A stretch of DNA of 64,000 bases, taken from contig NZ_JAIUMC010000008.1 in NCBI RefSeq assembly GCF_022565775.1, positions 1-64,000 on the forward strand, written 5' to 3'. The notes under the pieces are model-generated. The model worked only from the letters and a program-made list of their open reading frames with translations, ran no database searches and was not told the origin of the DNA. The position numbers were made by a program, and so were the translations under genes. Shown here piece after piece: positions 1-64,000 of this stretch. This stretch comes from Natronospirillum sp. (GTDB lineage Bacteria > Pseudomonadota > Gammaproteobacteria > Pseudomonadales > Natronospirillaceae). How positions within the stretch are numbered: the stretch's first letter is position 1; each line of letters opens with the position of its first letter.

Positions 1-70
1 ACAGGCCCAAAGGTTCCAGACAAAGCTCGCGAATCACCTCGCCAGGGTGAGGGGGATTGTGCATCTGCAT
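1..70 (-). CDS. higA: HigA-type antitoxin, 5' fragment (runs off the window)
   Basis: Only the first 23 codons are present. They begin at an ATG 10 bases after the toxin stop codon and read [20 protein letters not shown], the usual start of HigA antitoxins (the PPHPGE.IRE.. opening leads into an XRE-type helix-turn-helix). In this family HigA neutralises HigB by direct binding and represses the operon. The toxin stop is followed by GGTG and a short spacer, so the two genes are probably translated in tandem. The helix-turn-helix itself lies outside the window. Confidence 0.8.
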
Positions 71-80
71 GGGCTGCACC

Positions 81-359
81 TCAGTGATAGTCTTCGTAGT
101 TCACGACCTCGGCATCTCCGTCTTCAAACCGGAATGTAACACGCCAGTTGCCACTCACTGTGACCGCCCAAACCCCAGAACGATTACCTGACAGGGCATG
201 CAATCGAAGGCCTGGCAAATCCATATCCTTGACGTCTGAAGCCACATTCAACCGGCCAAGAATGAGCCGTAGCTTTGCGGCATGATTCGCCTGAATCCCC
301 GCCGTGCTGCCGGTTTTGAAGAACTTCGCCAATCCTTTGTGTTTGAAGCTGCGAATCAC
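81..359 (-). CDS. higB: HigB-family mRNA interferase toxin (RelE superfamily)
   Basis: This 92-residue protein begins [10 protein letters not shown], has the central motif [19 protein letters not shown] and ends in VVNYEDYH, all typical of HigB/RelE-fold plasmid-maintenance toxins. In the family the toxin cleaves mRNA at the ribosome. The start is GTG and no Shine-Dalgarno sequence precedes it. A promoter-like pair at 365-393 would put the transcription start almost on the GTG, so the mRNA may be leaderless. The antitoxin gene follows 10 bases after the stop, in the toxin-first order usual for higBA. Confidence 0.88.
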
Positions 360-364
360 TGTAA

Positions 365-393
365 ACTGTAAGCTATTACGTATCAGGTATCAA
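365..393 (-). promoter_or_regulatory. Candidate higBA promoter
   Basis: On the minus strand TTGATA (388-393) is separated by exactly 17 bases from TACAGT (365-370), a reasonable sigma70 pair. The predicted start point falls at about 358, on the HigB initiation codon. The surrounding AT-rich sequence could also hold the HigA operator, but no clear palindrome was found. Confidence 0.4.
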
Positions 394-460
394 ATTTTGC
401 CGTGTTGGACCACATCCATCTAATCTCCCCAAGGGTGTGTTTTTTGCCACTGAGACGAAT

Positions 461-973
461 TTACTTCTTCTCTATTTTCTCCATGGCCGTAGCCTGCTTT
501 TCGATCTCTTCCAGCAGATACTGCCAGCCGGACATATAGCTGGATATTTTGGTTTTCATCTTGCCCTGACGAATCACATATTGCCCGGAAGCGGGATAAC
601 AGGTGAGTGTGAAGGGTTGAGTCAGGTCGAATACCTTGGTGGCCCAGATTGATTTGTAAGTGAGAGTACCGTTTTCAATGGTGAAGCGGACGCTGGGGTA
701 GTAAGTCACTCCAAATATAGAGGCGAGGAGGAATCCAAAAAGTCCCAACAGTATTGGCCACTCCTCGGACAATTGTTCCGTATCACTTATTCCCTCGTAT
801 ACCCCATAAGCAACGAGTCCGCCAAACAAGAGAACGCCGAAGCCCAATAAAGCGATAGATCCCCTGCTGAACTTGTAGGTGCCACACTCAGGTTTTGAGC
901 CCGCCTTTTCGATTAGGTATGCGAAAACCACGAGGCTTGCAGTGGTGGCAAAATAGATAAAGCCTTGGTTCAC
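461..973 (-). CDS. Membrane protein of unknown function with a PH-like C-terminal half
   Basis: I start this 170-residue protein at GTG 973 because AAGGAG lies 6-7 bases upstream. A longer reading from ATG 1090 would translate a REP-like repeat. Three hydrophobic segments are visible, roughly residues 4-20, 38-57 and 70-90. A soluble tail follows (VRFTIENGTLTYKSIW...) that resembles the beta-strand pattern of bacterial PH-like domains. The far C-terminus is a charged helix. The gene sits alone between higBA and the RHS locus, so it could be a remnant immunity or accessory gene, but nothing in it proves that. Confidence 0.6.
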   Translation of the reverse strand: MNQGFIYFATTASLVVFAYLIEKAGSKPECGTYKFSRGSIALLGFGVLLFGGLVAYGVYEGISDTEQLSEEWPILLGLFGFLLASIFGVTYYPSVRFTIENGTLTYKSIWATKVFDLTQPFTLTCYPASGQYVIRQGKMKTKISSYMSGWQYLLEEIEKQATAMEKIEKK

Positions 974-1030
974 CGGTTGCTCCTTTCCGTTTTGGTCGTT
1001 TTGTTTGTCTGACCGCGCCGATGACATCCT

Positions 1031-1056
1031 GTCGCGCACAGGGTGCGCTCCTACGG
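1031..1056. repeat. REP-like dispersed repeat copy
   Basis: The 26 bases GTCGCGCACAGGGTGCGCTC plus CTACGG match a copy at 61755-61780 at 24 of 26 positions, 60 kb away. The core GCGCAC..GGTGCGC is self-complementary. It lies just upstream of the membrane protein gene that starts at 973. Confidence 0.75.
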
Positions 1057-1092
1057 TCGAGGCCTGCGGTAGCGACCTATTCGGCACCACGG

Positions 1093-1136
1093 GTGGGCAA
1101 GGCTCAAACGTGCCACAGTGGCAAAGCCTTGCCCAC
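1093..1136. repeat. Nested inverted repeat (cruciform-type element)
   Basis: Outer arms GTGGGCAAGGCT (1093-1104) and AGCCTTGCCCAC (1125-1136) are perfectly complementary. They enclose a second perfect palindrome, TGCCACAGTGGCA (1111-1123). The layout suits a miniature mobile or REP-type element rather than a simple terminator, since no T-run follows on either side. Confidence 0.7.
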
Positions 1137-1188
1137 AGTGTTCATTAACGCCGGGGAGCGGTCATTATATGGGTGACAAATAATCAAC

Positions 1189-1225
1189 TAGGGAGCCTCT
1201 GAATCGATCATTCAGAGGCTCCCTA
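1189..1225. terminator. Perfect 16-bp hairpin at the end of the RHS locus
   Basis: Bases 1189-1204 and 1210-1225 form a perfect 16-bp stem (core AGGGAGCCTCTGAA) with a 5-base loop. The minus-strand side is followed by a moderately T-rich stretch (TAGTTGATTATTTG), so it may end transcription of the RHS operon. The stop codon of the small membrane protein gene (1212-1214) lies inside the stem. Confidence 0.65.
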
Positions 1226-1523
1226 AGTGTTGGTTAACCCATATTGCAGTAACGAGAATTGCCGCAACTACTGACAAACATGAAAAAGCCAGAAATGCCA
1301 ATTTTATAATACCTCCGTGAACTTTGTACGCGTACACGGAATGCATAAAGAAGGCAATCATGAAGGCAAGAAATGGAAATGGTATAAAAAATGCCCATGC
1401 GGCCTCATCAAAAGATGGTCTAGCTGCCCTTAAGTAAAACAAAACAACTGCAATAAAAATTGCTAAAGCAATAGTTATCCAAAGCCATTTAGCCTGTTTT
1501 CTTCTATATCCATAAATTACCAT
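1212..1523 (-). CDS. Small three-helix membrane protein, candidate immunity partner of the RHS protein
   Basis: This 103-residue protein is almost entirely hydrophobic, with membrane segments at roughly residues 12-30, 42-64 and 72-96. It matches no family I recognise. Its ATG overlaps the last codons of the RHS gene (7 bases shared), so the two are very likely translationally coupled. The gene is clearly AT-richer than the YD-repeat DNA upstream and shares that composition with the RHS tip. A small variable gene placed directly behind an RHS tip is usually an immunity gene. If so, its membrane nature would suggest that the tip acts at a membrane. No direct evidence of function exists in the sequence. 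Confidence 0.65.
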   Translation of the reverse strand: MVIYGYRRKQAKWLWITIALAIFIAVVLFYLRAARPSFDEAAWAFFIPFPFLAFMIAFFMHSVYAYKVHGGIIKLAFLAFSCLSVVAAILVTAIWVNQHLGSL

Positions 1524-4500
1524 GCTATACCCACCGTATATGTGCCACCAAACCCTAGTTTTGCTCCCATTTCTTTATTTGGGCTGAGCGTATTGTATAG
1601 GCTTCCGCTTTCTGTAAAGTCAGCAGATAAGTTGCCATCACAGGTTATGCCAGAAGTTATCCCAGTTTGACCGAACCAGCCACCTGCTATTGGACCAAAA
1701 GATCCACCAGCCCAACCTTGAAAACCAGTGTAAGCTTCAAGACCATCGTACTGTTGTCCATTATTGGGTGTCGGAAAAGAGCCCTGAGGATTATATGAAA
1801 TTCCTCCTCCAAGACCAAAGCCAGCACCTACGGTAAAAAACCATTTATCGTTACTTCTACCGAAAGTTATATTACCTCCCTTGCCGATAAATGCATTTAC
1901 TCTTATGCTCCATAAACCATTTATGTCCACATAGTTTATGGGATCTCCATAAGCATAAACATAATGATTCAACCCACCTTTAAATCCAATCGGATCCTTG
2001 GTCGTCCACCTTCCCACTTCAGGGTCATAATCCCGCGCCCCAAACCTCACCAATCCGGTATCACGGTCATAAATACCACCGGCATAGCCGAAGGGCTGGA
2101 AGCCGGGGTTGGTGTCTTGGGTGACATTGCCCCAGGCGTCGTAGTCGAGGAGCTGGGCGATGTCGCCGGTCTGGGCGTCGATGACCTGGCGTACGCTGCC
2201 GAGGTGGTCGCTGATGAGGCGGTAGCGGTTGCCGCCCTTGATCATGTAGCTGGGCACGTGGCCCTTGTCGCCATAGACAAAGCGGGCAATTACGTTGTTG
2301 TTGCCGTCCAGTTCTGCGACGGGGTTAAGCTGCCCCTGATACAGGAAGCCCTGTTCCAGTTCGCCATCGCGTTTTTTGCCCACGCGCCGATTCTGGCCGT
2401 CGATCACATACTCGATCTTGGTGCCATCGGGCAGGGTGACCTGGCGCAGGTTGGAGAAGGCGTCATAGTCGTACAGTGTGGTGTCGCCGGTGACGGTGTC
2501 GGTCTTCCGGGTCAGTTCGCCGTTGGCGGTATAGCGGTACTCATGGTCGCCATACTGGATAAGTCGGTCCTGGGCGTCGTACTGGGCGATCTGGGTACCG
2601 TTCTCATGGGTCCGGTTGCCATTGTCGTCATATTGCCAGGAGCCGACCACTTCGCCGTTCCGGATGACCTGATCCAGCCGGTCGTTCTGGTCATAGCGGT
2701 ACTGGTACTCGACCGTGGTGCCGTTGACGGTCTCTGTTTTGCCGGTAATGCGGCCGGCGTCGTCCCGCTGCAGGCTGTAATGGAACACGGATGAACCGGA
2801 GTGGCTGGCGCTGTAGGCCGACAGTTCGCCCAGGTCATTGTAGCTGAGGCTGGTGTCGAGGTTGTCCAGACTGGTGCCGGTCAGCAGCGCATTGCCAGAG
2901 TGGTACTGGAGGCTCAGGTCGCCGGCTTCCGTTACCTGGCTGTCCTCATTGTATTGCCAGCTCAGGGTGTCGCCATTGATCGACTGGCTGATCGGTTCGA
3001 AGTAGTGGTTGTACTCGTAACCCAGGGCGCCTTCTATGGTGCCGCTCCAGTCGGTGCCGGTGAGCAGGAAGCCGTCATACTCATAGTCGATGTGCTGGCC
3101 ACCCGGGGCGGTCAGGCGTTTCAGTTGCCCGCTGTGGATGGGGTCGTCGGCGCCGAAGTACTCATACAGATAGCTGCCCGTGTCCAGCGATATGGCTTCC
3201 AGCAGGCCGCTGGTGTCGCCATAGCCCAGGTTGATACTGGCGCCGTCCGGGCGAATCTTCTCGGTCAGTTGCCGATCCAGATTGTAGATATAGCGTGTGG
3301 TCGGGTGGTCAGCTCCCATCGGGTCTTCGGTCGCCAGATCATTGGCCTGTGGCGGCCGATAGCGCTCGATGTCTTCCCGTGAGGTGTAGTAGAAGCGATG
3401 GCGTTCGCCGGTACCCAGCGTGATTTCGGTAAGCTGGCCTAGCGCATCATAGTCATAGTGCACCTGGCTGCCGTCCGGATTGAGCTGAGACGTCACCCGC
3501 CCCACGGCATCGTTGGTCAGGTTGACCGACTGGCCGAGGGCATTGGTGACCCGGTTCAGATAACCGAAGTGGTCATAGTCGAACTCCACCGAGCGCTCGC
3601 CATGGGTACCGCGGTCGATACGGGTGGGGCGGCCGCGATCGTCATAGTGATAGCGGATGTCGGTCAGGTTGCCGGCCTGGGCGCGGTCCAGCAGGCCTTC
3701 CTCATTGAGCCACTGGGTGAGGCTGCGGCCTTCGGGGCTGGTGTGGGTCCAGGTGAGCTCGGAGGCATCGTAGGTAGAGACGCTTTCCCGGTCGTTCACC
3801 GTGCTCAGGGTCGTCAGGGTGTTGTGACTCAACTGATCGTTCTCGTCATCCAGCGATGCGCTGCGCTCGGTGGTGGCCTCGAGGGTAAGGCCACTGGGGG
3901 TTTCGATACGTTCGGACGAGGGCACGGGGGACTGCATGCCGAAACGCGGGTCCGGGGTATAACTGCGGCTGATCTGGGTGCCATCCGGCCGGGTGATGTC
4001 GGTACCGGCATCGGTATGAATCCGTTCGGTCCGGCTGCCATCGGGTGATTCATTGATGTAGATGCGCTCGTCGGTGCTGCTTCGCTGCACGGTGAATTGC
4101 GATACCCGCCCTTCGCCACTGATCATGTCCGTGCGGTAGCCGTTGCTAAGTTCGGTTCGCTGAATGGTCCAGCCGCCGCCGTCGGGTGCCTCGTCCTGTA
4201 TCAGACGGCCGTTCTCGTCATAGTGAAAGCGGTTGGCGTGGTTGTTCGGCGTCTCGAACCGGGTCAGCAGGCCATCCGATGTGTACTCCATCGACCAGCG
4301 CTCACTGGCCGGGTTGCTCAGACTCACCAGGTGGCCGTTGTGATCCAAAGTCAGCTCCGTGCGCTGACCCTCCGGTGCCACAATGGCGGTGGCAGAGCCG
4401 TCGGACATACGTTCGATCTGCGTGGTGTTGTCGTGCTGGTCGGTCACGCTGATCAGCAGGTCATTGTCGTCATACTCGAAGGTGTAGAGGGCAACGCCAG

Positions 4501-7500
4501 TGGTGGTATCCGTGGTGCGAATGTGGCGGTTGGTACTGTCGAAATGGAAGAGGCGGGTGCCGTCTTTGGAGGGGATTTGAGTCTCATTCTCTGCATTTGG
4601 AATCGCCAGCGGGAGTCGAACTAGGCGTATACGATGATTTTGTGTATCTGCCGTGTAGAGATTGCCTTCGCCATCCAGAGCAACTCTATAGGGGAAATTG
4701 AGTTCGGCTTGGCTGGCTAGTCCACCATCGCCAGTGAAGCCTTGGTTGCCATCACCAGCCAAAGTGTGAATGACACCATCTGGACCTATCCAGCGTACGC
4801 GATTGTTACCTGTATCTGCTATGTAGAGATTGCCGCCACCTGAGGAGACCCCCCATGGTACATTCAGAGCAGCATCTGTTGCGCGCTCACCATCGCCGGA
4901 AAAGCCCCGGCTTCCATTACCCGCAAATGTCTCTATGATGCCATCTTGACTGATCCGACGAATTCGGTTGTTCTCCGAATCCGCGATGTATATGTTGCCC
5001 AATCTGTCAAGTTCGATACCAGTTGGGCTGTTCAACTGAGCCTCTGTTGCCGGGCCACCGTCACCGGAATAGCCACCGCCAAATCCTGAACCTGCTACTG
5101 TTTCTATATTGCCTTCCGAGTCTACTCGGCGAATACGATGACTGCTGTAATTCACAATGTAGAGATTGCCCGCGGTGTCCAAGGCTATATCTACTGGATT
5201 ATTAAGCCGTGCCTGCGTGGCTGGCCCCCCATCTCCGGAATTGCCAACGACGCCATCACCAGCCACGGTTTCAATAACACCGTCGACGCCGACCCTGCGA
5301 ACGCGATGGCTATGAGTGTCTGCGATGTAGAGATTTCCGAGATTATCTAGGGCAATCCCGTGAGGGTAATTCAATCGAGCCTGAATAGCCGGGCCCCCAT
5401 CGCCGGAAAAGAATCCGTTTTGATTTCCAACACCCCCTGAGCCAGCTACAGTCTCGATCATGCCATTTGGGCTTACCCTGCGGACGCGGTGGTTCACAGT
5501 ATCAGCTATAAATAGATTTCCAGTTTGATCGACTACTGCCCCAATTGGGCTATTCAGTTGAGCTTGAGTGGCAAAGTCGCCGTCTCCGGTGAACCCCTGC
5601 CCTATCCCAGTAATGGTATCGATCACACTACCAACGTTGGATTGCTGTTCGCCATTCCCCATTAGAAGCTTGCCGCGCTTGGAATCAAACATGTGGTGAA
5701 CATCTAGGGACCATGCGCCAACTGTATCTGGTCTCACAGGCAAGGAACCCGTCAGTTGGAATTGCTGGCTCTGGTCAAGCACCATTGACTGGCAGTCACT
5801 GCGAGTGCCGACTGCCTCACCAGTATCGCCGAATTGAGCCCAAGCCTGACTGAAGTCAGAGCGGGCACTATAGTAAACACAGGGGTAGTAATGGCTGATG
5901 GTAATGTGGGCATCATGGTCCCCTCGCACCTGACGTCCAAAACCATCTCGTCCATCCCACTCGAATCGGTACTTTTGATTTGGGGCGGCACTAAAATATT
6001 CTCTAAAATGCTGCCCGGCGACGCGGATATCAAGCCGTATTTTTTCTAGGCTGGGGGGGACACTCGGCCCGCTGACGGCTATGTCGGCGACATTGTTCTT
6101 GTAGCCGGGTGTTCTGTCGCTGCGATAGACCAGCTCAAACGGCGTGCCGGCTACGGGCAGGCTTTCGCCCAGGGTCTGGCGCTGGGGGCTGATGACACAG
6201 CCGGGGCACTCGTTTTCTTCATCCGTGTTGTCGGGCTGGTAGAGGTTGTTGGTTTCCGGTGTGGGCACATTCGGCCGCTCGGCATCCAGCGGCGGGCCAT
6301 AGGGCCAGTTGCAGTCCCAGGGGGTGAAGTGGTTGACGGGGGTGCGCCAGAGGGTCTTGCCGGCGTCATATAGATCGGCCAGCTTTTCCTGTTCTGCCGT
6401 ATCAATACCCAGGGCGGCCAGTTCTTCTTCGGTGGCGGGGGTGCCGTCGCCTGTTACATCCAGTATGGCCAGATCCGATTCGATGCTCAGAATCTCGATC
6501 ACGCGGCCGTTGTCGCCGGCTTTCCAGACGGCATCTTCATAGTCGTAGTAGCCGGCGGGGACGATTTCTCCGGTGGGAAAGTCCAGGAAGTTGTCCACAT
6601 AAAGCGGAACCGGTTGATCAAAGTCGACCCGATTGGAGCCGGCAGCGATGGCTTCATCGACACTGAGTTCCACGGCATAGGTATAGGCGCTGGTAGGCGG
6701 CAGTTCGCCGGGCATGGCTTCAAAGCCATTGTCGCCCACCGTGTATTCGGTGGCTCGGACATTCAGTTCGGTCAGGGCCTGGCTGCTGCCATCCGGCAGG
6801 GTCATGCTGGCCTGGGTGCCTTCGGGGAACAACAGGGTGGCCTGACGGGTGCCGTCGGCGTCGGTTTGCGGGCTGCCCTGGGCGACCTGCAGCGGCTGGC
6901 CGTTGCCCAGTTCAACGGTGGTGACCTCAGGGTCCAGCGGGATCATGACGATGTCGTCGGCAAAGTCGAAGTCGTTCCACTGAGGTTCGACGGCACGCTG
7001 GATCGGCAGGTAGCCGTCTTTCTCGTAGTGGACGATCAGCCGCCCTCCGCCATTGACCACCAGATCAAAGGCGCCGTCGGCCCGGCTGAGTGTGCTGCCG
7101 AGTTGCGGTTGCCTATGAATGCTAACCGTGACGCCATGCAACGGGTCGTTGTTGCGGTCGAGTACCCGGCCGCGCACCACGGCGACCCGGTCTTCATCGA
7201 GGCTGTCCGGGTTCAGGTCTTTCTGAATCGGGGTGTCGGCAGAGAACAGGAATTCGACCTGCTCGAAAAAGCCGCCACCACCTCCGGCGGGGATTTCCGG
7301 GGCGATGGTGGCGGGGTCGGGAGGCAGGTCGGAGAGGTCCGGGCCGGAGTCTGTGTCGTCTCCTGAGTCGGAGCCGCCTTCGCTACCTTGAGAGCCGCCG
7401 GAGCTGTCATCCGGGGAGGATTCCGATGAATCGGAAGTATCGCTGGAGGCACTTGTTGAGCTGCCGCTTTCGCAGCCCCAGAGAACAAGCATTGCAAAGA

Positions 7501-7525
7501 TGAGCGTCAGGAGACGTATCGGCAT
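1517..7525 (-). CDS. Giant RHS/YD-repeat lipoprotein with NHL propeller (teneurin-like architecture)
   Basis: I start this 2002-residue protein at ATG 7525 (AAGGA upstream), which exposes a lipoprotein signal ending LVLWGC with Cys18 as lipid anchor. Next come a Ser/Asp/Gly linker (19-75), a carboxypeptidase-regulatory/transthyretin-like domain (about 113-185), a region containing VNHFTPWDCNWPYGPP, six NHL-type repeats (about 640-970, with motifs such as GDGGPATQARLN and NLYIADT..HRVRRV), then a long YD/RHS shell (about 985-1830). The RHS core ends near residue 1872 in YGDPINYVDINGLW. This resembles the usual pre-toxin motif, but Ile replaces Pro in DPxGL. The last 130 residues are glycine-rich and match no known toxin. 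The NHL segment and the tip have lower GC than the YD part, which indicates mosaic assembly. The protein is probably surface-exposed. Its role (toxin delivery or adhesion) is inferred. Confidence 0.9.
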   Translation of the reverse strand: MPIRLLTLIFAMLVLWGCESGSSTSASSDTSDSSESSPDDSSGGSQGSEGGSDSGDDTDSGPDLSDLPPDPATIAPEIPAGGGGGFFEQVEFLFSADTPIQKDLNPDSLDEDRVAVVRGRVLDRNNDPLHGVTVSIHRQPQLGSTLSRADGAFDLVVNGGGRLIVHYEKDGYLPIQRAVEPQWNDFDFADDIVMIPLDPEVTTVELGNGQPLQVAQGSPQTDADGTRQATLLFPEGTQASMTLPDGSSQALTELNVRATEYTVGDNGFEAMPGELPPTSAYTYAVELSVDEAIAAGSNRVDFDQPVPLYVDNFLDFPTGEIVPAGYYDYEDAVWKAGDNGRVIEILSIESDLAILDVTGDGTPATEEELAALGIDTAEQEKLADLYDAGKTLWRTPVNHFTPWDCNWPYGPPLDAERPNVPTPETNNLYQPDNTDEENECPGCVISPQRQTLGESLPVAGTPFELVYRSDRTPGYKNNVADIAVSGPSVPPSLEKIRLDIRVAGQHFREYFSAAPNQKYRFEWDGRDGFGRQVRGDHDAHITISHYYPCVYYSARSDFSQAWAQFGDTGEAVGTRSDCQSMVLDQSQQFQLTGSLPVRPDTVGAWSLDVHHMFDSKRGKLLMGNGEQQSNVGSVIDTITGIGQGFTGDGDFATQAQLNSPIGAVVDQTGNLFIADTVNHRVRRVSPNGMIETVAGSGGVGNQNGFFSGDGGPAIQARLNYPHGIALDNLGNLYIADTHSHRVRRVGVDGVIETVAGDGVVGNSGDGGPATQARLNNPVDIALDTAGNLYIVNYSSHRIRRVDSEGNIETVAGSGFGGGYSGDGGPATEAQLNSPTGIELDRLGNIYIADSENNRIRRISQDGIIETFAGNGSRGFSGDGERATDAALNVPWGVSSGGGNLYIADTGNNRVRWIGPDGVIHTLAGDGNQGFTGDGGLASQAELNFPYRVALDGEGNLYTADTQNHRIRLVRLPLAIPNAENETQIPSKDGTRLFHFDSTNRHIRTTDTTTGVALYTFEYDDNDLLISVTDQHDNTTQIERMSDGSATAIVAPEGQRTELTLDHNGHLVSLSNPASERWSMEYTSDGLLTRFETPNNHANRFHYDENGRLIQDEAPDGGGWTIQRTELSNGYRTDMISGEGRVSQFTVQRSSTDERIYINESPDGSRTERIHTDAGTDITRPDGTQISRSYTPDPRFGMQSPVPSSERIETPSGLTLEATTERSASLDDENDQLSHNTLTTLSTVNDRESVSTYDASELTWTHTSPEGRSLTQWLNEEGLLDRAQAGNLTDIRYHYDDRGRPTRIDRGTHGERSVEFDYDHFGYLNRVTNALGQSVNLTNDAVGRVTSQLNPDGSQVHYDYDALGQLTEITLGTGERHRFYYTSREDIERYRPPQANDLATEDPMGADHPTTRYIYNLDRQLTEKIRPDGASINLGYGDTSGLLEAISLDTGSYLYEYFGADDPIHSGQLKRLTAPGGQHIDYEYDGFLLTGTDWSGTIEGALGYEYNHYFEPISQSINGDTLSWQYNEDSQVTEAGDLSLQYHSGNALLTGTSLDNLDTSLSYNDLGELSAYSASHSGSSVFHYSLQRDDAGRITGKTETVNGTTVEYQYRYDQNDRLDQVIRNGEVVGSWQYDDNGNRTHENGTQIAQYDAQDRLIQYGDHEYRYTANGELTRKTDTVTGDTTLYDYDAFSNLRQVTLPDGTKIEYVIDGQNRRVGKKRDGELEQGFLYQGQLNPVAELDGNNNVIARFVYGDKGHVPSYMIKGGNRYRLISDHLGSVRQVIDAQTGDIAQLLDYDAWGNVTQDTNPGFQPFGYAGGIYDRDTGLVRFGARDYDPEVGRWTTKDPIGFKGGLNHYVYAYGDPINYVDINGLWSIRVNAFIGKGGNITFGRSNDKWFFTVGAGFGLGGGISYNPQGSFPTPNNGQQYDGLEAYTGFQGWAGGSFGPIAGGWFGQTGITSGITCDGNLSADFTESGSLYNTLSPNKEMGAKLGFGGTYTVGIAW

Positions 7526-7599
7526 GACCTGAAGTCCTTTTCCACAGAGGTGCCTGGCTGTGCCGGCCGGCGGGTTTGTTTCGGAGCCGGCGGTTCTGC

Positions 7600-7618
7600 C
7601 TGTGCATTCCATGCACAG
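7600..7618. promoter_or_regulatory. Operator-like inverted repeat upstream of the RHS gene
   Basis: CTGTGCAT-TCC-ATGCACAG is a perfect 8-bp inverted repeat with a 3-base centre, 75-93 bases upstream of the RHS start codon. It could be a regulator binding site. No regulator gene lies beside it. Confidence 0.4.
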
Positions 7619-7760
7619 TGGTGCGCCGGGCCCTTTGTTCGCAGGGTATGAATTTACCGGAAAATGACCTGAACCTGGGGATAGTCAGGGCAGAAGTGTG
7701 ACGGGGTGGGCAAAAAGATTGGGGTTTGGGGTTGGGGGAAGGGCGCCTGGCGGCGCCGAG

Positions 7761-8075
7761 TGCGTGAGCAAGCTCACAGCCTACAACGGAGGCTTATCTG
7801 TAGGCTGCGGCCCTTGGCCACGCACAAGCCGTTGGCACCATGCGTGAGCAAGCCCGAGACGTCGGACCGTACAGCCTACAACGGAGGCTTATTCTGTAGG
7901 CTGTGGCCCTTGGCCACGCACAAGCCGTTGGCACCATGCGTGAGCAAGCCCGAGACGTCGGACCGCACAGCCTACAACGGAGGCTTATCTGTAGGCGGTG
8001 GCCCTTGGCCACGCACAAGCCCTTGACACCATGCGTGAGCAAGGCCCGAAACGTCGGACCGCACAGCCTACAGGG
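7761..8075. repeat. Three tandem copies of a 95-96 bp repeat
   Basis: Repeat units begin at 7776, 7871 and 7967, with a partial fourth at 8063, and differ at only a few positions. Each contains a short palindrome (CAGCCTAC...GTAGGCTG) and the string CGAGACGTCGGACCG. This array fills most of the 559-bp stretch between the RHS start (7525) and the acnA stop (8085), which has no credible gene. A related copy of the GTCGGACCG-containing end lies before acs at 35784-35803 in the opposite orientation. Repeats abut without unique spacers, so this is not a CRISPR array. Confidence 0.85.
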
Positions 8076-8084
8076 CTCCGCCCC

Positions 8085-10814
8085 TCAGGCGGCGCCGATC
8101 ATGCGGCGCAGTACGTAGTGGAGGATGCCGCCGTGGCGGAAGTACTCCAGTTCATTGCCGGTGTCGATGCGGCATTTGGCCTGTACGGTTTCGGTTTTGC
8201 CATCCGGGTAGGTGATGGCAACCGGTACCGTCTGCCCGGGCTTGAGGTCGTTCAGACCCTTGACGGTGAAGGTCTCTTCGCCGGTCAGTTTCAGGCTCTT
8301 GCGGTCGACGCCGTCGGGGAACTGCAGCGGCAGTACACCCATGCCCACCAGGTTGGAGCGGTGGATGCGCTCGTAGGATTCGGCCAGCACAAAGCGCACG
8401 CCGAGCAGACGGGTGCCTTTGGCGGCCCAGTCCCGCGAGGAGCCGGTGCCGTATTCCTTGCCGGCGATGATGGCCAGTGGCTGGCCTTCGGCCTGGTAGT
8501 TCATGGCGGCGTCATAGATGGCCATCTTCTCGCCGGAGGGGATATGGCGCGTCACGCCGCCTTCTTCGCCCGGCACCATTTCGTTGCGGATGCGCACATT
8601 GGCAAAGGTGCCGCGCATCATCACTTCATGGTTGCCGCGCCGCGAGCCGTAGGAGTTGAAGTCTTTCGGCTCCACGCCATGCTCTTTCAGGTAGCGGCCG
8701 GCCGGGCTGTCGGTCTTGATGGCGCCGGCGGGCGAGATGTGGTCCGTGGTGACGGAGTCGGCCAGCATGGCCAGTGGCCGGGCGTCGATGACGTCCTCGA
8801 TCGCTTCGGGGGTGCGGCCCATGCCCTGGAAGAAGGGCGGGTGCTGGATATAGGTGGACTCGGGCCAGGCGTAGGTCTGGCCTTTCGGGAACTCGATGGC
8901 TTTCCAGTCCTTGTCGCCTTCGAACACTTCGCCATATTCCTTGCGGAACATGTCGGTGCGCACCTTCTCGACCGCGCCGGCGATCTCCTTGGTGCTGGGC
9001 CAGATGTCTTTCAGATAGAGCGGGTTGCCGTTCTTGTCTTCGCCGAGCGGATCTTCCGACAGATCAATCCGCACCGTGCCGGCCAGCGCATAGGCCACCA
9101 CCAGCGGCGGTGAAGCCAGCCAGTTGGTTTTCACCAGCGGGTGCACCCGGCCTTCGAAGTTGCGGTTGCCGGACAGCACCGAGGCCACGGTCAGATCAGC
9201 GTCGCTGATGGCCTTTTCGATGCTCTCGTGCAGTGGCCCGGAGTTGCCGATACAGGTGGTGCAGCCGTAGCCAACCAGATTGAAGCCCAACTTGTCGAGC
9301 CAGTTCAGCAGCCCGGCGCTGTCGAGGTATTCGGTGACCACCTTGGAGCCCGGTGCCAGTGAGGTCTTGACCCAGGGCTTGCGGTCCAGACCCTTCTCGG
9401 CAGCCTTCTTTGCCAGCAGACCTGCGGCCATCATGACGCTGGGGTTGGAGGTGTTGGTACAGGAGGTGATGGCGGCAATGGCCACATCTCCATGCTTGAT
9501 GCGATGTGTCTTGCCGTCGATGGTGAACTCGGCTTCGCCCGGCGGCAGGCCGGCACCCACGGCCGCACCTGCGCCGCCTTCGGCCTGCATGGCCTCGTCG
9601 CTGGTGGCGATGGTTTTGGACTGGGTATCCATGAAGTCGGCGAAGGCGCGCTTGACGTTCTGGATGGCCACCCGGTCCTGCGGGCGCTTGGGCCCGGCCA
9701 GGCTGGATTCCACTTCGGTCATGTCGAGTTGCAGTGTGCTGGTGAAAACCGGCTCATCACCCGGCTTGCGCCACATGCCCTGTGCCTTGCAGTAGGCTTC
9801 AACGCGTTCGACCACCTCCTGCGGGCGCCCGGTGAGGCGCAGATATTCCATGGTGACTTCATCCACCGGGAAGAAGCCACAGGTCGCACCATATTCCGGT
9901 GCCATGTTGGCAATGGTGGCGCGATCCGCCAATGGCAGTTCGGCCAGGCCGTCGCCATAGAACTCGACAAACTTGCCGACCACGCCATGCTTGCGCAGCA
10001 TCTCGGTGACGGTCAGTACCAAGTCGGTGGCGGTGATGCCTTCTTTCATCTGGCCGGTCAGCTTGAAGCCGACCACTTCCGGAATCAGCATCGACACCGG
10101 CTGACCCAGCATGGCGGCTTCGGCTTCGATGCCGCCGACGCCCCAGCCGAGAATGCCGAGGCCGTTGATCATGGTGGTGTGCGAGTCAGTGCCCACCAGC
10201 GTGTCCGGGTAGGCCTCCAGCACGCCGTCGACTTCCGAGGCCCAGACAGTCTGGCCCAGATATTCCAGGTTCACCTGGTGGCAGATGCCGGTGCCGGGGG
10301 GCACAACGCGGAAGTTGTCGAACGCCTGCTGGCCCCAGCGCAGGAAGGTATAGCGCTCGCCGTTGCGCTCCATTTCATGGCGCACATTGGCTTTGAAGGC
10401 GCCGGCGGTGGCGTATTCATCCACCATCACCGAGTGGTCGATGACCAGATCTACCGGCGACAGCGGGTTGACCTTTTCCGGGTCGTCGCCCAGTGAAGCC
10501 ACGGCGGCGCGCATGGAGGCCAGATCGACCACGCCGGGCACGCCGGTGAAGTCCTGCATCAGAACGCGGGCCGGGCGATAGGCAATTTCGCGGTCGGCCT
10601 TGCCGGCCTTCTGCCAGTCGACCAGGGCCTGAATGTCGTCGTTGGTGACGGTGTCGTTGTCGAAGTTGCGCAGCTGGTTCTCGAGCAATACTTTCAGCGA
10701 GAAGGGCAGGCGGTCGATGTTGCCGAATTGTTCGGCGGCTTTGGGCAGGCTGTAGATGCGGTATTCTTTGTTGCCTGCTTTGAGGGTATCTGTCGTAGCT
10801 GCCTTGGTGTTCAT
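8085..10814 (-). CDS. acnA: Aconitate hydratase A
   Basis: This enzyme of the TCA and glyoxylate cycles interconverts citrate and isocitrate in the cytoplasm. The 909-residue protein has the AcnA/IRP layout, with 4Fe-4S ligands visible in [11 protein letters not shown] and [12 protein letters not shown], the [13 protein letters not shown] motif, and the C-terminal swivel domain with [14 protein letters not shown] prefer ATG 10814 to ATG 10826 because the GGAG ribosome site lies between the two. The gene stands alone between two repeat-rich spacers. AcnA-type enzymes in relatives are made under oxidative stress or iron limitation. Confidence 0.97.
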
Positions 10815-10923
10815 GTCGAGCTCCATTGAGTTTGGAACGAATAATCCATGTCTATTGTAACTCGATTGAGGGTGGTTTGCCGTGGTTTCAAGGGTGGGTT
10901 TAGTCGACAGATGACAGTCGACG

Positions 10924-10972
10924 GTTGTGAGTTGTGAGTTGTGAGTTGTGAGTTGTGAGTTGTGAGTTGTGG
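10924..10972. repeat. Heptamer tandem repeat (GTTGTGA)n
   Basis: Six perfect copies of GTTGTGA are followed by a seventh, GTTGTGG, making 49 bases head to tail. A heptamer array can change length by slippage. It lies about 110 bases upstream of acnA, in the acnA-deaD spacer. One frame reads as repeated SQLTTHN on the minus strand, but that ORF has no other sign of being a gene. Confidence 0.9.
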
Positions 10973-10977
10973 CTCAA

Positions 10978-11095
10978 TTGTAGGCTTGGGGCCGCAAGCC
11001 CCCACAAGGCGGCTTCGCCGCCAAGCGCAGGCAAGCCAGCGCCCACAACAAAGCCACCATTGTAGGGGCCGGCCTTGGCCGCGCTCAGAGGACGA
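10978..11095. repeat. Cluster of short GC-rich palindromes (REP-like)
   Basis: Several stem-forming units follow each other: GGGGC-CGCAA-GCCCC, GGCGGC-TTC-GCCGCC and a GGGGCCGGCCTTGGCCGCG block, two of them introduced by TTGTAGG. Similar TGTAGG-led units occur at 7796-7804, 7895-7903 and 35778. No protein-coding signal was seen. Confidence 0.6.
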
Positions 11096-11410
11096 CATGC
11101 TCATAAAGAAAAAACGAGCATTCGGGGAGCGGTTGCTGTATAGTCCGCGACTCAAAATTTGAGCCCGCAGTCAAAGTCCTACCGGAATCTGCTCAACGGA
11201 AAGTACCTCTGGCACCGTCTTCCCTGACCCCGCCACAGATAAACGCTCGTGGAAAGGCTGACCTTTACAGAGTCGTCAGCACACATGATCAGTACCCGAC
11301 CGGGTTTTGCGCACGTCGAAAAAACGGGGTAATGCCAGCCAGAACGGCCGGCACTGGGCATTCATGTGTGCGATTCACAGAGTGAATCCTGAAAAACAGG
11401 TACTTTTTTA
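11096..11410 (+). promoter_or_regulatory. Long untranslated leader upstream of deaD
   Basis: About 315 bases without a gene precede deaD. TATAGT at 11139-11144 is a plausible -10, though no good -35 is visible. It would give a leader of roughly 260 bases. Long structured leaders that mediate cold-shock and self-regulation are known for deaD/csdA in enterobacteria. Here that is an analogy only. Confidence 0.35.
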
Positions 11411-13129
11411 ATGACTGAAGTCATCTCCAATGACGTGGCCGTTACTTTTGCAGATCTGGGTCTGCCCCAGAATCTTGTCACCGGTGTTGCCAACCTCGGC
11501 TACGAAACCCCTTCTCCGATTCAGGCTGCTGCCATTCCGCCGCTGCTGCAAGGCCGTGACGTACTGGGCCAGGCGCAGACCGGCACCGGCAAAACCGCTG
11601 CCTTTGCGCTGCCCTTGCTGGCGCGCATCAATGTCAGCCTGAACGCTCCCCAGGTACTGGTGCTGACCCCGACCCGGGAACTGGCCATTCAGGTGGCTGA
11701 AGCCTTTACCGCCTATGCCCGCCTGATTACCGGCGGTCACTTCCAGGTGCTGCCGATCTACGGTGGCCAGAGCTATGGCATCCAGTTGAAGGCACTGAGC
11801 CGCGGCCCGCAGGTTGTGGTGGCCACGCCCGGCCGTCTGATGGACCACATGAAGTCGAACAAGATCGATCTGTCCCGCCTGCAGGCGCTGGTACTGGACG
11901 AAGCCGACGAAATGCTGCGCATGGGCTTTATCGACGATGTTACCACCGTCATCGAAGCCTGCCCGGAAGGCCGTCAACTGGCCATGTTCTCCGCCACCAT
12001 GCCGCGCGAGATCGCCCGCCTGACGCAGACCTACCTGAACAAGCCGGAACATATCCAGATTCAGGCGACTGCCTCCAATCTGGCGCAGATCGAGCAGTCC
12101 CATATTCTGCTCAAGCAGCACCACAAGCTGGATGCGCTGACCCGTCTGCTGGAAGTCGAAGAATTCGACGGCGCCATCATCTTCGCCCGCACCAAGGCCG
12201 CCACGGTGGAACTGAGCGAGAAGCTGACGGCCCGCGGCTATGATGCTGCACCGCTGAACGGTGACCTGTCACAGCAGCAGCGTGAAGCCACCATCGAGCG
12301 CATGAAAAGAGGCAAGATCGACCTGATCGTCGCCACCGACGTGGCCGCCCGCGGTCTGGACGTCAAGCGCATCGACCTGGTCATGAACTACGACATCCCG
12401 CTGGACGTCGAAGCCTACACCCACCGGGTTGGCCGCACCGGCCGTGCCGGTCGTACCGGTCGCGCCATCATGCTGGTGACCCCGCGTGAGCGCCACCTGC
12501 TGAAAGCCATTGAACGCCATGCCGGTCGCTCGATCGACAAGCGTGAGCTGCCGTCAGGCAAGGATATCGAGCAGAGCCGGGTTCAGACTTTCCGCGCCGA
12601 TCTGGTCAACATCATCGGCAGCGAAGACCTGAGCGAGTTCGAAAAGCTGCTGGCCGAACTGCAGCAGCAGATCGACGTGCCGGTAGAAACCCTGTCTGCA
12701 GCCCTGCTGGCCATGGCCCAGAAGGACCGCCCGCTGAACGTGGCCGCCCAGTTCCAGGACATTGTTGCCGATGTGCGCCCCGAGCGCACTGAGCGCCGCA
12801 ATGATCGGGATCGCAAGCCGGGTAAGCGCGTCGATACCAGCAACATCCGTTTCGAGAGCTACCGCATCGAAGCCGGCCGCCAGCATGGCGTTCGGGTGGG
12901 TGATATCGTTGGCGCCATCGTCAATGAAGCCGGTATCGAGAAGGCGCATATTGGCCGTATCAGCCTGCAGGAAGACCACAGCGTGATCGACCTGCCGGAA
13001 GGCATGCCGAAGGAACTGCACCAGCACCTGAGCAAGGTTCGTGTACGCCACCAGCCGATGCGCCTCAGCCGCGTTACCGGTGGCCACACCGAAGGGCGTC
13101 AGCCGGTGCGTCGCCCGCGCAAGAGCTGA
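11411..13129 (+). CDS. deaD: DEAD-box ATP-dependent RNA helicase DeaD/CsdA
   Basis: This 572-residue protein unwinds RNA in ribosome assembly and cold-shock mRNA handling. The helicase core (about 10-370) shows the Q-motif, [28 protein letters not shown] and HRVGRTGRAGRTGRA. The C-terminal DbpA-type RNA-binding domain (about 475-550, FESYRIEAGRQHGVRVGDIVGAI) marks it as DeaD/CsdA rather than RhlE or SrmB. The gene is monocistronic with a long leader. A second DEAD-box gene (rhlE) lies 20 kb downstream. Confidence 0.95.
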   Translation: MTEVISNDVAVTFADLGLPQNLVTGVANLGYETPSPIQAAAIPPLLQGRDVLGQAQTGTGKTAAFALPLLARINVSLNAPQVLVLTPTRELAIQVAEAFTAYARLITGGHFQVLPIYGGQSYGIQLKALSRGPQVVVATPGRLMDHMKSNKIDLSRLQALVLDEADEMLRMGFIDDVTTVIEACPEGRQLAMFSATMPREIARLTQTYLNKPEHIQIQATASNLAQIEQSHILLKQHHKLDALTRLLEVEEFDGAIIFARTKAATVELSEKLTARGYDAAPLNGDLSQQQREATIERMKRGKIDLIVATDVAARGLDVKRIDLVMNYDIPLDVEAYTHRVGRTGRAGRTGRAIMLVTPRERHLLKAIERHAGRSIDKRELPSGKDIEQSRVQTFRADLVNIIGSEDLSEFEKLLAELQQQIDVPVETLSAALLAMAQKDRPLNVAAQFQDIVADVRPERTERRNDRDRKPGKRVDTSNIRFESYRIEAGRQHGVRVGDIVGAIVNEAGIEKAHIGRISLQEDHSVIDLPEGMPKELHQHLSKVRVRHQPMRLSRVTGGHTEGRQPVRRPRKS

Positions 13130-13373
13130 ACCTGACCATCTGAAAAGGCCTGGTGTCGATGTCCGTGCAGCACTGCATGGGCCTCGGCGCCTCGTGCCAA
13201 GAAAAAGTCTGCTTTTCACCCTTCACCAGAGTTGCCTAAACAGTGTACAAACCGTAACCTGTGCGATAAGCGTCAAGCGCAGTGTCAGCAATTGGATAAG
13301 CTGACGGCATTCAGGGGAGGAGGGCACCTTATAGCCGGAACATTCCGGTGGGTCATCAACACCAGGGTGGCGT

Positions 13374-13841
13374 ATGCATCTTCGAAGTTGTTTAGTGTTT
13401 TCGTGTATCTTTGCCATTCCAGCGGCGGCTTTCGACCTGCATCTGGTCAGTGGTGATGACCGGTGGCGGTTCGGTCATGACGATCTGCAGGCCATGTCGG
13501 TTGTCGACATGACCACCGAAACACCCTGGACCGACTCTGTGGACCAGTATCGCGGAGTCACCATCGAGACCCTGCTCAGTGCAGCGGGCCTGACAACAGA
13601 GCAGCGAAAGCTGCGCCTGATAGCGCTGAATGATTATGCCATCAGCACAGATGTTGAAACCCTGCTGGATGCTGATGCGCTGATCGTCTTCGAGCGCAAT
13701 GGAGATCTGATGCCCGTGCGAGATTACGGGCCCTACTGGGTGCTTTTTCCTTTTTCCGAGCGCCCGGAACTTTCTAACAGGGACATTAGAAACCTATCCG
13801 TATGGCAACTCAAAACCATCGAAGTCCTGCCTCTGCCCTAG
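13374..13841 (+). CDS. Periplasmic molybdopterin-oxidoreductase-like protein paired with a sensor kinase
   Basis: The protein has 155 residues. A signal peptide (about 1-20, ending IPAAA) is followed by a small sulfite-oxidase-like fold: [29 protein letters not shown] and [17 protein letters not shown] are typical. The cofactor-ligating cysteine of true enzymes is absent, so it is probably a ligand- or signal-binding relative rather than a catalyst. Its 3' end overlaps the following hybrid kinase by 40 bases, which strongly suggests that the two form one sensory unit across the inner membrane. The ligand is unknown. Confidence 0.75.
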
Positions 13842-15622
13842 GCAGCGCCCGCATCAACTGGCGTTCTCTGCGCTTTGTCAGCCTGTTTACCATCAGTACT
13901 CTGCTGGTCATTCTGGTGGCGTTCACGCTGTATTCCGTGCGCCAGGAAATAGAGGCGCTGGGGGCTTCCGGTGAAGACGAGTTGTCCTGGAATGTATCCC
14001 GCCTTGAATTGGAAAATCAGCGCCTGATCAATGCCTTGAGCCAGTTTGTTGCCACACCGGATGACGGGCAGGTTGCGGTGGTTGAACTGCGCCTGGAAAT
14101 ACTGCTGCATCGCGTACAACTGGTGCGCGGCCTGAGCCGGCAGCATCTGCCCACGGTGTCGCTGAGCCGATTGCATGATGCCATGGCCGAGCTCGAGCAG
14201 GAGCTGCTGGCCATGCAGCCCGTGCTCAACGATCTGACTGTCGAGTCGGCACAGGCCTATATTGACCGCGCACGCAGTCTAGAAGCAGAGCTGTTCGAGC
14301 TGAGCCAGACCTACATCTTCACGTCGACCGATCTGTCGACCCAAGCGCTGGAGACTTTGCAGAACAACTATCGCTGGATCCTCGGCCTGCTGCTGGTCGG
14401 CGCCACCCTTATTTTCATGTACACCAGCTTCATCATTTACGAGGTACGTCGATCGCGGCGCCTGCGTGAAGTGGCCGAAACCGCCAATGAGGCGAAGAGT
14501 CGTTTTCTGGCCAATATGAGCCATGAAATGCGCACCCCGCTGAACGGCATTATCGGTATTACTGAACTGTTGCAGGACACCTCGCTGGATCAGCAGCAGC
14601 AGCGCTACTTGCAGACTCTGGGGCAGACCGCCGACAACCTGCTCAAGCAGATCAGCGATGTACTGGATCTGTCGAAAATCGAAGCCGAACAGTTCGAGTT
14701 CGAGGAAGAGGATTTCAATCTTCTGGCCGCGCTGTCAGACATCCATAGCCTGGTATTTGCGATGCTGCGCCAACGGCAGAGCACAGAGACCCACTTCGAT
14801 ATCGAGCTGGATGAGTCGATACCCCGTTTTGCCAAGGGAGACTGGCATCGCTTGCGCCAGGTGATCCTGAACCTGCTCAGCAACAGTGTGAAATTCACCG
14901 AATCAGGGCTTGTCAGCATGCGCGCCCGGTTGGGCCACCGACACCACGGGCGCTTTCAACTGCTGATTGAAGTGGAAGACACCGGGGTAGGCATTGATCC
15001 GGAGTTCATGCCGCAGCTTTTCTCTGAATTCAGCCAGGCTGACGCCTCCACAACCCGACGATATGGCGGTACCGGGCTGGGTCTCGCCCTAAGTCGCAAG
15101 CTGGCCCGACTGATGGAGGGTGATCTGCAGGCAGAGAGCACGCCGGGTAAAGGCACCCGGTTCAAGCTATCGGTATGGCTGTCAGACGGACAGGAGCCCA
15201 ATGACCAGCCGATCAGTGCGGACGAGAGAACTGAACTCGCAGGTTGCCGGGTGCTCGTTGTCGAAGACAACAGCGTCAATCAGATTGTGGTGCGCAAAAT
15301 GCTGGAGAGCCTGCAGGCCAATGTCACCACGGCCTATGATGGCATGCGCGCCGTGGAACTGGTCGGCAGGGACGGCCCATTTGATGTCATTTTGATGGAT
15401 ATCCACATGCCCGGAATGGATGGCTTTGCCGCCACCGACCGCATTCGTACCCTGGAACAGGAGCGTCAGTGGGCGCACCAGTACATAGTGGCTGTTACGG
15501 CCAATGCCATGGCGGGTGATCGCCACCGATGCATCATGGCTGGCATGGATGACTATCTCGCTAAACCCTTCAAGCTGGCAGAGCTGGGCGACGTATTGAA
15601 AAGACGGGGCCAGGCTCAGTAG
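13802..15622 (+). CDS. Hybrid sensor histidine kinase with C-terminal receiver
   Basis: The protein has 606 residues. Membrane helices at about 25-45 and 196-216 flank a periplasmic sensor region of about 150 residues. A HisKA domain follows ([13 protein letters not shown], His near 240), then HATPase motifs [18 protein letters not shown] and [10 protein letters not shown], and a receiver with acceptor Asp in [13 protein letters not shown]. No phosphotransfer domain or output protein is adjacent, so the downstream partner must lie elsewhere. It overlaps the preceding periplasmic protein gene, its probable input partner. No good ribosome site precedes ATG 13802, so translation is likely coupled. 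Its end overlaps convergent acpH by 7 bases. Confidence 0.88.
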
Positions 15623-16206
15623 GTTCCCCGGGTCTGGGAGTTGACCGCCGCCCGCAATGCCGGGAAAAGGTCGGCGAAAACCTGGTCCACCTGATGGCCG
15701 TGGCTGTCGAGCAGGACGGGTGCTTCGGCCAGTGGAGTGCGAAAGCGGCTGCGCCTGTCAAGACTCTCTAGCGCCCTGGCCATGCCCTCGCGAGTGGCAT
15801 ACCCTGGCAGCCAGCGCCGCTGAACCAGTGCCGTGCGCAGCATCTTCAATCGTTCATTCTCCGGTCCGTTATAGGCGGCCAGCGCTGTATACACACCTTC
15901 GGCAAACTCCGGCAGCGGCTGCGCGCTCCATTGTGACCAGTTGCGCGCCAGACAGTGATCGAAGAACACATCCAGAATGACCCCGCCAAAGCGCCGATAG
16001 GGCGGTGGCAATGAGCGCCGGAGCGCCTGCACGGCCGGGTGGCTGTCAGTGAGTCGGTCGATGGTCAGATGCAGGTCGACATGGTGGCGCAACTCGTCCG
16101 AGACCCCCTCGGGAAGCTGTTTTGGAGGCATGCAATCGGGCAATAACTGGCCCACGCAGGAATCCGGTGTGAGCTCCGAGAAGTATAAATGGGCCAGGTA
16201 GTTCAC
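15616..16206 (-). CDS. acpH: Acyl carrier protein phosphodiesterase
   Basis: AcpH hydrolyses holo-ACP to apo-ACP and 4'-phosphopantetheine. The 196-residue protein opens [11 protein letters not shown] and contains [30 protein letters not shown], and [18 protein letters not shown]. These are the His/Asp-rich motifs of this HD-like family. I take GTG 16206 as start because AGGA lies 7 bases upstream and the family begins at this point. The reading from 16230 adds eight atypical residues. It is divergent from hemE, and its 3' end overlaps the hybrid kinase gene. Confidence 0.88.
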
Positions 16207-16323
16207 AGAACTTTCCTGCCGAGTGACCACGGGTCATGTAATGCCTGCATGGCACTATGATAAACTGCCCGCCCGGCGACAACGACCCCCAACATTCATC
16301 TGCTGCCCTGGATATCACTACAC

Positions 16324-17409
16324 ATGGCTCAACTGGCTCCCGAACTGAAGAATGACCGCTTTCTGCGCGCCCTGGCGAGGCAGCCTGTGGACCGCACACC
16401 CATCTGGATGATGCGCCAGGCGGGCCGCTATCTGCCCGAATACCGGGCGACCCGGCAGCAGGCCGGCGATTTCATGAGCCTGTGCCGCAATGCCGATCTG
16501 GCCTGTGAAGTGACCATGCAGCCGCTGCGGCGCTACCCGCTGGACGCCGCCATCCTGTTCAGCGACATTCTGACTATTCCCGATGCCATGGGGCTGGGCC
16601 TGTATTTCGAAACGGGTGAAGGGCCGAAATTCCGCCATGTGGTGCGTTCCGCCGCCGATGTCGAGGCTCTGCCGGCGCTGACCGCAGAGACCGATCTGGA
16701 CTATGTGATGCGCGCCGTGTCCACGATTCGCCGGGAACTGGCCGGCGACGTACCGCTGATCGGCTTCTCCGGCAGTCCCTGGACGCTGGCCACCTATATG
16801 ATCGAGGGCGGGTCGAGCAAGGATTTTCCTCACGCCAAGGCCATGCTGTACAGCAACCCGGAGGTTCTCCATGGCCTGCTGGAGCGCCTGGCCACCGCCG
16901 TGACCGATTATCTCAATGCCCAGATCCGTGCCGGGGCGCAGGTGGTGCAGATCTTCGATACCTGGGGCGGCGCGCTGGCGCACAATGCCTATCAGTCCTT
17001 CAGCCTGCAGTATATGCAGCGCATTGTGGATGGCCTGATTCGGGAGCACGAAGGGCGGCGCGTGCCGGTGATCCTGTTTACCAAGGGCGCCGGCCAGTGG
17101 CTGGAAGTCATGGCCGACACCGGGGCTGATGCGCTGGGTCTGGACTGGACGACGGACATCGGCCAGGCGCGGGCTCGCGTCGGCGACAAGGTGGCGCTGC
17201 AGGGCAATATGGACCCGGCGGTACTCTATGCCGAGCCGGCGGCCATCCGGCAGGAAGTGAAGAGAATCCTGGCCAACTTCGGCTCCGGCCCGGGTCATAT
17301 CTTCAATCTCGGCCACGGCATCACTCCGGGTGTGGACCCGGAACATGCCAAGGCCTTTATCGAAGCGGTGGTGGAGCTGAGCCCGGAATACCAGGCCGGA
17401 ACTCACTGA
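16324..17409 (+). CDS. hemE: Uroporphyrinogen decarboxylase
   Basis: HemE converts uroporphyrinogen III to coproporphyrinogen III in haem synthesis. At 361 residues it has family length, with the N-terminal signature [16 protein letters not shown], the substrate-site region [14 protein letters not shown], and [17 protein letters not shown]. It ends [18 protein letters not shown] as expected. The gene stands alone. The 3' end overlaps convergent mtgA by 7 bases. Confidence 0.98.
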
Positions 17410-18098
17410 TACAGCGGTGCCAGCCAGGTGGTGCCGCCCAGCATGCGCTGCTGCTGCAGATTCCATTGCGCTCGTTCAGTCATGAATGCTGAAGGTCGAC
17501 CGGGCGTATAGCGGGCCGGGCTGGGCAGTGTGGCGGCCAGCAGGGCGCTTTCCCAGGGGTTGAGCTGGGCAGCTGATTTGTTGAAGTGGTACTGGGCAGC
17601 TGCCTCCAGCCCGAAGACTCCGCCCGGGCCCCATTCGGCGATATTCAGATACACTTCCAGAATACGTTCCTTGGGCCAGAACCACTCGATCAGCAGCGTG
17701 AACCAGGCTTCCAGCCCCTTGCGCATCCAACTGCGACCCGTCCACAGATACAGATTGCGTGCCACCTGCTGGCTGATGGTGCTGGCCCCGCGAAGCTGAC
17801 CTCGGCGCTCGCGTTCCAGCCAGGCATCGCGCATGGCGTCGACGTCAAACCCCCGGTGAAGCGGAAAGCGCTGATCTTCCGAGGCGACCACGGCCATGGC
17901 GGCATGAGGTGGAATATCCTGCCAGGCCAGCCATTGCCAGCGCAGGTCAAAGTCCTCGATTTGCGACCACCGATTGACCATGACCAGAGTGCCCGGCGGG
18001 TTCAGCCAGCGCAGAGGCAACACCAGCAGCAGGCTCAGCAGAATCCAGGCCGCCACCAGATACCCCAGTATCCGCAACACTCGCCGCACAATGCGCAT
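17403..18098 (-). CDS. mtgA: Monofunctional biosynthetic peptidoglycan transglycosylase
   Basis: MtgA polymerises lipid II into glycan strands at the inner membrane. The 231-residue protein has one N-terminal membrane helix (about 8-30) and a family-51 glycosyltransferase domain, with catalytic Glu in [14 protein letters not shown] and the motifs [17 protein letters not shown] and [18 protein letters not shown] start at ATG 18098 ([14 protein letters not shown]), since the 39 residues upstream lie in another gene. It begins 11 bases after the esterase stop, so the two are probably cotranscribed. Confidence 0.95.
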
Positions 18099-18109
18099 GC
18101 CCGGGTGCT

Positions 18110-18769
18110 CTAGTCTGTCAGCCTGGCACGCAGCCAGTGGCCGATAACGGTGACTTGCTCCGGGCAGACCGCATGCGGCATCCGAAAGTTCTGATACTCG
18201 GCCGGATAACCCCACGCCAGCATCTGTTCATGGGCCTTGCGTCCCAGTACCTCGGGCACCACCGGGTCCTGGGTTCCGTGCTGGATCAGTGTGGGCAGCG
18301 CGCTGTTGGCCGGGTGCCGCTCCAGGGTGTCGGCGGTGGCCAGATAGGTCGACAGGGCCATCAGCCCGGCCAGCGGTTCAGGGTGGGACAGGGCGGCCTC
18401 ATAGGCCACAGCGCCGCCCTGGGAAAATCCGGCGAGCACGATGCGCGAGCAGGGAATGCCGCGGTCATTTTCACGCTTGATCAGGGCCCGCACGGCATCG
18501 GCAGATGCCTGCAACTGGCCAAGGTCGACGCGCCGGTCCAGGTTCATTTCCAGAATGTCATACCAGGCGGGCATGCGCATGCCGCCATTGATGGTGACGG
18601 GCAGGTCCGGTGCATGCGGAAAGACGAAACGCACTGCCAGGTCCGACAGCCCGAGTTGTGGCACGATCGGCTCGAAATCATGGCCATTGGCGCCCAGGCC
18701 GTGCAACCAGATAACGGCATGAGTGGCCTCCCGGGCGGGTTCTATCTCAACGCAGGGCAGCAGTGGCAT
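18110..18769 (-). CDS. Alpha/beta-hydrolase carboxylesterase (phospholipase/carboxylesterase family)
   Basis: This 219-residue cytoplasmic esterase belongs to the family of Pseudomonas carboxylesterase II and eukaryotic acyl-protein thioesterase. It shows the oxyanion motif VIWLHGLGANGHDF, nucleophile elbow GFSQGG, the Asp in GTQDPVVP and the His in MPHAVC. ATG 18769 has GGAG five bases upstream. The longer reading from 18814 adds 15 residues before it. Substrates of such enzymes are short acyl esters. The natural one is unknown. Likely cotranscribed with mtgA. Confidence 0.9.
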   Translation of the reverse strand: MPLLPCVEIEPAREATHAVIWLHGLGANGHDFEPIVPQLGLSDLAVRFVFPHAPDLPVTINGGMRMPAWYDILEMNLDRRVDLGQLQASADAVRALIKRENDRGIPCSRIVLAGFSQGGAVAYEAALSHPEPLAGLMALSTYLATADTLERHPANSALPTLIQHGTQDPVVPEVLGRKAHEQMLAWGYPAEYQNFRMPHAVCPEQVTVIGHWLRARLTD

Positions 18770-18894
18770 GTATACTCCAGTGAACAGGGAAACAGGTTGA
18801 ATTTCAGGCGGCAATGATACCGGAATTGTTCCCTTTCTGTCTGTGACCTATGCTTAGCAGCCACTCTTTCCTTTCAAGCACGGAGTCTCCCAGT

Positions 18895-19287
18895 ATGCTC
18901 AAGGAAACTTTTGAGCCCAGGTTCACGGATACAGACGCACTCGGGCATATCAACAATACCCGCATCCCTGTCTGGTTCGAGGGCGCGCGCAGCCCCGTAT
19001 TCCGTATTTTTACCCCGGATCTCGACGTTCACAACTGGAAGCTGATGCTTGCCCGCTATGAAGTGCAGTTTCATGGTGAACTGTTTTATGGCCAGCCGGT
19101 TGAAATCAGAACCTGGATCTCGCGTCTCGGCACCAGTTCCTTCGATGTCTCCCAGGAAGTCTGGCAAAACGGCGAGCGCGGTGCGTCCGGCACCACCGTG
19201 ATGGTGCATTACGATCATCAGGCGGGAAAGTCAGTTCCGTTGTCGGAAGAACTGCGTGCGGCGCTCAGCGCCCTGAGTGAATCCTGA
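18895..19287 (+). CDS. Acyl-CoA thioesterase, 4-hydroxybenzoyl-CoA thioesterase (hot-dog) family
   Basis: The protein has 130 residues from ATG 18895 (GGAG upstream). The active-site stretch RFTDTDALGHINNT and the following WFEGARSPVF are those of YbgC/FadM-like hot-dog thioesterases. The rest supplies the strands of one hot-dog fold. It probably hydrolyses acyl-CoA. The substrate cannot be told. It is divergent from the esterase gene. Confidence 0.88.
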   Translation: MLKETFEPRFTDTDALGHINNTRIPVWFEGARSPVFRIFTPDLDVHNWKLMLARYEVQFHGELFYGQPVEIRTWISRLGTSSFDVSQEVWQNGERGASGTTVMVHYDHQAGKSVPLSEELRAALSALSES

Positions 19288-19358
19288 ACGGTGTTTGTTC
19301 CCCATTTGCCCAGTCATGATAATCTGTACCGCAACAAGACCAGCTTGCGAGGGTCGTG

Positions 19359-20594
19359 ATGACGGAACAGCAGTTCGGGAAGCAGCAACGCCGCCGGTTT
19401 GAACCCGGTGAGGTGATTTTCAGGCAGGGTGAGCCCGGGGAGCATGCCTACATCATCGAACGTGGAGAGGTGGAAATTTCCTACTCGCGGGCCGAAGGTG
19501 ACGTGCTGCTGGCCAATCTGGGTGAAGGCGAGATCTTCGGCGAAATGGCGTTGATCGACAATGATGTCCGCTCTGCCACGGCGAAAGCCGCCGTGCCGAC
19601 CGAGGTGTTCGAGGTCGATCTGGAACTGTTTCAGCGTCATGTGCAGACCGCGGAACCCATTCTAAGCTGTGTCATTCAGGCCCTGCTGGATCGTTTTCGG
19701 GCGTTTCAGCAGCGGGTCTCCAGTGCTGACCTGGATGTGGATGCACTGGCCCGGCTGTCCAGCGAACCACTGAGCGATGCCCGCCACCAGAGCCCGGTAC
19801 ACCAGCAGGCGCTCACCGAGCTGAAATTCGAGCATGAACTCAAGCGCGCCCTGAGTCCAGATGGCCGCGAGGTGCAGTGTGTCTATCAGCCCATGGTTTC
19901 CCTGCAGGATGGCCGCCCGCTGGGGCTGGAGGCGCTGGTACGCTGGTATCATCCCGAGCTGGGCACCCTGGCCCCTGACAGTTTTCTGCCGCTGGCCGCC
20001 CGGTCCGGTTTGATGCGCGAACTCGATATCAACAGCCTGCAAAAGGCTTGCGAGTTTCTGCACAAGATAGACACTGAAACGAATTGGACGTCGCTGTTCA
20101 TGGCCGTCAATCTGTCTGGTGACCACTTGAGTGACGACCGCATCGTGATGGCCGTCAAGCAGGCACTCGAAACACATCATCTGGAGCCTCATCGGCTCAA
20201 GCTGGAGGTGACCGAGAGCGAACTGGTGCGGGAGCCCGAGCGGGCCCGGGAAATTCTGCTGGAACTGAAAGCCCTGGGTGTCAATCTGGCTCTGGATGAC
20301 TTCGGCACCGGCTATTCGAGTCTCAGCTACCTGAATCGCTTCCCCATCGACCAGTTGAAAATTGACCGCACTTTTATCAAGACGCTGACCACCAGTGAGC
20401 AGAGTCAGGACATCGTGCGTGCCATCCTCAGCCTGGCCAGCGCGTTCGGGCAGCATACCGTGGCGGAGGGCATCGAACACCCGGATCAGGTGGCCCGTTT
20501 GCTGGAAATGGGGTGTGACGTCGGTCAGGGTTACTGGTTCTCCCGTCCGCTGCCGCCCGAGGCCCTGATACGCTGGCTGGAAGATCGGACCTGA
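19359..20594 (+). CDS. Cyclic-nucleotide-binding protein with EAL phosphodiesterase domain
   Basis: The protein has 411 residues and no signal peptide. The N-terminal cNMP-binding domain (about 8-115) has the glycine-rich turns GEPGEHAYIIERGEVE and GEGEIFGEMALI. A linker leads to an EAL domain (about 160-405) with GLEALVRW, AVNLSG, VTESEL, LALDDFGTGYSS, QLKIDRTF, AEGIE and QGYWF. The metal- and c-di-GMP-binding residues are therefore present and the domain is probably active. No GGDEF domain is attached. It should degrade c-di-GMP under control of a nucleotide bound at the N-terminus. GTG 19356 is an alternative start. It abuts radA with a single base between. Confidence 0.93.
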   Translation: MTEQQFGKQQRRRFEPGEVIFRQGEPGEHAYIIERGEVEISYSRAEGDVLLANLGEGEIFGEMALIDNDVRSATAKAAVPTEVFEVDLELFQRHVQTAEPILSCVIQALLDRFRAFQQRVSSADLDVDALARLSSEPLSDARHQSPVHQQALTELKFEHELKRALSPDGREVQCVYQPMVSLQDGRPLGLEALVRWYHPELGTLAPDSFLPLAARSGLMRELDINSLQKACEFLHKIDTETNWTSLFMAVNLSGDHLSDDRIVMAVKQALETHHLEPHRLKLEVTESELVREPERAREILLELKALGVNLALDDFGTGYSSLSYLNRFPIDQLKIDRTFIKTLTTSEQSQDIVRAILSLASAFGQHTVAEGIEHPDQVARLLEMGCDVGQGYWFSRPLPPEALIRWLEDRT

Positions 20595-20595
20595 C

Positions 20596-21969
20596 ATGGT
20601 AAAGAAAAGAGAGACCGCTTTTGTCTGCACCGAGTGTGGTGCCGAATACTCCAAATGGCAGGGCCAGTGCTCCGAGTGCAAGACCTGGAACACCATTCAG
20701 GAATTCCGTCCGGCCAAGGCCACGGTAGCGGCCCGTCGCCAGGGCTTTGCCGGCACGCTGGCCGAGGTGCGCCAACTGAGCGAGGTCGACCTCGCGGAGG
20801 TGCCGCGACTGAGTACCGGTATCAACGAATTTGATCGGGTACTGGGCGGTGGTCTGGTGCCGGGCTCGGCCGTGCTGGTCGGTGGCCACCCGGGGGCCGG
20901 CAAGTCCACGCTGCTGCTGCAGACGCTGTGCGCTCTGGCTAGGCAGTACCGGGTGCTTTATGTGACCGGTGAAGAAAGCCTGCAGCAGATAGCCATGCGC
21001 GCCCGGCGGCTCAACCTGCCGACTGAAGGCGTCCACATCATGGCCGAGACCAATGTGGCTGCCATCCTGGATCAGGCCGAGACGCTGCGCCCGGACATTC
21101 TGCTGGTCGACTCTATTCAGGTCGTGCACCACCCGGATATCGAATCAGCCCCCGGGTCAGTCACGCAGGTCCGTGAAACGGCGGCCATGCTGACCCAGTA
21201 TGCCAAGCGCAGCCAGGCCGCGTTGTTCCTGATCGGACATGTCACCAAGGACGGCTCTCTGGCCGGGCCCAAGGTGCTGGAGCACATGATTGACTGTTCG
21301 GTGATGCTGGAAAGTGCCCACGACAGCCGATTTCGTACCCTGCGCTCGATCAAGAACCGCTTCGGCGCGGTCAACGAGTTGGGCGTGTTTGCCATGCTCG
21401 AACAGGGCCTCAAGGAAGTCACCAACCCCAGTTCCATTTTTCTCAACCGGCAGGCGGAAGCCACACCGGGCTCACTGGTGACCGTGCTCTGGGAGGGCAC
21501 CCGCCCGCTGCTGGTTGAACTGCAGGCACTGGTCGATGACACCACCGGGGGCTACCCCAAGCGGGTGACACTCGGGCTGGATCAGAACCGGCTGGCCATG
21601 ATGCTGGCTGTATTGCACCGCCACGGTGGCATCTTTACCGGCGATCAGGATGTGTATCTGAATGTGGTCGGTGGCGTGAAGGTCACGGAAACAAGCGCCG
21701 ATCTGGCCAGCCTGCTCGCCATTCTGTCGAGCCTGAAGAATCGGTCATGGCCGAAAGATCTGTGTGTGTTCGGCGAGGTGGGGTTGTCGGGCGAGGTGCG
21801 CCCAGTGCCTTCAGGCCAGGAGCGGGTCAGTGAAGCGGCCAAGCACGGCTTCACCCACATTGTGGTGCCAAAGTCGAATGTGCCGCGCAAGGCGATCAGG
21901 GATGTCGAGGTGATAGCGGTCAGCAGTCTACAGCAGGCGCTGTCAGCGGTGGAACATCTGATGCAGTAG
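20596..21969 (+). CDS. radA: DNA repair protein RadA
   Basis: RadA is a RecA-like branch-migration ATPase in recombination. The 457-residue protein has the zinc finger CTECGAEYSKWQGQCSEC, Walker A GGHPGAGKST, the RadA signature IKNRFGAVNE, and the C-terminal Lon-protease-like domain (from about 350, GGVKVTETSADLASLLAILSS). The start lies one base after the EAL gene stop, implying a shared transcript. No terminator is visible after it. Confidence 0.97.
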   Translation: MVKKRETAFVCTECGAEYSKWQGQCSECKTWNTIQEFRPAKATVAARRQGFAGTLAEVRQLSEVDLAEVPRLSTGINEFDRVLGGGLVPGSAVLVGGHPGAGKSTLLLQTLCALARQYRVLYVTGEESLQQIAMRARRLNLPTEGVHIMAETNVAAILDQAETLRPDILLVDSIQVVHHPDIESAPGSVTQVRETAAMLTQYAKRSQAALFLIGHVTKDGSLAGPKVLEHMIDCSVMLESAHDSRFRTLRSIKNRFGAVNELGVFAMLEQGLKEVTNPSSIFLNRQAEATPGSLVTVLWEGTRPLLVELQALVDDTTGGYPKRVTLGLDQNRLAMMLAVLHRHGGIFTGDQDVYLNVVGGVKVTETSADLASLLAILSSLKNRSWPKDLCVFGEVGLSGEVRPVPSGQERVSEAAKHGFTHIVVPKSNVPRKAIRDVEVIAVSSLQQALSAVEHLMQ

Positions 21970-22293
21970 GGGATTGAACCGCTTGAAGAAGGGTCTGCCT
22001 TCAGGGAAGACGAGTTTAGGAAATCCTTTTCCAAGTTATGCGTCCTGCAGACATGCCTGTCATTGGGCCGTCCTGTACAGCCCGATCCCGAGCTCTACGT
22101 TTGCTGGCCTGTCCCTTCCGGTGGGACGATGTATCCTGCCAAGTCCGATGAAGATAATCACGTCCTGTGAACAGCGTCCTGCCGTCGTTTCCCCGTGCTC
22201 TTCTTGAGCACATGAGCAAGATAACAGCATGAGGTCGGAGATGTGATAGCGATTTTCGGTCAAGCCGTGTAAGACATTCGCTATAGTTGAGTG
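21970..22293. other. Intergenic 324 bp between convergent radA and the cNMP-binding gene
   Basis: No credible gene was seen. The only clear structure is a short perfect hairpin GTGCTC-TTCTT-GAGCAC (22195-22211), without a following T-run. Short ORFs here lack ribosome sites and family similarity. Confidence 0.5.
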
Positions 22294-23103
22294 TCAGTCC
22301 TGACTTTCAGCCACCGCGCTGTCACGACTGTAGGCCTGGAGCCGGCCATTGAGGTCGTTGATGGCGCGGGCCATGTTCTCCATCAGGGTGACTGCCGTCT
22401 CGGGGTGCTGCTGAATCAGGCCCTGAAAGTCTTCCTGGGGCACTGCGGCCACCAGAACATCGTCACGTGCGACGACGGTCGCGGTGCGGGGTGTTCCGCA
22501 GAGCATGGCCATGGCGCCGAACAGTTCTCCGGGGGGCACTTCGCCCACCACCACGCCGCCGCGATAGACATCGGCGTGGCCCTGCACCATATGGTAGACC
22601 TCGCCGGCAGGATCACCTTCACGAATAATGGTATCGCCCGCCGAAAATTGCAGAAATCCGGTATTGCCCTGATCTCCGGTGGTCTCGGACAACAGGCCCT
22701 GCTGCGCAAAGCTGAGTTGCGTCAGCAGGAAGGCGGTCCACTGGGCAGCCCGTTTCTTGCTCTCGTGCAGATACTTCAGTACCCGGTCTACTTCATACAA
22801 GGCGACTTCGCTGGGGGCCTGCGCTACCTGCGACAGGTCGGGCAGGCCATAACCGCTGGTCAGTCCGAAGAGATCACCGGGGCCATACTCGATGACGGCC
22901 TGCTCTTCCAGCAGCCCCCGAATCACGCCTTGGCGCAGCCAGCTCCAGTTTTCGGAGCGCTGGGCAACGGACAGGGACTCACCCGGCTGCAGCGTTACAA
23001 CCTCATCAGGATCACCCAACTGCAGAAAAAGCAGCTCATTCAGTTGGTTGAGGCGCGTCGCCAGTTGTTGCGAGAGTTCGGATTGTACCGCCAGTAAATG
23101 CAT
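22294..23103 (-). CDS. Cyclic-nucleotide-binding domain protein without a DNA-binding domain
   Basis: This 269-residue protein appears to hold two cNMP-binding-like folds. The first is degenerate (about 25-115, VVTLQPGESLSV, GPGDLFGL). The second is clearer (about 140-250, FSAGDTIIREGDPAGEVYHMVQG and VPPGELFGAMAMLCGTPRTATV). No helix-turn-helix follows, so it is not a CRP-type regulator. It may be a nucleotide-sensing adaptor. It lies two genes from a cNMP-binding EAL protein. It is divergent from the receiver-like gene at 23322. Confidence 0.8.
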   Translation of the reverse strand: MHLLAVQSELSQQLATRLNQLNELLFLQLGDPDEVVTLQPGESLSVAQRSENWSWLRQGVIRGLLEEQAVIEYGPGDLFGLTSGYGLPDLSQVAQAPSEVALYEVDRVLKYLHESKKRAAQWTAFLLTQLSFAQQGLLSETTGDQGNTGFLQFSAGDTIIREGDPAGEVYHMVQGHADVYRGGVVVGEVPPGELFGAMAMLCGTPRTATVVARDDVLVAAVPQEDFQGLIQQHPETAVTLMENMARAINDLNGRLQAYSRDSAVAESQD

Positions 23104-23321
23104 GATCGTCCCGGACGTATTATTGTCGTCTACCTGTTTTTGTAGTCATAGTAGCAGCGCTTGGCAAGCAAAGGTATGAACCAGTTTGCAAACCACACAT
23201 TTATGCAAAGAACCGCAGCACAGACTCGACATTGAATTACGCACTGTAACCAATCTGCACAATAGAGCTGCTATTCCTGTTCTAAGCTCAATTGCACGAA
23301 AGGTCAACAGGAGGTTGTCTC

Positions 23322-23780
23322 ATGCTATCCCCCAATGTATTGCTCCATAGTGCCCAGCCCGTGGTGCGTCGTCAGGTCGAGTCGGCGCTGCTGAACAAGA
23401 TGCCCAATGCCAGCCTGTTCGAAGCCACAGACTGGAGCGCGGTCGAGGCGCTGGCCGAGCAGCACGATCTCGACATCGTGCTGCTGAGCAGCAGTCGGGA
23501 AGTGCCGGCAGAGGCAGAAACCCTTGCCATACTGCGTCGCCTGCAGCCCACTGCGCGCATGATTCTGTTGACCCTGGATCCGTTGCCGGCTCGCCTCAAC
23601 CCTGTGCTGGACACACTGGATATCAGTCAGGTGTCTCTGCGCTATCTTGCGGCAACTCTGTTGCGTCCGGTAGCAGCCGGGTCCCCTGACTTTGCCGCAG
23701 GCGCAGCACTCTCTGCTCTATCGGCGGGTAAAGCATCAGTTCGACACGGCGATTTGCCGCCTCACGCGGGTCGCTGGTGA
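23322..23780 (+). CDS. Receiver-like protein without phospho-acceptor, unknown role
   Basis: The protein has 152 residues from ATG 23322, chosen for the strong AGGAGG seven bases upstream. The pattern NVLLHSAQPVVRRQVESALL...DIVLLSSS...ARMILLTLDP resembles a response-regulator receiver fold. The position after DIVLLS that would hold the phosphorylated Asp is Ser, so it is probably a pseudo-receiver. The last 52 codons overlap the 3' end of the OmpA-like gene on the other strand. Those tail residues (AAGSPDFAAGAALSAL...) look unstructured. The real C-terminus could have been extended by loss of an earlier stop. Confidence 0.6.
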   Translation: MLSPNVLLHSAQPVVRRQVESALLNKMPNASLFEATDWSAVEALAEQHDLDIVLLSSSREVPAEAETLAILRRLQPTARMILLTLDPLPARLNPVLDTLDISQVSLRYLAATLLRPVAAGSPDFAAGAALSALSAGKASVRHGDLPPHAGRW

Positions 23781-24786
23781 GCGGGCGAGTGCTGGCATAG
23801 CCCACGGCCCGCAGCCGCTCCGGATCAATGCCGGCAGCCTCCAGCGCGGCAACGGTCGCTGCGGCCCGAATGGCAGACAGGCCCCAGTTGTCCCTGATGT
23901 CGGCGGTGGCAGACTGGACCAGAGGCAATGCATCCGTGTGACCCTCAACCGTGATGCCGTAGTCGGGCAGCGCCTGCAGCAGCTCTGCCACTTCGCGCAC
24001 CCGTTGCTCGCCTTCTGCCGACAACTGCGTGGCGCCGCTGTCGAACAGGGCCACCTCATCCAGCGACAGCAGGGTGGTGCCCTCGGTCAGTTCAGTGATC
24101 AGGGTCTCTGAAAGGTCCTGCCATTGGCGCTGCAGGGTGGTCAGCGCTTCTCGCTCGACCGCAAGCTGCTGTTCGAAGTGGGCCAGTTGCTGCTCGAAGC
24201 GAATGCCATGCGTGCCCGCCAGTTCTCCGTCAAGGCCGGCCTGCAGCAACGCGGCTCTGAGTCGGGCCCGCTCGCTGTCATGCGCCTGTTGCTGCTGATT
24301 CAGGCGGGTCCGCAGGTCGCGAATCTCGGATTCAGCGTCGGCCAGATCGTCGGCCTGAACCTGATAGCGGTCATCCAGAGCGGCATAGCGTTGCCGCAAG
24401 GCGGCGATGTCATTCTGCAAATCACCCAGTGACCCGGCACTCAACTGGGCTGTTTCAACCTGTTCGCGCACCCGGTCGGCGATGTCGCGAACCTCCGCAC
24501 GCACGGCATCGCGGGATTCGCGCAGAGCAGCCAGTTCTCCCTGATGCTGTTCAACCAGGGCATCCCGCTCGGCTTCAGCTTCTGCCTGCAACGCCTGGGT
24601 GGCCTGTTCGCCCTGGCCTTGGCCGACTGAAAAACCCAGGCCATAGCCCATTCCCAGCAGCAACAGGGCAACCAAAAGGATGAACAGCAGCGGCGAGCGA
24701 AAGGTGCTGCGGCGCTGACTGACAGAGTTCAGCCACCAGCGACGGGCCGAATCAATCCGGGATGTGAGGCGGGTGCTCGGTTTCAT
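23623..24786 (-). CDS. OmpA/MotB-like peptidoglycan-binding protein with coiled coil
   Basis: The protein has 387 residues from ATG 24786. There is one membrane helix (about 33-50, LLFILLVALLLLGMGYGLG), a long coiled coil (about 60-225, rich in Gln/Glu/Arg/Ala), and an OmpA C-terminal domain (about 245-355) with ITVEGHTDALP, LSAIRAAATVAALEAAGIDPERLRAVGYA and ANRRVELML. It should be anchored in the inner membrane and bind peptidoglycan. No MotA/ExbB-type partner is adjacent, so it is not a standard stator gene. The final 32 residues extend past the domain and overlap the receiver-like gene. Confidence 0.85.
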   Translation of the reverse strand: MKPSTRLTSRIDSARRWWLNSVSQRRSTFRSPLLFILLVALLLLGMGYGLGFSVGQGQGEQATQALQAEAEAERDALVEQHQGELAALRESRDAVRAEVRDIADRVREQVETAQLSAGSLGDLQNDIAALRQRYAALDDRYQVQADDLADAESEIRDLRTRLNQQQQAHDSERARLRAALLQAGLDGELAGTHGIRFEQQLAHFEQQLAVEREALTTLQRQWQDLSETLITELTEGTTLLSLDEVALFDSGATQLSAEGEQRVREVAELLQALPDYGITVEGHTDALPLVQSATADIRDNWGLSAIRAAATVAALEAAGIDPERLRAVGYASTRPLTSDPREAANRRVELMLYPPIEQRVLRLRQSQGTRLLPDATELPQDSAETPD

Positions 24787-24970
24787 GGCTGCGAGTCTAG
24801 CATGCTGCCCGCCGGCGGCGGCAGAGATCAACGTGATCTGGTGCACGGACCGGCAGAAAATTTACGCACTGGTACGGGATGTGCTTGGTAAGCTGTTCAT
24901 GGCCTCGCAGTCAGAAAACTGACGGGGTGTGCCCGCAAGGTTAATGATGGATGGCAAAAAAGGTCTCACA

Positions 24971-25555
24971 GTGCACTTGAAGCTGAGCCACAATTTCAGT
25001 ATCCGCTGCCTTGGTCTGCTGGTCGGCCTGAGCCTGGGCTCCGCGGCGTCGGCAGTCGAATTTCGGTTTGATCCCTATCGTTTGTGGCAGGGCCTGGAAG
25101 GCTATACCGGTGGCGATCAGGCCGTGATGTTCGATATTGCCATCGATGTGCCGCTGGAAAACAGCATGTGGGGGCCGCAGTACAGCTACTATCAGGATGA
25201 CGGCGGTACCTTTCATGCGCTGGGTGTGCAATGGACCCGCATGATGGAGCGCGAGTCCGGTTTCTACTATGGGGCCGGACTCAACTGGTTGAGCATCGTG
25301 CCCGACAGTGATTTCGAAGATGAACTGGCCGATGTCTGCCGGCCACTGGTGCCGCTCAATGCCCAGGGCCGCTGGGGATACCGCTGGCAGTTCAATCCGG
25401 TGTTCAATGTGCAGCTTGGCCTGACGGTATCGGCGGGGGAAGTGACGGCCCGTCAGGGTGAGCGCTGTGTGACCGACGGCGAAGAAGTGGACCTGGGCAC
25501 GATACAGAACTTTGTGGACCCGCGGCTGGACTTCAAGTTTTCTTTCCGGCTTTGA
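24971..25555 (+). CDS. Exported protein of unknown function
   Basis: The protein has 194 residues from GTG 24971, which follows AAAAAAGG by seven bases. The resulting signal peptide is clean (hydrophobic LGLLVGLSLGSAASA, cut before VEF). ATG 24947 upstream is an alternative. The mature part is rich in aromatic residues with alternating strands (QYSYYQDDGG, FYYGAGLNWLSIV, YRWQFNPVFNVQLGLTVS) and ends KFSFRL, suggesting a small outer-membrane beta-barrel or periplasmic beta-protein. I recognise no family. Confidence 0.7.
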   Translation: MHLKLSHNFSIRCLGLLVGLSLGSAASAVEFRFDPYRLWQGLEGYTGGDQAVMFDIAIDVPLENSMWGPQYSYYQDDGGTFHALGVQWTRMMERESGFYYGAGLNWLSIVPDSDFEDELADVCRPLVPLNAQGRWGYRWQFNPVFNVQLGLTVSAGEVTARQGERCVTDGEEVDLGTIQNFVDPRLDFKFSFRL

Positions 25556-25640
25556 TACCGACTGATCAGACGGGCGCTCTTGTATCACTGGCCGGGTCTT
25601 TGTAAAGTCTGGCCACATCGTTGAGAAGGCGCATTGGGCC

Positions 25641-26060
25641 ATGAGCAGGGTTGAAAAAAGCGACGCGGAATGGCGGAAAGCACTGACCGAGGACAGTTAT
25701 CGGGTGGCCCGTCAGGCCGGCACCGAACGGCCCTTCACCGGGGAGTACTGGGATCTGTTCAAACCCGGTACCTATCACTGCATCTGCTGTGATGCACCTC
25801 TGTTTACCCATGACACCAAATTCGATGCCGGTTGCGGCTGGCCCTCGTTCAGTGATGTGATGGCCAGCGACCGGGTGATCAAGCGTGACGACCGCAGTCT
25901 GGGCATGCATCGGGTCGAGGTGCTGTGCGCCACCTGTGATGCCCATCTGGGGCATGTCTTTCCGGATGGCCCGGCGCCGACCGGGCAACGCTACTGCATC
26001 AATTCGGTGTCGCTGCGGTTCAAACCGGGCACAGCGGCTACAGAGGGCTCCGATTCGTGA
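25641..26060 (+). CDS. msrB: Peptide methionine (R)-S-oxide reductase
   Basis: MsrB repairs oxidised methionine (R form) in proteins. The 139-residue protein has zinc-binding CICC and CATC pairs, the motif FDAGCGWPSFSD, GHVFPDGP and catalytic Cys in RYCINSVSLRF. No signal peptide, so it acts in the cytoplasm. Its TGA overlaps the GTG of the next gene (GTGA), implying coupled translation. Confidence 0.97.
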   Translation: MSRVEKSDAEWRKALTEDSYRVARQAGTERPFTGEYWDLFKPGTYHCICCDAPLFTHDTKFDAGCGWPSFSDVMASDRVIKRDDRSLGMHRVEVLCATCDAHLGHVFPDGPAPTGQRYCINSVSLRFKPGTAATEGSDS

Positions 26061-26317
26061 TTGTGACCTACCTGATTCTGTTTGCCATTCTTCTGGCCTC
26101 GCCGGCGTTGTGGTTTCGCTGGTGGCACTTCAGCCGTTTTTCGGCCTACGCCTGGGGCATGCTGGTGTTCATGGCCTGCTTCGGTGTGGTGTACATGGGT
26201 TTCGGAGAAGTGGTCTGGGGGCACACGATCGGTCTGTTCGTCTTTGTGCTGATTCTGTCGGTCGCCAAGCGGATGCATGCCCGCAAACGGGCGGATGAGG
26301 CGGCTGAAACCGAGTAG
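26057..26317 (+). CDS. Small membrane protein of unknown function
   Basis: The protein has 86 residues with three hydrophobic stretches (about 2-20, 29-50 and 55-68) and a charged C-terminal tail (KRMHARKRADEAAETE). It is coupled to msrB through a 4-base overlap. I recognise no family. The stop codon directly abuts the stop of the convergent helicase gene with no spacer. Confidence 0.65.
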   Translation: MIVTYLILFAILLASPALWFRWWHFSRFSAYAWGMLVFMACFGVVYMGFGEVVWGHTIGLFVFVLILSVAKRMHARKRADEAAETE

Positions 26318-28339
26318 TCAACGGGCCTTGTCGAGCCCCAGTTCCTGCACAAAGGCACTCTGCTCCTGCCAGTCTTTGGGGGTCAGCAGGTGCAGTTCCT
26401 CTCTGGCGCGTGTGATACCTACGTATAGCAGGCGTCGCTCTCCTTCTTCATCGACCGGCAGACGCAGATGCCCCTCCGGGCGATAGGGATAAAAGTGCCG
26501 GTTCAGCCCGGGAATGATCACCCGCCGCCACTCTCTGCCTTTTGCCTTGTGCAAACTGGTCAGGCGCACCGCCGGCACAGTGTCCGATTGCGCCTGGCGC
26601 TGGGTCAGCAGGTCATTCAACCAGCTCATCACCTCTACTGCCGGTCTGTCATGCTGGCGCATGAAGGTAAGAAAACCGCGCACGGTCTCCTTCTGCTCGT
26701 CGGCCTGCTGGGCAGAAAAAGCACTTTCATCGAAACTGTTCAGGTAATCGGTCTGGTTCAGCCAACTGCTGAACAGCCGACTGGCGGTTACTTGTGGCTG
26801 TTCTGTCAGGCGGATGACATCAGCACGCAGAGCCAGTTGGTCCTGCTGCCAGTAAGACAGCCGGTCGGGCAGGCTGGCCATCAGGGCGCGATAGGGCGGC
26901 AGGTCTGACCGGGCAGCGGCCTGTGCCACTTCACGCAGTATCTTGCGCTGAATCTTCGGAAAGGGCTGGCTCAGCAGGCAGTGCCAGAGCTCAAAGCGCT
27001 GCTCCGGAGTGGCCGTCTGCAATTCTCCCCCAGCCAGGCGGAGCAGGGCCAGCAGTGGGCGCAGCTCACTGCGTTGCAGCACTGAACCGCCGTGTTCCAG
27101 CTCGAACGGCACCTGATCGGTCAGCAGTTGCAGTTCCAGTCTGCCCGCCTGGGCCCAAAGGCGGTGCAGAATGGCGACATCATGGAGCTCTCCTTCGGCG
27201 GCCCAGCGCTGCAACAGGGTCGTGATGGCGGCGACTTCGTCGTCCGTCTGCTGCAGGTGTACCTGCGTCGACGCGGCCCCAGGGTGAGCGCGGGTCTGCA
27301 CCGCTTCACGCTGCCGGTTGTGGGCAATCAGGGCATTGGCGATGCGGGCGAGCTCCGGGCCATAACGAAAGCTGGCGCTCAGGGTGCGCGTCTCTGCAGT
27401 CGGATACCGCTCGGGAAAATGATGCAGCATGAAGGTCGGACTGGAGCCGCGGAATTCATAGATGGTTTGATCCGGGTCACCGACGATGGTTACCGTGGCT
27501 CGAGTGCCGGCCACCGTGTCCAGCAGCAGGTGCTGACAGGCATTGATGTCCTGGAACTCGTCGACAATGACGTGGTCGAGATGATCGGCAAAGCGGGCGG
27601 CTAGCTCGGGGTTTTGCGCAAACAGCCGGACCGGGTCGTGAAGCATGTCGGCATAGGTGATTCGGCGATGTTCCTTGCGCCACTGCTCCAGCCGATTGTA
27701 GACCCGGATAAAGGGCTGGGCCTGCAGGTTCAGGTTGAGCTGGTCAAACACGATGTCCGGGGAGTCCAGCCCGGATTTCACCCGCTCGATGAAATTCATC
27801 GCCGGCTCGACCCATTTGCGCCGGTTGGCCTGAATGTCCTGCGCCTGCTCTCCGGTGGTGGCCAGCTCCTGCAGCCAGTGCCAGATTCTGGGTTCCAGGT
27901 CGCGGTCACTCATGATGTCACCCTGCCACGCTGGCAGGTCGCCGGTGCTGACCAGGGTGCGATAGATGCTCAGTCCCAGCGCATGAAAGGTGCGCACGTC
28001 GGGCAATGTGCCCTGGCGTTGGCGCGAGAAGCGGCCGAGGAAGTCGTTGCGTGCGGTGCGGTTGTACATGAGCACCAGCAGGCGGCGCGGGTTGACGCCG
28101 TCATCGAGCAGTGCGTTGGCCTGTGCCAGCAATGTTGCCGTCTTGCCGGATCCGGCAACGGCAATGACTCGCTGGTGGTGATGTCGACCGGACACCACTG
28201 CCTGTTGCTCGTCAGTCAGTGCGGGCGCAGTTGCTGCGCCGGCAACAGGCAGGGGTTGGGATGCAATGCTCTGGTTCACGATGCCCGCAGGATTGAAAAA
28301 ACCGGCAGGCAGAATAACGGAAAAGCGGGTCGGGTGCAC
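26318..28339 (-). CDS. UvrD/Rep-family ATP-dependent DNA helicase
   Basis: This 673-residue superfamily-1 helicase has LTDEQQAVVSG, Walker A AVAGSGKTAT, VIVDEFQDINA, GDPDQTIYEFRGSSP, SASFRYGPELARIANAL and VGITRAREELHLLTP. It is shorter than UvrD or Rep (about 720) and lacks their extended C-terminus. Function in repair or replication restart is inferred. The start is uncertain: GTG 28339 is the longest. About 40 residues before the Q-motif look unconserved, and GTG 28279 is also possible. Confidence 0.88.
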   Translation of the reverse strand: MHPTRFSVILPAGFFNPAGIVNQSIASQPLPVAGAATAPALTDEQQAVVSGRHHHQRVIAVAGSGKTATLLAQANALLDDGVNPRRLLVLMYNRTARNDFLGRFSRQRQGTLPDVRTFHALGLSIYRTLVSTGDLPAWQGDIMSDRDLEPRIWHWLQELATTGEQAQDIQANRRKWVEPAMNFIERVKSGLDSPDIVFDQLNLNLQAQPFIRVYNRLEQWRKEHRRITYADMLHDPVRLFAQNPELAARFADHLDHVIVDEFQDINACQHLLLDTVAGTRATVTIVGDPDQTIYEFRGSSPTFMLHHFPERYPTAETRTLSASFRYGPELARIANALIAHNRQREAVQTRAHPGAASTQVHLQQTDDEVAAITTLLQRWAAEGELHDVAILHRLWAQAGRLELQLLTDQVPFELEHGGSVLQRSELRPLLALLRLAGGELQTATPEQRFELWHCLLSQPFPKIQRKILREVAQAAARSDLPPYRALMASLPDRLSYWQQDQLALRADVIRLTEQPQVTASRLFSSWLNQTDYLNSFDESAFSAQQADEQKETVRGFLTFMRQHDRPAVEVMSWLNDLLTQRQAQSDTVPAVRLTSLHKAKGREWRRVIIPGLNRHFYPYRPEGHLRLPVDEEGERRLLYVGITRAREELHLLTPKDWQEQSAFVQELGLDKAR

Positions 28340-28368
28340 TCGCCCCCGGGAGAGCCCTGAGCTCGCTC

Positions 28369-28602
28369 TCAGGCCTGCCGCGAAACCTTGCTCAGTGACT
28401 GCAGGGTATCACCCAGTTGAGTCAGGCCGCGACCGGTGACCGCGCCGAGAAACAGTAGAGCGGTGCGGACGCTTTGGCCAACAACCTTTACACTGTCAAA
28501 GAAGGCTTCAGAGCGCATGCGACGCGCCTGTTCTTCATAATACATAATGTCCAGGTTGCCGAACCGGTCTACAACGATATTGGGTTCAAAGTCTTTACTC
28601 AT
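28369..28602 (-). CDS. Small protein of unknown function
   Basis: The protein has 77 residues with GGAG well placed before ATG 28602. It begins MSKDFEPNIVVDRFGNLDIMYYEEQARRM, likely a short soluble part, followed by an amphipathic or weakly hydrophobic helix (VRTALLFLGAVTG). No family is recognised with confidence. It is divergent from the LysR regulator and ends 30 bases before the helicase gene, so it may share its transcript. Confidence 0.6.
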   Translation of the reverse strand: MSKDFEPNIVVDRFGNLDIMYYEEQARRMRSEAFFDSVKVVGQSVRTALLFLGAVTGRGLTQLGDTLQSLSKVSRQA

Positions 28603-28746
28603 TTCAGGTCTCCATCAACCGGTTAACAATTTTGGCAGGCCGCTTCTGTTTGGCCTGCATACCGGTATGATAAGGATCGCCTGCAGGGTCACAAACGATC
28701 GTTTCTCAACTGGTAGGTGAATAAAATTCATCTGTAGGGGTTTGCT

Positions 28747-29658
28747 ATCAAGCGTCTTCCGCCACTGAACAGTCTGCGCAGCTTCGAGGCTGCAGCGCGC
28801 ATGGGCAGTTTCCAGAAAGCTGCCGGTGAGCTGCATGTCACCCCGTCTGCGGTCAGCCATCAGGTGAAATCGCTGGAAACCTTTCTGGAGCTTGATCTGT
28901 TCATCCGCCAGACCCGTCGCGTGGAGCTGACGTCGGCGGGCCGGGCCTACCTGAAAACAGTGCAAAAGGCACTGCGCAGTATTGAAACAGCCACTCAGAA
29001 GCTGCTGAGTGAGCACGGCAGCGGAGAGTTGCGCCTGGCCGTGGCCCCAGCTTTTCTGACCCGCTGGTTGCTGCCACGCATGAGCCGGTTTTATGACGAG
29101 CACCCCAATATCGAATTGGATATCTCGGCGTCTACCGGGCTGATTGATTTTCCCCACAGCAGCATGGACATGGCCGTCTACTACGGGGATGGCGAGTGGG
29201 ATGATGTCACCTGCCATTTTCTCAAGTCATCAGAACTGGTGCCGGTGTGCTCGCCCGAGCTGCTGGAACGACATCCGATTGACCAGCCTGAAGACCTCGG
29301 TTGGCACACATTGCTGCATGTCAGCAAGCGGCCGGAAGACTGGCCCATGTGGTTTGAAGCGGCGGGGGCCACCTACAAGGAGCGGCGCAAAAGCATGATG
29401 CTGTCCAGTTCGCTGCTGACTACGGGGGCAGCGGCAAGGGGATTGGGCGTCGCGCTGGCCGACATCAACCTGATAACCGAAGAAATCCAGTCCGGGCAAC
29501 TGGTGATTCCGCTCGATATCACGCTGAGCAAGGGCAAGTCCTTCTATCTGGTCTACGAGAAAGACCGACCCATGACCTATGCCATGCGCGAGTTTCGGGA
29601 CTGGATCATGGCGGCCATGGCCAAGGATGCGCTGACCGCCAGGGCAGAGTGGTTATGA
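28747..29658 (+). CDS. LysR-family transcriptional regulator (GcvA-like) with an apparent ATC start
   Basis: The protein has 303 residues if read from ATC 28747, in which case it opens IKRLPPLNSLRSFEAAAR, the standard start of GcvA-type LysR proteins. AGGGG lies six bases upstream. No ATG, GTG or TTG exists in frame between the stop at 28735 and ATG 28801. Starting at 28801 would remove the first helix of the DNA-binding domain. The helix-turn-helix is visible (GSFQKAAGELHVTPSAVSHQVKSLE, about 19-43), followed by a substrate-binding effector domain. Its TGA overlaps the next gene's ATG (ATGA), so it probably belongs to the same operon as the methyltransferase fusion. Confidence 0.88.
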   Translation: MKRLPPLNSLRSFEAAARMGSFQKAAGELHVTPSAVSHQVKSLETFLELDLFIRQTRRVELTSAGRAYLKTVQKALRSIETATQKLLSEHGSGELRLAVAPAFLTRWLLPRMSRFYDEHPNIELDISASTGLIDFPHSSMDMAVYYGDGEWDDVTCHFLKSSELVPVCSPELLERHPIDQPEDLGWHTLLHVSKRPEDWPMWFEAAGATYKERRKSMMLSSSLLTTGAAARGLGVALADINLITEEIQSGQLVIPLDITLSKGKSFYLVYEKDRPMTYAMREFRDWIMAAMAKDALTARAEWL

Positions 29659-31151
29659 GTCAGTTGTTCGGCAAGGCCTACTGGCAGCGCGCCACCCCCG
29701 GGAATTTCGGTGAATTGCTGGCGCAGGATCCGACCCTGCAGGCCCTCAACGAGGCCGAGCTGCAGGAGATCGAAGACCACCTTCCGGATTTGCAGGGCTA
29801 TCAGGTACTGGACCTGGGGGCCGGCAGTGGCCGCTTCACCGGTCGGCTGGCCGCGCGGGCAGACCGGGTAACGGCTCTGGACCTGTCCGAGGGCGCCCTG
29901 GCTGAAAACCGGAGCCGCCATGCTGACCTCACCAATATCGACTATCAACTGGGCGATGCGGTACAGGCTGATCTGGGTCGGCAGCGCCATGACCTGGTAT
30001 TCAGCAACTGGTTGCTGATGTACCTGGAGGAGGAGGACAACCATCGTCTGCTGAGCAATCTCTACCAAAGTCTGAAGCCTGGTGGCTGGCTGTTCGTGCG
30101 TGAAAGCTGCCGAACGCCGGACACCGGCTGGCGCCGATTGCTGGCGCAGGGGCGCTTCTGGCGGCAACCCCCGGTGCCCCGACTGGCATTGCAGCATGTG
30201 CCTGTGCCGCTGTGGCAGCGCTGGCGCTTCCTGTGGCCGGGCCGACGCCGCGTGCTGGCGCACCGACCGGCGGAGCAATATCAGAACTGGTTTGCCGCCA
30301 GCGGATTCGAATTGATCGACAGCGGCCATCTGAGCAGCTATGAAGCCGCTTATGAAACGCTGCAGCAGAATTTCTGGCTGTTGCGCAGACCCGCGGCGAA
30401 CTATGGCGAGGCAGCCGCTGACGCCGAGAATAGCGTCGGGGATGGCATTTTTGCGTCACCAAGAGCGTGGACCTTCGGTGGGGAAACCTGGCGCAGCTTT
30501 GACGACCACATCCGTCGGTCGATTCCGTTCTACGACCAGCTCCATGAACTGATCTGCGGTCTGGCCTCGGACCTGGCCCGACCCGGTGGCTGGATCTATG
30601 AGCTGGGCTGCTCGACTGGCGCACTGGCAGAGCGGCTCAGTCAGGCCTGTCCGGACAGCCGTATCTGTGGGGTTGATGCCGAGCCGACCATGGTGGCTGC
30701 TGCCCAGCGTCGTCGTCATGACAATCTGGAATACCACTGCGCCGATATCCGGAACTATCCGTTGCAGCCTGCAACCGGGCAGGACGCATCACCGAATGAT
30801 CTGGTGATTCTCTGCTATACCCTGCAGTTTGTCCCGATGACAGATCGTCTGCCGCTGCTGCAACGACTCTGTGCCGGGCTGAGGCCGGGCGGCGGGTTGA
30901 TACTGGCGGAGAAAGTTATCCGCCGGGACCCCGACTTCGAGACCAGATGCCGGCGGGTGCATCATGCGTTCAAGCGAAGTCAGGGCTACACCCAGGCGGA
31001 AATCGACGCCAAGGATCGAAGTCTGGACGGGGTGCTGGTGCCCCTGTCCGAGGATGACAACGAGCAACTGTTGCGTCAGGCCGGGTTCACGTCGGTGCAA
31101 CCCGTGTTCGAGAACACCAGTTTCAAGGCCTGGTTGGCCCTCCGGCCCTGA
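29655..31151 (+). CDS. Fusion of a phosphoethanolamine N-methyltransferase-like and a CmoA-like domain
   Basis: The protein has 498 residues and two SAM-binding domains. The first (about 1-240) has LDLGAGSGRFTGRLA, DLVFSNWLLMYLEEED and WLFVRESC, the hallmarks of phosphoethanolamine N-methyltransferases. The second (about 265-498) matches CmoA, the carboxy-SAM synthase: RSIPFYDQL, IYELGCSTGALAERL, LVILCYTLQFVPMTDRL, GGLILAEKVI and HHAFKRSQGYTQAEI. No cmoB is adjacent. Start ATG 29655 overlaps the LysR stop. Whether the second domain makes carboxy-SAM, and the substrate of the first, cannot be told from sequence alone. Confidence 0.85.
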   Translation: MSQLFGKAYWQRATPGNFGELLAQDPTLQALNEAELQEIEDHLPDLQGYQVLDLGAGSGRFTGRLAARADRVTALDLSEGALAENRSRHADLTNIDYQLGDAVQADLGRQRHDLVFSNWLLMYLEEEDNHRLLSNLYQSLKPGGWLFVRESCRTPDTGWRRLLAQGRFWRQPPVPRLALQHVPVPLWQRWRFLWPGRRRVLAHRPAEQYQNWFAASGFELIDSGHLSSYEAAYETLQQNFWLLRRPAANYGEAAADAENSVGDGIFASPRAWTFGGETWRSFDDHIRRSIPFYDQLHELICGLASDLARPGGWIYELGCSTGALAERLSQACPDSRICGVDAEPTMVAAAQRRRHDNLEYHCADIRNYPLQPATGQDASPNDLVILCYTLQFVPMTDRLPLLQRLCAGLRPGGGLILAEKVIRRDPDFETRCRRVHHAFKRSQGYTQAEIDAKDRSLDGVLVPLSEDDNEQLLRQAGFTSVQPVFENTSFKAWLALRP

Positions 31152-31164
31152 GCAACAGCATCGC

Positions 31165-31725
31165 TTATTGCGGCGGTGGTGCGGTGGCCTTGAATTCGTC
31201 GCGCGCAGACGCCTCCTTCAACCATTGCGTCAACGTCGGGTAGGCACTGAAATCAAACCGCTGCCGGTAGATGGCCCAGTCCATGAAGCAGGCCAGGCGG
31301 ATGCTGCCGTCATTCCATTGCAGACCCCGCTCCGCTGCCAGTGCTTCCAGCGCCTCGACGGTGGTGCGAATGCGTCCCGACTGCCGCTTCAGATAGTCAT
31401 TGCTCTGCGGGTCTACGCCGGAGCGCTCCAGCAGAAACACATTGATGGTCGCATCCAGCGCGGTATTGCACAGGCAGAAGAGATCATACTGCTGCACATC
31501 GGCCATCCAGGCCTGACCGGCCCGTTCGCGCACATACTTGAGAATACTCGCGGAATCATGCAGCCGGACATTGCCATCCTCCATGAAGGGCACGCGCTGC
31601 GCCGGTGATTGTTTTGCACTGGCGGCGTGGTCGGTTTCGGTCAGGGTAAACTCGGTGCCGGTCTCCGACAGAGCGATTCGGCAATGGCGCACGTAGGGTG
31701 AAGTGTAGCTGCCAAACAGCTGCAT
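31165..31725 (-). CDS. Glutathione S-transferase family protein
   Basis: The protein has 186 residues from ATG 31725, which has AGGAG six bases upstream. The N-terminal thioredoxin fold reads [21 protein letters not shown], with the conserved [18 protein letters not shown] that contacts glutathione, followed by an all-helical C-terminal half. Substrate unknown. It is convergent with the methyltransferase fusion gene and divergent from rhlE. Confidence 0.88.
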
Positions 31726-31935
31726 GGTGGTCTCCTGTGTTTCATTGTTGTGCTGGCCCGAAAGGGCTCGACTGGGCAATATGCGCTGCTGCCGACAATT
31801 CGTCAATCCGGGACCAATGCTGGCTATTTTCCGACGAGTCGCGTAGACTTCGCGCGAATTCCCGCCCGGAGTCAGATGTACCCAAACCATTGTACTCGCG
31901 CGCGGACCCAACCCGTGACACTTTTCGAGAGTACT

Positions 31936-33252
31936 ATGTCATTTGATTCCCTCGGCTTGTCTTCAAGCCTGCTTGATGCCGTTCGTCAGAAAGGTTATAC
32001 CCAACCATCCCCCATTCAGGCCAAAGCCATTCCCGCTGTTCTTCAGGGCCGTGATGTCATGGCGGCAGCCCAGACCGGCACCGGTAAAACGGCCGGCTTT
32101 ACGCTTCCTCTGTTGCAACGCCTGTCTGAAGGCCAGCGCGCACAGCCCAGGTCGGTGCGGGCACTTGTGCTGACGCCAACCCGCGAGCTGGCGGCACAGG
32201 TCGAAGACAGCATCAAGGCCTATGGCCGACACCTGCCGCTGCGCTCTGCCGTGGTGTTTGGTGGCGTCGGTATTCATCCGCAGATTGCGGCGCTGAAAAA
32301 AGGTGTGGATATTCTGGTGGCGACACCGGGTCGTCTGCTGGACCTGTGCCAGCAGAACGCATTGCACTTCCGTGAACTGGAAATTCTGGTGCTGGACGAA
32401 GCCGACCGCATGCTCGACATGGGCTTTATTCACGACATACGACGTGTCATCAAGATGCTGCCCAATGAGCGCCAGAACCTTATGTTTTCGGCGACGTTTT
32501 CCGATGATATCCGCAAACTGGCGCGCACCATCGTGCGTGACCCGGTGGAAGTGGATGTCAGCCCGCGCAACTCCACGGCCGAACTGGTGGTGCAGACTAT
32601 CTTTCCGGTCGACAAGAAGCGCAAGCCGGCCTTGCTGAGTCATTTGATTCGGGATCGCAAGTGGCACCAGGTACTGGTGTTTTCACGCACCAAGCATGGC
32701 GCCAACAAGCTGGTCAAAATGCTGGAAGCCGATGGCATCCGGTCTGCCGCCATTCATGGCAACAAGAGCCAGACGGCACGCACCAAGGCATTGGCAGATT
32801 TCAAGGCAGGCAAGGTCACCACGCTGGTGGCAACTGACATTGCCGCGCGCGGTATTGATATCCAGCAACTGCCGCAGGTGGTCAACTTCGACCTGCCGAA
32901 TGTGTCCGAAGATTATGTACACCGGATTGGTCGTACGGGCCGCGCGGGCGCCAATGGCCATGCGTATTCGCTGGTCAGCGCGGACGAATTCGATGACCTC
33001 AAGGGCATCGAGCGTCTGATCAAGCGGACCTTGAAACGCGAACAGATTGATGGCTTCGAGCCGTTGAACAACCTGCCTGCCTCACCCGATCCGACGCAGG
33101 CGCGCCGCGGCGGCCAGGGTCAGCCTCGACGCAATGGCGGTGGCAACAACAACGGTGGCCGCAACAACTCGGGCCGCTCGCAGCAGCGGCGCAGTGACAA
33201 CAATGGCGGCAGTCGCAACAGCAGTGGCAACCGCCGCCGTCAGGTAGCCTAG
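31936..33252 (+). CDS. rhlE: DEAD-box RNA helicase RhlE
   Basis: The protein has 438 residues from ATG 31936. The core shows [53 protein letters not shown] and [10 protein letters not shown]. The short Gly/Asn/Arg-rich tail (about 385-438) and the opening MSFDSLGL mark the RhlE subgroup. It helps remodel RNA in ribosome assembly or decay. The ribosome site is weak (GAGAG). Confidence 0.93.
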
Positions 33253-33261
33253 AGCAAGCGC

Positions 33262-33702
33262 CTAGCGCACCACTACGCAGGTACACGGCGCGTGTTGCAT
33301 CACCTTGTGTGACACGCTGCCCACCAGCAGGCTCTTGAAGTCGCCCATTCCGCGTGATCCTATCACTATCAGATCTGCCTTCAGATCTTTGGCTTTGTCG
33401 ACGATCTGCTGTGCCGGGTTGCCGATGCTGACTGATCCTTCCACGGCTTCGAAATCCTTCGCCCGCACATTGTCCATGGCTTCGGCAACGATATCCTGGC
33501 CGATCATCTCCAGGCGCTCTGTGGTCTTGCTGACATCAATGGAATAGCGATCCACGAATGCCAGCTCGCTGGCGCTGGGCAGATCGGGCACGTGCAGCAG
33601 GTGCAGTTTCGCATCGTGGCCGCGAGCCCAGTCGACAGCAAAGTCGATGGCCTGCCGGGCATGGGCTGACCCGTCTACGGGTACCAGTACTAGTTTGGTC
33701 AT
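33262..33702 (-). CDS. Universal stress protein (UspA family)
   Basis: The 146-residue protein has LVPVDGSAHARQAIDFAVDW at the N-terminus and the ATP-binding signature GSRGMGDFKSLLVGSVS near the end, so it probably binds ATP. AGGAGG precedes ATG 33702. Such proteins respond to starvation and stress. The gene is convergent with rhlE, nine bases apart. Confidence 0.94.
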   Translation of the reverse strand: MTKLVLVPVDGSAHARQAIDFAVDWARGHDAKLHLLHVPDLPSASELAFVDRYSIDVSKTTERLEMIGQDIVAEAMDNVRAKDFEAVEGSVSIGNPAQQIVDKAKDLKADLIVIGSRGMGDFKSLLVGSVSHKVMQHAPCTCVVVR

Positions 33703-33781
33703 GACATTATCCTCCTGAGGTGCATAGCGGTTGTCCTCAATACCACTGTAAACCTCACGTGCGAACAGTCGTTGATCCAGA

Positions 33782-34297
33782 TCAGTATTTCATTCTCGCA
33801 AGTGCTGCCTGCCACGTTTTCAGCTTGTCGGAAAAACTCATGGCCGCATATGCCGGACTGGTTGACGGCAGACAATGGAGAGGCAGCCCGGCAGAGGGTG
33901 CGGGCAGGGCCGGCAGGACATGGCGTCGGTAACTTTCCCAGGCCTTGCGCCCATTGCAGAGCACCGCCTGTGTTCCCGGATGGCGTTCGAACCAGCCGGC
34001 AAAGTCATTGGCTACGATGCTGGATTCGACAATGTCCGAATCCAGACTGGAGTCACGGGTGCAGGTTTGCAGCACATCCCATAATCCGACTCCGGCGGCC
34101 TGCAGACGGGCCAATCGCTGCTCATAGGGCAGCTCGAGGTCGAAGCCCAACAGCGTACTCATGATCGGCCAGAATGCATTGCGCGGGTGGGCATAATAGC
34201 GCTGCGCCTGCAGCGACGCCCTACCCGGCATGGAGCCCAGAATCAGCACCTGGGCTGACGCAGGCTCAATCGGCGGAAAGCTTTGGACCTGACTCAT
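33782..34297 (-). CDS. Hypoxanthine-DNA glycosylase (uracil-DNA glycosylase superfamily, family 6)
   Basis: The 171-residue protein has LILGSMPGRASLQAQRYYAHPRNAFWPIM, the signature of the bacterial DNA-deoxyinosine glycosylases, plus NGRKAW and PSTSPAYA. Family members remove hypoxanthine produced by adenine deamination from DNA. Mug-type mismatch glycosylases are the alternative, but the HPRNAFW motif favours this family. It follows the DUF2288 gene by nine bases and is probably cotranscribed. Confidence 0.88.
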   Translation of the reverse strand: MSQVQSFPPIEPASAQVLILGSMPGRASLQAQRYYAHPRNAFWPIMSTLLGFDLELPYEQRLARLQAAGVGLWDVLQTCTRDSSLDSDIVESSIVANDFAGWFERHPGTQAVLCNGRKAWESYRRHVLPALPAPSAGLPLHCLPSTSPAYAAMSFSDKLKTWQAALARMKY

Positions 34298-34306
34298 GCA
34301 GGGACG

Positions 34307-34633
34307 TCAGTGTGCGCTCGCGGGAGTCGACTGCACCAACACCCAGGGTGCCACCACCACAGCCCAGACATCCGCTTTTTGATCATACCAGGCCTGTGCC
34401 TGTTCATTGCTTACGCCGGCGACCTGACCCTGCTCGGTCCAGGCCTCGAATTGGGCTTTGTTGTCCCTGATCATTTCCCGGGCCACTGCCACCAGGTCAA
34501 GATTGTCGGCCACATGAATCACCTGGCCTCGGGCAAAATTCGGTTGCAGTTCAAGCCAGTTGATGCGGGCAGTTTCCGTGTTCAGGACGGCGTTCAGCTC
34601 GTCATCGGTCAGTTGGCGGCGATCCGTGGTCAT
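34307..34633 (-). CDS. DUF2288 family protein
   Basis: This 108-residue cytoplasmic protein carries the family pattern: ETARINWLELQPNFARGQVIHVADNLDLV in the first half and ADVWAVVVAPWVLVQ near the end. Function is unknown. It lies just upstream of the hypoxanthine-DNA glycosylase gene in an apparent two-gene operon. Confidence 0.85.
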   Translation of the reverse strand: MTTDRRQLTDDELNAVLNTETARINWLELQPNFARGQVIHVADNLDLVAVAREMIRDNKAQFEAWTEQGQVAGVSNEQAQAWYDQKADVWAVVVAPWVLVQSTPASAH

Positions 34634-34762
34634 GCGGTGTCATAGGCTCCTGAGGGACTGTCGAAAAGCATTCTACCGTCTGCAACAGATGACCGAAACC
34701 GCATCTTGGCTTACCTTCATGGTAGAGTTCTTACAGAGTCACGAGTAACTGAGCCAAAGACA

Positions 34763-35779
34763 ATGAACAAGACCAATCTGATTTTCAACTGGGGCATCAT
34801 TGCCCCGGGGCGTATTGCACAGAACTTTGCCCGGGCTCTGCCGGTTGTGCCGAATGGTCGTCTGGCAGCGGTGGCGAGCCGCAATACCGACCGTGCCCGG
34901 GACTTTGCCGACACCTTTGGTGAAAGCGGTTACTCGGTGCGTGTTCACGACAGTTATGACGCCCTGCTGGCCGATCCGCAGATTGATGGCGTCTACATCG
35001 CAAGCCCGCATCGGTTTCACGCCGAACAGGCGATGGCGGCACTGCAGGCGGGCAAGCCGGTGCTGTGCGAAAAGCCGCTGACGGTGACTGCTGCCCAGGC
35101 GAAGCAGCTGATGGCCGAAGCCGAAGAGCGTGGAGTGTTCCTTATGGAGGCTCTTTGGTCGCGGTTCCTGCCGGTCTGGCAACAGGTGCGGCGCTGGCTG
35201 GATGAAGGGCGCATCGGCCAGGTACACACGCTGAGCTCCAGCTTCTGCGTGCACATGCCTTTCGACCCCGAGAACAGGCTGTATGACCCGGAACTGGCAG
35301 GCGGCAACCTGCTGGATATGGGGGTCTACTGCATTGCCATGAGCCGGTTTGTGACCGGTGAAGATCCTGCCCGCGTGGTGTCTTCAGTGCGTCACGCACC
35401 CAATGGGGTCGATGTGCGCACGGCAGCAACGCTGGAATACCGTGACTGTGTCAGCCAGTTTACGTCCGGGTTTCTGAGCAATAGGGACAACAGCATGCTG
35501 ATCGAAGGTGAGCTCGGTACCATCGAGGTATTGGGGCAGTTCTGGGCCAGTACCGAGGCGAGATTGCTGCGGCTGAATGGTCGGGACAACGAACCAATGG
35601 AGACGTTTTCCGAACCGCACCGGAGCAATGGCTTCGAGTACCAGATTGAGGCGGCCCAGCAGGCCATCCGGGCCGGTCAGCTCGAATGCCCGGGCATGCC
35701 CTGGGCGGCCACACTCGGCACCGCTCGGGTGATGGATCAGATCCTCCGCGAGGGCGGCGTTACCTACCCCTTTTTGTAG
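34763..35779 (+). CDS. Gfo/Idh/MocA-family NAD(P)-dependent oxidoreductase
   Basis: The protein has 338 residues from ATG 34763. The Rossmann start is NWGIIAPGRIAQNFARAL, the cofactor/substrate motif is CEKPLTVTAAQAK, and the C-terminal alpha/beta domain contains GGNLLDMGVYCIAMSRF. Relatives oxidise sugars, inositols or trans-dihydrodiols. The substrate cannot be deduced. No sugar genes are nearby. The ribosome site is weak (AAAGA). Confidence 0.9.
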   Translation: MNKTNLIFNWGIIAPGRIAQNFARALPVVPNGRLAAVASRNTDRARDFADTFGESGYSVRVHDSYDALLADPQIDGVYIASPHRFHAEQAMAALQAGKPVLCEKPLTVTAAQAKQLMAEAEERGVFLMEALWSRFLPVWQQVRRWLDEGRIGQVHTLSSSFCVHMPFDPENRLYDPELAGGNLLDMGVYCIAMSRFVTGEDPARVVSSVRHAPNGVDVRTAATLEYRDCVSQFTSGFLSNRDNSMLIEGELGTIEVLGQFWASTEARLLRLNGRDNEPMETFSEPHRSNGFEYQIEAAQQAIRAGQLECPGMPWAATLGTARVMDQILREGGVTYPFL

Positions 35780-35860
35780 GAGTGTCGGTCCGACGTTTCG
35801 GCCCCGTGCGCTATGGGCCGCGAAGTGGCCCCACAGAAACAGCCACTGAGGGTGCCCCGC
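35778..35860. repeat. REP-like repeat between the oxidoreductase gene and acs
   Basis: A TGTAGG-led unit with GTCGGTCCGAC (perfect palindrome) and GGGCC-GCGAAGT-GGCCC. The string CGGTCCGACGTTTCGG is the reverse complement of part of the 95-bp tandem array near 8050, so the same repeat family is dispersed. It ends about 15 bases before the candidate regulator site of acs. Confidence 0.65.
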
Positions 35861-35873
35861 CGCTACCCACCCT

Positions 35874-35891
35874 CCGACCAACGTCTAATGG
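35874..35891 (+). promoter_or_regulatory. Candidate CrbR site upstream of acs
   Basis: CCGACCAACGTCTAATGG shares GACCAA.GTC.AAT with sites at 49090 and 53180. The centre (35880.5) is 31.5 bases before the -10-like TATAAC at 35912, placing it near -43, typical of an activator touching RNA polymerase. The assignment to CrbR is an inference from the linked genes. Confidence 0.6.
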
Positions 35892-35911
35892 GCGCTTGCC
35901 GACAGACAGGC

Positions 35912-35917
35912 TATAAC
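35912..35917 (+). promoter_or_regulatory. Candidate -10 element of the acs promoter
   Basis: TATAAC preceded by GGC. No good -35 hexamer is present at the proper distance, where the palindrome lies instead, consistent with an activator-dependent promoter. It predicts a leader of about 38 bases before ATG 35962. Confidence 0.5.
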
Positions 35918-35961
35918 GTCAACACCACAATAATTACGACGTTACAGAAAGGGAGCCTCCC

Positions 35962-37929
35962 ATGTCAGTGACTGTACCCATGCCCAACCCCAGGGGCCGC
36001 CGTACCCGCTACAACCCCGACAGCTATGCCGAACTCTATGCCGCCTCGCTGGACAACCCGGAAGGGTTCTGGTCCGCCCAGGGCGAGCGCATAGACTGGT
36101 TCCAGCCGTATTCGAAGGTCAAGCATACGTCCTTCGACCCGCACAATGTCGACATTCGCTGGTACGAAGACGGCACCCTGAATGCCTGCTACAACTGCCT
36201 GGACCGGCACCTGCCCGCCAACCGCAACAAGGTCGCTTTCATCTGGGAAGGCGACAGTCCGGATGTGCAGGCCACCCTGACCTATGGCCAATTGCATGAG
36301 CAGGTCTGTCGCTTTGCCAACAGCCTCAAGTCACTGGGTGTCACCAAGGGCGACCGGGTGGCCATCTACATGCCCATGGTGCCCGAGGCCGCCATCGCCA
36401 TGCTCGCCTGTGCCCGTATCGGTGCCGTGCATTCGGTGATTTTTGCCGGGTTCTCACCCAATGCGATAGCTGATCGGGTGAACGATTGTTCCGCCAGGGT
36501 GGTGATTACCAGTGATGAGGGCAAGCGCGGTGGCCATCGTATTCCACTCAAGGCCAATGTGGATCAGGCACTGAAGAATGACGCCTGCCCGAGTGTCACC
36601 GACGTGGTGGTACTGCGCCACACCGGCGCAGACGTGAGCTGGACAGAAGGGAGAGACCTCGATTGGAAGACACTGGTCGAGGCTGCCGATGTGCAGTGCC
36701 CGGCCGAAGAAATGAACGCCGAAGATCCACTGTTCATCCTCTACACCTCCGGCTCGACCGGCAAACCCAAGGGCGTGCTGCACACCACTGGCGGGTATAT
36801 GGTGTATGCCTCGCTGACCCATGAAGCCATCTTCGATCTGCAGGATGATGACATCTACTGGTGTGCTGCCGATGTGGGCTGGATTACCGGCCACACCTAT
36901 ATTGTCTATGGTCCGCTGGCCAACGGGACGACCAGTGTCCTTTTCGAAGGTGTCCCGACGTCTCCGGGGCCGGGCCGTGTGGGCGAGATTATCGACAAGC
37001 ATGGCGTGACCATTCTCTACACGGCACCGACGCTGGTGCGGGCCCTGATGGCCAAGGGTGAAGAATCAACGGGTACCAGTAACCGTTCCACACTGCGCCT
37101 GCTGGGCAGTGTCGGCGAACCGATCAATCCGGAAGCCTGGAACTGGTACTTCGAAAAGATGGGCAACGGCCAGTCGCCCATCGTCGACACCTGGTGGCAG
37201 ACTGAAACCGGCGGCGCGCTGATGACCCCACTGCCCGGCGTTTGTGACATGAAACCGGGCTCCGCCATGCTGCCCTTCTTCGGCGTGCGCCCGGCGCTGG
37301 TGGACAACGAAGGCAACGAACTGACTGAACCCGGCGAGGTTCAGGGTAATCTGGTACTGCTGGATTCCTGGCCCGGCCAGGCCCGAACGCTCTGGGGCGA
37401 CCATGAGCGCTTCGTGCAGACCTATTTCAGCAGCTATCCCGGCATGTATTTCACCGGTGACGGGGCACGGTGCGATGCCGATGGCCACTACTGGATCACC
37501 GGCCGGGTAGATGACGTGCTGAACGTCTCCGGTCATCGTCTGGGCACCGCCGAAATCGAGAGTGCACTGGTGGCCCATGAAGCCGTGGCTGAGGCGGCGG
37601 TTGTCGGGTATCCACATGACCTCAAGGGGCAGGGCATCTACGTCTATGTCACCCTGAGCGAGGGCGTCGAGCCGAGCGCTGCGCTGGAAAAAGAGCTGCG
37701 CCAATGGGTGCGCACCGAGCTGAGCCCGATTGCCACACCGGATGTGATCCAGTGGGCCGGCGGCCTGCCCAAGACCCGATCCGGCAAGATCATGCGGCGC
37801 ATCTTGCGCAAGATCGCCACCAACGATTATGGCAGCCTGGGGGATACCTCTACGCTGGCTGACCCCTCTGTGGTAGAGTCGCTGATTCAGGAACACGAAC
37901 GGCGACAGACCACCGAGGCTGATGGCTAG
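35962..37929 (+). CDS. acs: Acetyl-CoA synthetase (AMP-forming)
   Basis: Acs activates acetate to acetyl-CoA through acetyl-AMP. The 655-residue protein has the family signatures [44 protein letters not shown] and the C-terminal [17 protein letters not shown], whose first lysine of the GKIMRR stretch is the residue acetylated in known Acs proteins. A good GGGAG site precedes ATG 35962. The stop overlaps the start of the LuxR-type regulator by 8 bases, so the pair is coupled. A candidate activator site lies upstream. Confidence 0.96.
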
Positions 37930-38569
37930 ATTCCTTGTAGCAGATGATCACCCCCTGTTTCGCGAGGCCCTTCAGGGGGCGCTCGCGAAGCAGTTTGCTG
38001 CCCTGGAATTGCGCGAAGCCGACAGCCTGGAAGCCACGCTGGCGGCGCTGGAAGAGGACGACGATGTCGACCTGCTGCTGCTCGATCTGCATATGCCGGG
38101 CAGTGGTGATCTCTATGGCCTGATCCGGGTCCGTGAAGACTATCCCCTGTTGCCCGTCGCGATCATTTCAGGCAGCGAAGACCCGGCCATCATGGCCCGT
38201 TGCATCGGCTTCGGCGCACTGGGCTTCATCCCCAAATCTCTGCCCTCAAACCAGATCGCGGAAGCCATTCAAAGCATTCTCGACGGCGATACCTGGGTAC
38301 CTGAAGGCGTGGCAGACCGGCTCGCCGGGCTGTCCCGGGAAGATCAGGATCTGGCCCACAAGGTGGCTGAACTGACGCCCCAGCAATACCGGGTGCTCTG
38401 CCATTTGCACGAAGGTCTGCTGAACAAGCAGATCGCCTATGCGCTGGGCATCACCGAAGCGACGGTCAAGGCCCATATCACCGCCATCTTCCGCAAGCTC
38501 GATATCAACAACCGGACTCAGGCCGTGCTGATGGCCGAGCGGCTGCGGCTCACGCCTTCCGAAACCTGA
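37922..38569 (+). CDS. crbR: LuxR-family response regulator, CrbR/ErdR type
   Basis: The protein has 215 residues. The receiver domain (about 1-120) carries the acceptor Asp in [12 protein letters not shown], and the C-terminal LuxR helix-turn-helix (about 150-210) reads [36 protein letters not shown]. Regulators of this type next to acs are CrbR (Vibrio) or ErdR/AgmR (Pseudomonas), which activate acs when the SLC5-fused kinase CrbS/MxtR signals. That kinase gene lies at 45534-49010. The gene overlaps the acs stop and is probably made from the acs transcript, which would give positive feedback. Confidence 0.88.
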
Positions 38570-38602
38570 GATAACTGAATCAAGCCAGGGCTGATGCCGA
38601 TC

Positions 38603-39475
38603 TCAGGGCCTATACCAGAGCTCAGCTCTATCCAAAGGGGTGTCTGCTGGCAGCAGTGGATTGTCCAGTTCCAGTATCACTCTATCGTCCAGACGAGCCT
38701 GTGCCAGATAGTGCTCATAGAACCCGAGGAAAAGGGCTTCCAGTGAGCCGTCGGCCAGGGCCGTCTCCAGGCCGTTCTCTATCGCTTCTGCCAGTGCATC
38801 ATTGTCGGGCGCCACAAAATAGTAGACTGCCGCCGGATAATGCAAGGCCAGATGGGGGCTGACCACGATGCCGTCCTCGGCATACGCCTCGGCTTCGGCC
38901 CAGATTTCGAGTACCGACCGGGGAAAGTAGTCGAAACGATTCTGCAACAGCATGGGGAAAAGCTGGCGGTAGTCGCCGCCGGTAATAACGGACAGGCTGT
39001 TATAGGCCAGGATCTCTGTATCCGGCCAACCATAACCCTGGCCGGCCTGCAGGTTCTGCAGGTCACGTAGGGTTTCGACGCTGGCCAGACTCTCGATGCG
39101 CGCCTCGGTAACCAGCGGCAACCTGATACCAATCAGCCCGCGGTATACCGGGAACCGGATGGGACGGGCGACGGCTTCGCGGTCTTCGGAGGTCATGGTC
39201 CACATGACATCAAGTCGCTCCCCGGCAATCACTTCCTGCAAGGCTCTCTGCTGCTGCATGCGCGTGGTGACACCGACCATCGTATGATCAAGGCCGGATT
39301 TCTCCAGCGCCAGATAGAGCAACTCAATGGCATAGTCGGAGCGCTGATCGCCGGTGGTGGAGGCCAGGTAGCGCACACTGACGGACTCGCCATAGGCTTT
39401 GGCGGACAGCAGAATGGCCAGGCAAAGGGTCAGCAGCCATTGGTTGCGCATGGCCAGTTGGGGGTGCAGCAGCAT
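38603..39475 (-). CDS. Periplasmic solute-binding-protein-like protein
   Basis: The protein has 290 residues. A signal peptide (about 10-30, LLTLCLAILLSAKAYG) leads into a type-3 solute-binding fold (YAIELLYLALEKSGL, VIAGERLDVMWTMTSEDREAVARPIRFPVYRGLIGIRL). It lacks an adjacent permease or ATPase, so it may serve a distant transporter or act as a signal receptor. I use ATG 39475, which has GAGG upstream. ATG 39451 would give a shorter signal peptide. Ligand unknown. Confidence 0.8.
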   Translation of the reverse strand: MLLHPQLAMRNQWLLTLCLAILLSAKAYGESVSVRYLASTTGDQRSDYAIELLYLALEKSGLDHTMVGVTTRMQQQRALQEVIAGERLDVMWTMTSEDREAVARPIRFPVYRGLIGIRLPLVTEARIESLASVETLRDLQNLQAGQGYGWPDTEILAYNSLSVITGGDYRQLFPMLLQNRFDYFPRSVLEIWAEAEAYAEDGIVVSPHLALHYPAAVYYFVAPDNDALAEAIENGLETALADGSLEALFLGFYEHYLAQARLDDRVILELDNPLLPADTPLDRAELWYRP

Positions 39476-39704
39476 TCGATATTACCTCTGCCATGTTACA
39501 GCTGACAGTATAGCTGCTGATTATCCATCTGGCTGGCTTGGCCTGATACCTATCGGGTCACAATTTTCTTAATTTCGCGACATGAGTGACTGGAGCCCGC
39601 AGAACTGCCAAGTACTTCACACTTGCCCGAACGCCGGCCTGACAAAGGCTGTCTTTTGCTTTAATCATGGCGGCAGACAATGAACAGAACAGGGAGTCAG
39701 GGCC

Positions 39705-42407
39705 ATGAATCCGGGAAAGTCTCCTGTGGCGCCTCAACACCGCAACGTCACGCCGCTCCGTATAGTGTTGCCAATGGCCAGCCTGCTGCTGGCGGGCTGC
39801 ATTTTCGGGAGCTCCGGTGGCTCTTCCAGCAATGATTCTGATGACGGCAGCGGCACAGCTTCCTCAAGCCTGGGTCAGGGTGATGCGGAAATGATCACAG
39901 ACGTCATTACGCGAACCTTCGAAGGGCCTGGGACGCTGCGCTTTTCCTGGCGCCTTGATGCCGATGACGCCGACCCGTCACCTAACATGGCCGTGCACGT
40001 GAACGGATCAGAAGTGTCCAGAGTTGAAGGGTCCTCCGACTGGCAAACCCGAACCTTTGTCGTGCCTGAGGGCGAAGCTGAAATCGAGTGGCACAGTGAA
40101 CATGTGCGTTGGGATGACAGCGAAGACCGTGCTCAGGGGCACTATGCCCGGCTGAACGAGGTCGAATTCTCCGCCGGGGTGGTCGAACGCCCGGCGCAGG
40201 TTTTCCCGTCCGGTGCCCGCTACTGGTCCGAGCTGTATCCTTCCGATGCGCCCAATCAGGATATCATGATCGGTCCCAACCAGGTGGTGATCATGGACGA
40301 GCCCGAGGTCAGTATCCGGTCTCTGATGATTCACGGACAATTGTTGTTCCAGGACCAGGACGCGCATCTGGAAACCCACTGGATTCATGTGCACGGTTCC
40401 AATGCGAAACTGGAGCTGGGCACGCGGGAGCGCCCGCTGGCCAGCGATATTCGAATCACTTTCAATGACCCGCGCCGCGTCTATCGCGAATTGCTGGAAG
40501 AAGACGAGGACGCAGGCCTGCCGCGTGGGCAGGCACTGTGGCATGTGGATGCTGACGGCGAGAGAGAGGCCCGTACCGACTTTGGCAACTACAAAACCTT
40601 GATGGTGATGGGCGGCGGAACCCTGTCGGTGTACAGCGAAAGCGCCATGAAGCGAACCTGGACGCAGCTTGACGAGCCCGCAGAGCCCGGTGATACCAGC
40701 CTGCTGTTGACCAGTTCCACCGGCTGGCAGCCGGGAGACCGCATTGCGCTGGCGCCTACCGGTTTCATTGCCACCGAAGCGGAAGATTTCACCATCGAGT
40801 CGGTACAGGGGCGCCGGATCTATCTGGACCGTGCCGTGACCTATCCGCGCAGTGGCCATGTCGAATACTACCGTGATGGCAGCGACGAGCTGCGCGAACT
40901 GGACCTGCGCGCCGAAGTGGCGCTGCTGAGTCGCAATATCGTGTTCGAAGGTGATGACAGTTCCGTAGACCATAATTACGGCGTGCACACCATGTATATG
41001 TATCCGTCTACAGTGAACATCTCCGGCCTGGAGTTGCGTCATTGTGGTCAGCAGGGCAGTCAGGGCCGATATTGTTCCCACTGGCACCGGCCCTATGTGG
41101 ACAACATGGAAGCCATCTATGCCAGGGCTGAATTCAAGGCTATGTGGGATCGCTATGAGGGGCCGGGCAAACCGGACGAGATGCCCAGTACCAATGTAGA
41201 GCGCTGGCGCTTGTATACAGTGAACAACAACGGCAGAAACATGTATGTCCAACTTGGCGAAGACGACCGTCAGCAGATGGATCAGTGGCTGATCGACTCC
41301 ATCGACGCCACGGGCGACTATATCCGCAACAGCAGTGTCCACTCCTCGTTTCAGCGGGCAGTGAACCTGCATGGCACGACGGGCGTGGTGGTCGACAACA
41401 ATGTCGGTTATGACATCAGCAATCATGCGTTCGTGTTTGCAGAGGACGGCACCGAGTTCGGCAATACCCTGTCACGCAATCTGGCCATGCTGGTGCACAA
41501 TGTGCTCGACCCGGAGAAGACAGCGTTTTTGCGGCGGCAGATTCGGGTGCCGGGCACCGACCAGCGGGCCAGTCCCTGTTTTGAGCGCCGGGCGGTCACC
41601 ATTCCCCAGACCAGCTCCTGTCAGGAAGAAGACAAGGTGGGTGCTTTCTGGGGCGAAAATCCTTTCAATACGCTGCGCGGCAATGTGGCGGCTGGGGTGA
41701 CCGAGCGTGGCACCGGCTTCTTCAACAGTGCTGCCTTTGTTGGTCGAGCCCGTTGGGACGACGAGCGTGGCCTGTATCGGATGTACAGTGGCAACAGCAA
41801 TCAGAACCAGGCCAGTGCCATGTGGCCGCGCGACTGGGAAGACTGGGAGATAGTGGCGCCCGCGCCGATGATTTTTGAGGACAACAGGGCCCACACCATT
41901 TCCTGGGTTGATGGCGAGGTGGCCCGTGGTCCGGCCGATGGCAACATCTATCCGCCGCAGACGCGCGGCATGGGTTTCTTCTTCCGCGGTTTCCGCGGCG
42001 ACGGTGCCGCCATTGGTCCGGGAGATTTCGTGCTGCGCAATATTCAGGCCTATGGTCTGCAGGACCACGGCGTATGGATCGAGAACGATCAGATCGTCGA
42101 TGGCTGTGTGATTGCCAGCAGCTACAAGCGGGCCATTGTGCTGACCGGCAGCAATGACAATTCGGGTGTGCGCAATTGTGCGCTGGTCGGTGATGCTGAA
42201 TCACCGCAATTGCAGCGCAGTGGCAATGATGTGCGCAATATGTTTTACGCCTTTGCGCCCAACTACGGTCGATCCTCGGATAGTTTCCACCCGTTCATCC
42301 ATGACACCGTGATCTACAATCATGCTGGGGGGCTGCTGACACCATCGGGCCCGGGTATGAATGAGGACAGTCTGATGGATGTGCGCAATGTCGATGTGGT
42401 GGAGTGA
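39705..42407 (+). CDS. G8-domain, beta-helix surface lipoprotein
   Basis: The protein has 900 residues. A lipoprotein signal ends LLLAGC (Cys32), followed by a Ser/Asp/Gly linker. A beta-sandwich follows (about 60-155), then a G8-like domain (about 180-260) with regularly spaced turns (IMIGPNQVVIMDE, SLMIHGQLLF, IHVHGSNAKLELG), and a long right-handed beta-helix-like region (about 290-880: VVVDNNVGYDISNHAFVFAED, DHGVWIENDQIVDGCVIA). G8 plus beta-helix occurs in the vertebrate CEMIP/TMEM2 and PKHD1 proteins and in uncharacterised bacterial proteins. Polysaccharide binding or cleavage is plausible but unproven. It overlaps the next lipoprotein gene. Confidence 0.8.
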   Translation: MNPGKSPVAPQHRNVTPLRIVLPMASLLLAGCIFGSSGGSSSNDSDDGSGTASSSLGQGDAEMITDVITRTFEGPGTLRFSWRLDADDADPSPNMAVHVNGSEVSRVEGSSDWQTRTFVVPEGEAEIEWHSEHVRWDDSEDRAQGHYARLNEVEFSAGVVERPAQVFPSGARYWSELYPSDAPNQDIMIGPNQVVIMDEPEVSIRSLMIHGQLLFQDQDAHLETHWIHVHGSNAKLELGTRERPLASDIRITFNDPRRVYRELLEEDEDAGLPRGQALWHVDADGEREARTDFGNYKTLMVMGGGTLSVYSESAMKRTWTQLDEPAEPGDTSLLLTSSTGWQPGDRIALAPTGFIATEAEDFTIESVQGRRIYLDRAVTYPRSGHVEYYRDGSDELRELDLRAEVALLSRNIVFEGDDSSVDHNYGVHTMYMYPSTVNISGLELRHCGQQGSQGRYCSHWHRPYVDNMEAIYARAEFKAMWDRYEGPGKPDEMPSTNVERWRLYTVNNNGRNMYVQLGEDDRQQMDQWLIDSIDATGDYIRNSSVHSSFQRAVNLHGTTGVVVDNNVGYDISNHAFVFAEDGTEFGNTLSRNLAMLVHNVLDPEKTAFLRRQIRVPGTDQRASPCFERRAVTIPQTSSCQEEDKVGAFWGENPFNTLRGNVAAGVTERGTGFFNSAAFVGRARWDDERGLYRMYSGNSNQNQASAMWPRDWEDWEIVAPAPMIFEDNRAHTISWVDGEVARGPADGNIYPPQTRGMGFFFRGFRGDGAAIGPGDFVLRNIQAYGLQDHGVWIENDQIVDGCVIASSYKRAIVLTGSNDNSGVRNCALVGDAESPQLQRSGNDVRNMFYAFAPNYGRSSDSFHPFIHDTVIYNHAGGLLTPSGPGMNEDSLMDVRNVDVVE

Positions 42408-43173
42408 CCTGCGAGTCATCGCTGCTCTGACGCTTGGCCTGCTGGTCGCCGGGTGTGAAAAGCCGCAGCAATCTGATGCCCGCCAGGCCGCTATTGGTGC
42501 ATACGACTATCCGGGCTCCGTGCTCTGGTTTTCGGCCGATCATGATGACATCCAGGCGCCGGGCGACAGAATCACGGCGGGACGGGAAAACGCACTTCTG
42601 CCCCCGACCCATATCCAGTTTGACCCGGAACACCTGTCCTATGAGCCCGGCAAGCGCGGTCAGGCTGCTTGCCTGCAGTACGGTGATTTGCGCTTTGTCA
42701 TGAATTCGGAAGAACTGGAAGAACCCCTGCAATACACGGTGCTGACCTTTGCCTTCTGGATCAATCCCGGGTTGCCGGTGGACAGCACGCGCCGACTCTT
42801 CTCGTCGGATTTTACGCCACAGTCCGGGCTCAGAGTTCTGGCGAATCCGTCGCAACTGGATGTACTGCTCTGGGATCGTCTCCAGGACTGGCACGTGCAT
42901 CTGAAAGGGCCTGCCTTGCCGGCCACCGAATGGAGTCATGTCGCCCTGACCATCAATGCGTCAGATTCCGGAGCGCGACACGATGGCGTGCAGCTTTACG
43001 TTAACGGCAAACGCACCGATCAGGCCGATGCGGTCGTGCTGACCGATGTGAATCCCGCCTACCGACTGCATGGGCATCCCGGTGAGGACACCCACTGTGT
43101 TGACGACTGGCTGCTCTATCTGGACCCCCTGACAGAGCAGAGCCTGCGCGAAGTGATGGATCACTCCATGTAG
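42379..43173 (+). CDS. LamG/concanavalin-like lipoprotein
   Basis: The protein has 264 residues. A lipoprotein signal ends LLVAGC, followed by a single beta-jelly-roll of LamG type (TVLTFAFWINPGLP, WSHVALTINASD, LYVNGKRTDQADAV, DDWLLYLDPLTEQ). Such domains bind sugars or proteins. Its start lies 29 bases inside the G8 gene, so the two are cotranslated and probably act at the same surface. Starts at 42388 or 42394 are also possible. The 3' end overlaps the convergent small exported gene by 13 bases. Confidence 0.75.
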   Translation: MCAMSMWWSDLRVIAALTLGLLVAGCEKPQQSDARQAAIGAYDYPGSVLWFSADHDDIQAPGDRITAGRENALLPPTHIQFDPEHLSYEPGKRGQAACLQYGDLRFVMNSEELEEPLQYTVLTFAFWINPGLPVDSTRRLFSSDFTPQSGLRVLANPSQLDVLLWDRLQDWHVHLKGPALPATEWSHVALTINASDSGARHDGVQLYVNGKRTDQADAVVLTDVNPAYRLHGHPGEDTHCVDDWLLYLDPLTEQSLREVMDHSM

Positions 43174-43556
43174 CGCAGCCCCATCAGGCCTTCCGTTCGG
43201 CTATTGGTGACCTCGAAGCGCACCCGCTGAACCTCGCCGTTGCTTGGCCGGGTGGCTTCGATACGATAGTAGCCGTCCGGCAAGTCAACTCTCAGCCAGG
43301 GACCGACATGGTCGGTGTCCAGCAGAACATTACCCCCGTCCACTTCCGATATCCTCACTTCAAGACCGGTCAGATAGGAACCATTGCGCTCGAAAAACTC
43401 GAAATGGGTATTATGCCCACTTGGCGCGTCAGCGCGCGATTCAGCGCCCACACCTCCTGACCAGTAATCAACGGCCTGGGCATGGCCCAGCAGGCCGAAT
43501 ACCAGTATCAGCAGGGTCAATGCGAAAGGCTTTAATTTGCCGCGGGGGTGTGTCAT
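43161..43556 (-). CDS. Small exported beta-rich protein of unknown function
   Basis: The protein has 131 residues. A signal peptide (about 8-28, FALTLLILVFGLLGHAQA) is followed by a compact beta domain (LRVDLPDGYYRIEATRPSNGEVQRVRFEV) that resembles carboxypeptidase-regulatory or other transthyretin-like folds. It could be a partner of the neighbouring surface lipoproteins. Its 3' end overlaps the LamG gene. Confidence 0.65.
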   Translation of the reverse strand: MTHPRGKLKPFALTLLILVFGLLGHAQAVDYWSGGVGAESRADAPSGHNTHFEFFERNGSYLTGLEVRISEVDGGNVLLDTDHVGPWLRVDLPDGYYRIEATRPSNGEVQRVRFEVTNSRTEGLMGLRYME

Positions 43557-43632
43557 GTTCTGCTCCTTGAGTCACGCTGTGGATGAAACTCCCACAGTTA
43601 TTATAGTCGTCCTGCAGCGAGTTCAAGTATCC

Positions 43633-44379
43633 ATGACCAAACCCGTGTTTCAGCAACTCGATCGCCAGCCCTCTGTGATCGGTGATATCAGCTTGCGGCG
43701 GCGCCGTTTCCCGGCTACCGGAGAGCGCGATATCTTTGAAGTCAAACTGGGCGACGAGTTCCTGATGTCCAGTCTGTTTGTCGATGCCGAAGTGGCACTG
43801 GCCAACCTGGGGCTCAAGGCACTCTCCGGTGATCAGTTGGATGTGGTGGTTGGCGGTCTGGGGCTGGGTTATACCGCCCGAGCCGTTTTGCGCTGCGAAC
43901 GTGTGGCCAGCCTGCGTGTGGTGGAGTACCTGCAGCCGGTCATCGACTGGCACCGGCAGGGACTGGTACCGCTGGGCCCTGAAATAACCGGCGATGCGCG
44001 CTGCGCGCTGGTCTGTGGTGACTTCTTCGCCCTGGCCACTGAGCCCGAGTGCTCGTTCGACGAGCAACGACCCGATCACCGGTACGACGCCATTCTGCTC
44101 GATATCGACCACACGCCCGAAGCTCTGCTGGACCCGGCCAATGCCCGGTTCTACGGGCCGGCTGGCCTGCGTGCCATGACCCGTCAGCTCAAGCCGGAGG
44201 GCGTATTCGGGCTCTGGTCCGATGCGGTGGCAGACGAGCGCTTTGTGGACGGTCTGCGCGCCGTCTTCGACGAGATACAGGACCATGAGGTCCGCTTCGC
44301 CAATCCCTTTACCGGTGGCGAGGCCAGCAATCGAATTTATATTGCTCAGGGAACACTGAAAAATGAAGGAGACACCTAA
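43633..44379 (+). CDS. Spermidine synthase-like protein
   Basis: The protein has 248 residues from ATG 43633. The fold is a Rossmann aminopropyltransferase-like domain with VVVGGLGLGYTARAVL, VRVVEYLQPVIDWH-type strand and YDAILLDIDHTPEALLDPANARFYG. The usual catalytic YD.II.D...P.GP pattern is altered, so it may not make spermidine. Its last 17 bases overlap the monooxygenase start, indicating an operon. Confidence 0.78.
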   Translation: MTKPVFQQLDRQPSVIGDISLRRRRFPATGERDIFEVKLGDEFLMSSLFVDAEVALANLGLKALSGDQLDVVVGGLGLGYTARAVLRCERVASLRVVEYLQPVIDWHRQGLVPLGPEITGDARCALVCGDFFALATEPECSFDEQRPDHRYDAILLDIDHTPEALLDPANARFYGPAGLRAMTRQLKPEGVFGLWSDAVADERFVDGLRAVFDEIQDHEVRFANPFTGGEASNRIYIAQGTLKNEGDT

Positions 44380-45529
44380 GGCTGTCATTGTTGGCGCTGG
44401 TATCAGCGGACTGGTCTGCGCGATTGCGCTGCAGCGTCAGAACATCTCTGTAAGGGTGCTGGAACAGGCGGACACACTGGCTCCGGTCGGAGCCGGCCTG
44501 TCGCTCTGGCCCAATGCGCTGCACGCATTGGGGGCGCTGGGGCTCAGTGATGCGGTCACTGCAGCGGGCGCTCGTCTGCGCCGCGGTGAAATACGGCAGG
44601 CCGATGGTCGGGTACTCAGCAGCATGGACACAGCTGGTCTGGCGGCCAGAACCGGCATGCCCTGCGTGATGATCCATCGTGCAGCGCTGCATGGTCTGCT
44701 GCTGCAGGCATTGGCGCCGGACACGGTGAGTACCGGACAGACTGCCGAGTCAGTGGTGGCCGCCGGCGGCGAGGGGACGCCCGCCCGGCTGCGTCTGCAC
44801 AGTGGCGAGGAACTGGAGGCAGACATCCTGATCGCGGCCGACGGGGCGAATTCCCGCATCCGCCGGCAGCTCTGGCCGGCTAGCGATCTGGTCTATCGAG
44901 GGTACACGGCCTGGCGAGGCATCGTGCGGGCTCCGCACAGTGCCCGGCTCGGTGAGTCCGGCGAGAGCTGGGGCAGGGGCTGTCGGTTCGGCTGGTCGGC
45001 AGTGGATCACGAGCGCATCTACTGGTTTGCCACCGCCAACCAGCCCGCCGGAGAAACCGTCGGCGGAGAAGCGCGACTCAGTCGGTTGCAGACCCTGTTC
45101 GGTGACTGGCATGCCCCCATTCCCACCCTGCTGGAAGCCACGCCGGCCGAGGATATTCTGCAAAACGACATCCACGACCTGCCGCCATTGGCGAGCTGGC
45201 ACCGGGGCCGCACCGTATTGCTTGGCGATGCGGCGCACCCGACTACACCCAATCTCGGTCAGGGCGCCTGCATGGGCATTGAAAGCGCGCTGGTGCTGGC
45301 GCGTCAGTTGGACCGGCACACGTCTCCGGAGGCTGCCTTCAAGGCCTTCTTTCAGCAACGCCACAAGCGCGTGACCGGTGTCATGCTGCAGTCGCGCCGT
45401 ATCGGTGCAGCCGGTCAGTGGTCCTCGCCAGCAGCCTGCTGGCTGCGCAATCGACTGGCGTCGGTCATACCCAGTCGACTGTCCGAATGGCAACTGGACA
45501 GGCTGGTGCAAGGGTTCACATTGCCCTGA
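44363..45529 (+). CDS. FAD-dependent aromatic-ring monooxygenase (salicylate hydroxylase/UbiH-like)
   Basis: The protein has 388 residues with the class-A flavoprotein hydroxylase motifs: dinucleotide fold VIVGAGISGLVCAIAL, ADGANSRIRRQLW and LLGDAAHPTTPNLGQGACMGIE. Members hydroxylate aromatic or quinone precursors with NAD(P)H and oxygen. The substrate cannot be told. It overlaps the spermidine synthase-like gene and ends four bases before the convergent crbS gene. Confidence 0.88.
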   Translation: MKETPKAVIVGAGISGLVCAIALQRQNISVRVLEQADTLAPVGAGLSLWPNALHALGALGLSDAVTAAGARLRRGEIRQADGRVLSSMDTAGLAARTGMPCVMIHRAALHGLLLQALAPDTVSTGQTAESVVAAGGEGTPARLRLHSGEELEADILIAADGANSRIRRQLWPASDLVYRGYTAWRGIVRAPHSARLGESGESWGRGCRFGWSAVDHERIYWFATANQPAGETVGGEARLSRLQTLFGDWHAPIPTLLEATPAEDILQNDIHDLPPLASWHRGRTVLLGDAAHPTTPNLGQGACMGIESALVLARQLDRHTSPEAAFKAFFQQRHKRVTGVMLQSRRIGAAGQWSSPAACWLRNRLASVIPSRLSEWQLDRLVQGFTLP

Positions 45530-45533
45530 TGAC

Positions 45534-48500
45534 TCACTGACGAAGGGTGTCGCGTGACACCTGCACCGCCACATGCCGCAGCAGGGCGCGCAGGTTCCCG
45601 GGCTTCACCGGTTTGTTGAGCACCTGCACGCCCTGGGCCCGGGCGCTCTTCTTGAGTTCCGGGTCATGCATGGCGGTGACCAGAGCAGTAGGGATATTGT
45701 GCTGCCAGCGTTCACGCAGGGCCTGGCCAAGTTGCAGGCCGTCCATGTCGCTGCCGAGCTGATAGTCGAGCAACAGCAGGCTGGGCGCCTCGTGAGTCTC
45801 GGCCCAAACCAGTGCGTCTTCAGCGGTGAGGAAACAGTGGACCTGACAATCCCAGCGGTCAAGCAGGGCAGACAGGGCGGACAGATTTTCGGCTTCATCA
45901 TCGACGCAGACGATGGTCAGATGATCCAGAGCATCGTGGCTGCTACCGGCAGCCGCGCGTGTTTCGGTGTCGGCCGGGTTGCCGAGTGGTACCCGGACCG
46001 TGAAACAGCTGCCGCGGCCTTCCCGTGAGTTCAGGGTAATCGGTGTGTCCAGTTGTTCCCCCATGCGCTGCGCTACAGCGAGGCCCAAACCGACACCACT
46101 GACGCCACTCTGGTGCAGGCGGATAAAGGCATCGAAGACCCGCGACTGCTGCTGCGGTGAAATGCCCGGACCAGTATCCCAGACACTGATCAGTATGGCG
46201 TTGTCATGCGAACGTCGGCGAACGCCCAGCAAAACACCGCCTTCTTCAGTGTATTTTACCGCATTGGACACAAAGTTCTGCACGATGCGCCGCAGGTAGG
46301 TGGCATCGGTATGCACCACCACATCGTCCAGCAGGTGTGCCCTGAATCGGAGGCCCCGGCGTTCCGACAACAGACTGTATTCGCTGACCAGCGGTTCGAG
46401 AATCTCGTTCAGGCGCACCGACCGGTATTGCGGCACCATGGCGCCCTGTTCCATCTTGGCAATGGAGAGCAGTGTCGACATCAGGTTTTCGGTCGAATCC
46501 AGTGCGCTGTCCAGCTTTTCGGTCAACTGGCGATTGCGGTCATCGAGCTGCTCCGTATCCAGTGCCGACAGATAGAGCCGAGCCGCATTGAGGGGCTGCA
46601 GGATGTCGTGGCTGGCCAGCGCCAGAAACCGTGTCTTGCTGGCATTGGCCGATTCGGCTTCAGCCTTGGCCTGTTGCAGCTCGATCTCCGTCTGGCGGCG
46701 GCGCTCGATCTCTTCACTCAGTTCGCGGTTGATCTCCTTCACCTCGTCGGTGCGCGTGCGAATGCGCTGCTGCAGATCGATGTTGGCGTCTTTCAGTGCC
46801 TGCTGGGTTTCAATGTGCTCGGTAATGTCGGTGAAGCTGGTTACAAAGCCGCCACTGGGCAGCGGGTTACCCACCATTTCGATCACCCGGCCGTCGGAGC
46901 GTCGACGGATGAACCGGTGGGGTGAGCCGGCTTCCATGAAGCGCAGCCGCTTATTGATCAGGTCTTCCACCTCGCCGACACCGCACTCACCCCGTTCGGC
47001 GTTGTAGCGGATCAGTTCACTGACGTGACGGCCCGGCTGCACCAGACCATCCGGATAGGGAAACATCTCCAGATAACGCCGGTTCCAGGCGGCCAGGCGC
47101 AGATCGGCGTCAACCACGCTGATGCCCTGATCCAGATTTTCCAGCGAACTGAACAGAATGGACTGCTGGGTCTGCAAGGCCTGGGTGGTGTCGTCAAAGA
47201 AGTGCACCACCTGTTCCAGATTGAGCTGCTCATCGGCCAGGGCTGCGCGGATCAGCGAGCGGGCCGTAGCCGCCCCCAGCACGCCAGCGATGGACTTTTC
47301 CACATAGTCGATAAAGGCCGGTTCGGCGCGCTCCGGTCGGCGCAGGGTGATTCTTTCGCTGTGCTCGAAAGACTCGATCAGTTGATGGGCCCGCTCGCGG
47401 CCGAGAAAGGTGACCAGCAGCAACTGCAGGTCTTCGTTGCGCAACCGATGGTCAGCGGTGTCGGCCTGTTGCGGCAACTGGGCACTGGGTTGTACGAAGG
47501 CAGTGGCCTGAATGCGATCGGTCAGCGCATGGGTGGCCTGCCAGGAACCCACCACATAGGCCACCACATTGACCAGCAGGCTGATCATGGTGCCCTGGGA
47601 AATCAATTGATCGGCTGACGCCCCTGTATCCATGATCAGGGGCCAGAGCACCACCAGCACCCAGGTCAGGGTGCCCAGCCCGAGACCCCAGTACACGCCC
47701 CGGGCATGGCCGCGCATCCAGTAGAGGCCGCCCAGCATGGGGGGCAGCAGTTGCAGCACCAGCGAGAACGCCAGCAACCCGATGCTGACCAGATCCATTT
47801 GCGCGGTCCACAGGTGATAGCACAGCCAGCCGAGCAGCAGAATGACCAGAATCGCGGCCCGGCGGATCAGCAGCAGGCGCCGCTGGAAGCGGTGGGCGCG
47901 GGGCAAGGGGTTGGTGCGCCCCTGCAGCAGCATGGGCATGACCACGTCATTGCTGATCATGGTGCTCAGTGTGACTGTGGCCACGATCACCATGGCCGTG
48001 GCCGCCGAAATGCCGCCTATGTAGACCACCAGCATCAGCCAGAACTGACCCTGCTCAAGCGGCAGTTGCAGCGCCGTCATGCTGCGGTCGGCAAAGCCGG
48101 GCAGCAGGGCTTCACTGGCAACAGCCAGTACCATGATGGCCAGACTGGTCAGCACCAGATACAGCGGAAACAGCCAGCGCGCGGTTTTCAGATGCTCGAT
48201 GGCACCGTTTTCCACCACCATGACATGAAACTGGCGGGGCAGGCAGAGAATGGCACCTGCCGCCATGAACATCTGGATCATGAATGTCGAGGTGACCCAG
48301 GTAGCGCCGCCCCAGCCCGGGTTGAGATCCAGTTCGCGCAGTGTGGCGACGGTTGATTGAGCACTGCCCTGGCCGAGCAGTACCCAGGCGAAAGCGGCCG
48401 CCAGCAACAGGGCAAACAGCTTGACCGTGGATTCGAAGGCCACCGCCAGCATCATGCCGCTGCGATACTGGGTGACATCCACCCGCCGGGTGCCGAACAG

Positions 48501-49010
48501 CATGGCGAATATCGCCATCAGAAAGGCCACCAGCAATTCCACCAGTGAGTATTCACTGCCCAGCATCGGGTTGCCCGAGGCGGCGCTGAAGCTGACGGCA
48601 ACCGCCTTCAGTTGCAGGGCCACATAGGGAATGATGGCGGCGGCAGCCAGGATGGTCACGGTCAGCGCCAGCCCCTGTCGCTTGCCGTAGCGCGAGGCAA
48701 TGAAGTCTGCGATGGAGTTGATGTTCTGTTCCTTGCTCACCGTGACCAGCTTGATCAGCAGGCGCTGACCAAACAGGAACAGCAGCATGGGGCCGAGCAG
48801 AATGGGCAGAAAGGTCCAGCCGCTGGTAGCCGCGTTGCCGACGGCGCCGTAGTAGGTCCAGGAGGTGCAATAGATGGCGATCGACAGGCCATACACCCAT
48901 GAATGATGACTCCAGCGCTGGCCCAGCGAGCCGGCTCGGTCGCCCCAGCTTGCCACGGCAAAAAGCAGCGCTATGTAGGCCAGTGCAGCCAGAATCAGCA
49001 ACAGTGTCAT
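45534..49010 (-). CDS. crbS: SLC5-fused hybrid histidine kinase CrbS (MxtR-type)
   Basis: The 1158-residue inner-membrane sensor has an SLC5 sodium/solute symporter-like N-terminus (about 1-500, thirteen helices), a STAC four-helix linker (about 520-600, LRNEDLQLLLVTFLGRERAHQLI), a PAS domain (about 610-740, ENLDQGISVVDADLRLAAWN), a coiled coil, HisKA (LALASHDILQPLNAARL, His near 800), HATPase (VSNAVKYTEEG, DTGPGISPQQ, GVGLGLAVAQRM) and a C-terminal receiver (about 1030-1150, LLLLDYQLGSDMDG). CrbS/MxtR kinases work with CrbR/ErdR to turn on acs and acetate uptake. It is divergent from the symporter operon, with 172 bases between. Confidence 0.93.
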   Translation of the reverse strand: MTLLLILAALAYIALLFAVASWGDRAGSLGQRWSHHSWVYGLSIAIYCTSWTYYGAVGNAATSGWTFLPILLGPMLLFLFGQRLLIKLVTVSKEQNINSIADFIASRYGKRQGLALTVTILAAAAIIPYVALQLKAVAVSFSAASGNPMLGSEYSLVELLVAFLMAIFAMLFGTRRVDVTQYRSGMMLAVAFESTVKLFALLLAAAFAWVLLGQGSAQSTVATLRELDLNPGWGGATWVTSTFMIQMFMAAGAILCLPRQFHVMVVENGAIEHLKTARWLFPLYLVLTSLAIMVLAVASEALLPGFADRSMTALQLPLEQGQFWLMLVVYIGGISAATAMVIVATVTLSTMISNDVVMPMLLQGRTNPLPRAHRFQRRLLLIRRAAILVILLLGWLCYHLWTAQMDLVSIGLLAFSLVLQLLPPMLGGLYWMRGHARGVYWGLGLGTLTWVLVVLWPLIMDTGASADQLISQGTMISLLVNVVAYVVGSWQATHALTDRIQATAFVQPSAQLPQQADTADHRLRNEDLQLLLVTFLGRERAHQLIESFEHSERITLRRPERAEPAFIDYVEKSIAGVLGAATARSLIRAALADEQLNLEQVVHFFDDTTQALQTQQSILFSSLENLDQGISVVDADLRLAAWNRRYLEMFPYPDGLVQPGRHVSELIRYNAERGECGVGEVEDLINKRLRFMEAGSPHRFIRRRSDGRVIEMVGNPLPSGGFVTSFTDITEHIETQQALKDANIDLQQRIRTRTDEVKEINRELSEEIERRRQTEIELQQAKAEAESANASKTRFLALASHDILQPLNAARLYLSALDTEQLDDRNRQLTEKLDSALDSTENLMSTLLSIAKMEQGAMVPQYRSVRLNEILEPLVSEYSLLSERRGLRFRAHLLDDVVVHTDATYLRRIVQNFVSNAVKYTEEGGVLLGVRRRSHDNAILISVWDTGPGISPQQQSRVFDAFIRLHQSGVSGVGLGLAVAQRMGEQLDTPITLNSREGRGSCFTVRVPLGNPADTETRAAAGSSHDALDHLTIVCVDDEAENLSALSALLDRWDCQVHCFLTAEDALVWAETHEAPSLLLLDYQLGSDMDGLQLGQALRERWQHNIPTALVTAMHDPELKKSARAQGVQVLNKPVKPGNLRALLRHVAVQVSRDTLRQ

Positions 49011-49089
49011 GGGTCAGTATTGCCTGCAGCTCTCAGTCCGCCAAGCATACCCTGCCGCAGGCGCCGGCGACCACATTCTCGTCACCACC

Positions 49090-49106
49090 TTAGACCAACG
49101 TCGAAT
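49090..49106 (+). promoter_or_regulatory. Candidate CrbR site upstream of the symporter operon
   Basis: TTAGACCAACGTCGAAT. The left half TTAGACC is perfect and the right half has one change. Its centre (49097.5) lies 30.5 bases before TAGATT at 49128-49133, a -10-like hexamer, matching the geometry at acs. It lies in the crbS-symporter intergenic region. Confidence 0.6.
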
Positions 49107-49182
49107 TTCCTATTTTCTGGCAGAGCGTAGATTCGGCAATGCACCAAACAAGAACAACAGCATTGCCCTGGAGGGAATACGC

Positions 49183-49461
49183 ATGTCTGAAGAAAAAAAC
49201 TCGCAGCACCAGGAGGATCGTCGCAACTACTGGCGAACCAACCTCCGGGTCATCTTTGGCTGTCTCATCGTCTGGGCTCTGGTATCGCTGGGGCTGGGCA
49301 TAGTCTGGGCCGAGCCGCTGAACGCTTTGAGTCTGGGCGGCTATCCGCTGGGCTTCTGGTTTGCGCAGCAGGGCTCCATCTACACCTTCCTTGTCCTGAT
49401 CTTCTTCTATGCCTGGCGCATGAACAAGCTGGATAAAGAATTCAACGTCGACGAAGAATAA
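49183..49461 (+). CDS. Symporter small subunit, DUF4212
   Basis: The protein has 92 residues from ATG 49183 with GGAGGG upstream. Two membrane helices (about 24-45 and 62-80) and the pattern YWRTNLRVIFGCL, GGYPLGFWFAQQGSIYTF and YAWRMNKLDKEF identify the small subunit (DUF4212, TIGR03647) that accompanies TIGR03648 symporters. It is not the DUF485 partner of classic ActP. It is coupled to the large subunit 18 bases downstream. Confidence 0.92.
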   Translation: MSEEKNSQHQEDRRNYWRTNLRVIFGCLIVWALVSLGLGIVWAEPLNALSLGGYPLGFWFAQQGSIYTFLVLIFFYAWRMNKLDKEFNVDEE

Positions 49462-49479
49462 GCACAAGAGGACGACAGC

Positions 49480-51246
49480 ATGAGTTTGCAAGTCATGAGT
49501 TTCCTGGTGGTGGGGCTGACGTTCGCCCTGTACATCGGGATCGCCTTCTGGGCACGCACCGGCAGTACCAGCGAATTTTATGTGGCCGGCAAGGGAATTC
49601 ATCCGGTCGCCAACGGTATGGCCACCGCGGCTGACTGGATGTCCGCGGCCAGCTTCATTTCCATGGCCGGCCTGATTGCCTTTCTGGGCTACAGCGGCGG
49701 CGCCTACCTGATGGGCTGGACCGGCGGCTATGTGCTGATGGCACTGCTGCTGGCGCCTTATCTGCGCAAGTTCGGCAAGTTCACGGTACCTGAATTTATC
49801 GGGGATCGTTTCTACTCCAAAACAGCGCGCGTGATTGCGGTCATTTCGCTGTTGGTGATCTCCATTACCTATGTGATCGGCCAGATGCGCGGGGTCGGCA
49901 TTGCCTTCTCCAACCTGCTCAATGTGCCGATTTCCATTGGTCTGATTTCCGGCATGGTGGTGGTTTTCCTGTATGCGGTTTTTGGCGGCATGAAGGGGAT
50001 TACCTACACGCAGATTGCGCAGTATTGCGTGATGATCTTTGCCTACACGGTACCGGCGGTCTTTATTGCCCTGCAACTGACCGGCAACCCGATCCCGCAA
50101 CTGGCCCTGGGGTCGACGGCGGCGGGGACAGACACCTATCTGTTGGAAGCGCTGGACAACACCCTGGTCGACCTGGGCTTTGCAGCCTATACCAGCCTCA
50201 GCGGCATGAGTCAGATCAACATGTTCCTGCTGACCCTGTCGCTGATGATCGGCACCGCCGGCCTGCCGCACGTGATTGTGCGCTTCTTCACCGTGCCCAA
50301 GATCCGCGATGCGCGCAAATCTGCTGGCTGGTCGCTGGTGTTCATCGCGCTGCTGTACACCACTGCACCGGCAGTGGGTGCCATGGCCATGTGGAATTTC
50401 GTCAAGACGGTACAGCCGGGTGAAGTCGGCTCCGCCGAGGGCAACATCCATCTCGACAACCTGCCCGAGTGGACCGAGCGCTGGCAGCAAACCGGACTGC
50501 TGGCCTTCGAGGACAAGAACAACGACGGCCGCGTTCAGTACTACAATGACGAGAACGAAGAATTTGCCGCCATGGCCCGCGAAGAATGGGGCTGGGAAGG
50601 CAATGAGGTTACCACGCTGGATCGCGACATCATGGTACTGGCCAATCCCGGTATTGCCGGCCTGCCCAACTGGGTGATTGCGCTGGTGGCGGCCGGCGGT
50701 ATCGCCGCCGCCCTGTCGACCGCGGCAGGTCTGTTGCTGGCCATATCGTCATCGATCTCGCACGACCTGCTGAAAGGGGTGTGGATGCCCAATATCAGCG
50801 AGAAGAACGAGATGCGGGCGGCTCGTCTGAGCATGGCCGGAGCGATACTGCTGGCCGGTTATCTGGGGCTCAATCCGCCCGGCTTTGCGGCCGAAGTGGT
50901 GGCGCTCGCCTTCGGGTTCGCTGCTGCCAGTCTGTTCCCGGTGCTGATGATGGGTATCTTCATGAAGTCGGTGAACAAGCAGGGCGCCATTGCGGGCATG
51001 CTCGCGGGCCTGATCAGTACGGCACTGTACATCTTCACCTACAAGGGCTGGTTCTTCATCCCGGGTACCAATATGCTGCCGGATACGGCCGACTACTGGT
51101 TGTTCGGCATCAATACCGGTTCATTCGGGGCCGTGGGTGCGGGGATCAACTTCCTGGTCGCTATCCTGGTGAGCCGCGTGACGGCTGAAACACCGGAGCA
51201 TATCAAGGCGATGGTGGAAGAGGTGCGGGTACCCCGTGCGGCATAG
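49480..51246 (+). CDS. Sodium/solute symporter large subunit (TIGR03648, VC2705 type), probable acetate uptake
   Basis: The 588-residue inner-membrane protein of the SLC5 family has about 13 helices, with the characteristic TSEFYVAGKGIHPVANGMATAADWMSAASF, and a soluble insertion (about 325-375, WTERWQQTGLLAF, DRDIMVLANPGIAGLP) typical of the VC2705 subgroup. Acetate or another short-chain acid is likely, given the linked crbS and the shared regulator site with acs. The sequence alone does not fix the substrate. Confidence 0.9.
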   Translation: MSLQVMSFLVVGLTFALYIGIAFWARTGSTSEFYVAGKGIHPVANGMATAADWMSAASFISMAGLIAFLGYSGGAYLMGWTGGYVLMALLLAPYLRKFGKFTVPEFIGDRFYSKTARVIAVISLLVISITYVIGQMRGVGIAFSNLLNVPISIGLISGMVVVFLYAVFGGMKGITYTQIAQYCVMIFAYTVPAVFIALQLTGNPIPQLALGSTAAGTDTYLLEALDNTLVDLGFAAYTSLSGMSQINMFLLTLSLMIGTAGLPHVIVRFFTVPKIRDARKSAGWSLVFIALLYTTAPAVGAMAMWNFVKTVQPGEVGSAEGNIHLDNLPEWTERWQQTGLLAFEDKNNDGRVQYYNDENEEFAAMAREEWGWEGNEVTTLDRDIMVLANPGIAGLPNWVIALVAAGGIAAALSTAAGLLLAISSSISHDLLKGVWMPNISEKNEMRAARLSMAGAILLAGYLGLNPPGFAAEVVALAFGFAAASLFPVLMMGIFMKSVNKQGAIAGMLAGLISTALYIFTYKGWFFIPGTNMLPDTADYWLFGINTGSFGAVGAGINFLVAILVSRVTAETPEHIKAMVEEVRVPRAA

Positions 51247-51299
51247 GCATCACGGCACAAGGGCATTGCGCCTCATCCCGCTTGGCGGTTTGTGGCGCG

Positions 51300-53171
51300 A
51301 TGCCAACAAAGAGGAACACTTCATTGTCCAACAAACCTGACGGGCCGGCAGACTTCCTCGGCAGTCTGCCGCCGTTTGACCGGCTGCCCGCGGCGGAGCG
51401 TGACCAAGCGCTGCGCCGTCTGGACAGCCTCTACATCAACGCCTCCAATGCATCCGAGCTGCTGGCTCAGATGCCGGAGGCGTTTTACGTTCTGTATTCC
51501 GGGGTGATTGATGTGCTGGGTCCGGACCAAGAGCCGGTGCACCGACTGGAACGAGGCGACTTCCTCGGGCCGGAGGTTGGCCTGCCTCTGGATCCGACTG
51601 CCCCGGGCTATCGGCCGCTGGCAGTGCGCCAGGACGGCATTCTCTACCGCTTGTCGGCAGAAACGCTGCAGGGACTCCTGCAACGTCAGCCGCAACTGGA
51701 GGCACAGTTTGCCGACTGGCAGATTGGTGTGCCGTCGTCCCCTGTCCTTGAGGCCAACGAGGCTGACTGGAGTCAGCAGCCGATATCCAGCCTGGGTTCC
51801 CGGCCGCTGGTGGCCGCAGAGCGGGACGTCGACATTCGAACGGCAGCCACCCGGATGGCAGAGGCCAGTGTGTCCTGTCTGCCGATACTGGATGACGGCT
51901 CCCTGTGCGGTCTCATTACCGACAGAGACCTGCGCAACAGGGTGTTGGCTGCCGGTCTCGATCCATCGTCGCCGGTGGCGGACATCATGACCCCGGGGCC
52001 GGTGACGATCAGAATGAGTGAACCCCTGTTCGAGGCGCTGGCACTGATGAGCCAGCACAATATCCATCACCTGCCGGTATTGGACGAACGGGACCAACCC
52101 GTAGGCATCGTCACGACCACGGACCTGTTGCGACAGCAGAAGAACGCTCCACAGATCTTCAGCAAAAGCCTGCACAAGGCCCGGGATCTGGACAGTTTGC
52201 GCATCGTTGCCCGGGAATTGCCGGATCAGGTGCGCAGCTTCGCCCGCAATGCGCGTGATGCGGCGACGGCGGGCCGACTGGTAACGGCTCTGACCGATAC
52301 CCTGACCAGGCGTCTGATCAGCCTCTATGGCGAAGCGCACGGGGCGCCGCCGGCGGCCTATGCCTGGCTGGCGTTCGGCTCCCAGGGTCGTGCCGACCAG
52401 ACGCTGTATTCCGATCAGGACAATGGTCTGCTGCTGGCCGACGACCCTAGTCCGCAAGCTGAGCGCTGGTTTGCCGGGCTGGCGGACTATGTCTGTGACG
52501 GTCTCGCCGCCTGCGGAATCCCGCTCTGTCCGGGCAATGTCATGGCGAAGAACCCGGAATGGCGACTGTCTCGTGAGCAATGGGCCGGGCGTTTTCAAAG
52601 CTGGGTAACCGAGCCAACGCCGAAAGGTGTGCTGAACAGCATGATCTTCTTTGACAGCCGCTGTGTTGCCGGTAATCAAAACCTGTATCGGCGCCACCGA
52701 CGCCACGTTGCAGAACTGGGTCAGCAGAGCCGGTTTCTGGCTGAGGTGGCGGGTACCGTGGCACGTATTCCGGTGCCCTTGGGTCTGTTTGACCGATTGC
52801 TTACCGAATCACGGCAGGGCAAGGCCAGTATCGACCTGAAAACACTGGGCATTGCCGTGGCCAATGATCTGGTGCGGCTGCATGCCCTGCAAGCCGGACT
52901 GACCGAGCCCGGGACGCTGGAGCGCCTGCAGGCGCTGGAGAAAACCGGCCAGCACGCACACGAAGACTTGCACAACCTGGCGGACACCTGGCGTTTTCTC
53001 ACCAATTTGCGCCTGCACTGGCAACTCGGTGAACACAGTGTGGCCGATGCCCCCAATGCCATACTGCCTGAATACCTGAGCTCTCTCGAAAGACGCCAGC
53101 TCAAGGCGGCCTTCCGGGTTTTGAAAGATGCGCAGGAGGGAGCGGCACTGCACTACCGCCATGGGTTGTGA
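51300..53171 (+). CDS. cNMP-binding/CBS/DUF294 nucleotidyltransferase-like protein
   Basis: The protein has 623 residues. An N-terminal cNMP-binding-like domain (about 15-130, FYVLYSGVIDVLG) is followed by two CBS motifs (about 165-285, MTPGPVTIRMSEPL, GIVTTTDLL), a DUF294 nucleotidyltransferase domain with AWLAFGSQGRADQTLYSDQDNGLLL (G-S and D-x-D pattern), and a DUF294 C-terminal domain. Genes of this type commonly follow TIGR03648 symporters. It may modify or sense nucleotide state. TTG 51324, with AGAGGA upstream, is an alternative start. Confidence 0.85.
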   Translation: MPTKRNTSLSNKPDGPADFLGSLPPFDRLPAAERDQALRRLDSLYINASNASELLAQMPEAFYVLYSGVIDVLGPDQEPVHRLERGDFLGPEVGLPLDPTAPGYRPLAVRQDGILYRLSAETLQGLLQRQPQLEAQFADWQIGVPSSPVLEANEADWSQQPISSLGSRPLVAAERDVDIRTAATRMAEASVSCLPILDDGSLCGLITDRDLRNRVLAAGLDPSSPVADIMTPGPVTIRMSEPLFEALALMSQHNIHHLPVLDERDQPVGIVTTTDLLRQQKNAPQIFSKSLHKARDLDSLRIVARELPDQVRSFARNARDAATAGRLVTALTDTLTRRLISLYGEAHGAPPAAYAWLAFGSQGRADQTLYSDQDNGLLLADDPSPQAERWFAGLADYVCDGLAACGIPLCPGNVMAKNPEWRLSREQWAGRFQSWVTEPTPKGVLNSMIFFDSRCVAGNQNLYRRHRRHVAELGQQSRFLAEVAGTVARIPVPLGLFDRLLTESRQGKASIDLKTLGIAVANDLVRLHALQAGLTEPGTLERLQALEKTGQHAHEDLHNLADTWRFLTNLRLHWQLGEHSVADAPNAILPEYLSSLERRQLKAAFRVLKDAQEGAALHYRHGL

Positions 53172-53179
53172 CAGGTGTC

Positions 53180-53196
53180 TAAGACCAAGGTCTAAT
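53180..53196 (+). promoter_or_regulatory. Candidate CrbR site upstream of the exonuclease gene
   Basis: TAAGACCAAGGTCTAAT, the most symmetric of the three sites (right half GGTCTAA is perfect). Its centre (53187.5) is 30.5 bases before TAGAGT at 53218-53223. It lies 8 bases after the DUF294 gene stop, so the exonuclease could have its own regulated promoter inside the cluster. Confidence 0.55.
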
Positions 53197-53230
53197 GGTG
53201 GGTTGGACAGGGCTGTGTAGAGTCGACAGT

Positions 53231-53920
53231 ATGACTATGACAGCTCACACTCTGCCCACCCGCTTCAAGACTCATTGGCTGAACTGGCAGCAGCAACGGC
53301 TGATGCTGCGCCAGGACTGGCGAACAGTGCGCTTTCTGGCTCTGGATCTTGAAACCAATGGCCTGGACTGCGGTGCCGACGGCATTCTGTCGATGGCCTG
53401 GGTGCCCATTCACAATGGCGTGATGGGCATGTCGGAAGCTCGTTACCATGTGATTCAAACGCCAGTAGCGCTCAACCAGAGCGTGGTTCATCATCATTTG
53501 ACCTCAGCAGACATCGCGGACGGCGAGACTCTGGACAGTGTCATGCGGCAGCTGGCCCAGGCAATGTCCGGCGCGGTGCTGGTCGCACACCATGCGGGTC
53601 TGGACTGGCGCCTGTTGCGCGCTGCGTCGAAGCAGACTGGCGTGGAGTTGTCACCTCTGGCTGTGGTCGACACTCTGCTCCTGGAGCGGCGTCGACGCGC
53701 GCAGCGCTATCAGCATGAACAGATGGGCGCAGAGCGCTTGGATGCCTATACCCTCTCCGCCTGTCGACAGCGGCATGGTCTGCCCCCCCGAGCGGCTCAT
53801 CATGCCCTTGAAGATGCTGTAGCCTGTGGTGAGCTTTTTCTGGCGCAGGCCTGGAAGCAGGCCGGCAATGCCCACCTGCCGGCCGCAGATCTGGTGCGCC
53901 GGAGTCGCCCGACATTCTGA
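53231..53920 (+). CDS. DEDDh 3'-5' exonuclease (DNA polymerase III epsilon-like)
   Basis: The protein has 229 residues. The exonuclease residues are visible: FLALDLETNGLD, LVAHHAGLDWRLL and HHALEDAVA. It is the genomic companion of the DUF294 protein in similar loci. No good ribosome site precedes ATG 53231. A predicted -10 at 53218 would place the transcript start on this ATG, so a leaderless mRNA is possible. Internal ATG 53303 is an alternative start that retains the catalytic region. A repair or nucleotide-clearing role is inferred. Confidence 0.85.
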   Translation: MTMTAHTLPTRFKTHWLNWQQQRLMLRQDWRTVRFLALDLETNGLDCGADGILSMAWVPIHNGVMGMSEARYHVIQTPVALNQSVVHHHLTSADIADGETLDSVMRQLAQAMSGAVLVAHHAGLDWRLLRAASKQTGVELSPLAVVDTLLLERRRRAQRYQHEQMGAERLDAYTLSACRQRHGLPPRAAHHALEDAVACGELFLAQAWKQAGNAHLPAADLVRRSRPTF

Positions 53921-54053
53921 ATTGCGACTTGCTCTATGTCAGTGTTTATAAGGTTCTGCTCTCCTTCGATGGTACCCACTACCCCTTAAGTTATAATCCA
54001 GACTGCCGCTAGTACTTTTACCCTGAACCCTGAACCCTGGAGAAGTTACGCTC

Positions 54054-55622
54054 ATGCGCAAGACGGGCCCTGTCACGCAAAAAGAAGTAGAGATAAAGCC
54101 TGGTGAGGAACTGATCTCTGCCACGGATCCCAAAAGCCGCATTACGCACTGCAATGAGGTCTTCGTGCGCATCAGTGGTTATAGTGAAGCGGAGCTGATT
54201 GGCGAGAGTCACAACCTGCTGCGGCATCCGGATATGCCGCAGGAGGCGTTCCGCATGATGTGGGACCGTATTCAAAACGGTCGACCCTGGATGGGGCTGG
54301 TAAAAAATCGGTGCAAGAACGGGGATCACTACTGGGTGGACGCCTATGTAATGCCGGTCTGGGAAGGGGACACCATTGTCGGTTACGAGTCGGTTCGGGT
54401 GCATGCGCCAAAGGAAATGAAAGCCCGGGCGGAGATTCTTTACGCCCGTCTCAATGCCGGAAAAAAGGCCTTCACCTGGCGCGAACATCTGCGTGCCTGG
54501 AAAGTCTTCACCGGTGTCGGCGCCTTGATGGCGCTGGTGGTGTTGGGACTGGTCAATATCACCGGCTTTGGTGCCATGAACCTCTGGAGTCAGTTGGTTA
54601 CAGCGGGCCTGACTGGTCTGGCCGTGACCTATGTGATTCCCACCCTGCTCAGGAAGCGCCTGGATTTTCTGCACGAGGTCATCAATGATCCAGTGGCGCA
54701 GTATGTCTACACCGGCGACATTGGCATATTGGGCGCCGTGCGACTCGCCCTGTTCGCCCAGCAACATCATACGTCAACCGTACTCGGGCGCATGGGCGGT
54801 TTGGCACGCGATCTGAGCGCCTCCACTGAAGACACCAGCGAGCGGCTGACCCATGTGGTGGACCGAGTAAAAGAACAGCGCACGGATACCGATACCATGG
54901 CTTCGGCAGTGCACGAAATGTCGGCCACCATTCGCGATGTGGCCGAAAACAGCCGCAGCACCGCCGGTGAAACAGCGCGCGTCACGCAGCAGGTTCGGGA
55001 CGGCAACGGCGTCCTGCAGAATGCCGTGAGCAAGATCAATGCGCTCAATTCTGAGGTCCGGCGTGCCAATGAAGTGGTGAGCAAACTGGCCACCGATTCG
55101 GGAGACATCAAGGCGGCTGTGGACAGCATCGGCGCCATCGCCGAACAGACCAATCTGCTGGCCCTGAATGCTGCCATCGAGGCTGCCCGGGCCGGTGAGC
55201 AGGGTCGAGGTTTTGCCGTGGTCGCCGATGAGGTGCGCAACCTGGCGCAGCGTACCCAAGAGAGTACTGTTTCCATTGCCGACCTGCTCAATCATCTGGT
55301 CGGAGCCACGGCCGATGCCGTTACGGCGATTGAAACCAGTCATGAAGAGGCCGAGGCCGGGGTCGCCGCGATCAATGAACTAAGCGAGAAAATGGAAGAT
55401 ATTCTGCGTGGTATTGGCGATATTGAACGAGGTACGGAGAATATATCGGAAGCCGTGAGCCAACAGGAACTGGCCTCCAGTGAAATGGCCGAATCGACCA
55501 ATCGCATTGCCGAGCGGGCAGAAGCCAATCAGGGTGACATGGATCAGGGTGCAGCGCTGGTTGACAATATCCGCCGCATGGCTGCCGAGCAGGCGTCTCT
55601 GATCGACCGCTTCAGCCGCTGA
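54054..55622 (+). CDS. PAS-domain methyl-accepting chemotaxis protein (Aer-like)
   Basis: The protein has 522 residues. A cytoplasmic N-terminal PAS domain (about 15-125, [34 protein letters not shown]-like helices) has the Aer layout. A membrane hairpin (about 150-195) follows without a periplasmic domain. The methyl-accepting hairpin tip is clear ([33 protein letters not shown]). In known Aer proteins PAS binds FAD and senses redox or oxygen. Whether it does here is not shown. A short CCCTGAA duplication precedes the gene. Its end overlaps the GIY-YIG gene by 11 bases. Confidence 0.93.
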
Positions 55623-55914
55623 TCAGGTCCAGTTTCTGTTGTCGGGTGAGGCGCCGCAGGCGCGCCTCTTCCTTTGCTGCGAGAGAGCGGGATGCACAGT
55701 GGCAATGCCAGGCCAGTTCAACGGGGCGCCGAGGCCGGGTATATCGGGCACCGCCACCCAACTCGCCATTGTGCTGGCGCAGTCGCCGAGTGATGTCGGT
55801 GGTGATGCCGGTATAGAGACTGGCATCGGCACAGCGCAGCATGTAGACCACCCACTCTCGGGTGGGGGCTTTCGACGTTGCCGGATGATTGGGTTCGGGC
55901 TGATTCATGTTCAT
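55612..55914 (-). CDS. GIY-YIG endonuclease-like protein
   Basis: The protein has 100 residues from ATG 55914. It shows [29 protein letters not shown] and a trailing [14 protein letters not shown], the pattern of small UPF0213/YhbQ-type GIY-YIG proteins. They are predicted nucleases of unclear function. The start is uncertain (55953, 55914 or 55908). None has a good ribosome site. It is convergent with the chemoreceptor gene. Confidence 0.85.
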
Positions 55915-55982
55915 TGGATTGTCAGAATCTGCAGTTCGGTCTATCCTGCACATGATACCAGCATCGCGATGCCGAGCGGATC

Positions 55983-56759
55983 ATGTCAACAGATACCCAG
56001 ATTCAACAACTGCCTTCCAGTGGCCAGACGCATCACCATGCACACCACCAGATGGTGTTCGGGCTGCGCGGGCGAGCTGAGTTTGAGCTTGAAGGGCCGG
56101 GCGGTCATGAAGTGACCCCTTGGGTGGGATGTCTGGTACCTTCGGAATACAACCATGCCTTTCAAGGTGTCGGGGACAATCAGATGCTGATCGTGAATAT
56201 CGATCAAAGCCCGCAGGCCGCTGCCCTGATTCATCCGCAACTGGTTGCCCCTTTGTTCAGCCAGCCACGCTATGTCAATCTCGACCTCGATTTTGTGCGA
56301 CTGCTCAGTGTGGTGGGTGCTGAAATGAGCCGACAGCCGAGTGATCGCTGGCTGGGTGCGCACTTTACCGGCACGCTGTTGCACGCGCTGTATCACCGCC
56401 TGTTCGATCAGAGCCCCCTGGCGGACAGGCGGGACAAGATCCCTCTGAACCGGATCGACAACTGGCTGCACCAACACCTCTCGGAGCCGATTAAGGTTTC
56501 CGACCTGGCCAGCCTGTGTTATCTCAGCGTCAGCCAGTTTCAGTATCTGTTTCGGCAGAAAACCGGCCTGACGCCCTATCAGCATGTGCTGAAACGGCGA
56601 TTACAGACAGCCAGTTGGCTCCTGCAGCACAGTTGTCAGCCGATCGCGGACATCGCGCTGCAGGTCGGCTTTGCCAATCAGAGTGCCCTCACCAAAGCCA
56701 TGAAAGCCCACTTGGGCAGAACACCCGCCGAAGTGCGACGGCAGTCCCGTCTGCATTGA
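55983..56759 (+). CDS. AraC-family regulator, likely of proline use
   Basis: The protein has 258 residues. A His-rich cupin-like N-terminal sensing domain (HHHAHHQMVFGLRGRAEFELEG) is followed by two C-terminal helix-turn-helix motifs (VSDLASLCYLSVSQFQYLFRQKTG and IADIALQVGFANQSALTKAMKAHLG). It lies directly upstream of putA on the same strand. In Pseudomonas the AraC-type PruR activates putA/putP, and this gene occupies the equivalent position. The ligand would be proline by analogy. Confidence 0.88.
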   Translation: MSTDTQIQQLPSSGQTHHHAHHQMVFGLRGRAEFELEGPGGHEVTPWVGCLVPSEYNHAFQGVGDNQMLIVNIDQSPQAAALIHPQLVAPLFSQPRYVNLDLDFVRLLSVVGAEMSRQPSDRWLGAHFTGTLLHALYHRLFDQSPLADRRDKIPLNRIDNWLHQHLSEPIKVSDLASLCYLSVSQFQYLFRQKTGLTPYQHVLKRRLQTASWLLQHSCQPIADIALQVGFANQSALTKAMKAHLGRTPAEVRRQSRLH

Positions 56760-56778
56760 CGAGCGCGCCATGATGCGA

Positions 56779-56799
56779 GCGGAAATTCGTCATTTCCGC
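56779..56799. promoter_or_regulatory. Inverted repeat in the putA promoter region
   Basis: GCGGAAAT-TCGTC-ATTTCCGC is a perfect 8-bp inverted repeat, 20 bases after the AraC stop and just before a TTGACA hexamer (56805-56810). It could be the regulator's site or a weak terminator. No T-run follows. Confidence 0.45.
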
Positions 56800-56899
56800 A
56801 GTTTTTGACAAAGCCTCCCGCCTTAATGACAAGAATCCGGACAATGCCTCGAAGTACTGTCGACCCATAACAAGTCAACAATACTGGAGGCATACCGTC

Positions 56900-59800
56900 A
56901 TGCGCCTGTCCTTTGATCCCGCCGCGCTGCTTGCCGGAGACTACCGTGACTGGAGAGATGCAGACTGGATGCGTCACATCACCCAGCTGTATGCGGTCGA
57001 TGAAACCGAGTGGATGAATCATCTGCTACCCATTGCCGAGGGCACGGCTGCGGAAGATCAGACCATCGTTGACCGGGCCGAGAGGATTGTCACGCGGGTC
57101 CGCAATGAAACCGAAGTGGCCCATGCGGTCGACAAGCTGCTGCAGGAATACAGCCTGGACAACGAGGAAGGCGTGATCCTGATGTGTCTGGCGGAAGCGC
57201 TGATGCGGGTCCCGGATGCGGAGACGGCGGATGACCTGATTCGGGACAAGTTGTCGCCCGCCGATTGGAAAGCCCACCTGGGTAAATCCGACTCACTGTT
57301 TGTCAATGCCTCCACCTGGGGCCTTCTGCTGACCGGCAAGGTAACCCAACTGGAAACACGCGAGAAAAATGCCGGCTCCGTCTTGGAAAAACTGATCAAC
57401 AGGGCTGGTGAGCCGGTCATCCGTCAGGCCATGCATCAAGCCATGCGCATCATGGGTCGTCAGTTCGTGCTCGGCCAGTCCATCAAGGAAGCGCTCAAGA
57501 ACGGCAAGTCCTACCGAGCGAAAGGGTATACCTACTCCTTCGACATGCTGGGCGAAGCCGCCATGACCGAGAAGGATGCAGAGCGCTATCTGGAAGCCTA
57601 TCGCAACGCCATCCAGTCGATCATCGATTTTCGCAAAAAGTGGCCGGACGACGTGCCGCTGCCCACCATTTCCATCAAGCTGTCAGCACTTCATCCGCGG
57701 TATGAAGCGTCGCACGAAGAGCGAGTGCTGACCGAGCTGGCAGACCGGGTACTGAGCCTGCTCAGGCTGGCGGTGCCCAATCAGATCGGAGTTACCATTG
57801 ATGCGGAAGAAGCGGATCGCCTCGAGCTGTCACTGAAGTTGTTCCGCACTGTATTCGAAAACCCGGAAGTTCGCGGGTTCAACAACTTCGGCATGGTGGT
57901 GCAGGCTTACTCGAAGCGCGCGCTGCCGGTGCTGGGTTACCTGGCCTCGCTGGCCCGTCGGCACGGCGAATCGATTCCTGTTCGTTTGGTCAAAGGGGCC
58001 TACTGGGATAGCGAAATCAAATTCTGTCAGCAACTGGGCACCCAAGGCTACCCGGTCTATACGCGCAAGGAGAACACCGATGTCGCCTACCTGGCCTGCG
58101 CGCGATACCTGCTGGGTGATGAGGCACAGCAGGGCCTGTTTCCACAGTTTGCCACGCACAATGCGCACACGGTGGCGGCCATCGAGACCCTGGGCAAGGG
58201 GCGTAATTTCGAGTTTCAGCGGTTGCACGGCATGGGCGACGCTCTCTACGACACCCTGATTGAAGATACTGAGCGCTCGGTGCGCATCTATGCGCCGGTC
58301 GGCGTGCACAAGGATCTGCTGCCCTATCTGGTGCGCCGGCTGCTGGAGAATGGCGCCAATTCGTCGTTCGTGCATCGCCTGGTGGATGCCCGCACCCCGG
58401 TGTCCGATCTGATCGAATCACCGGTCATGAAGGTGCGTACCCGGGAAGACCACAAGAACACCCTGATTCCACTGCCCCCCGAGATCTACGGCCCGGAGCG
58501 TCGCAACGCCAAGGGTCACAACCTGATGATAGACGGTGAAAGGAGTGCCCTGATGACGGCCATCGAACAGTTCCGCGAGCAGCGCTGGACCGCCAAACCA
58601 CTGATTGGCGGCAAGGCAGTGGAGACGCAGACCATCCTGCCGGTGACCAGCCCGCAGCTGCGCAGCGATGTGGTCGGCGAAGCCCACTATGCCAGTGCCG
58701 AGCATGCGCTGGAAGCACTGGAACATGCCAGCAAGGCCTTCTCCGACTGGTATCAGCAGCCGGCCGGCCAACGTGCGGCAGTGCTCGAGCGTATGGCCGA
58801 CCTGCTGGAAGAAAATGAGGCCGAAATGATCGCCCTGTGTGGGCGTGAGGCCGGCAAGACGCTGCAGGACGGCATAGATGAAGTGCGCGAAGCCGTTGAT
58901 TTCTGCCGCTTCTACGCTCGTGAAGCCCGGCATCACTTCAGTGAACCCATGCGCTTGCCCGGGCCGACAGGCGAAAGCAACGAACTCTATTATGAAGGGC
59001 GCGGTGTCTTCCTGTGTATCAGCCCCTGGAATTTCCCGCTTGCCATCTTCCTGGGCCAGATCAGTGCTGCGCTGGTGGCAGGCAATGCGGTCATTGCCAA
59101 ACCGGCAGAAACCACTTCGCTGATTGCCGCGCGAGCCGTTGAGCTCTACCACCAGGCCGGAGCGCCGGCCACCGTGCTGCAGCTGCTGCCCGGTGAAGGG
59201 GCGGTCATCGGTGGCGCACTGATTCCGGATGAACGCATTACCGGAGTGGCCTTTACCGGGTCGACCGAAACCGCCCACCGCATCAACCGGCAGTTGGCCG
59301 AGCGTACCGGCGCTATCCCCACGCTGATTGCGGAAACAGGGGGCCAGAATGCCATGATTGTGGACTCGACGGCCCTTCCCGAGCAGGTGATCACGGACGT
59401 TCTGCACTCCGCCTTCGCCTCGGCCGGGCAGCGCTGTTCGGCCCTGCGCATCCTCTGTGTGCAGGAAGACATCGCGCCGCGCGTCATGGAGCTGCTGACC
59501 GGTGCCATGGATGAATTGACGGTGGGCGACCCTACCCAGTTCAGCACCGACGTCGGTCCGGTCATTGACGAGAAGGCCCGCCAGGGCCTTGCCGACTACA
59601 TCGAGGATCAGAAGAACGCCGGCAAACTGGTGCATCAGGTGGCACTGCCGGAAGCCTGCCAGAAGGGCACTTTTATTGCCCCGACCGTGCTCAAGATCGG
59701 TGCTCTTTCGGAGCTGGGCCGTGAACAGTTCGGGCCGGTACTGCACGTCATGACCTACAAGTCACGCGAACTGGATCAGGTTATTGCCGGCATCAATGAT

Positions 59801-60079
59801 ACCGGCTACGGCCTGACGCTGGGCATTCATACTCGGAATGAAGCAACCGCTGCCTATATCGAGAAACGGGTTCGGGTGGGCAACTGCTATGTCAACCGGA
59901 ACCAGATCGGTGCAGTGGTCGGCGTGCAGCCGTTCGGTGGCCGAGGCCTGTCCGGTACCGGTCCCAAGGCCGGGGGCCCGAATTATGTGCTGCGATTTGC
60001 CACTGAGCGGACGCGCACCATCAACACCACAGCAGTGGGCGGTAACGCCACGCTGCTGTCGTTGTCCGGCGATGCCTGA
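56900..60079 (+). CDS. putA: Bifunctional proline dehydrogenase / P5C dehydrogenase, short PutA without repressor domain
   Basis: PutA oxidises proline to glutamate. The 1059-residue protein has the proline dehydrogenase barrel (about 130-460, FDMLGEAAMTEKDAERYLEAY, RLVKGAYWDSEIK) and the aldehyde dehydrogenase half (about 540-1040, NFPLAIFLGQISAALVAGNAV, catalytic Glu in AETGGQNAMIV, Cys in SAGQRCSALRIL). The ribbon-helix-helix DNA-binding domain of trifunctional PutA is absent, as is the long C-terminal extension, so regulation must come from elsewhere. An AraC gene is adjacent. putP follows 93 bases later. Confidence 0.97.
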   Translation: MRLSFDPAALLAGDYRDWRDADWMRHITQLYAVDETEWMNHLLPIAEGTAAEDQTIVDRAERIVTRVRNETEVAHAVDKLLQEYSLDNEEGVILMCLAEALMRVPDAETADDLIRDKLSPADWKAHLGKSDSLFVNASTWGLLLTGKVTQLETREKNAGSVLEKLINRAGEPVIRQAMHQAMRIMGRQFVLGQSIKEALKNGKSYRAKGYTYSFDMLGEAAMTEKDAERYLEAYRNAIQSIIDFRKKWPDDVPLPTISIKLSALHPRYEASHEERVLTELADRVLSLLRLAVPNQIGVTIDAEEADRLELSLKLFRTVFENPEVRGFNNFGMVVQAYSKRALPVLGYLASLARRHGESIPVRLVKGAYWDSEIKFCQQLGTQGYPVYTRKENTDVAYLACARYLLGDEAQQGLFPQFATHNAHTVAAIETLGKGRNFEFQRLHGMGDALYDTLIEDTERSVRIYAPVGVHKDLLPYLVRRLLENGANSSFVHRLVDARTPVSDLIESPVMKVRTREDHKNTLIPLPPEIYGPERRNAKGHNLMIDGERSALMTAIEQFREQRWTAKPLIGGKAVETQTILPVTSPQLRSDVVGEAHYASAEHALEALEHASKAFSDWYQQPAGQRAAVLERMADLLEENEAEMIALCGREAGKTLQDGIDEVREAVDFCRFYAREARHHFSEPMRLPGPTGESNELYYEGRGVFLCISPWNFPLAIFLGQISAALVAGNAVIAKPAETTSLIAARAVELYHQAGAPATVLQLLPGEGAVIGGALIPDERITGVAFTGSTETAHRINRQLAERTGAIPTLIAETGGQNAMIVDSTALPEQVITDVLHSAFASAGQRCSALRILCVQEDIAPRVMELLTGAMDELTVGDPTQFSTDVGPVIDEKARQGLADYIEDQKNAGKLVHQVALPEACQKGTFIAPTVLKIGALSELGREQFGPVLHVMTYKSRELDQVIAGINDTGYGLTLGIHTRNEATAAYIEKRVRVGNCYVNRNQIGAVVGVQPFGGRGLSGTGPKAGGPNYVLRFATERTRTINTTAVGGNATLLSLSGDA

Positions 60080-60172
60080 TCGGTTGTCGCAGGAAGAAAG
60101 TGAGCTGGCAGTTGTTCGGGATATTCACACCCGGTGCTGCCCAAAACAACTACAACAAGTAGAGGAACAACC

Positions 60173-61630
60173 ATGGTTGGAAACAGTGTCACCATTACCA
60201 TAACCTTTATCATCTACCTTGCAGGTATGATGGCTATTGGTGTATGGGCCTATCGTCGCACCAACAGTCTGGAAGACTACATACTGGGTGGGCGCTCTCT
60301 GGGTGCCTGGCCGTCCGCTCTGTCTGCAGGGGCGTCCGACATGTCAGGCTGGCTGCTGCTGGGTCTCCCTGGGGCGGCTTTTGCGTCGGGCCTTGGGGCC
60401 GGATGGATAGGTGTAGGCCTCCTGATCGGTACCTACCTGAACTGGCTGATAGTCGCGCCGCGCCTGCGCACCATGTCCTACAACGCTGGCAATGCACTGA
60501 CTCTGCCGCAGTACTTCGCCAACCGTTTTGAGGATCACCCGTCTCTGCGGATCATTTCGGCGATCTTCATCCTGCTGTTCTTCCTGTTCTACACCAGCTC
60601 CGGTCTGGTTGCCGGTGGCAAGCTGTTTGAAACGGTATTCGGCCTGGATTACACGCTGGCCGTGGCCATCGGTACCATCGCTATTGTCTCTTATACGCTG
60701 TTTGGTGGTTTTCTTGCGGTCTCCTGGACGGATCTGGTACAGGGGCTGCTGATGGTCGCCGCACTGCTGATCGTGCCAGTATTGGCAATGAATGCCATGG
60801 ATGTCTCGCCAATGGCCGCCATCAGCGACCAGAATCCGGCCATGACGGATATCTGGACGGATGGCACCGGAACTGCACTCGGCTTTATCGGCATCGTATC
60901 CTCTCTGGCCTGGGGCCTGGGCTATTTCGGCCAGCCGCACATCCTGGCTCGTTTCAAGGGCATCAAGAGCCGTGAGGCTGTGAAATCAGCACGTCGTATC
61001 GCCGTGACCTGGACTGCCCTGGGGCTGTTCGGTGCCATGTTTGTCGGTGTGGTGGGTGTCGGCTACTTCGGTGATGGGCTGGCTGACGGGGAAACCGTGT
61101 TCATCATGCTGGTGGAAGCGGTATTCCATCCGGTCATCGCGGGCTTCCTGCTGGCGGCGATTCTGGCGGCCATCATGTCCACTGCGGACTCGCAGTTGCT
61201 GGTGTCCTCATCGGCGCTTACCGAAGATTTCTACCGCGCCATTTTCAACCCGAATGCTGACGCCGAGTCACTGGTGAAGATCGGTCGCATTGCGGTGGTT
61301 GTGATTGCCCTGGTTGCCTTCTTCATTTCGCTGGACGATGAAAGTGTGGTTCTGGATCTGGTGGCCTACGCCTGGGCCGGCTTCGGTGCGGCCTTCGGCC
61401 CGGCCGTCATCCTGTCCTTGTTCTGGGAGCGCATGAACCGTCAGGGTTGCCTGGCCGGCATCATCGTCGGTGGTTCCACCGTTGTGCTCTGGGAGTTCAT
61501 CGGCAGCCCGTTGGGCCTTTACGAGATCGTACCCGGGTTCATCTTGTCGACCATCGCGATCATCGTGGTCAGCAACCTGACCCCGAAGCCGTCCAAGAAG
61601 ATGGAAGAGGTGTTCAACGAGTCCATCTGA
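60173..61630 (+). CDS. putP: Sodium/proline symporter
   Basis: The protein has 485 residues from ATG 60173 with AGAGGA upstream. This SLC5 transporter has about 13 helices and the PutP signature YRRTNSLEDYILGGRSLGAWPSALSAGASDMSGWLLLGLPGA. It brings proline in with Na+. It shares orientation with putA and ends in a strong terminator. Confidence 0.95.
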   Translation: MVGNSVTITITFIIYLAGMMAIGVWAYRRTNSLEDYILGGRSLGAWPSALSAGASDMSGWLLLGLPGAAFASGLGAGWIGVGLLIGTYLNWLIVAPRLRTMSYNAGNALTLPQYFANRFEDHPSLRIISAIFILLFFLFYTSSGLVAGGKLFETVFGLDYTLAVAIGTIAIVSYTLFGGFLAVSWTDLVQGLLMVAALLIVPVLAMNAMDVSPMAAISDQNPAMTDIWTDGTGTALGFIGIVSSLAWGLGYFGQPHILARFKGIKSREAVKSARRIAVTWTALGLFGAMFVGVVGVGYFGDGLADGETVFIMLVEAVFHPVIAGFLLAAILAAIMSTADSQLLVSSSALTEDFYRAIFNPNADAESLVKIGRIAVVVIALVAFFISLDDESVVLDLVAYAWAGFGAAFGPAVILSLFWERMNRQGCLAGIIVGGSTVVLWEFIGSPLGLYEIVPGFILSTIAIIVVSNLTPKPSKKMEEVFNESI

Positions 61631-61660
61631 TGGGTGGTAACGCTTGAAAGCAAGAACCAA

Positions 61661-61688
61661 AAGGGCGCCTCAGGGCGCCCTTTTTTGT
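61661..61688 (+). terminator. Rho-independent terminator of the put genes
   Basis: Stem AAGGGCGCC (61661-61669) pairs with GGCGCCCTT (61674-61682), loop TCAG, followed by TTTTTGTTT. It stands 31 bases after the putP stop. Confidence 0.9.
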
Positions 61689-61754
61689 TTTGGTAGGTAT
61701 TGTGCCCAGAAGCCAACTTCTATTTGCGAATTCGCGCTGGGCGCAGATAGAGCA

Positions 61755-61825
61755 ATCGCGCACGGGGTGCGCTCCTACGGGCACGAGCGGTGGCTTTGCC
61801 GTAGGAGCCCAGCCCTCTGGGCGAT
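61755..61825. repeat. Pair of inverted REP-like units
   Basis: Unit one (61755-61780, ATCGCGCACGGGGTGCGCTC plus CTACGG) matches the copy at 1031. Unit two (61800-61825) begins GTAGGAGCCC and ends CTGGGCGA in reverse orientation. Two facing units separated by about 20 bases recall BIME-type arrangements. Confidence 0.7.
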
Positions 61826-61870
61826 TCGAGACTACGGCAGCGTTGGAGTCGCCTGCCGGTTGTCTGGCGC

Positions 61871-62893
61871 TCAGGCGATGGCTGCGGCCTTGGGCAGTCG
61901 GTCTTCTTCCACAGCAAAACAGGATGCAAAGTGCTCGCCTGTCGTCGCGATCAGCGTCGGCACCTCCGCCTTGCAACGATCATTGGCAAACTCGCAGCGC
62001 GGATGGAAGGTACAGCCAGTGGGCGGATTGATCGGGTTGGGGATTTCGCCCTTGACCGGTTTGCGCACGCGCCCGGTCATCTCGTGATCGGGAATCGCAT
62101 CCAGCAGCATCCGGGTGTAGGGGTGCGACGGGTTGCGGAACAGTTCATGCGCCGGCGCATTCTCGACCAGGGCACCCAGATACAACACGCCGATTCGATC
62201 GGCCATATGGCGCACCACCGACATGTCATGGCTGATGAACAGATAGGTCAGGCCGAGTTCGTCCTGCAGATCCTGCATCAGATTGAGGATCTGTGCCTGC
62301 ACCGAGACATCCAGTGCCGACGTCGGCTCATCGCAGACCAGAAAGTCCGGCTTGGCTGACAGGGCCCGGGCAATGGCAATGCGCTGGCGCTGCCCGCCGG
62401 AAAACTCATGCGGAAACTTGTGCCGGTCACGACCGGCCAGTCCGACGATATCCAGCAGTTCCTCCACCCGCTTGGTAACCGTGGTTTCCATCTGCCCGGC
62501 CAGGCCAAAGGCATGTATCGGCTCGGCGATGATGTCGCCGACCCGCCAGCGCGGATTCAGGCTGGCAAACGGGTCCTGGAAGATCATCTGCACACGGCGG
62601 CGCAGGGTAATGAACTCCTTGCCGCGCGCTTCGGGCAGTGCCTTGCCATCAAACAGAATGCGCCCGCTCGTTGGCCGGATCAGATCCACCACCAGTTTGG
62701 CGATGGTGGACTTGCCCGAGCCGGATTCACCGACCAGGGCAAAGGTTTCACCCTTCGGAATAGCGAAGGAGACGTTGTCCACGGCGCGCAGGTGCTGCTG
62801 GGGCAGTCGCTCTATAAGGCGGTTCAGCAGTGGCTTCGAGACGTCGAATTCACGCGACAGGTTGCTGACTTGCAGCAGCGGTGATTCACTCAT
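61871..62893 (-). CDS. dppF: Peptide ABC transporter ATP-binding subunit (DppF/OppF type)
   Basis: The 340-residue ATPase has Walker A GESGSGKST, FSGGQRQRIAIARAL, Walker B LVCDEPTSALDVSVQ and the C-terminal oligopeptide-transporter motif with Cys-rich CTFHPRCEFANDRC, which in relatives binds a 4Fe-4S-type cluster. It starts 4 bases inside dppD and completes the operon. The substrate could be dipeptides or other small peptides. Confidence 0.93.
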   Translation of the reverse strand: MSESPLLQVSNLSREFDVSKPLLNRLIERLPQQHLRAVDNVSFAIPKGETFALVGESGSGKSTIAKLVVDLIRPTSGRILFDGKALPEARGKEFITLRRRVQMIFQDPFASLNPRWRVGDIIAEPIHAFGLAGQMETTVTKRVEELLDIVGLAGRDRHKFPHEFSGGQRQRIAIARALSAKPDFLVCDEPTSALDVSVQAQILNLMQDLQDELGLTYLFISHDMSVVRHMADRIGVLYLGALVENAPAHELFRNPSHPYTRMLLDAIPDHEMTGRVRKPVKGEIPNPINPPTGCTFHPRCEFANDRCKAEVPTLIATTGEHFASCFAVEEDRLPKAAAIA

Positions 62894-63876
62894 GCTGAGG
62901 CCTCCTGATCAAACAGCCAGCAAGCGACCTGGCTGTCTTCGCTGCCCTCGACCGCGATAAGGTCCGGGCGCTCCTGGTAACAGCGATCAAATGCTCTTTC
63001 GCAGCGCGGGTTGAACGCGCAGCCTTTGGGGATATTATCCAGTCTGGGCATGGAGCCGGGAATCTGGGTCAGTCGATCAATGTCATGGGTAAGGGATGGA
63101 ATGGAGCCCATCAGGCCCACCGTATAGGGGTGGTGGGGGTCCAGAACCACCTGCCGCACCGTACCGATTTCCGCCAGACGACCGGCATACATGACGGCGA
63201 CCCGGTCAGCGGCCTCGGCAATGACACCCATGTCATGGGTGACCAGAATAACCGAGGCGCCGCGATCCCGGCACAGTTTCTTCAGCACGTCGATAATCTG
63301 CGCCTGCACGGAAACGTCCAGTGCGGTGGTCGGCTCGTCGGCTATGATCAGGTCGGGCTCGCCGGCCAGGGCCAGCGCAATCACCACCCGTTGGCGCATG
63401 CCACCCGAAAAGTGGTGCGGGTAGTCGTCTACCCGGCGGCGTGCGGCAGGGATGCCCACTTCTTCCAGCAACTGGACAGCCCGCTCGCGCGCCTCTTTTT
63501 CGGACAGCGGCAGGTGCGTGCGGATGGTTTCGATCAACTGCTCGGCGATGGTCAGAATGGGGTTCAGCGACGTCAGCGGGTCCTGAAAGATCATCGCGAT
63601 CTTCTTGCCACGGATGCGCCGCATCTTGTGATAGGGCAGGTTGTCGATGCGCTGCCCGTCGAGCAGTATCTCGCCCTGGGCGATATGCCCCGGCGGTTCC
63701 AGCAGGCCGATAATGGCGGCGCCGGTCAATGACTTGCCGGCGCCGGACTCACCGACCATGCCCAGTATTTCACCGCGGCGCACATCGAAATTGATATGGT
63801 CCAGGGCGGTCAGCACCTTGTCCCGCTTGGGGAATTCGACGACCAGATCCCGGATTGATAGTAATACGTCACTCAT
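62890..63876 (-). CDS. dppD: Peptide ABC transporter ATP-binding subunit (DppD/OppD type)
   Basis: The 328-residue ATPase has [56 protein letters not shown] and [14 protein letters not shown]. It lies between the permease and dppF. The permease stop is 26 bases upstream. Confidence 0.93.
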
Positions 63877-63901
63877 AACCAGTTTCTACCTTGTTCCAGG
63901 G

Positions 63902-64000
63902 TCAGCGCAGTTTCGGGTTCAGGGCATCGCGCAGCCAGTCACCCACCAGGTTGACCGACAGAGCCAGGATCAACAGTGTCATCCCCGGGAAAATAGTAAT
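63902..64000 (-). CDS. dppC: Peptide ABC transporter permease (DppC type), 3' end only
   Basis: Read toward the stop at 63902, the fragment encodes ITIFPGMTLLILALSVNLVG then DWLRDALNPKLR, the conserved C-terminus of DppC/OppC permeases. The rest lies outside the window. Confidence 0.85.
   Translation of the reverse strand: MTIFPGMTLLILALSVNLVGDWLRDALNPKLR

Follow-up and report, generated by a model that had tools for sequence, protein, structure and literature searches.

Human TMEM2 (CEMIP2), a transmembrane protein whose G8 domain is built into a continuous right-handed beta-helix (PDB 8c6i), and CEMIP (HYBID, KIAA1199) are human members of a G8/CEMIP family that extends to bacteria, where relatives are common. 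Published accounts (PMC12254123, PMC10206443, PMC10474455) disagree on whether TMEM2 is an enzyme at all and on the place of a possible active site: one study found no hyaluronidase activity in the ectodomain (PMC10206443), whereas another reported a robust, intrinsic activity that is said to require calcium (PMC10474455). In the literature searched, we recognised neither a proposed active site for CEMIP or TMEM2 nor a characterised bacterial G8 protein. Here, an alignment across the family, with strongly diverged bacterial members as its anchor, points to four common residues that may form the active site under dispute; these named positions are testable in human TMEM2 and CEMIP as well as in the bacterial proteins.

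Within the window (the whole 64,000-nucleotide stretch of Natronospirillum DNA that was analysed), an open reading frame at 39705–42407 encodes P0001, a predicted G8/CEMIP-type lipoprotein of 900 amino acids, and shares 29 bp with the frame of P0002, a LamG lipoprotein of 264 amino acids (42379–43173); the pair and all of its features given below lie on the forward strand. Lipoboxes were read from both translations, L29-A-G-C32 in P0001 (39789–39800, with Cys32 as the predicted lipid anchor) and V-A-G-C26 in P0002 (region 42445–42456). Pfam searches placed a G8 domain (PF10162; 2e-16, 60.4 bits against a cut-off of 22.9) at residues 178–322 of P0001 (40236–40670) and a CEMIP_beta-hel domain (PF24606; 7e-38, 130.9 bits against 27.3) with its main stretch at residues 535–682 (41307–41750) and a first stretch, from the match to the Pfam family, at 40977–41090; P0002 matched Laminin_G_3 (PF13385; 1.9e-10, 41.5 bits against 27.6). 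All three matches exceed their cut-offs, and the domain assignments are therefore not due to chance: P0001 belongs to the G8/CEMIP beta-helix superfamily. A sequence-only reading of this locus had described a G8/beta-helix lipoprotein overlapping a LamG lipoprotein, and both frames lie where it placed them, with lipoboxes and domains that confirm it.

TMEM2 is the sole clear PDB relative of P0001 by sequence (4.9e-21, and 6.6e-128 with a 35-row profile). It also heads the Foldseek list (1.3e-13) and is the best VIA-align match (Z 24.0, 3.9 Å, 473 residues aligned; runner-up Z 20.3, 283 aligned) for a P0001 model that has a mean pLDDT of 56 and is poor over a long insertion and most of residues 599–900. 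Both programs find in this model a right-handed beta-helix like that of TMEM2. The kinship with vertebrate hyaluronan depolymerases that had been suggested earlier is thus supported by Pfam and by the sequence and structure matches to TMEM2; the likeness to CEMIP consists in the shared name of the Pfam beta-helix family, PF24606. P0001 and TMEM2 both build G8 into the continuous helix and keep the YxxHxH, HGT and ED motifs. They differ in that TMEM2 inserts a lectin-like domain (about 173 chain residues between two matched stretches) where P0001 has 21 residues, between W319 and W341, and the lectin-like (POMGNT1-type) domain found inside the beta-helix of the metazoan CEMIP/TMEM2 subfamily was not found in the P0001 sequence. 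P0001 also has a long segment after HxH and a shorter C-terminus, and it is a predicted lipoprotein rather than a transmembrane protein. It ends early, and beyond residue 599, where a counterpart of the metazoan C-terminal beta-sandwich 'domain X' would be sought, most of the model has low confidence. The reported inactivating mutations of TMEM2 map to the lectin domain that P0001 does not have, and our comparison suggests that the domain mutated in those earlier 'dead' versions lies outside the shared core. At its N-terminus, P0001 has a beta-sandwich in the model (residues 63–160, 39891–40184; block pLDDT 50 to 73), with CBM35/GOLD-like matches at Z 7.8 or less, the level of common arrangements only. 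A short stretch of about residues 316–409 also matched a phage tail-tube chain (9n71; profile E 0.0034, Z 11.1 over 75 residues), and only there.

Four residues of the core, H459 and H461 (H459-W-H461, 41079–41087), H556 (41370–41372) and E580 (41442–41444), do not vary among the sequences that cover them. In a set of 121 sequences below 90% identity, collected by homology to the G8/CEMIP family in a way that favours conserved motifs, the three His were each present in 109 of 109 and the Glu in 111 of 111; 16 of the 121 had no core columns, 13 because they reach the end of their locus and 3 through split or broken frames. Across a stricter set of 11 representatives less than 40% identical, the invariant ionisable residues were D345, Y456, H459, H461, H556 and E580, and R455, R551 and H428 are near-invariant. 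Read from the alignments, the tetrad corresponds to H550/H552/H585/E608 of TMEM2. The set Y456/H459/H461/H556/E580, a feature defined in this analysis, is present in P0001 and its relatives and in human TMEM2, and a Planctomyces and a Ruegeria relative carry the same motifs.

In the model, the tetrad falls on three consecutive strands, with no more than moderate pLDDT around the site (67 for 451–460, 52 for 461–470, 81 for 551–560 and 66 for 571–580). Adjoining positions are hydrophobic (458 in 104/105 sequences, 460 in 105/105, 553 in 103/105, 555 in 101/105 and 579 in 102/105), as expected if those positions, unlike the tetrad, point into the core. The alternation is imperfect, as 552 and 576 (98/105 each), 578 (99), 430 (102) and 432 (103) are hydrophobic as well, and the putative outward orientation was judged from DSSP strands and this alternation. 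Where metal-binding acidic residues had been anticipated, a strongly conserved candidate site did emerge, made up mainly of three His and one Glu instead of an acidic group. Its invariant residues could also be structural.

P0001 is a deep branch of the family, grouped in the tree with a protein from genome G038 (support 0.944). The spacing from H461 to R551 is 89 residues, against 20–30 in 104 other sequences (20–21 residues in 98 of 105), making it 59–69 residues longer; segment 462–537 (41088–41315), which holds the insertion, is partly helical at low confidence. It sets P0001 apart from most bacterial 'G8 domain-containing proteins', such as Croceibacterium WP_053833714.1, which is otherwise alike in its G8 domain, CEMIP beta-helix and tetrad at about 30% identity. 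Among 22 genomes of the taxonomic family, both the G8 gene and P0002 were found only in the window's own genome. Protein searches with P0001 matched 2 of 96 related genomes and 3 of 398 genomes of the phylum, its own included in each case, the others being remote relatives only. Four plasmid records matched, none covering more than 80% of the query, and a DNA-pattern search with P0001 alone gave six stretches in genome contigs, none of them confirmed, and none in viral contigs.

Taken whole, the best explanation, to which we give an even chance, is that P0001 is a surface polysaccharide depolymerase acting through the tetrad. It would be an envelope lipoprotein acting on extracellular polysaccharide, its right-handed beta-helix forming a groove in which H459/H461/H556/E580, stacked along one sheet on successive strands and possibly with a metal, would be the catalytic centre, surrounded by Y456, R455, R551 and H428. 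The segment after H461 is probably a lid on which substrate specificity depends. The glycan would be held by the N-terminal beta-sandwich, possibly with P0002, whose functional link to P0001 we infer; the substrate need not be hyaluronan. In favour of this reading are, besides the match to TMEM2 and the invariance, the many polysaccharide-acting enzymes among the next structural matches, the carbohydrate-binding-type domains fused to some relatives and the glycosyltransferase genes around one relative. Against it stand the dispute over activity in TMEM2, the nearest relative of solved structure, and the calcium that TMEM2 is said to need, for which three His and one Glu do not make a typical site.

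More tentatively, and as a rather unlikely extension, the whole family, bacterial members and human CEMIP and TMEM2 alike, might share one 3-His/1-Glu beta-helix active site of a metal-dependent, perhaps oxidative, depolymerase. The cupin metal motif has the same ligand set. If such a site were shared, the Ni2+ that the TMEM2 structure paper lists in its Table 1 may occupy H550/H552/H585/E608, and the published 'inactive' mutants would have hit a lectin domain missing from the bacterial core, not the tetrad.

A possible, if somewhat unlikely, alternative makes P0001 a non-enzymatic glycan-binding or adhesive lipoprotein, its beta-helix and the LamG protein tethering cells to a polysaccharide matrix, with the invariant residues serving as a binding site for sugar or for a structural metal. 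The adjoining P0002 would fit such a role, as would the carbohydrate-binding-type domains that 3 of 12 untrimmed relatives scanned join to the same core above cut-off (CBM5/12 in L034, malectin in L037, F5/8C in L033); however, the clustering of several invariant ionisable residues in one place is more typical of catalysis. The TMEM2 studies fall on both sides, with the inactive ectodomain (PMC10206443) favouring adhesion and the intrinsic activity (PMC10474455) opposing it.

Further VIA-align rows for the P0001 model include many polysaccharide lyases, hydrolases and phage depolymerases, among them a PL6 alginate lyase (Z 19.4), K1 capsule lyase (17.1) and fucoidan lyase (15.2). This shared fold and the invariant Tyr and His are consistent with a polysaccharide lyase or epimerase in which Tyr456 and His would supply the base and the acid to cleave a uronic acid polymer by beta-elimination, with no redox metal, a version of the enzyme reading with overlapping odds that we consider unlikely. 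Fold likeness shows no function and glycoside hydrolases match too: PL6, K1 lyase, GH87, GH110 and GH28 share the beta-helix at Z of about 14 to 19 but are only 7–14% identical to P0001, and their catalytic residues presumably differ from those of the G8/CEMIP family. CEMIP products are, moreover, reportedly hydrolytic.

That the pair and its flanking small exported genes form a dedicated surface system, as the sequence-only reading held, would suit two overlapping frames for predicted lipoproteins, but it is very improbable and for the flanking genes largely refuted, because the other genomes searched yielded no LamG gene linked to a G8 gene and because the flanking genes (38603–39475 and 43161–43556) both lie on the minus strand, opposite to the pair, and occur without it in the same-genus genome G001, where the P0004 homologue sits at the same locus and the P0003 homologue on another contig. 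Neither gene has a Pfam family above cut-off or an NCBIfam match. The search for P0002 covered 21 genomes, namely its own, G001 and a further 19 with a G8/CEMIP match, and 2 of them matched. The sole foreign match is in G499, on contig C33, apart from the G8 matches of that genome on C81 and C72. Linkage of the two genes outside the window's own genome, whose absence the sequence-only reading had named as refuting, was thus not found in this set, in which no close P0001 orthologue was found either; LamG was rejected as a fixed partner. LamG domains are common: PF13385 has matches in 5 of the 14 genomes taken as controls and at one further place in the window's own genome. A phage origin was likewise rejected, none of the four proteins (P0001, P0002, P0003 and P0004) having a PHROGs match.

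No polysaccharide-utilisation gene set was found around the P0001 gene, and such a locus was rejected as an explanation because neighbours vary across 78 loci, no cluster occurring in more than 8 of the 78 (TonB-receptor clusters in 7 and 5) among frames selected with a crude script, which discarded those below 100 amino acids or oddly composed. One P0001 relative sits amid glycosyltransferase genes. Representatives of the neighbour clusters include TonB receptors, SnoaL, cytochrome c, GMC oxidoreductase and PQQ dehydrogenase, the oxidoreductases hinting only weakly at redox chemistry.

An overlapping pair of putative surface lipoproteins, the first with a G8-like domain and beta-helix and the second LamG-like, had been proposed by the sequence-only reading and was borne out by open reading frames, lipoboxes and Pfam domains. 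The first protein, P0001 (39705-42407, plus strand, 900 amino acids), matches Pfam G8 (2e-16) and CEMIP_beta-hel (7e-38), and the second, P0002 (42379-43173, plus strand, 264 amino acids), matches Laminin_G_3 (1.9e-10); their genes share 29 bp, and each translation starts with an apparent signal peptide that has a lipobox at its end. NCBIfam gave no match to either protein at E 1.

The sole clear PDB sequence match of P0001 was human TMEM2 (8c6i, 4.9e-21; the other row had E 0.68). A profile that combines P0001 with 34 bacterial relatives matched the same entry at 6.6e-128, spanning the G8 part and chain positions 340 to 942, with a phage tail-tube chain next and far weaker (0.0034). The structure of P0001 is an AlphaFold model with a mean pLDDT of 56.3 (446 of 900 residues below 50), good at residues 161-260 and 301-350 (block pLDDT 75 to 96), 361-380, 401-450 and 541-570 (80 to 87), and moderate at 451-470 (67, 52) and 571-600 (66, 81, 71). 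It is poor in 261-290 and 465-534, at the N-terminal end and over most of 599-900. TMEM2 was again the top match of this model in both Foldseek (1.3e-13) and VIA-align (Z 24.0, rmsd 3.9, 473 aligned). P0001 differs in being without the lectin-like domain inserted in the TMEM2 beta-helix, having 21 residues between W319 and W341. Its residues 63-160 gave CBM35/GOLD-type structural matches only (Z < 8), a modelled likeness that may reflect a common arrangement and no more.

To assess conservation, a 13-row profile was run at E 1e-8 over the fetched loci, and its 147 matching frames were reduced to 121 sequences by a 90% identity cut; the loci partly overlap, and this homology-based collection is biased toward conserved motifs. 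Positions H459, H461 and H556 are each His in 109/109 covered sequences and E580 is Glu in 111/111, no substitution in this tetrad being found among the covered sequences of the 121. Y456 is Tyr in 109/109, H428 His in 104/107, R455 Arg in 105/109, R551 Arg in 101/109 and H574 His in 102/110. Core columns are absent in 16 sequences, 13 of which reach the locus end and 3 of which are split or broken frames. The full core is present in 105 sequences, and the 11 left by a 40% identity cut are invariant, within residues 160-720, at G211, G239, W341, D345, G448, Y456, H459, H461, H556, E580, N592 and, with one gap, N660; other phyla are under-sampled here because the 11 were picked greedily among fetched sequences. 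One Planctomyces and one Ruegeria protein, checked later, also carry Y-x-x-H-x-H and the later His and Glu.

In the model, DSSP assigns strands at 429-432, 456-461, 551-556 and 577-579, taken here as the opening strands of consecutive turns. Since H461 and H556 are the last residues of their strands and E580 lies just past the third tetrad strand, these three residues would be in register on neighbouring strands, H459 being taken to sit on the same side as H461, two residues earlier. Positions 458 (104/105), 460 (105/105), 553 (103/105) and 555 (101/105) are hydrophobic around the histidines at 459, 461 and 556, an alternation that supports the in-register placement on two strands. It is not clean at E580, where 579 is hydrophobic in 102/105 but 576 (98/105) and 578 (99/105) are as well, and it is also broken at 552 (98/105); in the turn before the tetrad, 430 and 432 are both hydrophobic. 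The third tetrad strand of P0001 has one extra residue, V577, forming a bulge. Directly after the HxH strand, 89 residues separate H461 from R551 in P0001, against 20 (79 sequences), 21 (19), 23 (4), 28 (1) or 30 (1) in the others; this long segment, predicted with low confidence to be partly helical, is a plausible lid.

The 8c6i construct is described in the TMEM2 structure paper as 23 vector residues followed by residue 106 (PMC10206443), and residue number therefore equals chain index + 82, consistent with the chain length (1301 = 23 + 1278). Table 1 of that paper gives one Ni2+ and one Cl-, with no position for either. The TMEM2 equivalents of H459, H461, H556 and E580, counted by eye in alignments, are H550, H552, H585 and E608.

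We consider it an even call that P0001 is a polysaccharide-acting enzyme centred on the tetrad. Lower-ranked matches of the model include many beta-helix polysaccharide lyases, hydrolases and phage depolymerases (Z 14-20). That P0001 binds only, with no catalysis, seems rather unlikely to us. A carbohydrate-binding-type Pfam domain over cut-off is fused to the core in 3 of 12 untrimmed relatives, namely CBM5/12 in L034 (with CBM10 below cut-off), malectin in L037 (L023 is the same gene) and F5/8C in L033, where the CEMIP helix was called and G8 was not. Another, L052, has a cadherin-like domain, and the remainder of the 12 have neither type. A lyase version of the chemistry, which overlaps the enzyme reading, is the least probable of these. 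For the polysaccharide-acting enzyme, a catalytic metal at the tetrad, common to the family up to humans, is a doubtful addition. Calcium is described as needed by TMEM2 (PMC10474455), which fits a metal generally, but not obviously a ligand set of three His and one Glu.

Glycosyltransferase genes surround the Ruegeria relative, whose annotation is that of a PA14 protein, and the Croceibacterium plasmid has two G8 genes flanking a TonB receptor. The commonest neighbour cluster occurs at no more than 8 of 78 loci. Clusters near canonical G8 genes, named and located here by their representatives, include SnoaL (5/78; L059:5672-6223), cytochrome c (5/78; L091:11578-12057), GMC oxidoreductase (4/78; L123:408-2075) and PQQ dehydrogenase (4/78; L083:7656-9779).

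Bacterial G8 proteins are already known from annotation; in searches of mainly open-access literature we recognised no characterised member from bacteria and no active site proposed for the family as a whole. PF24606 was found in 7/369 genomes of the class, the window's own among them, and in 2/14 control genomes (E 0.01); a five-row profile matched 12/390 genomes of the order, P0001 as query matched 3/398 of the phylum, and within the family the G8 gene is limited to the window's genome (1/22). Scanning genome contigs with a 13-row profile, by two peptide patterns that do not include the tetrad, gave at least 592 stretches, at least 549 of them confirmed; the best 80 of these were kept, comprising 78 distinct loci whose record titles include many Erythrobacter-type or gammaproteobacterial MAGs and some acidobacterial ones. 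Tandem copies are common, since 93 P0001-matching frames of at least 400 amino acids fall in these 78 loci. Tandem G8/CEMIP genes occur at L118, L080, L091, L092 and L083, with at most three frames per locus. One MAG record with a G8 gene (L097/L032; G657 contig C1, 99912 bases) is titled Klebsiella pneumoniae, which looks wrong, its probable genome being placed in the window's order. P0001 shares 42% core identity with the nearest of 104 others; FastTree of the 105 cores groups it with the G038 protein (support 0.944, long branches), and these two alone of 109 covered sequences have Cys at position 457.

The pair resembles an accessory insertion at a variable site. Window positions 35866-38563, 38603-39356 (within P0004, a small minus-strand gene at 38603-39475) and 43642-44374 are collinear with contig C32 of the same-genus genome G001, whereas 39357-43641 (4285 bp) has a counterpart of just 242 bp on that contig, so the P0004 homologue in G001 stands without the pair. 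A G001 homologue of P0003 (43161-43556, minus strand) sits on contig C23, and the FAD monooxygenase gene at 44363-45529 is also absent at the G001 locus. In G001, other genes occupy the interval from the LuxR-type regulator (37922-38569) to P0004.

A second animal-like surface protein of the window, besides P0001, is a predicted lipoprotein of teneurin architecture (1520-7612, minus strand, 2030 amino acids) with TTR_TEN1-4 (1.6e-26), TEN_NHL, TEN_YD-shell (2.3e-33) and RHS repeats, and with FN-plug below its cut-off. Bacterial teneurin-like proteins are described in PMC13018210 as rare, toxin-bearing shells. The end of this gene adjoins a low-G+C stretch at 1-2000 (47%, vs about 55-65% in other 2-kb steps).
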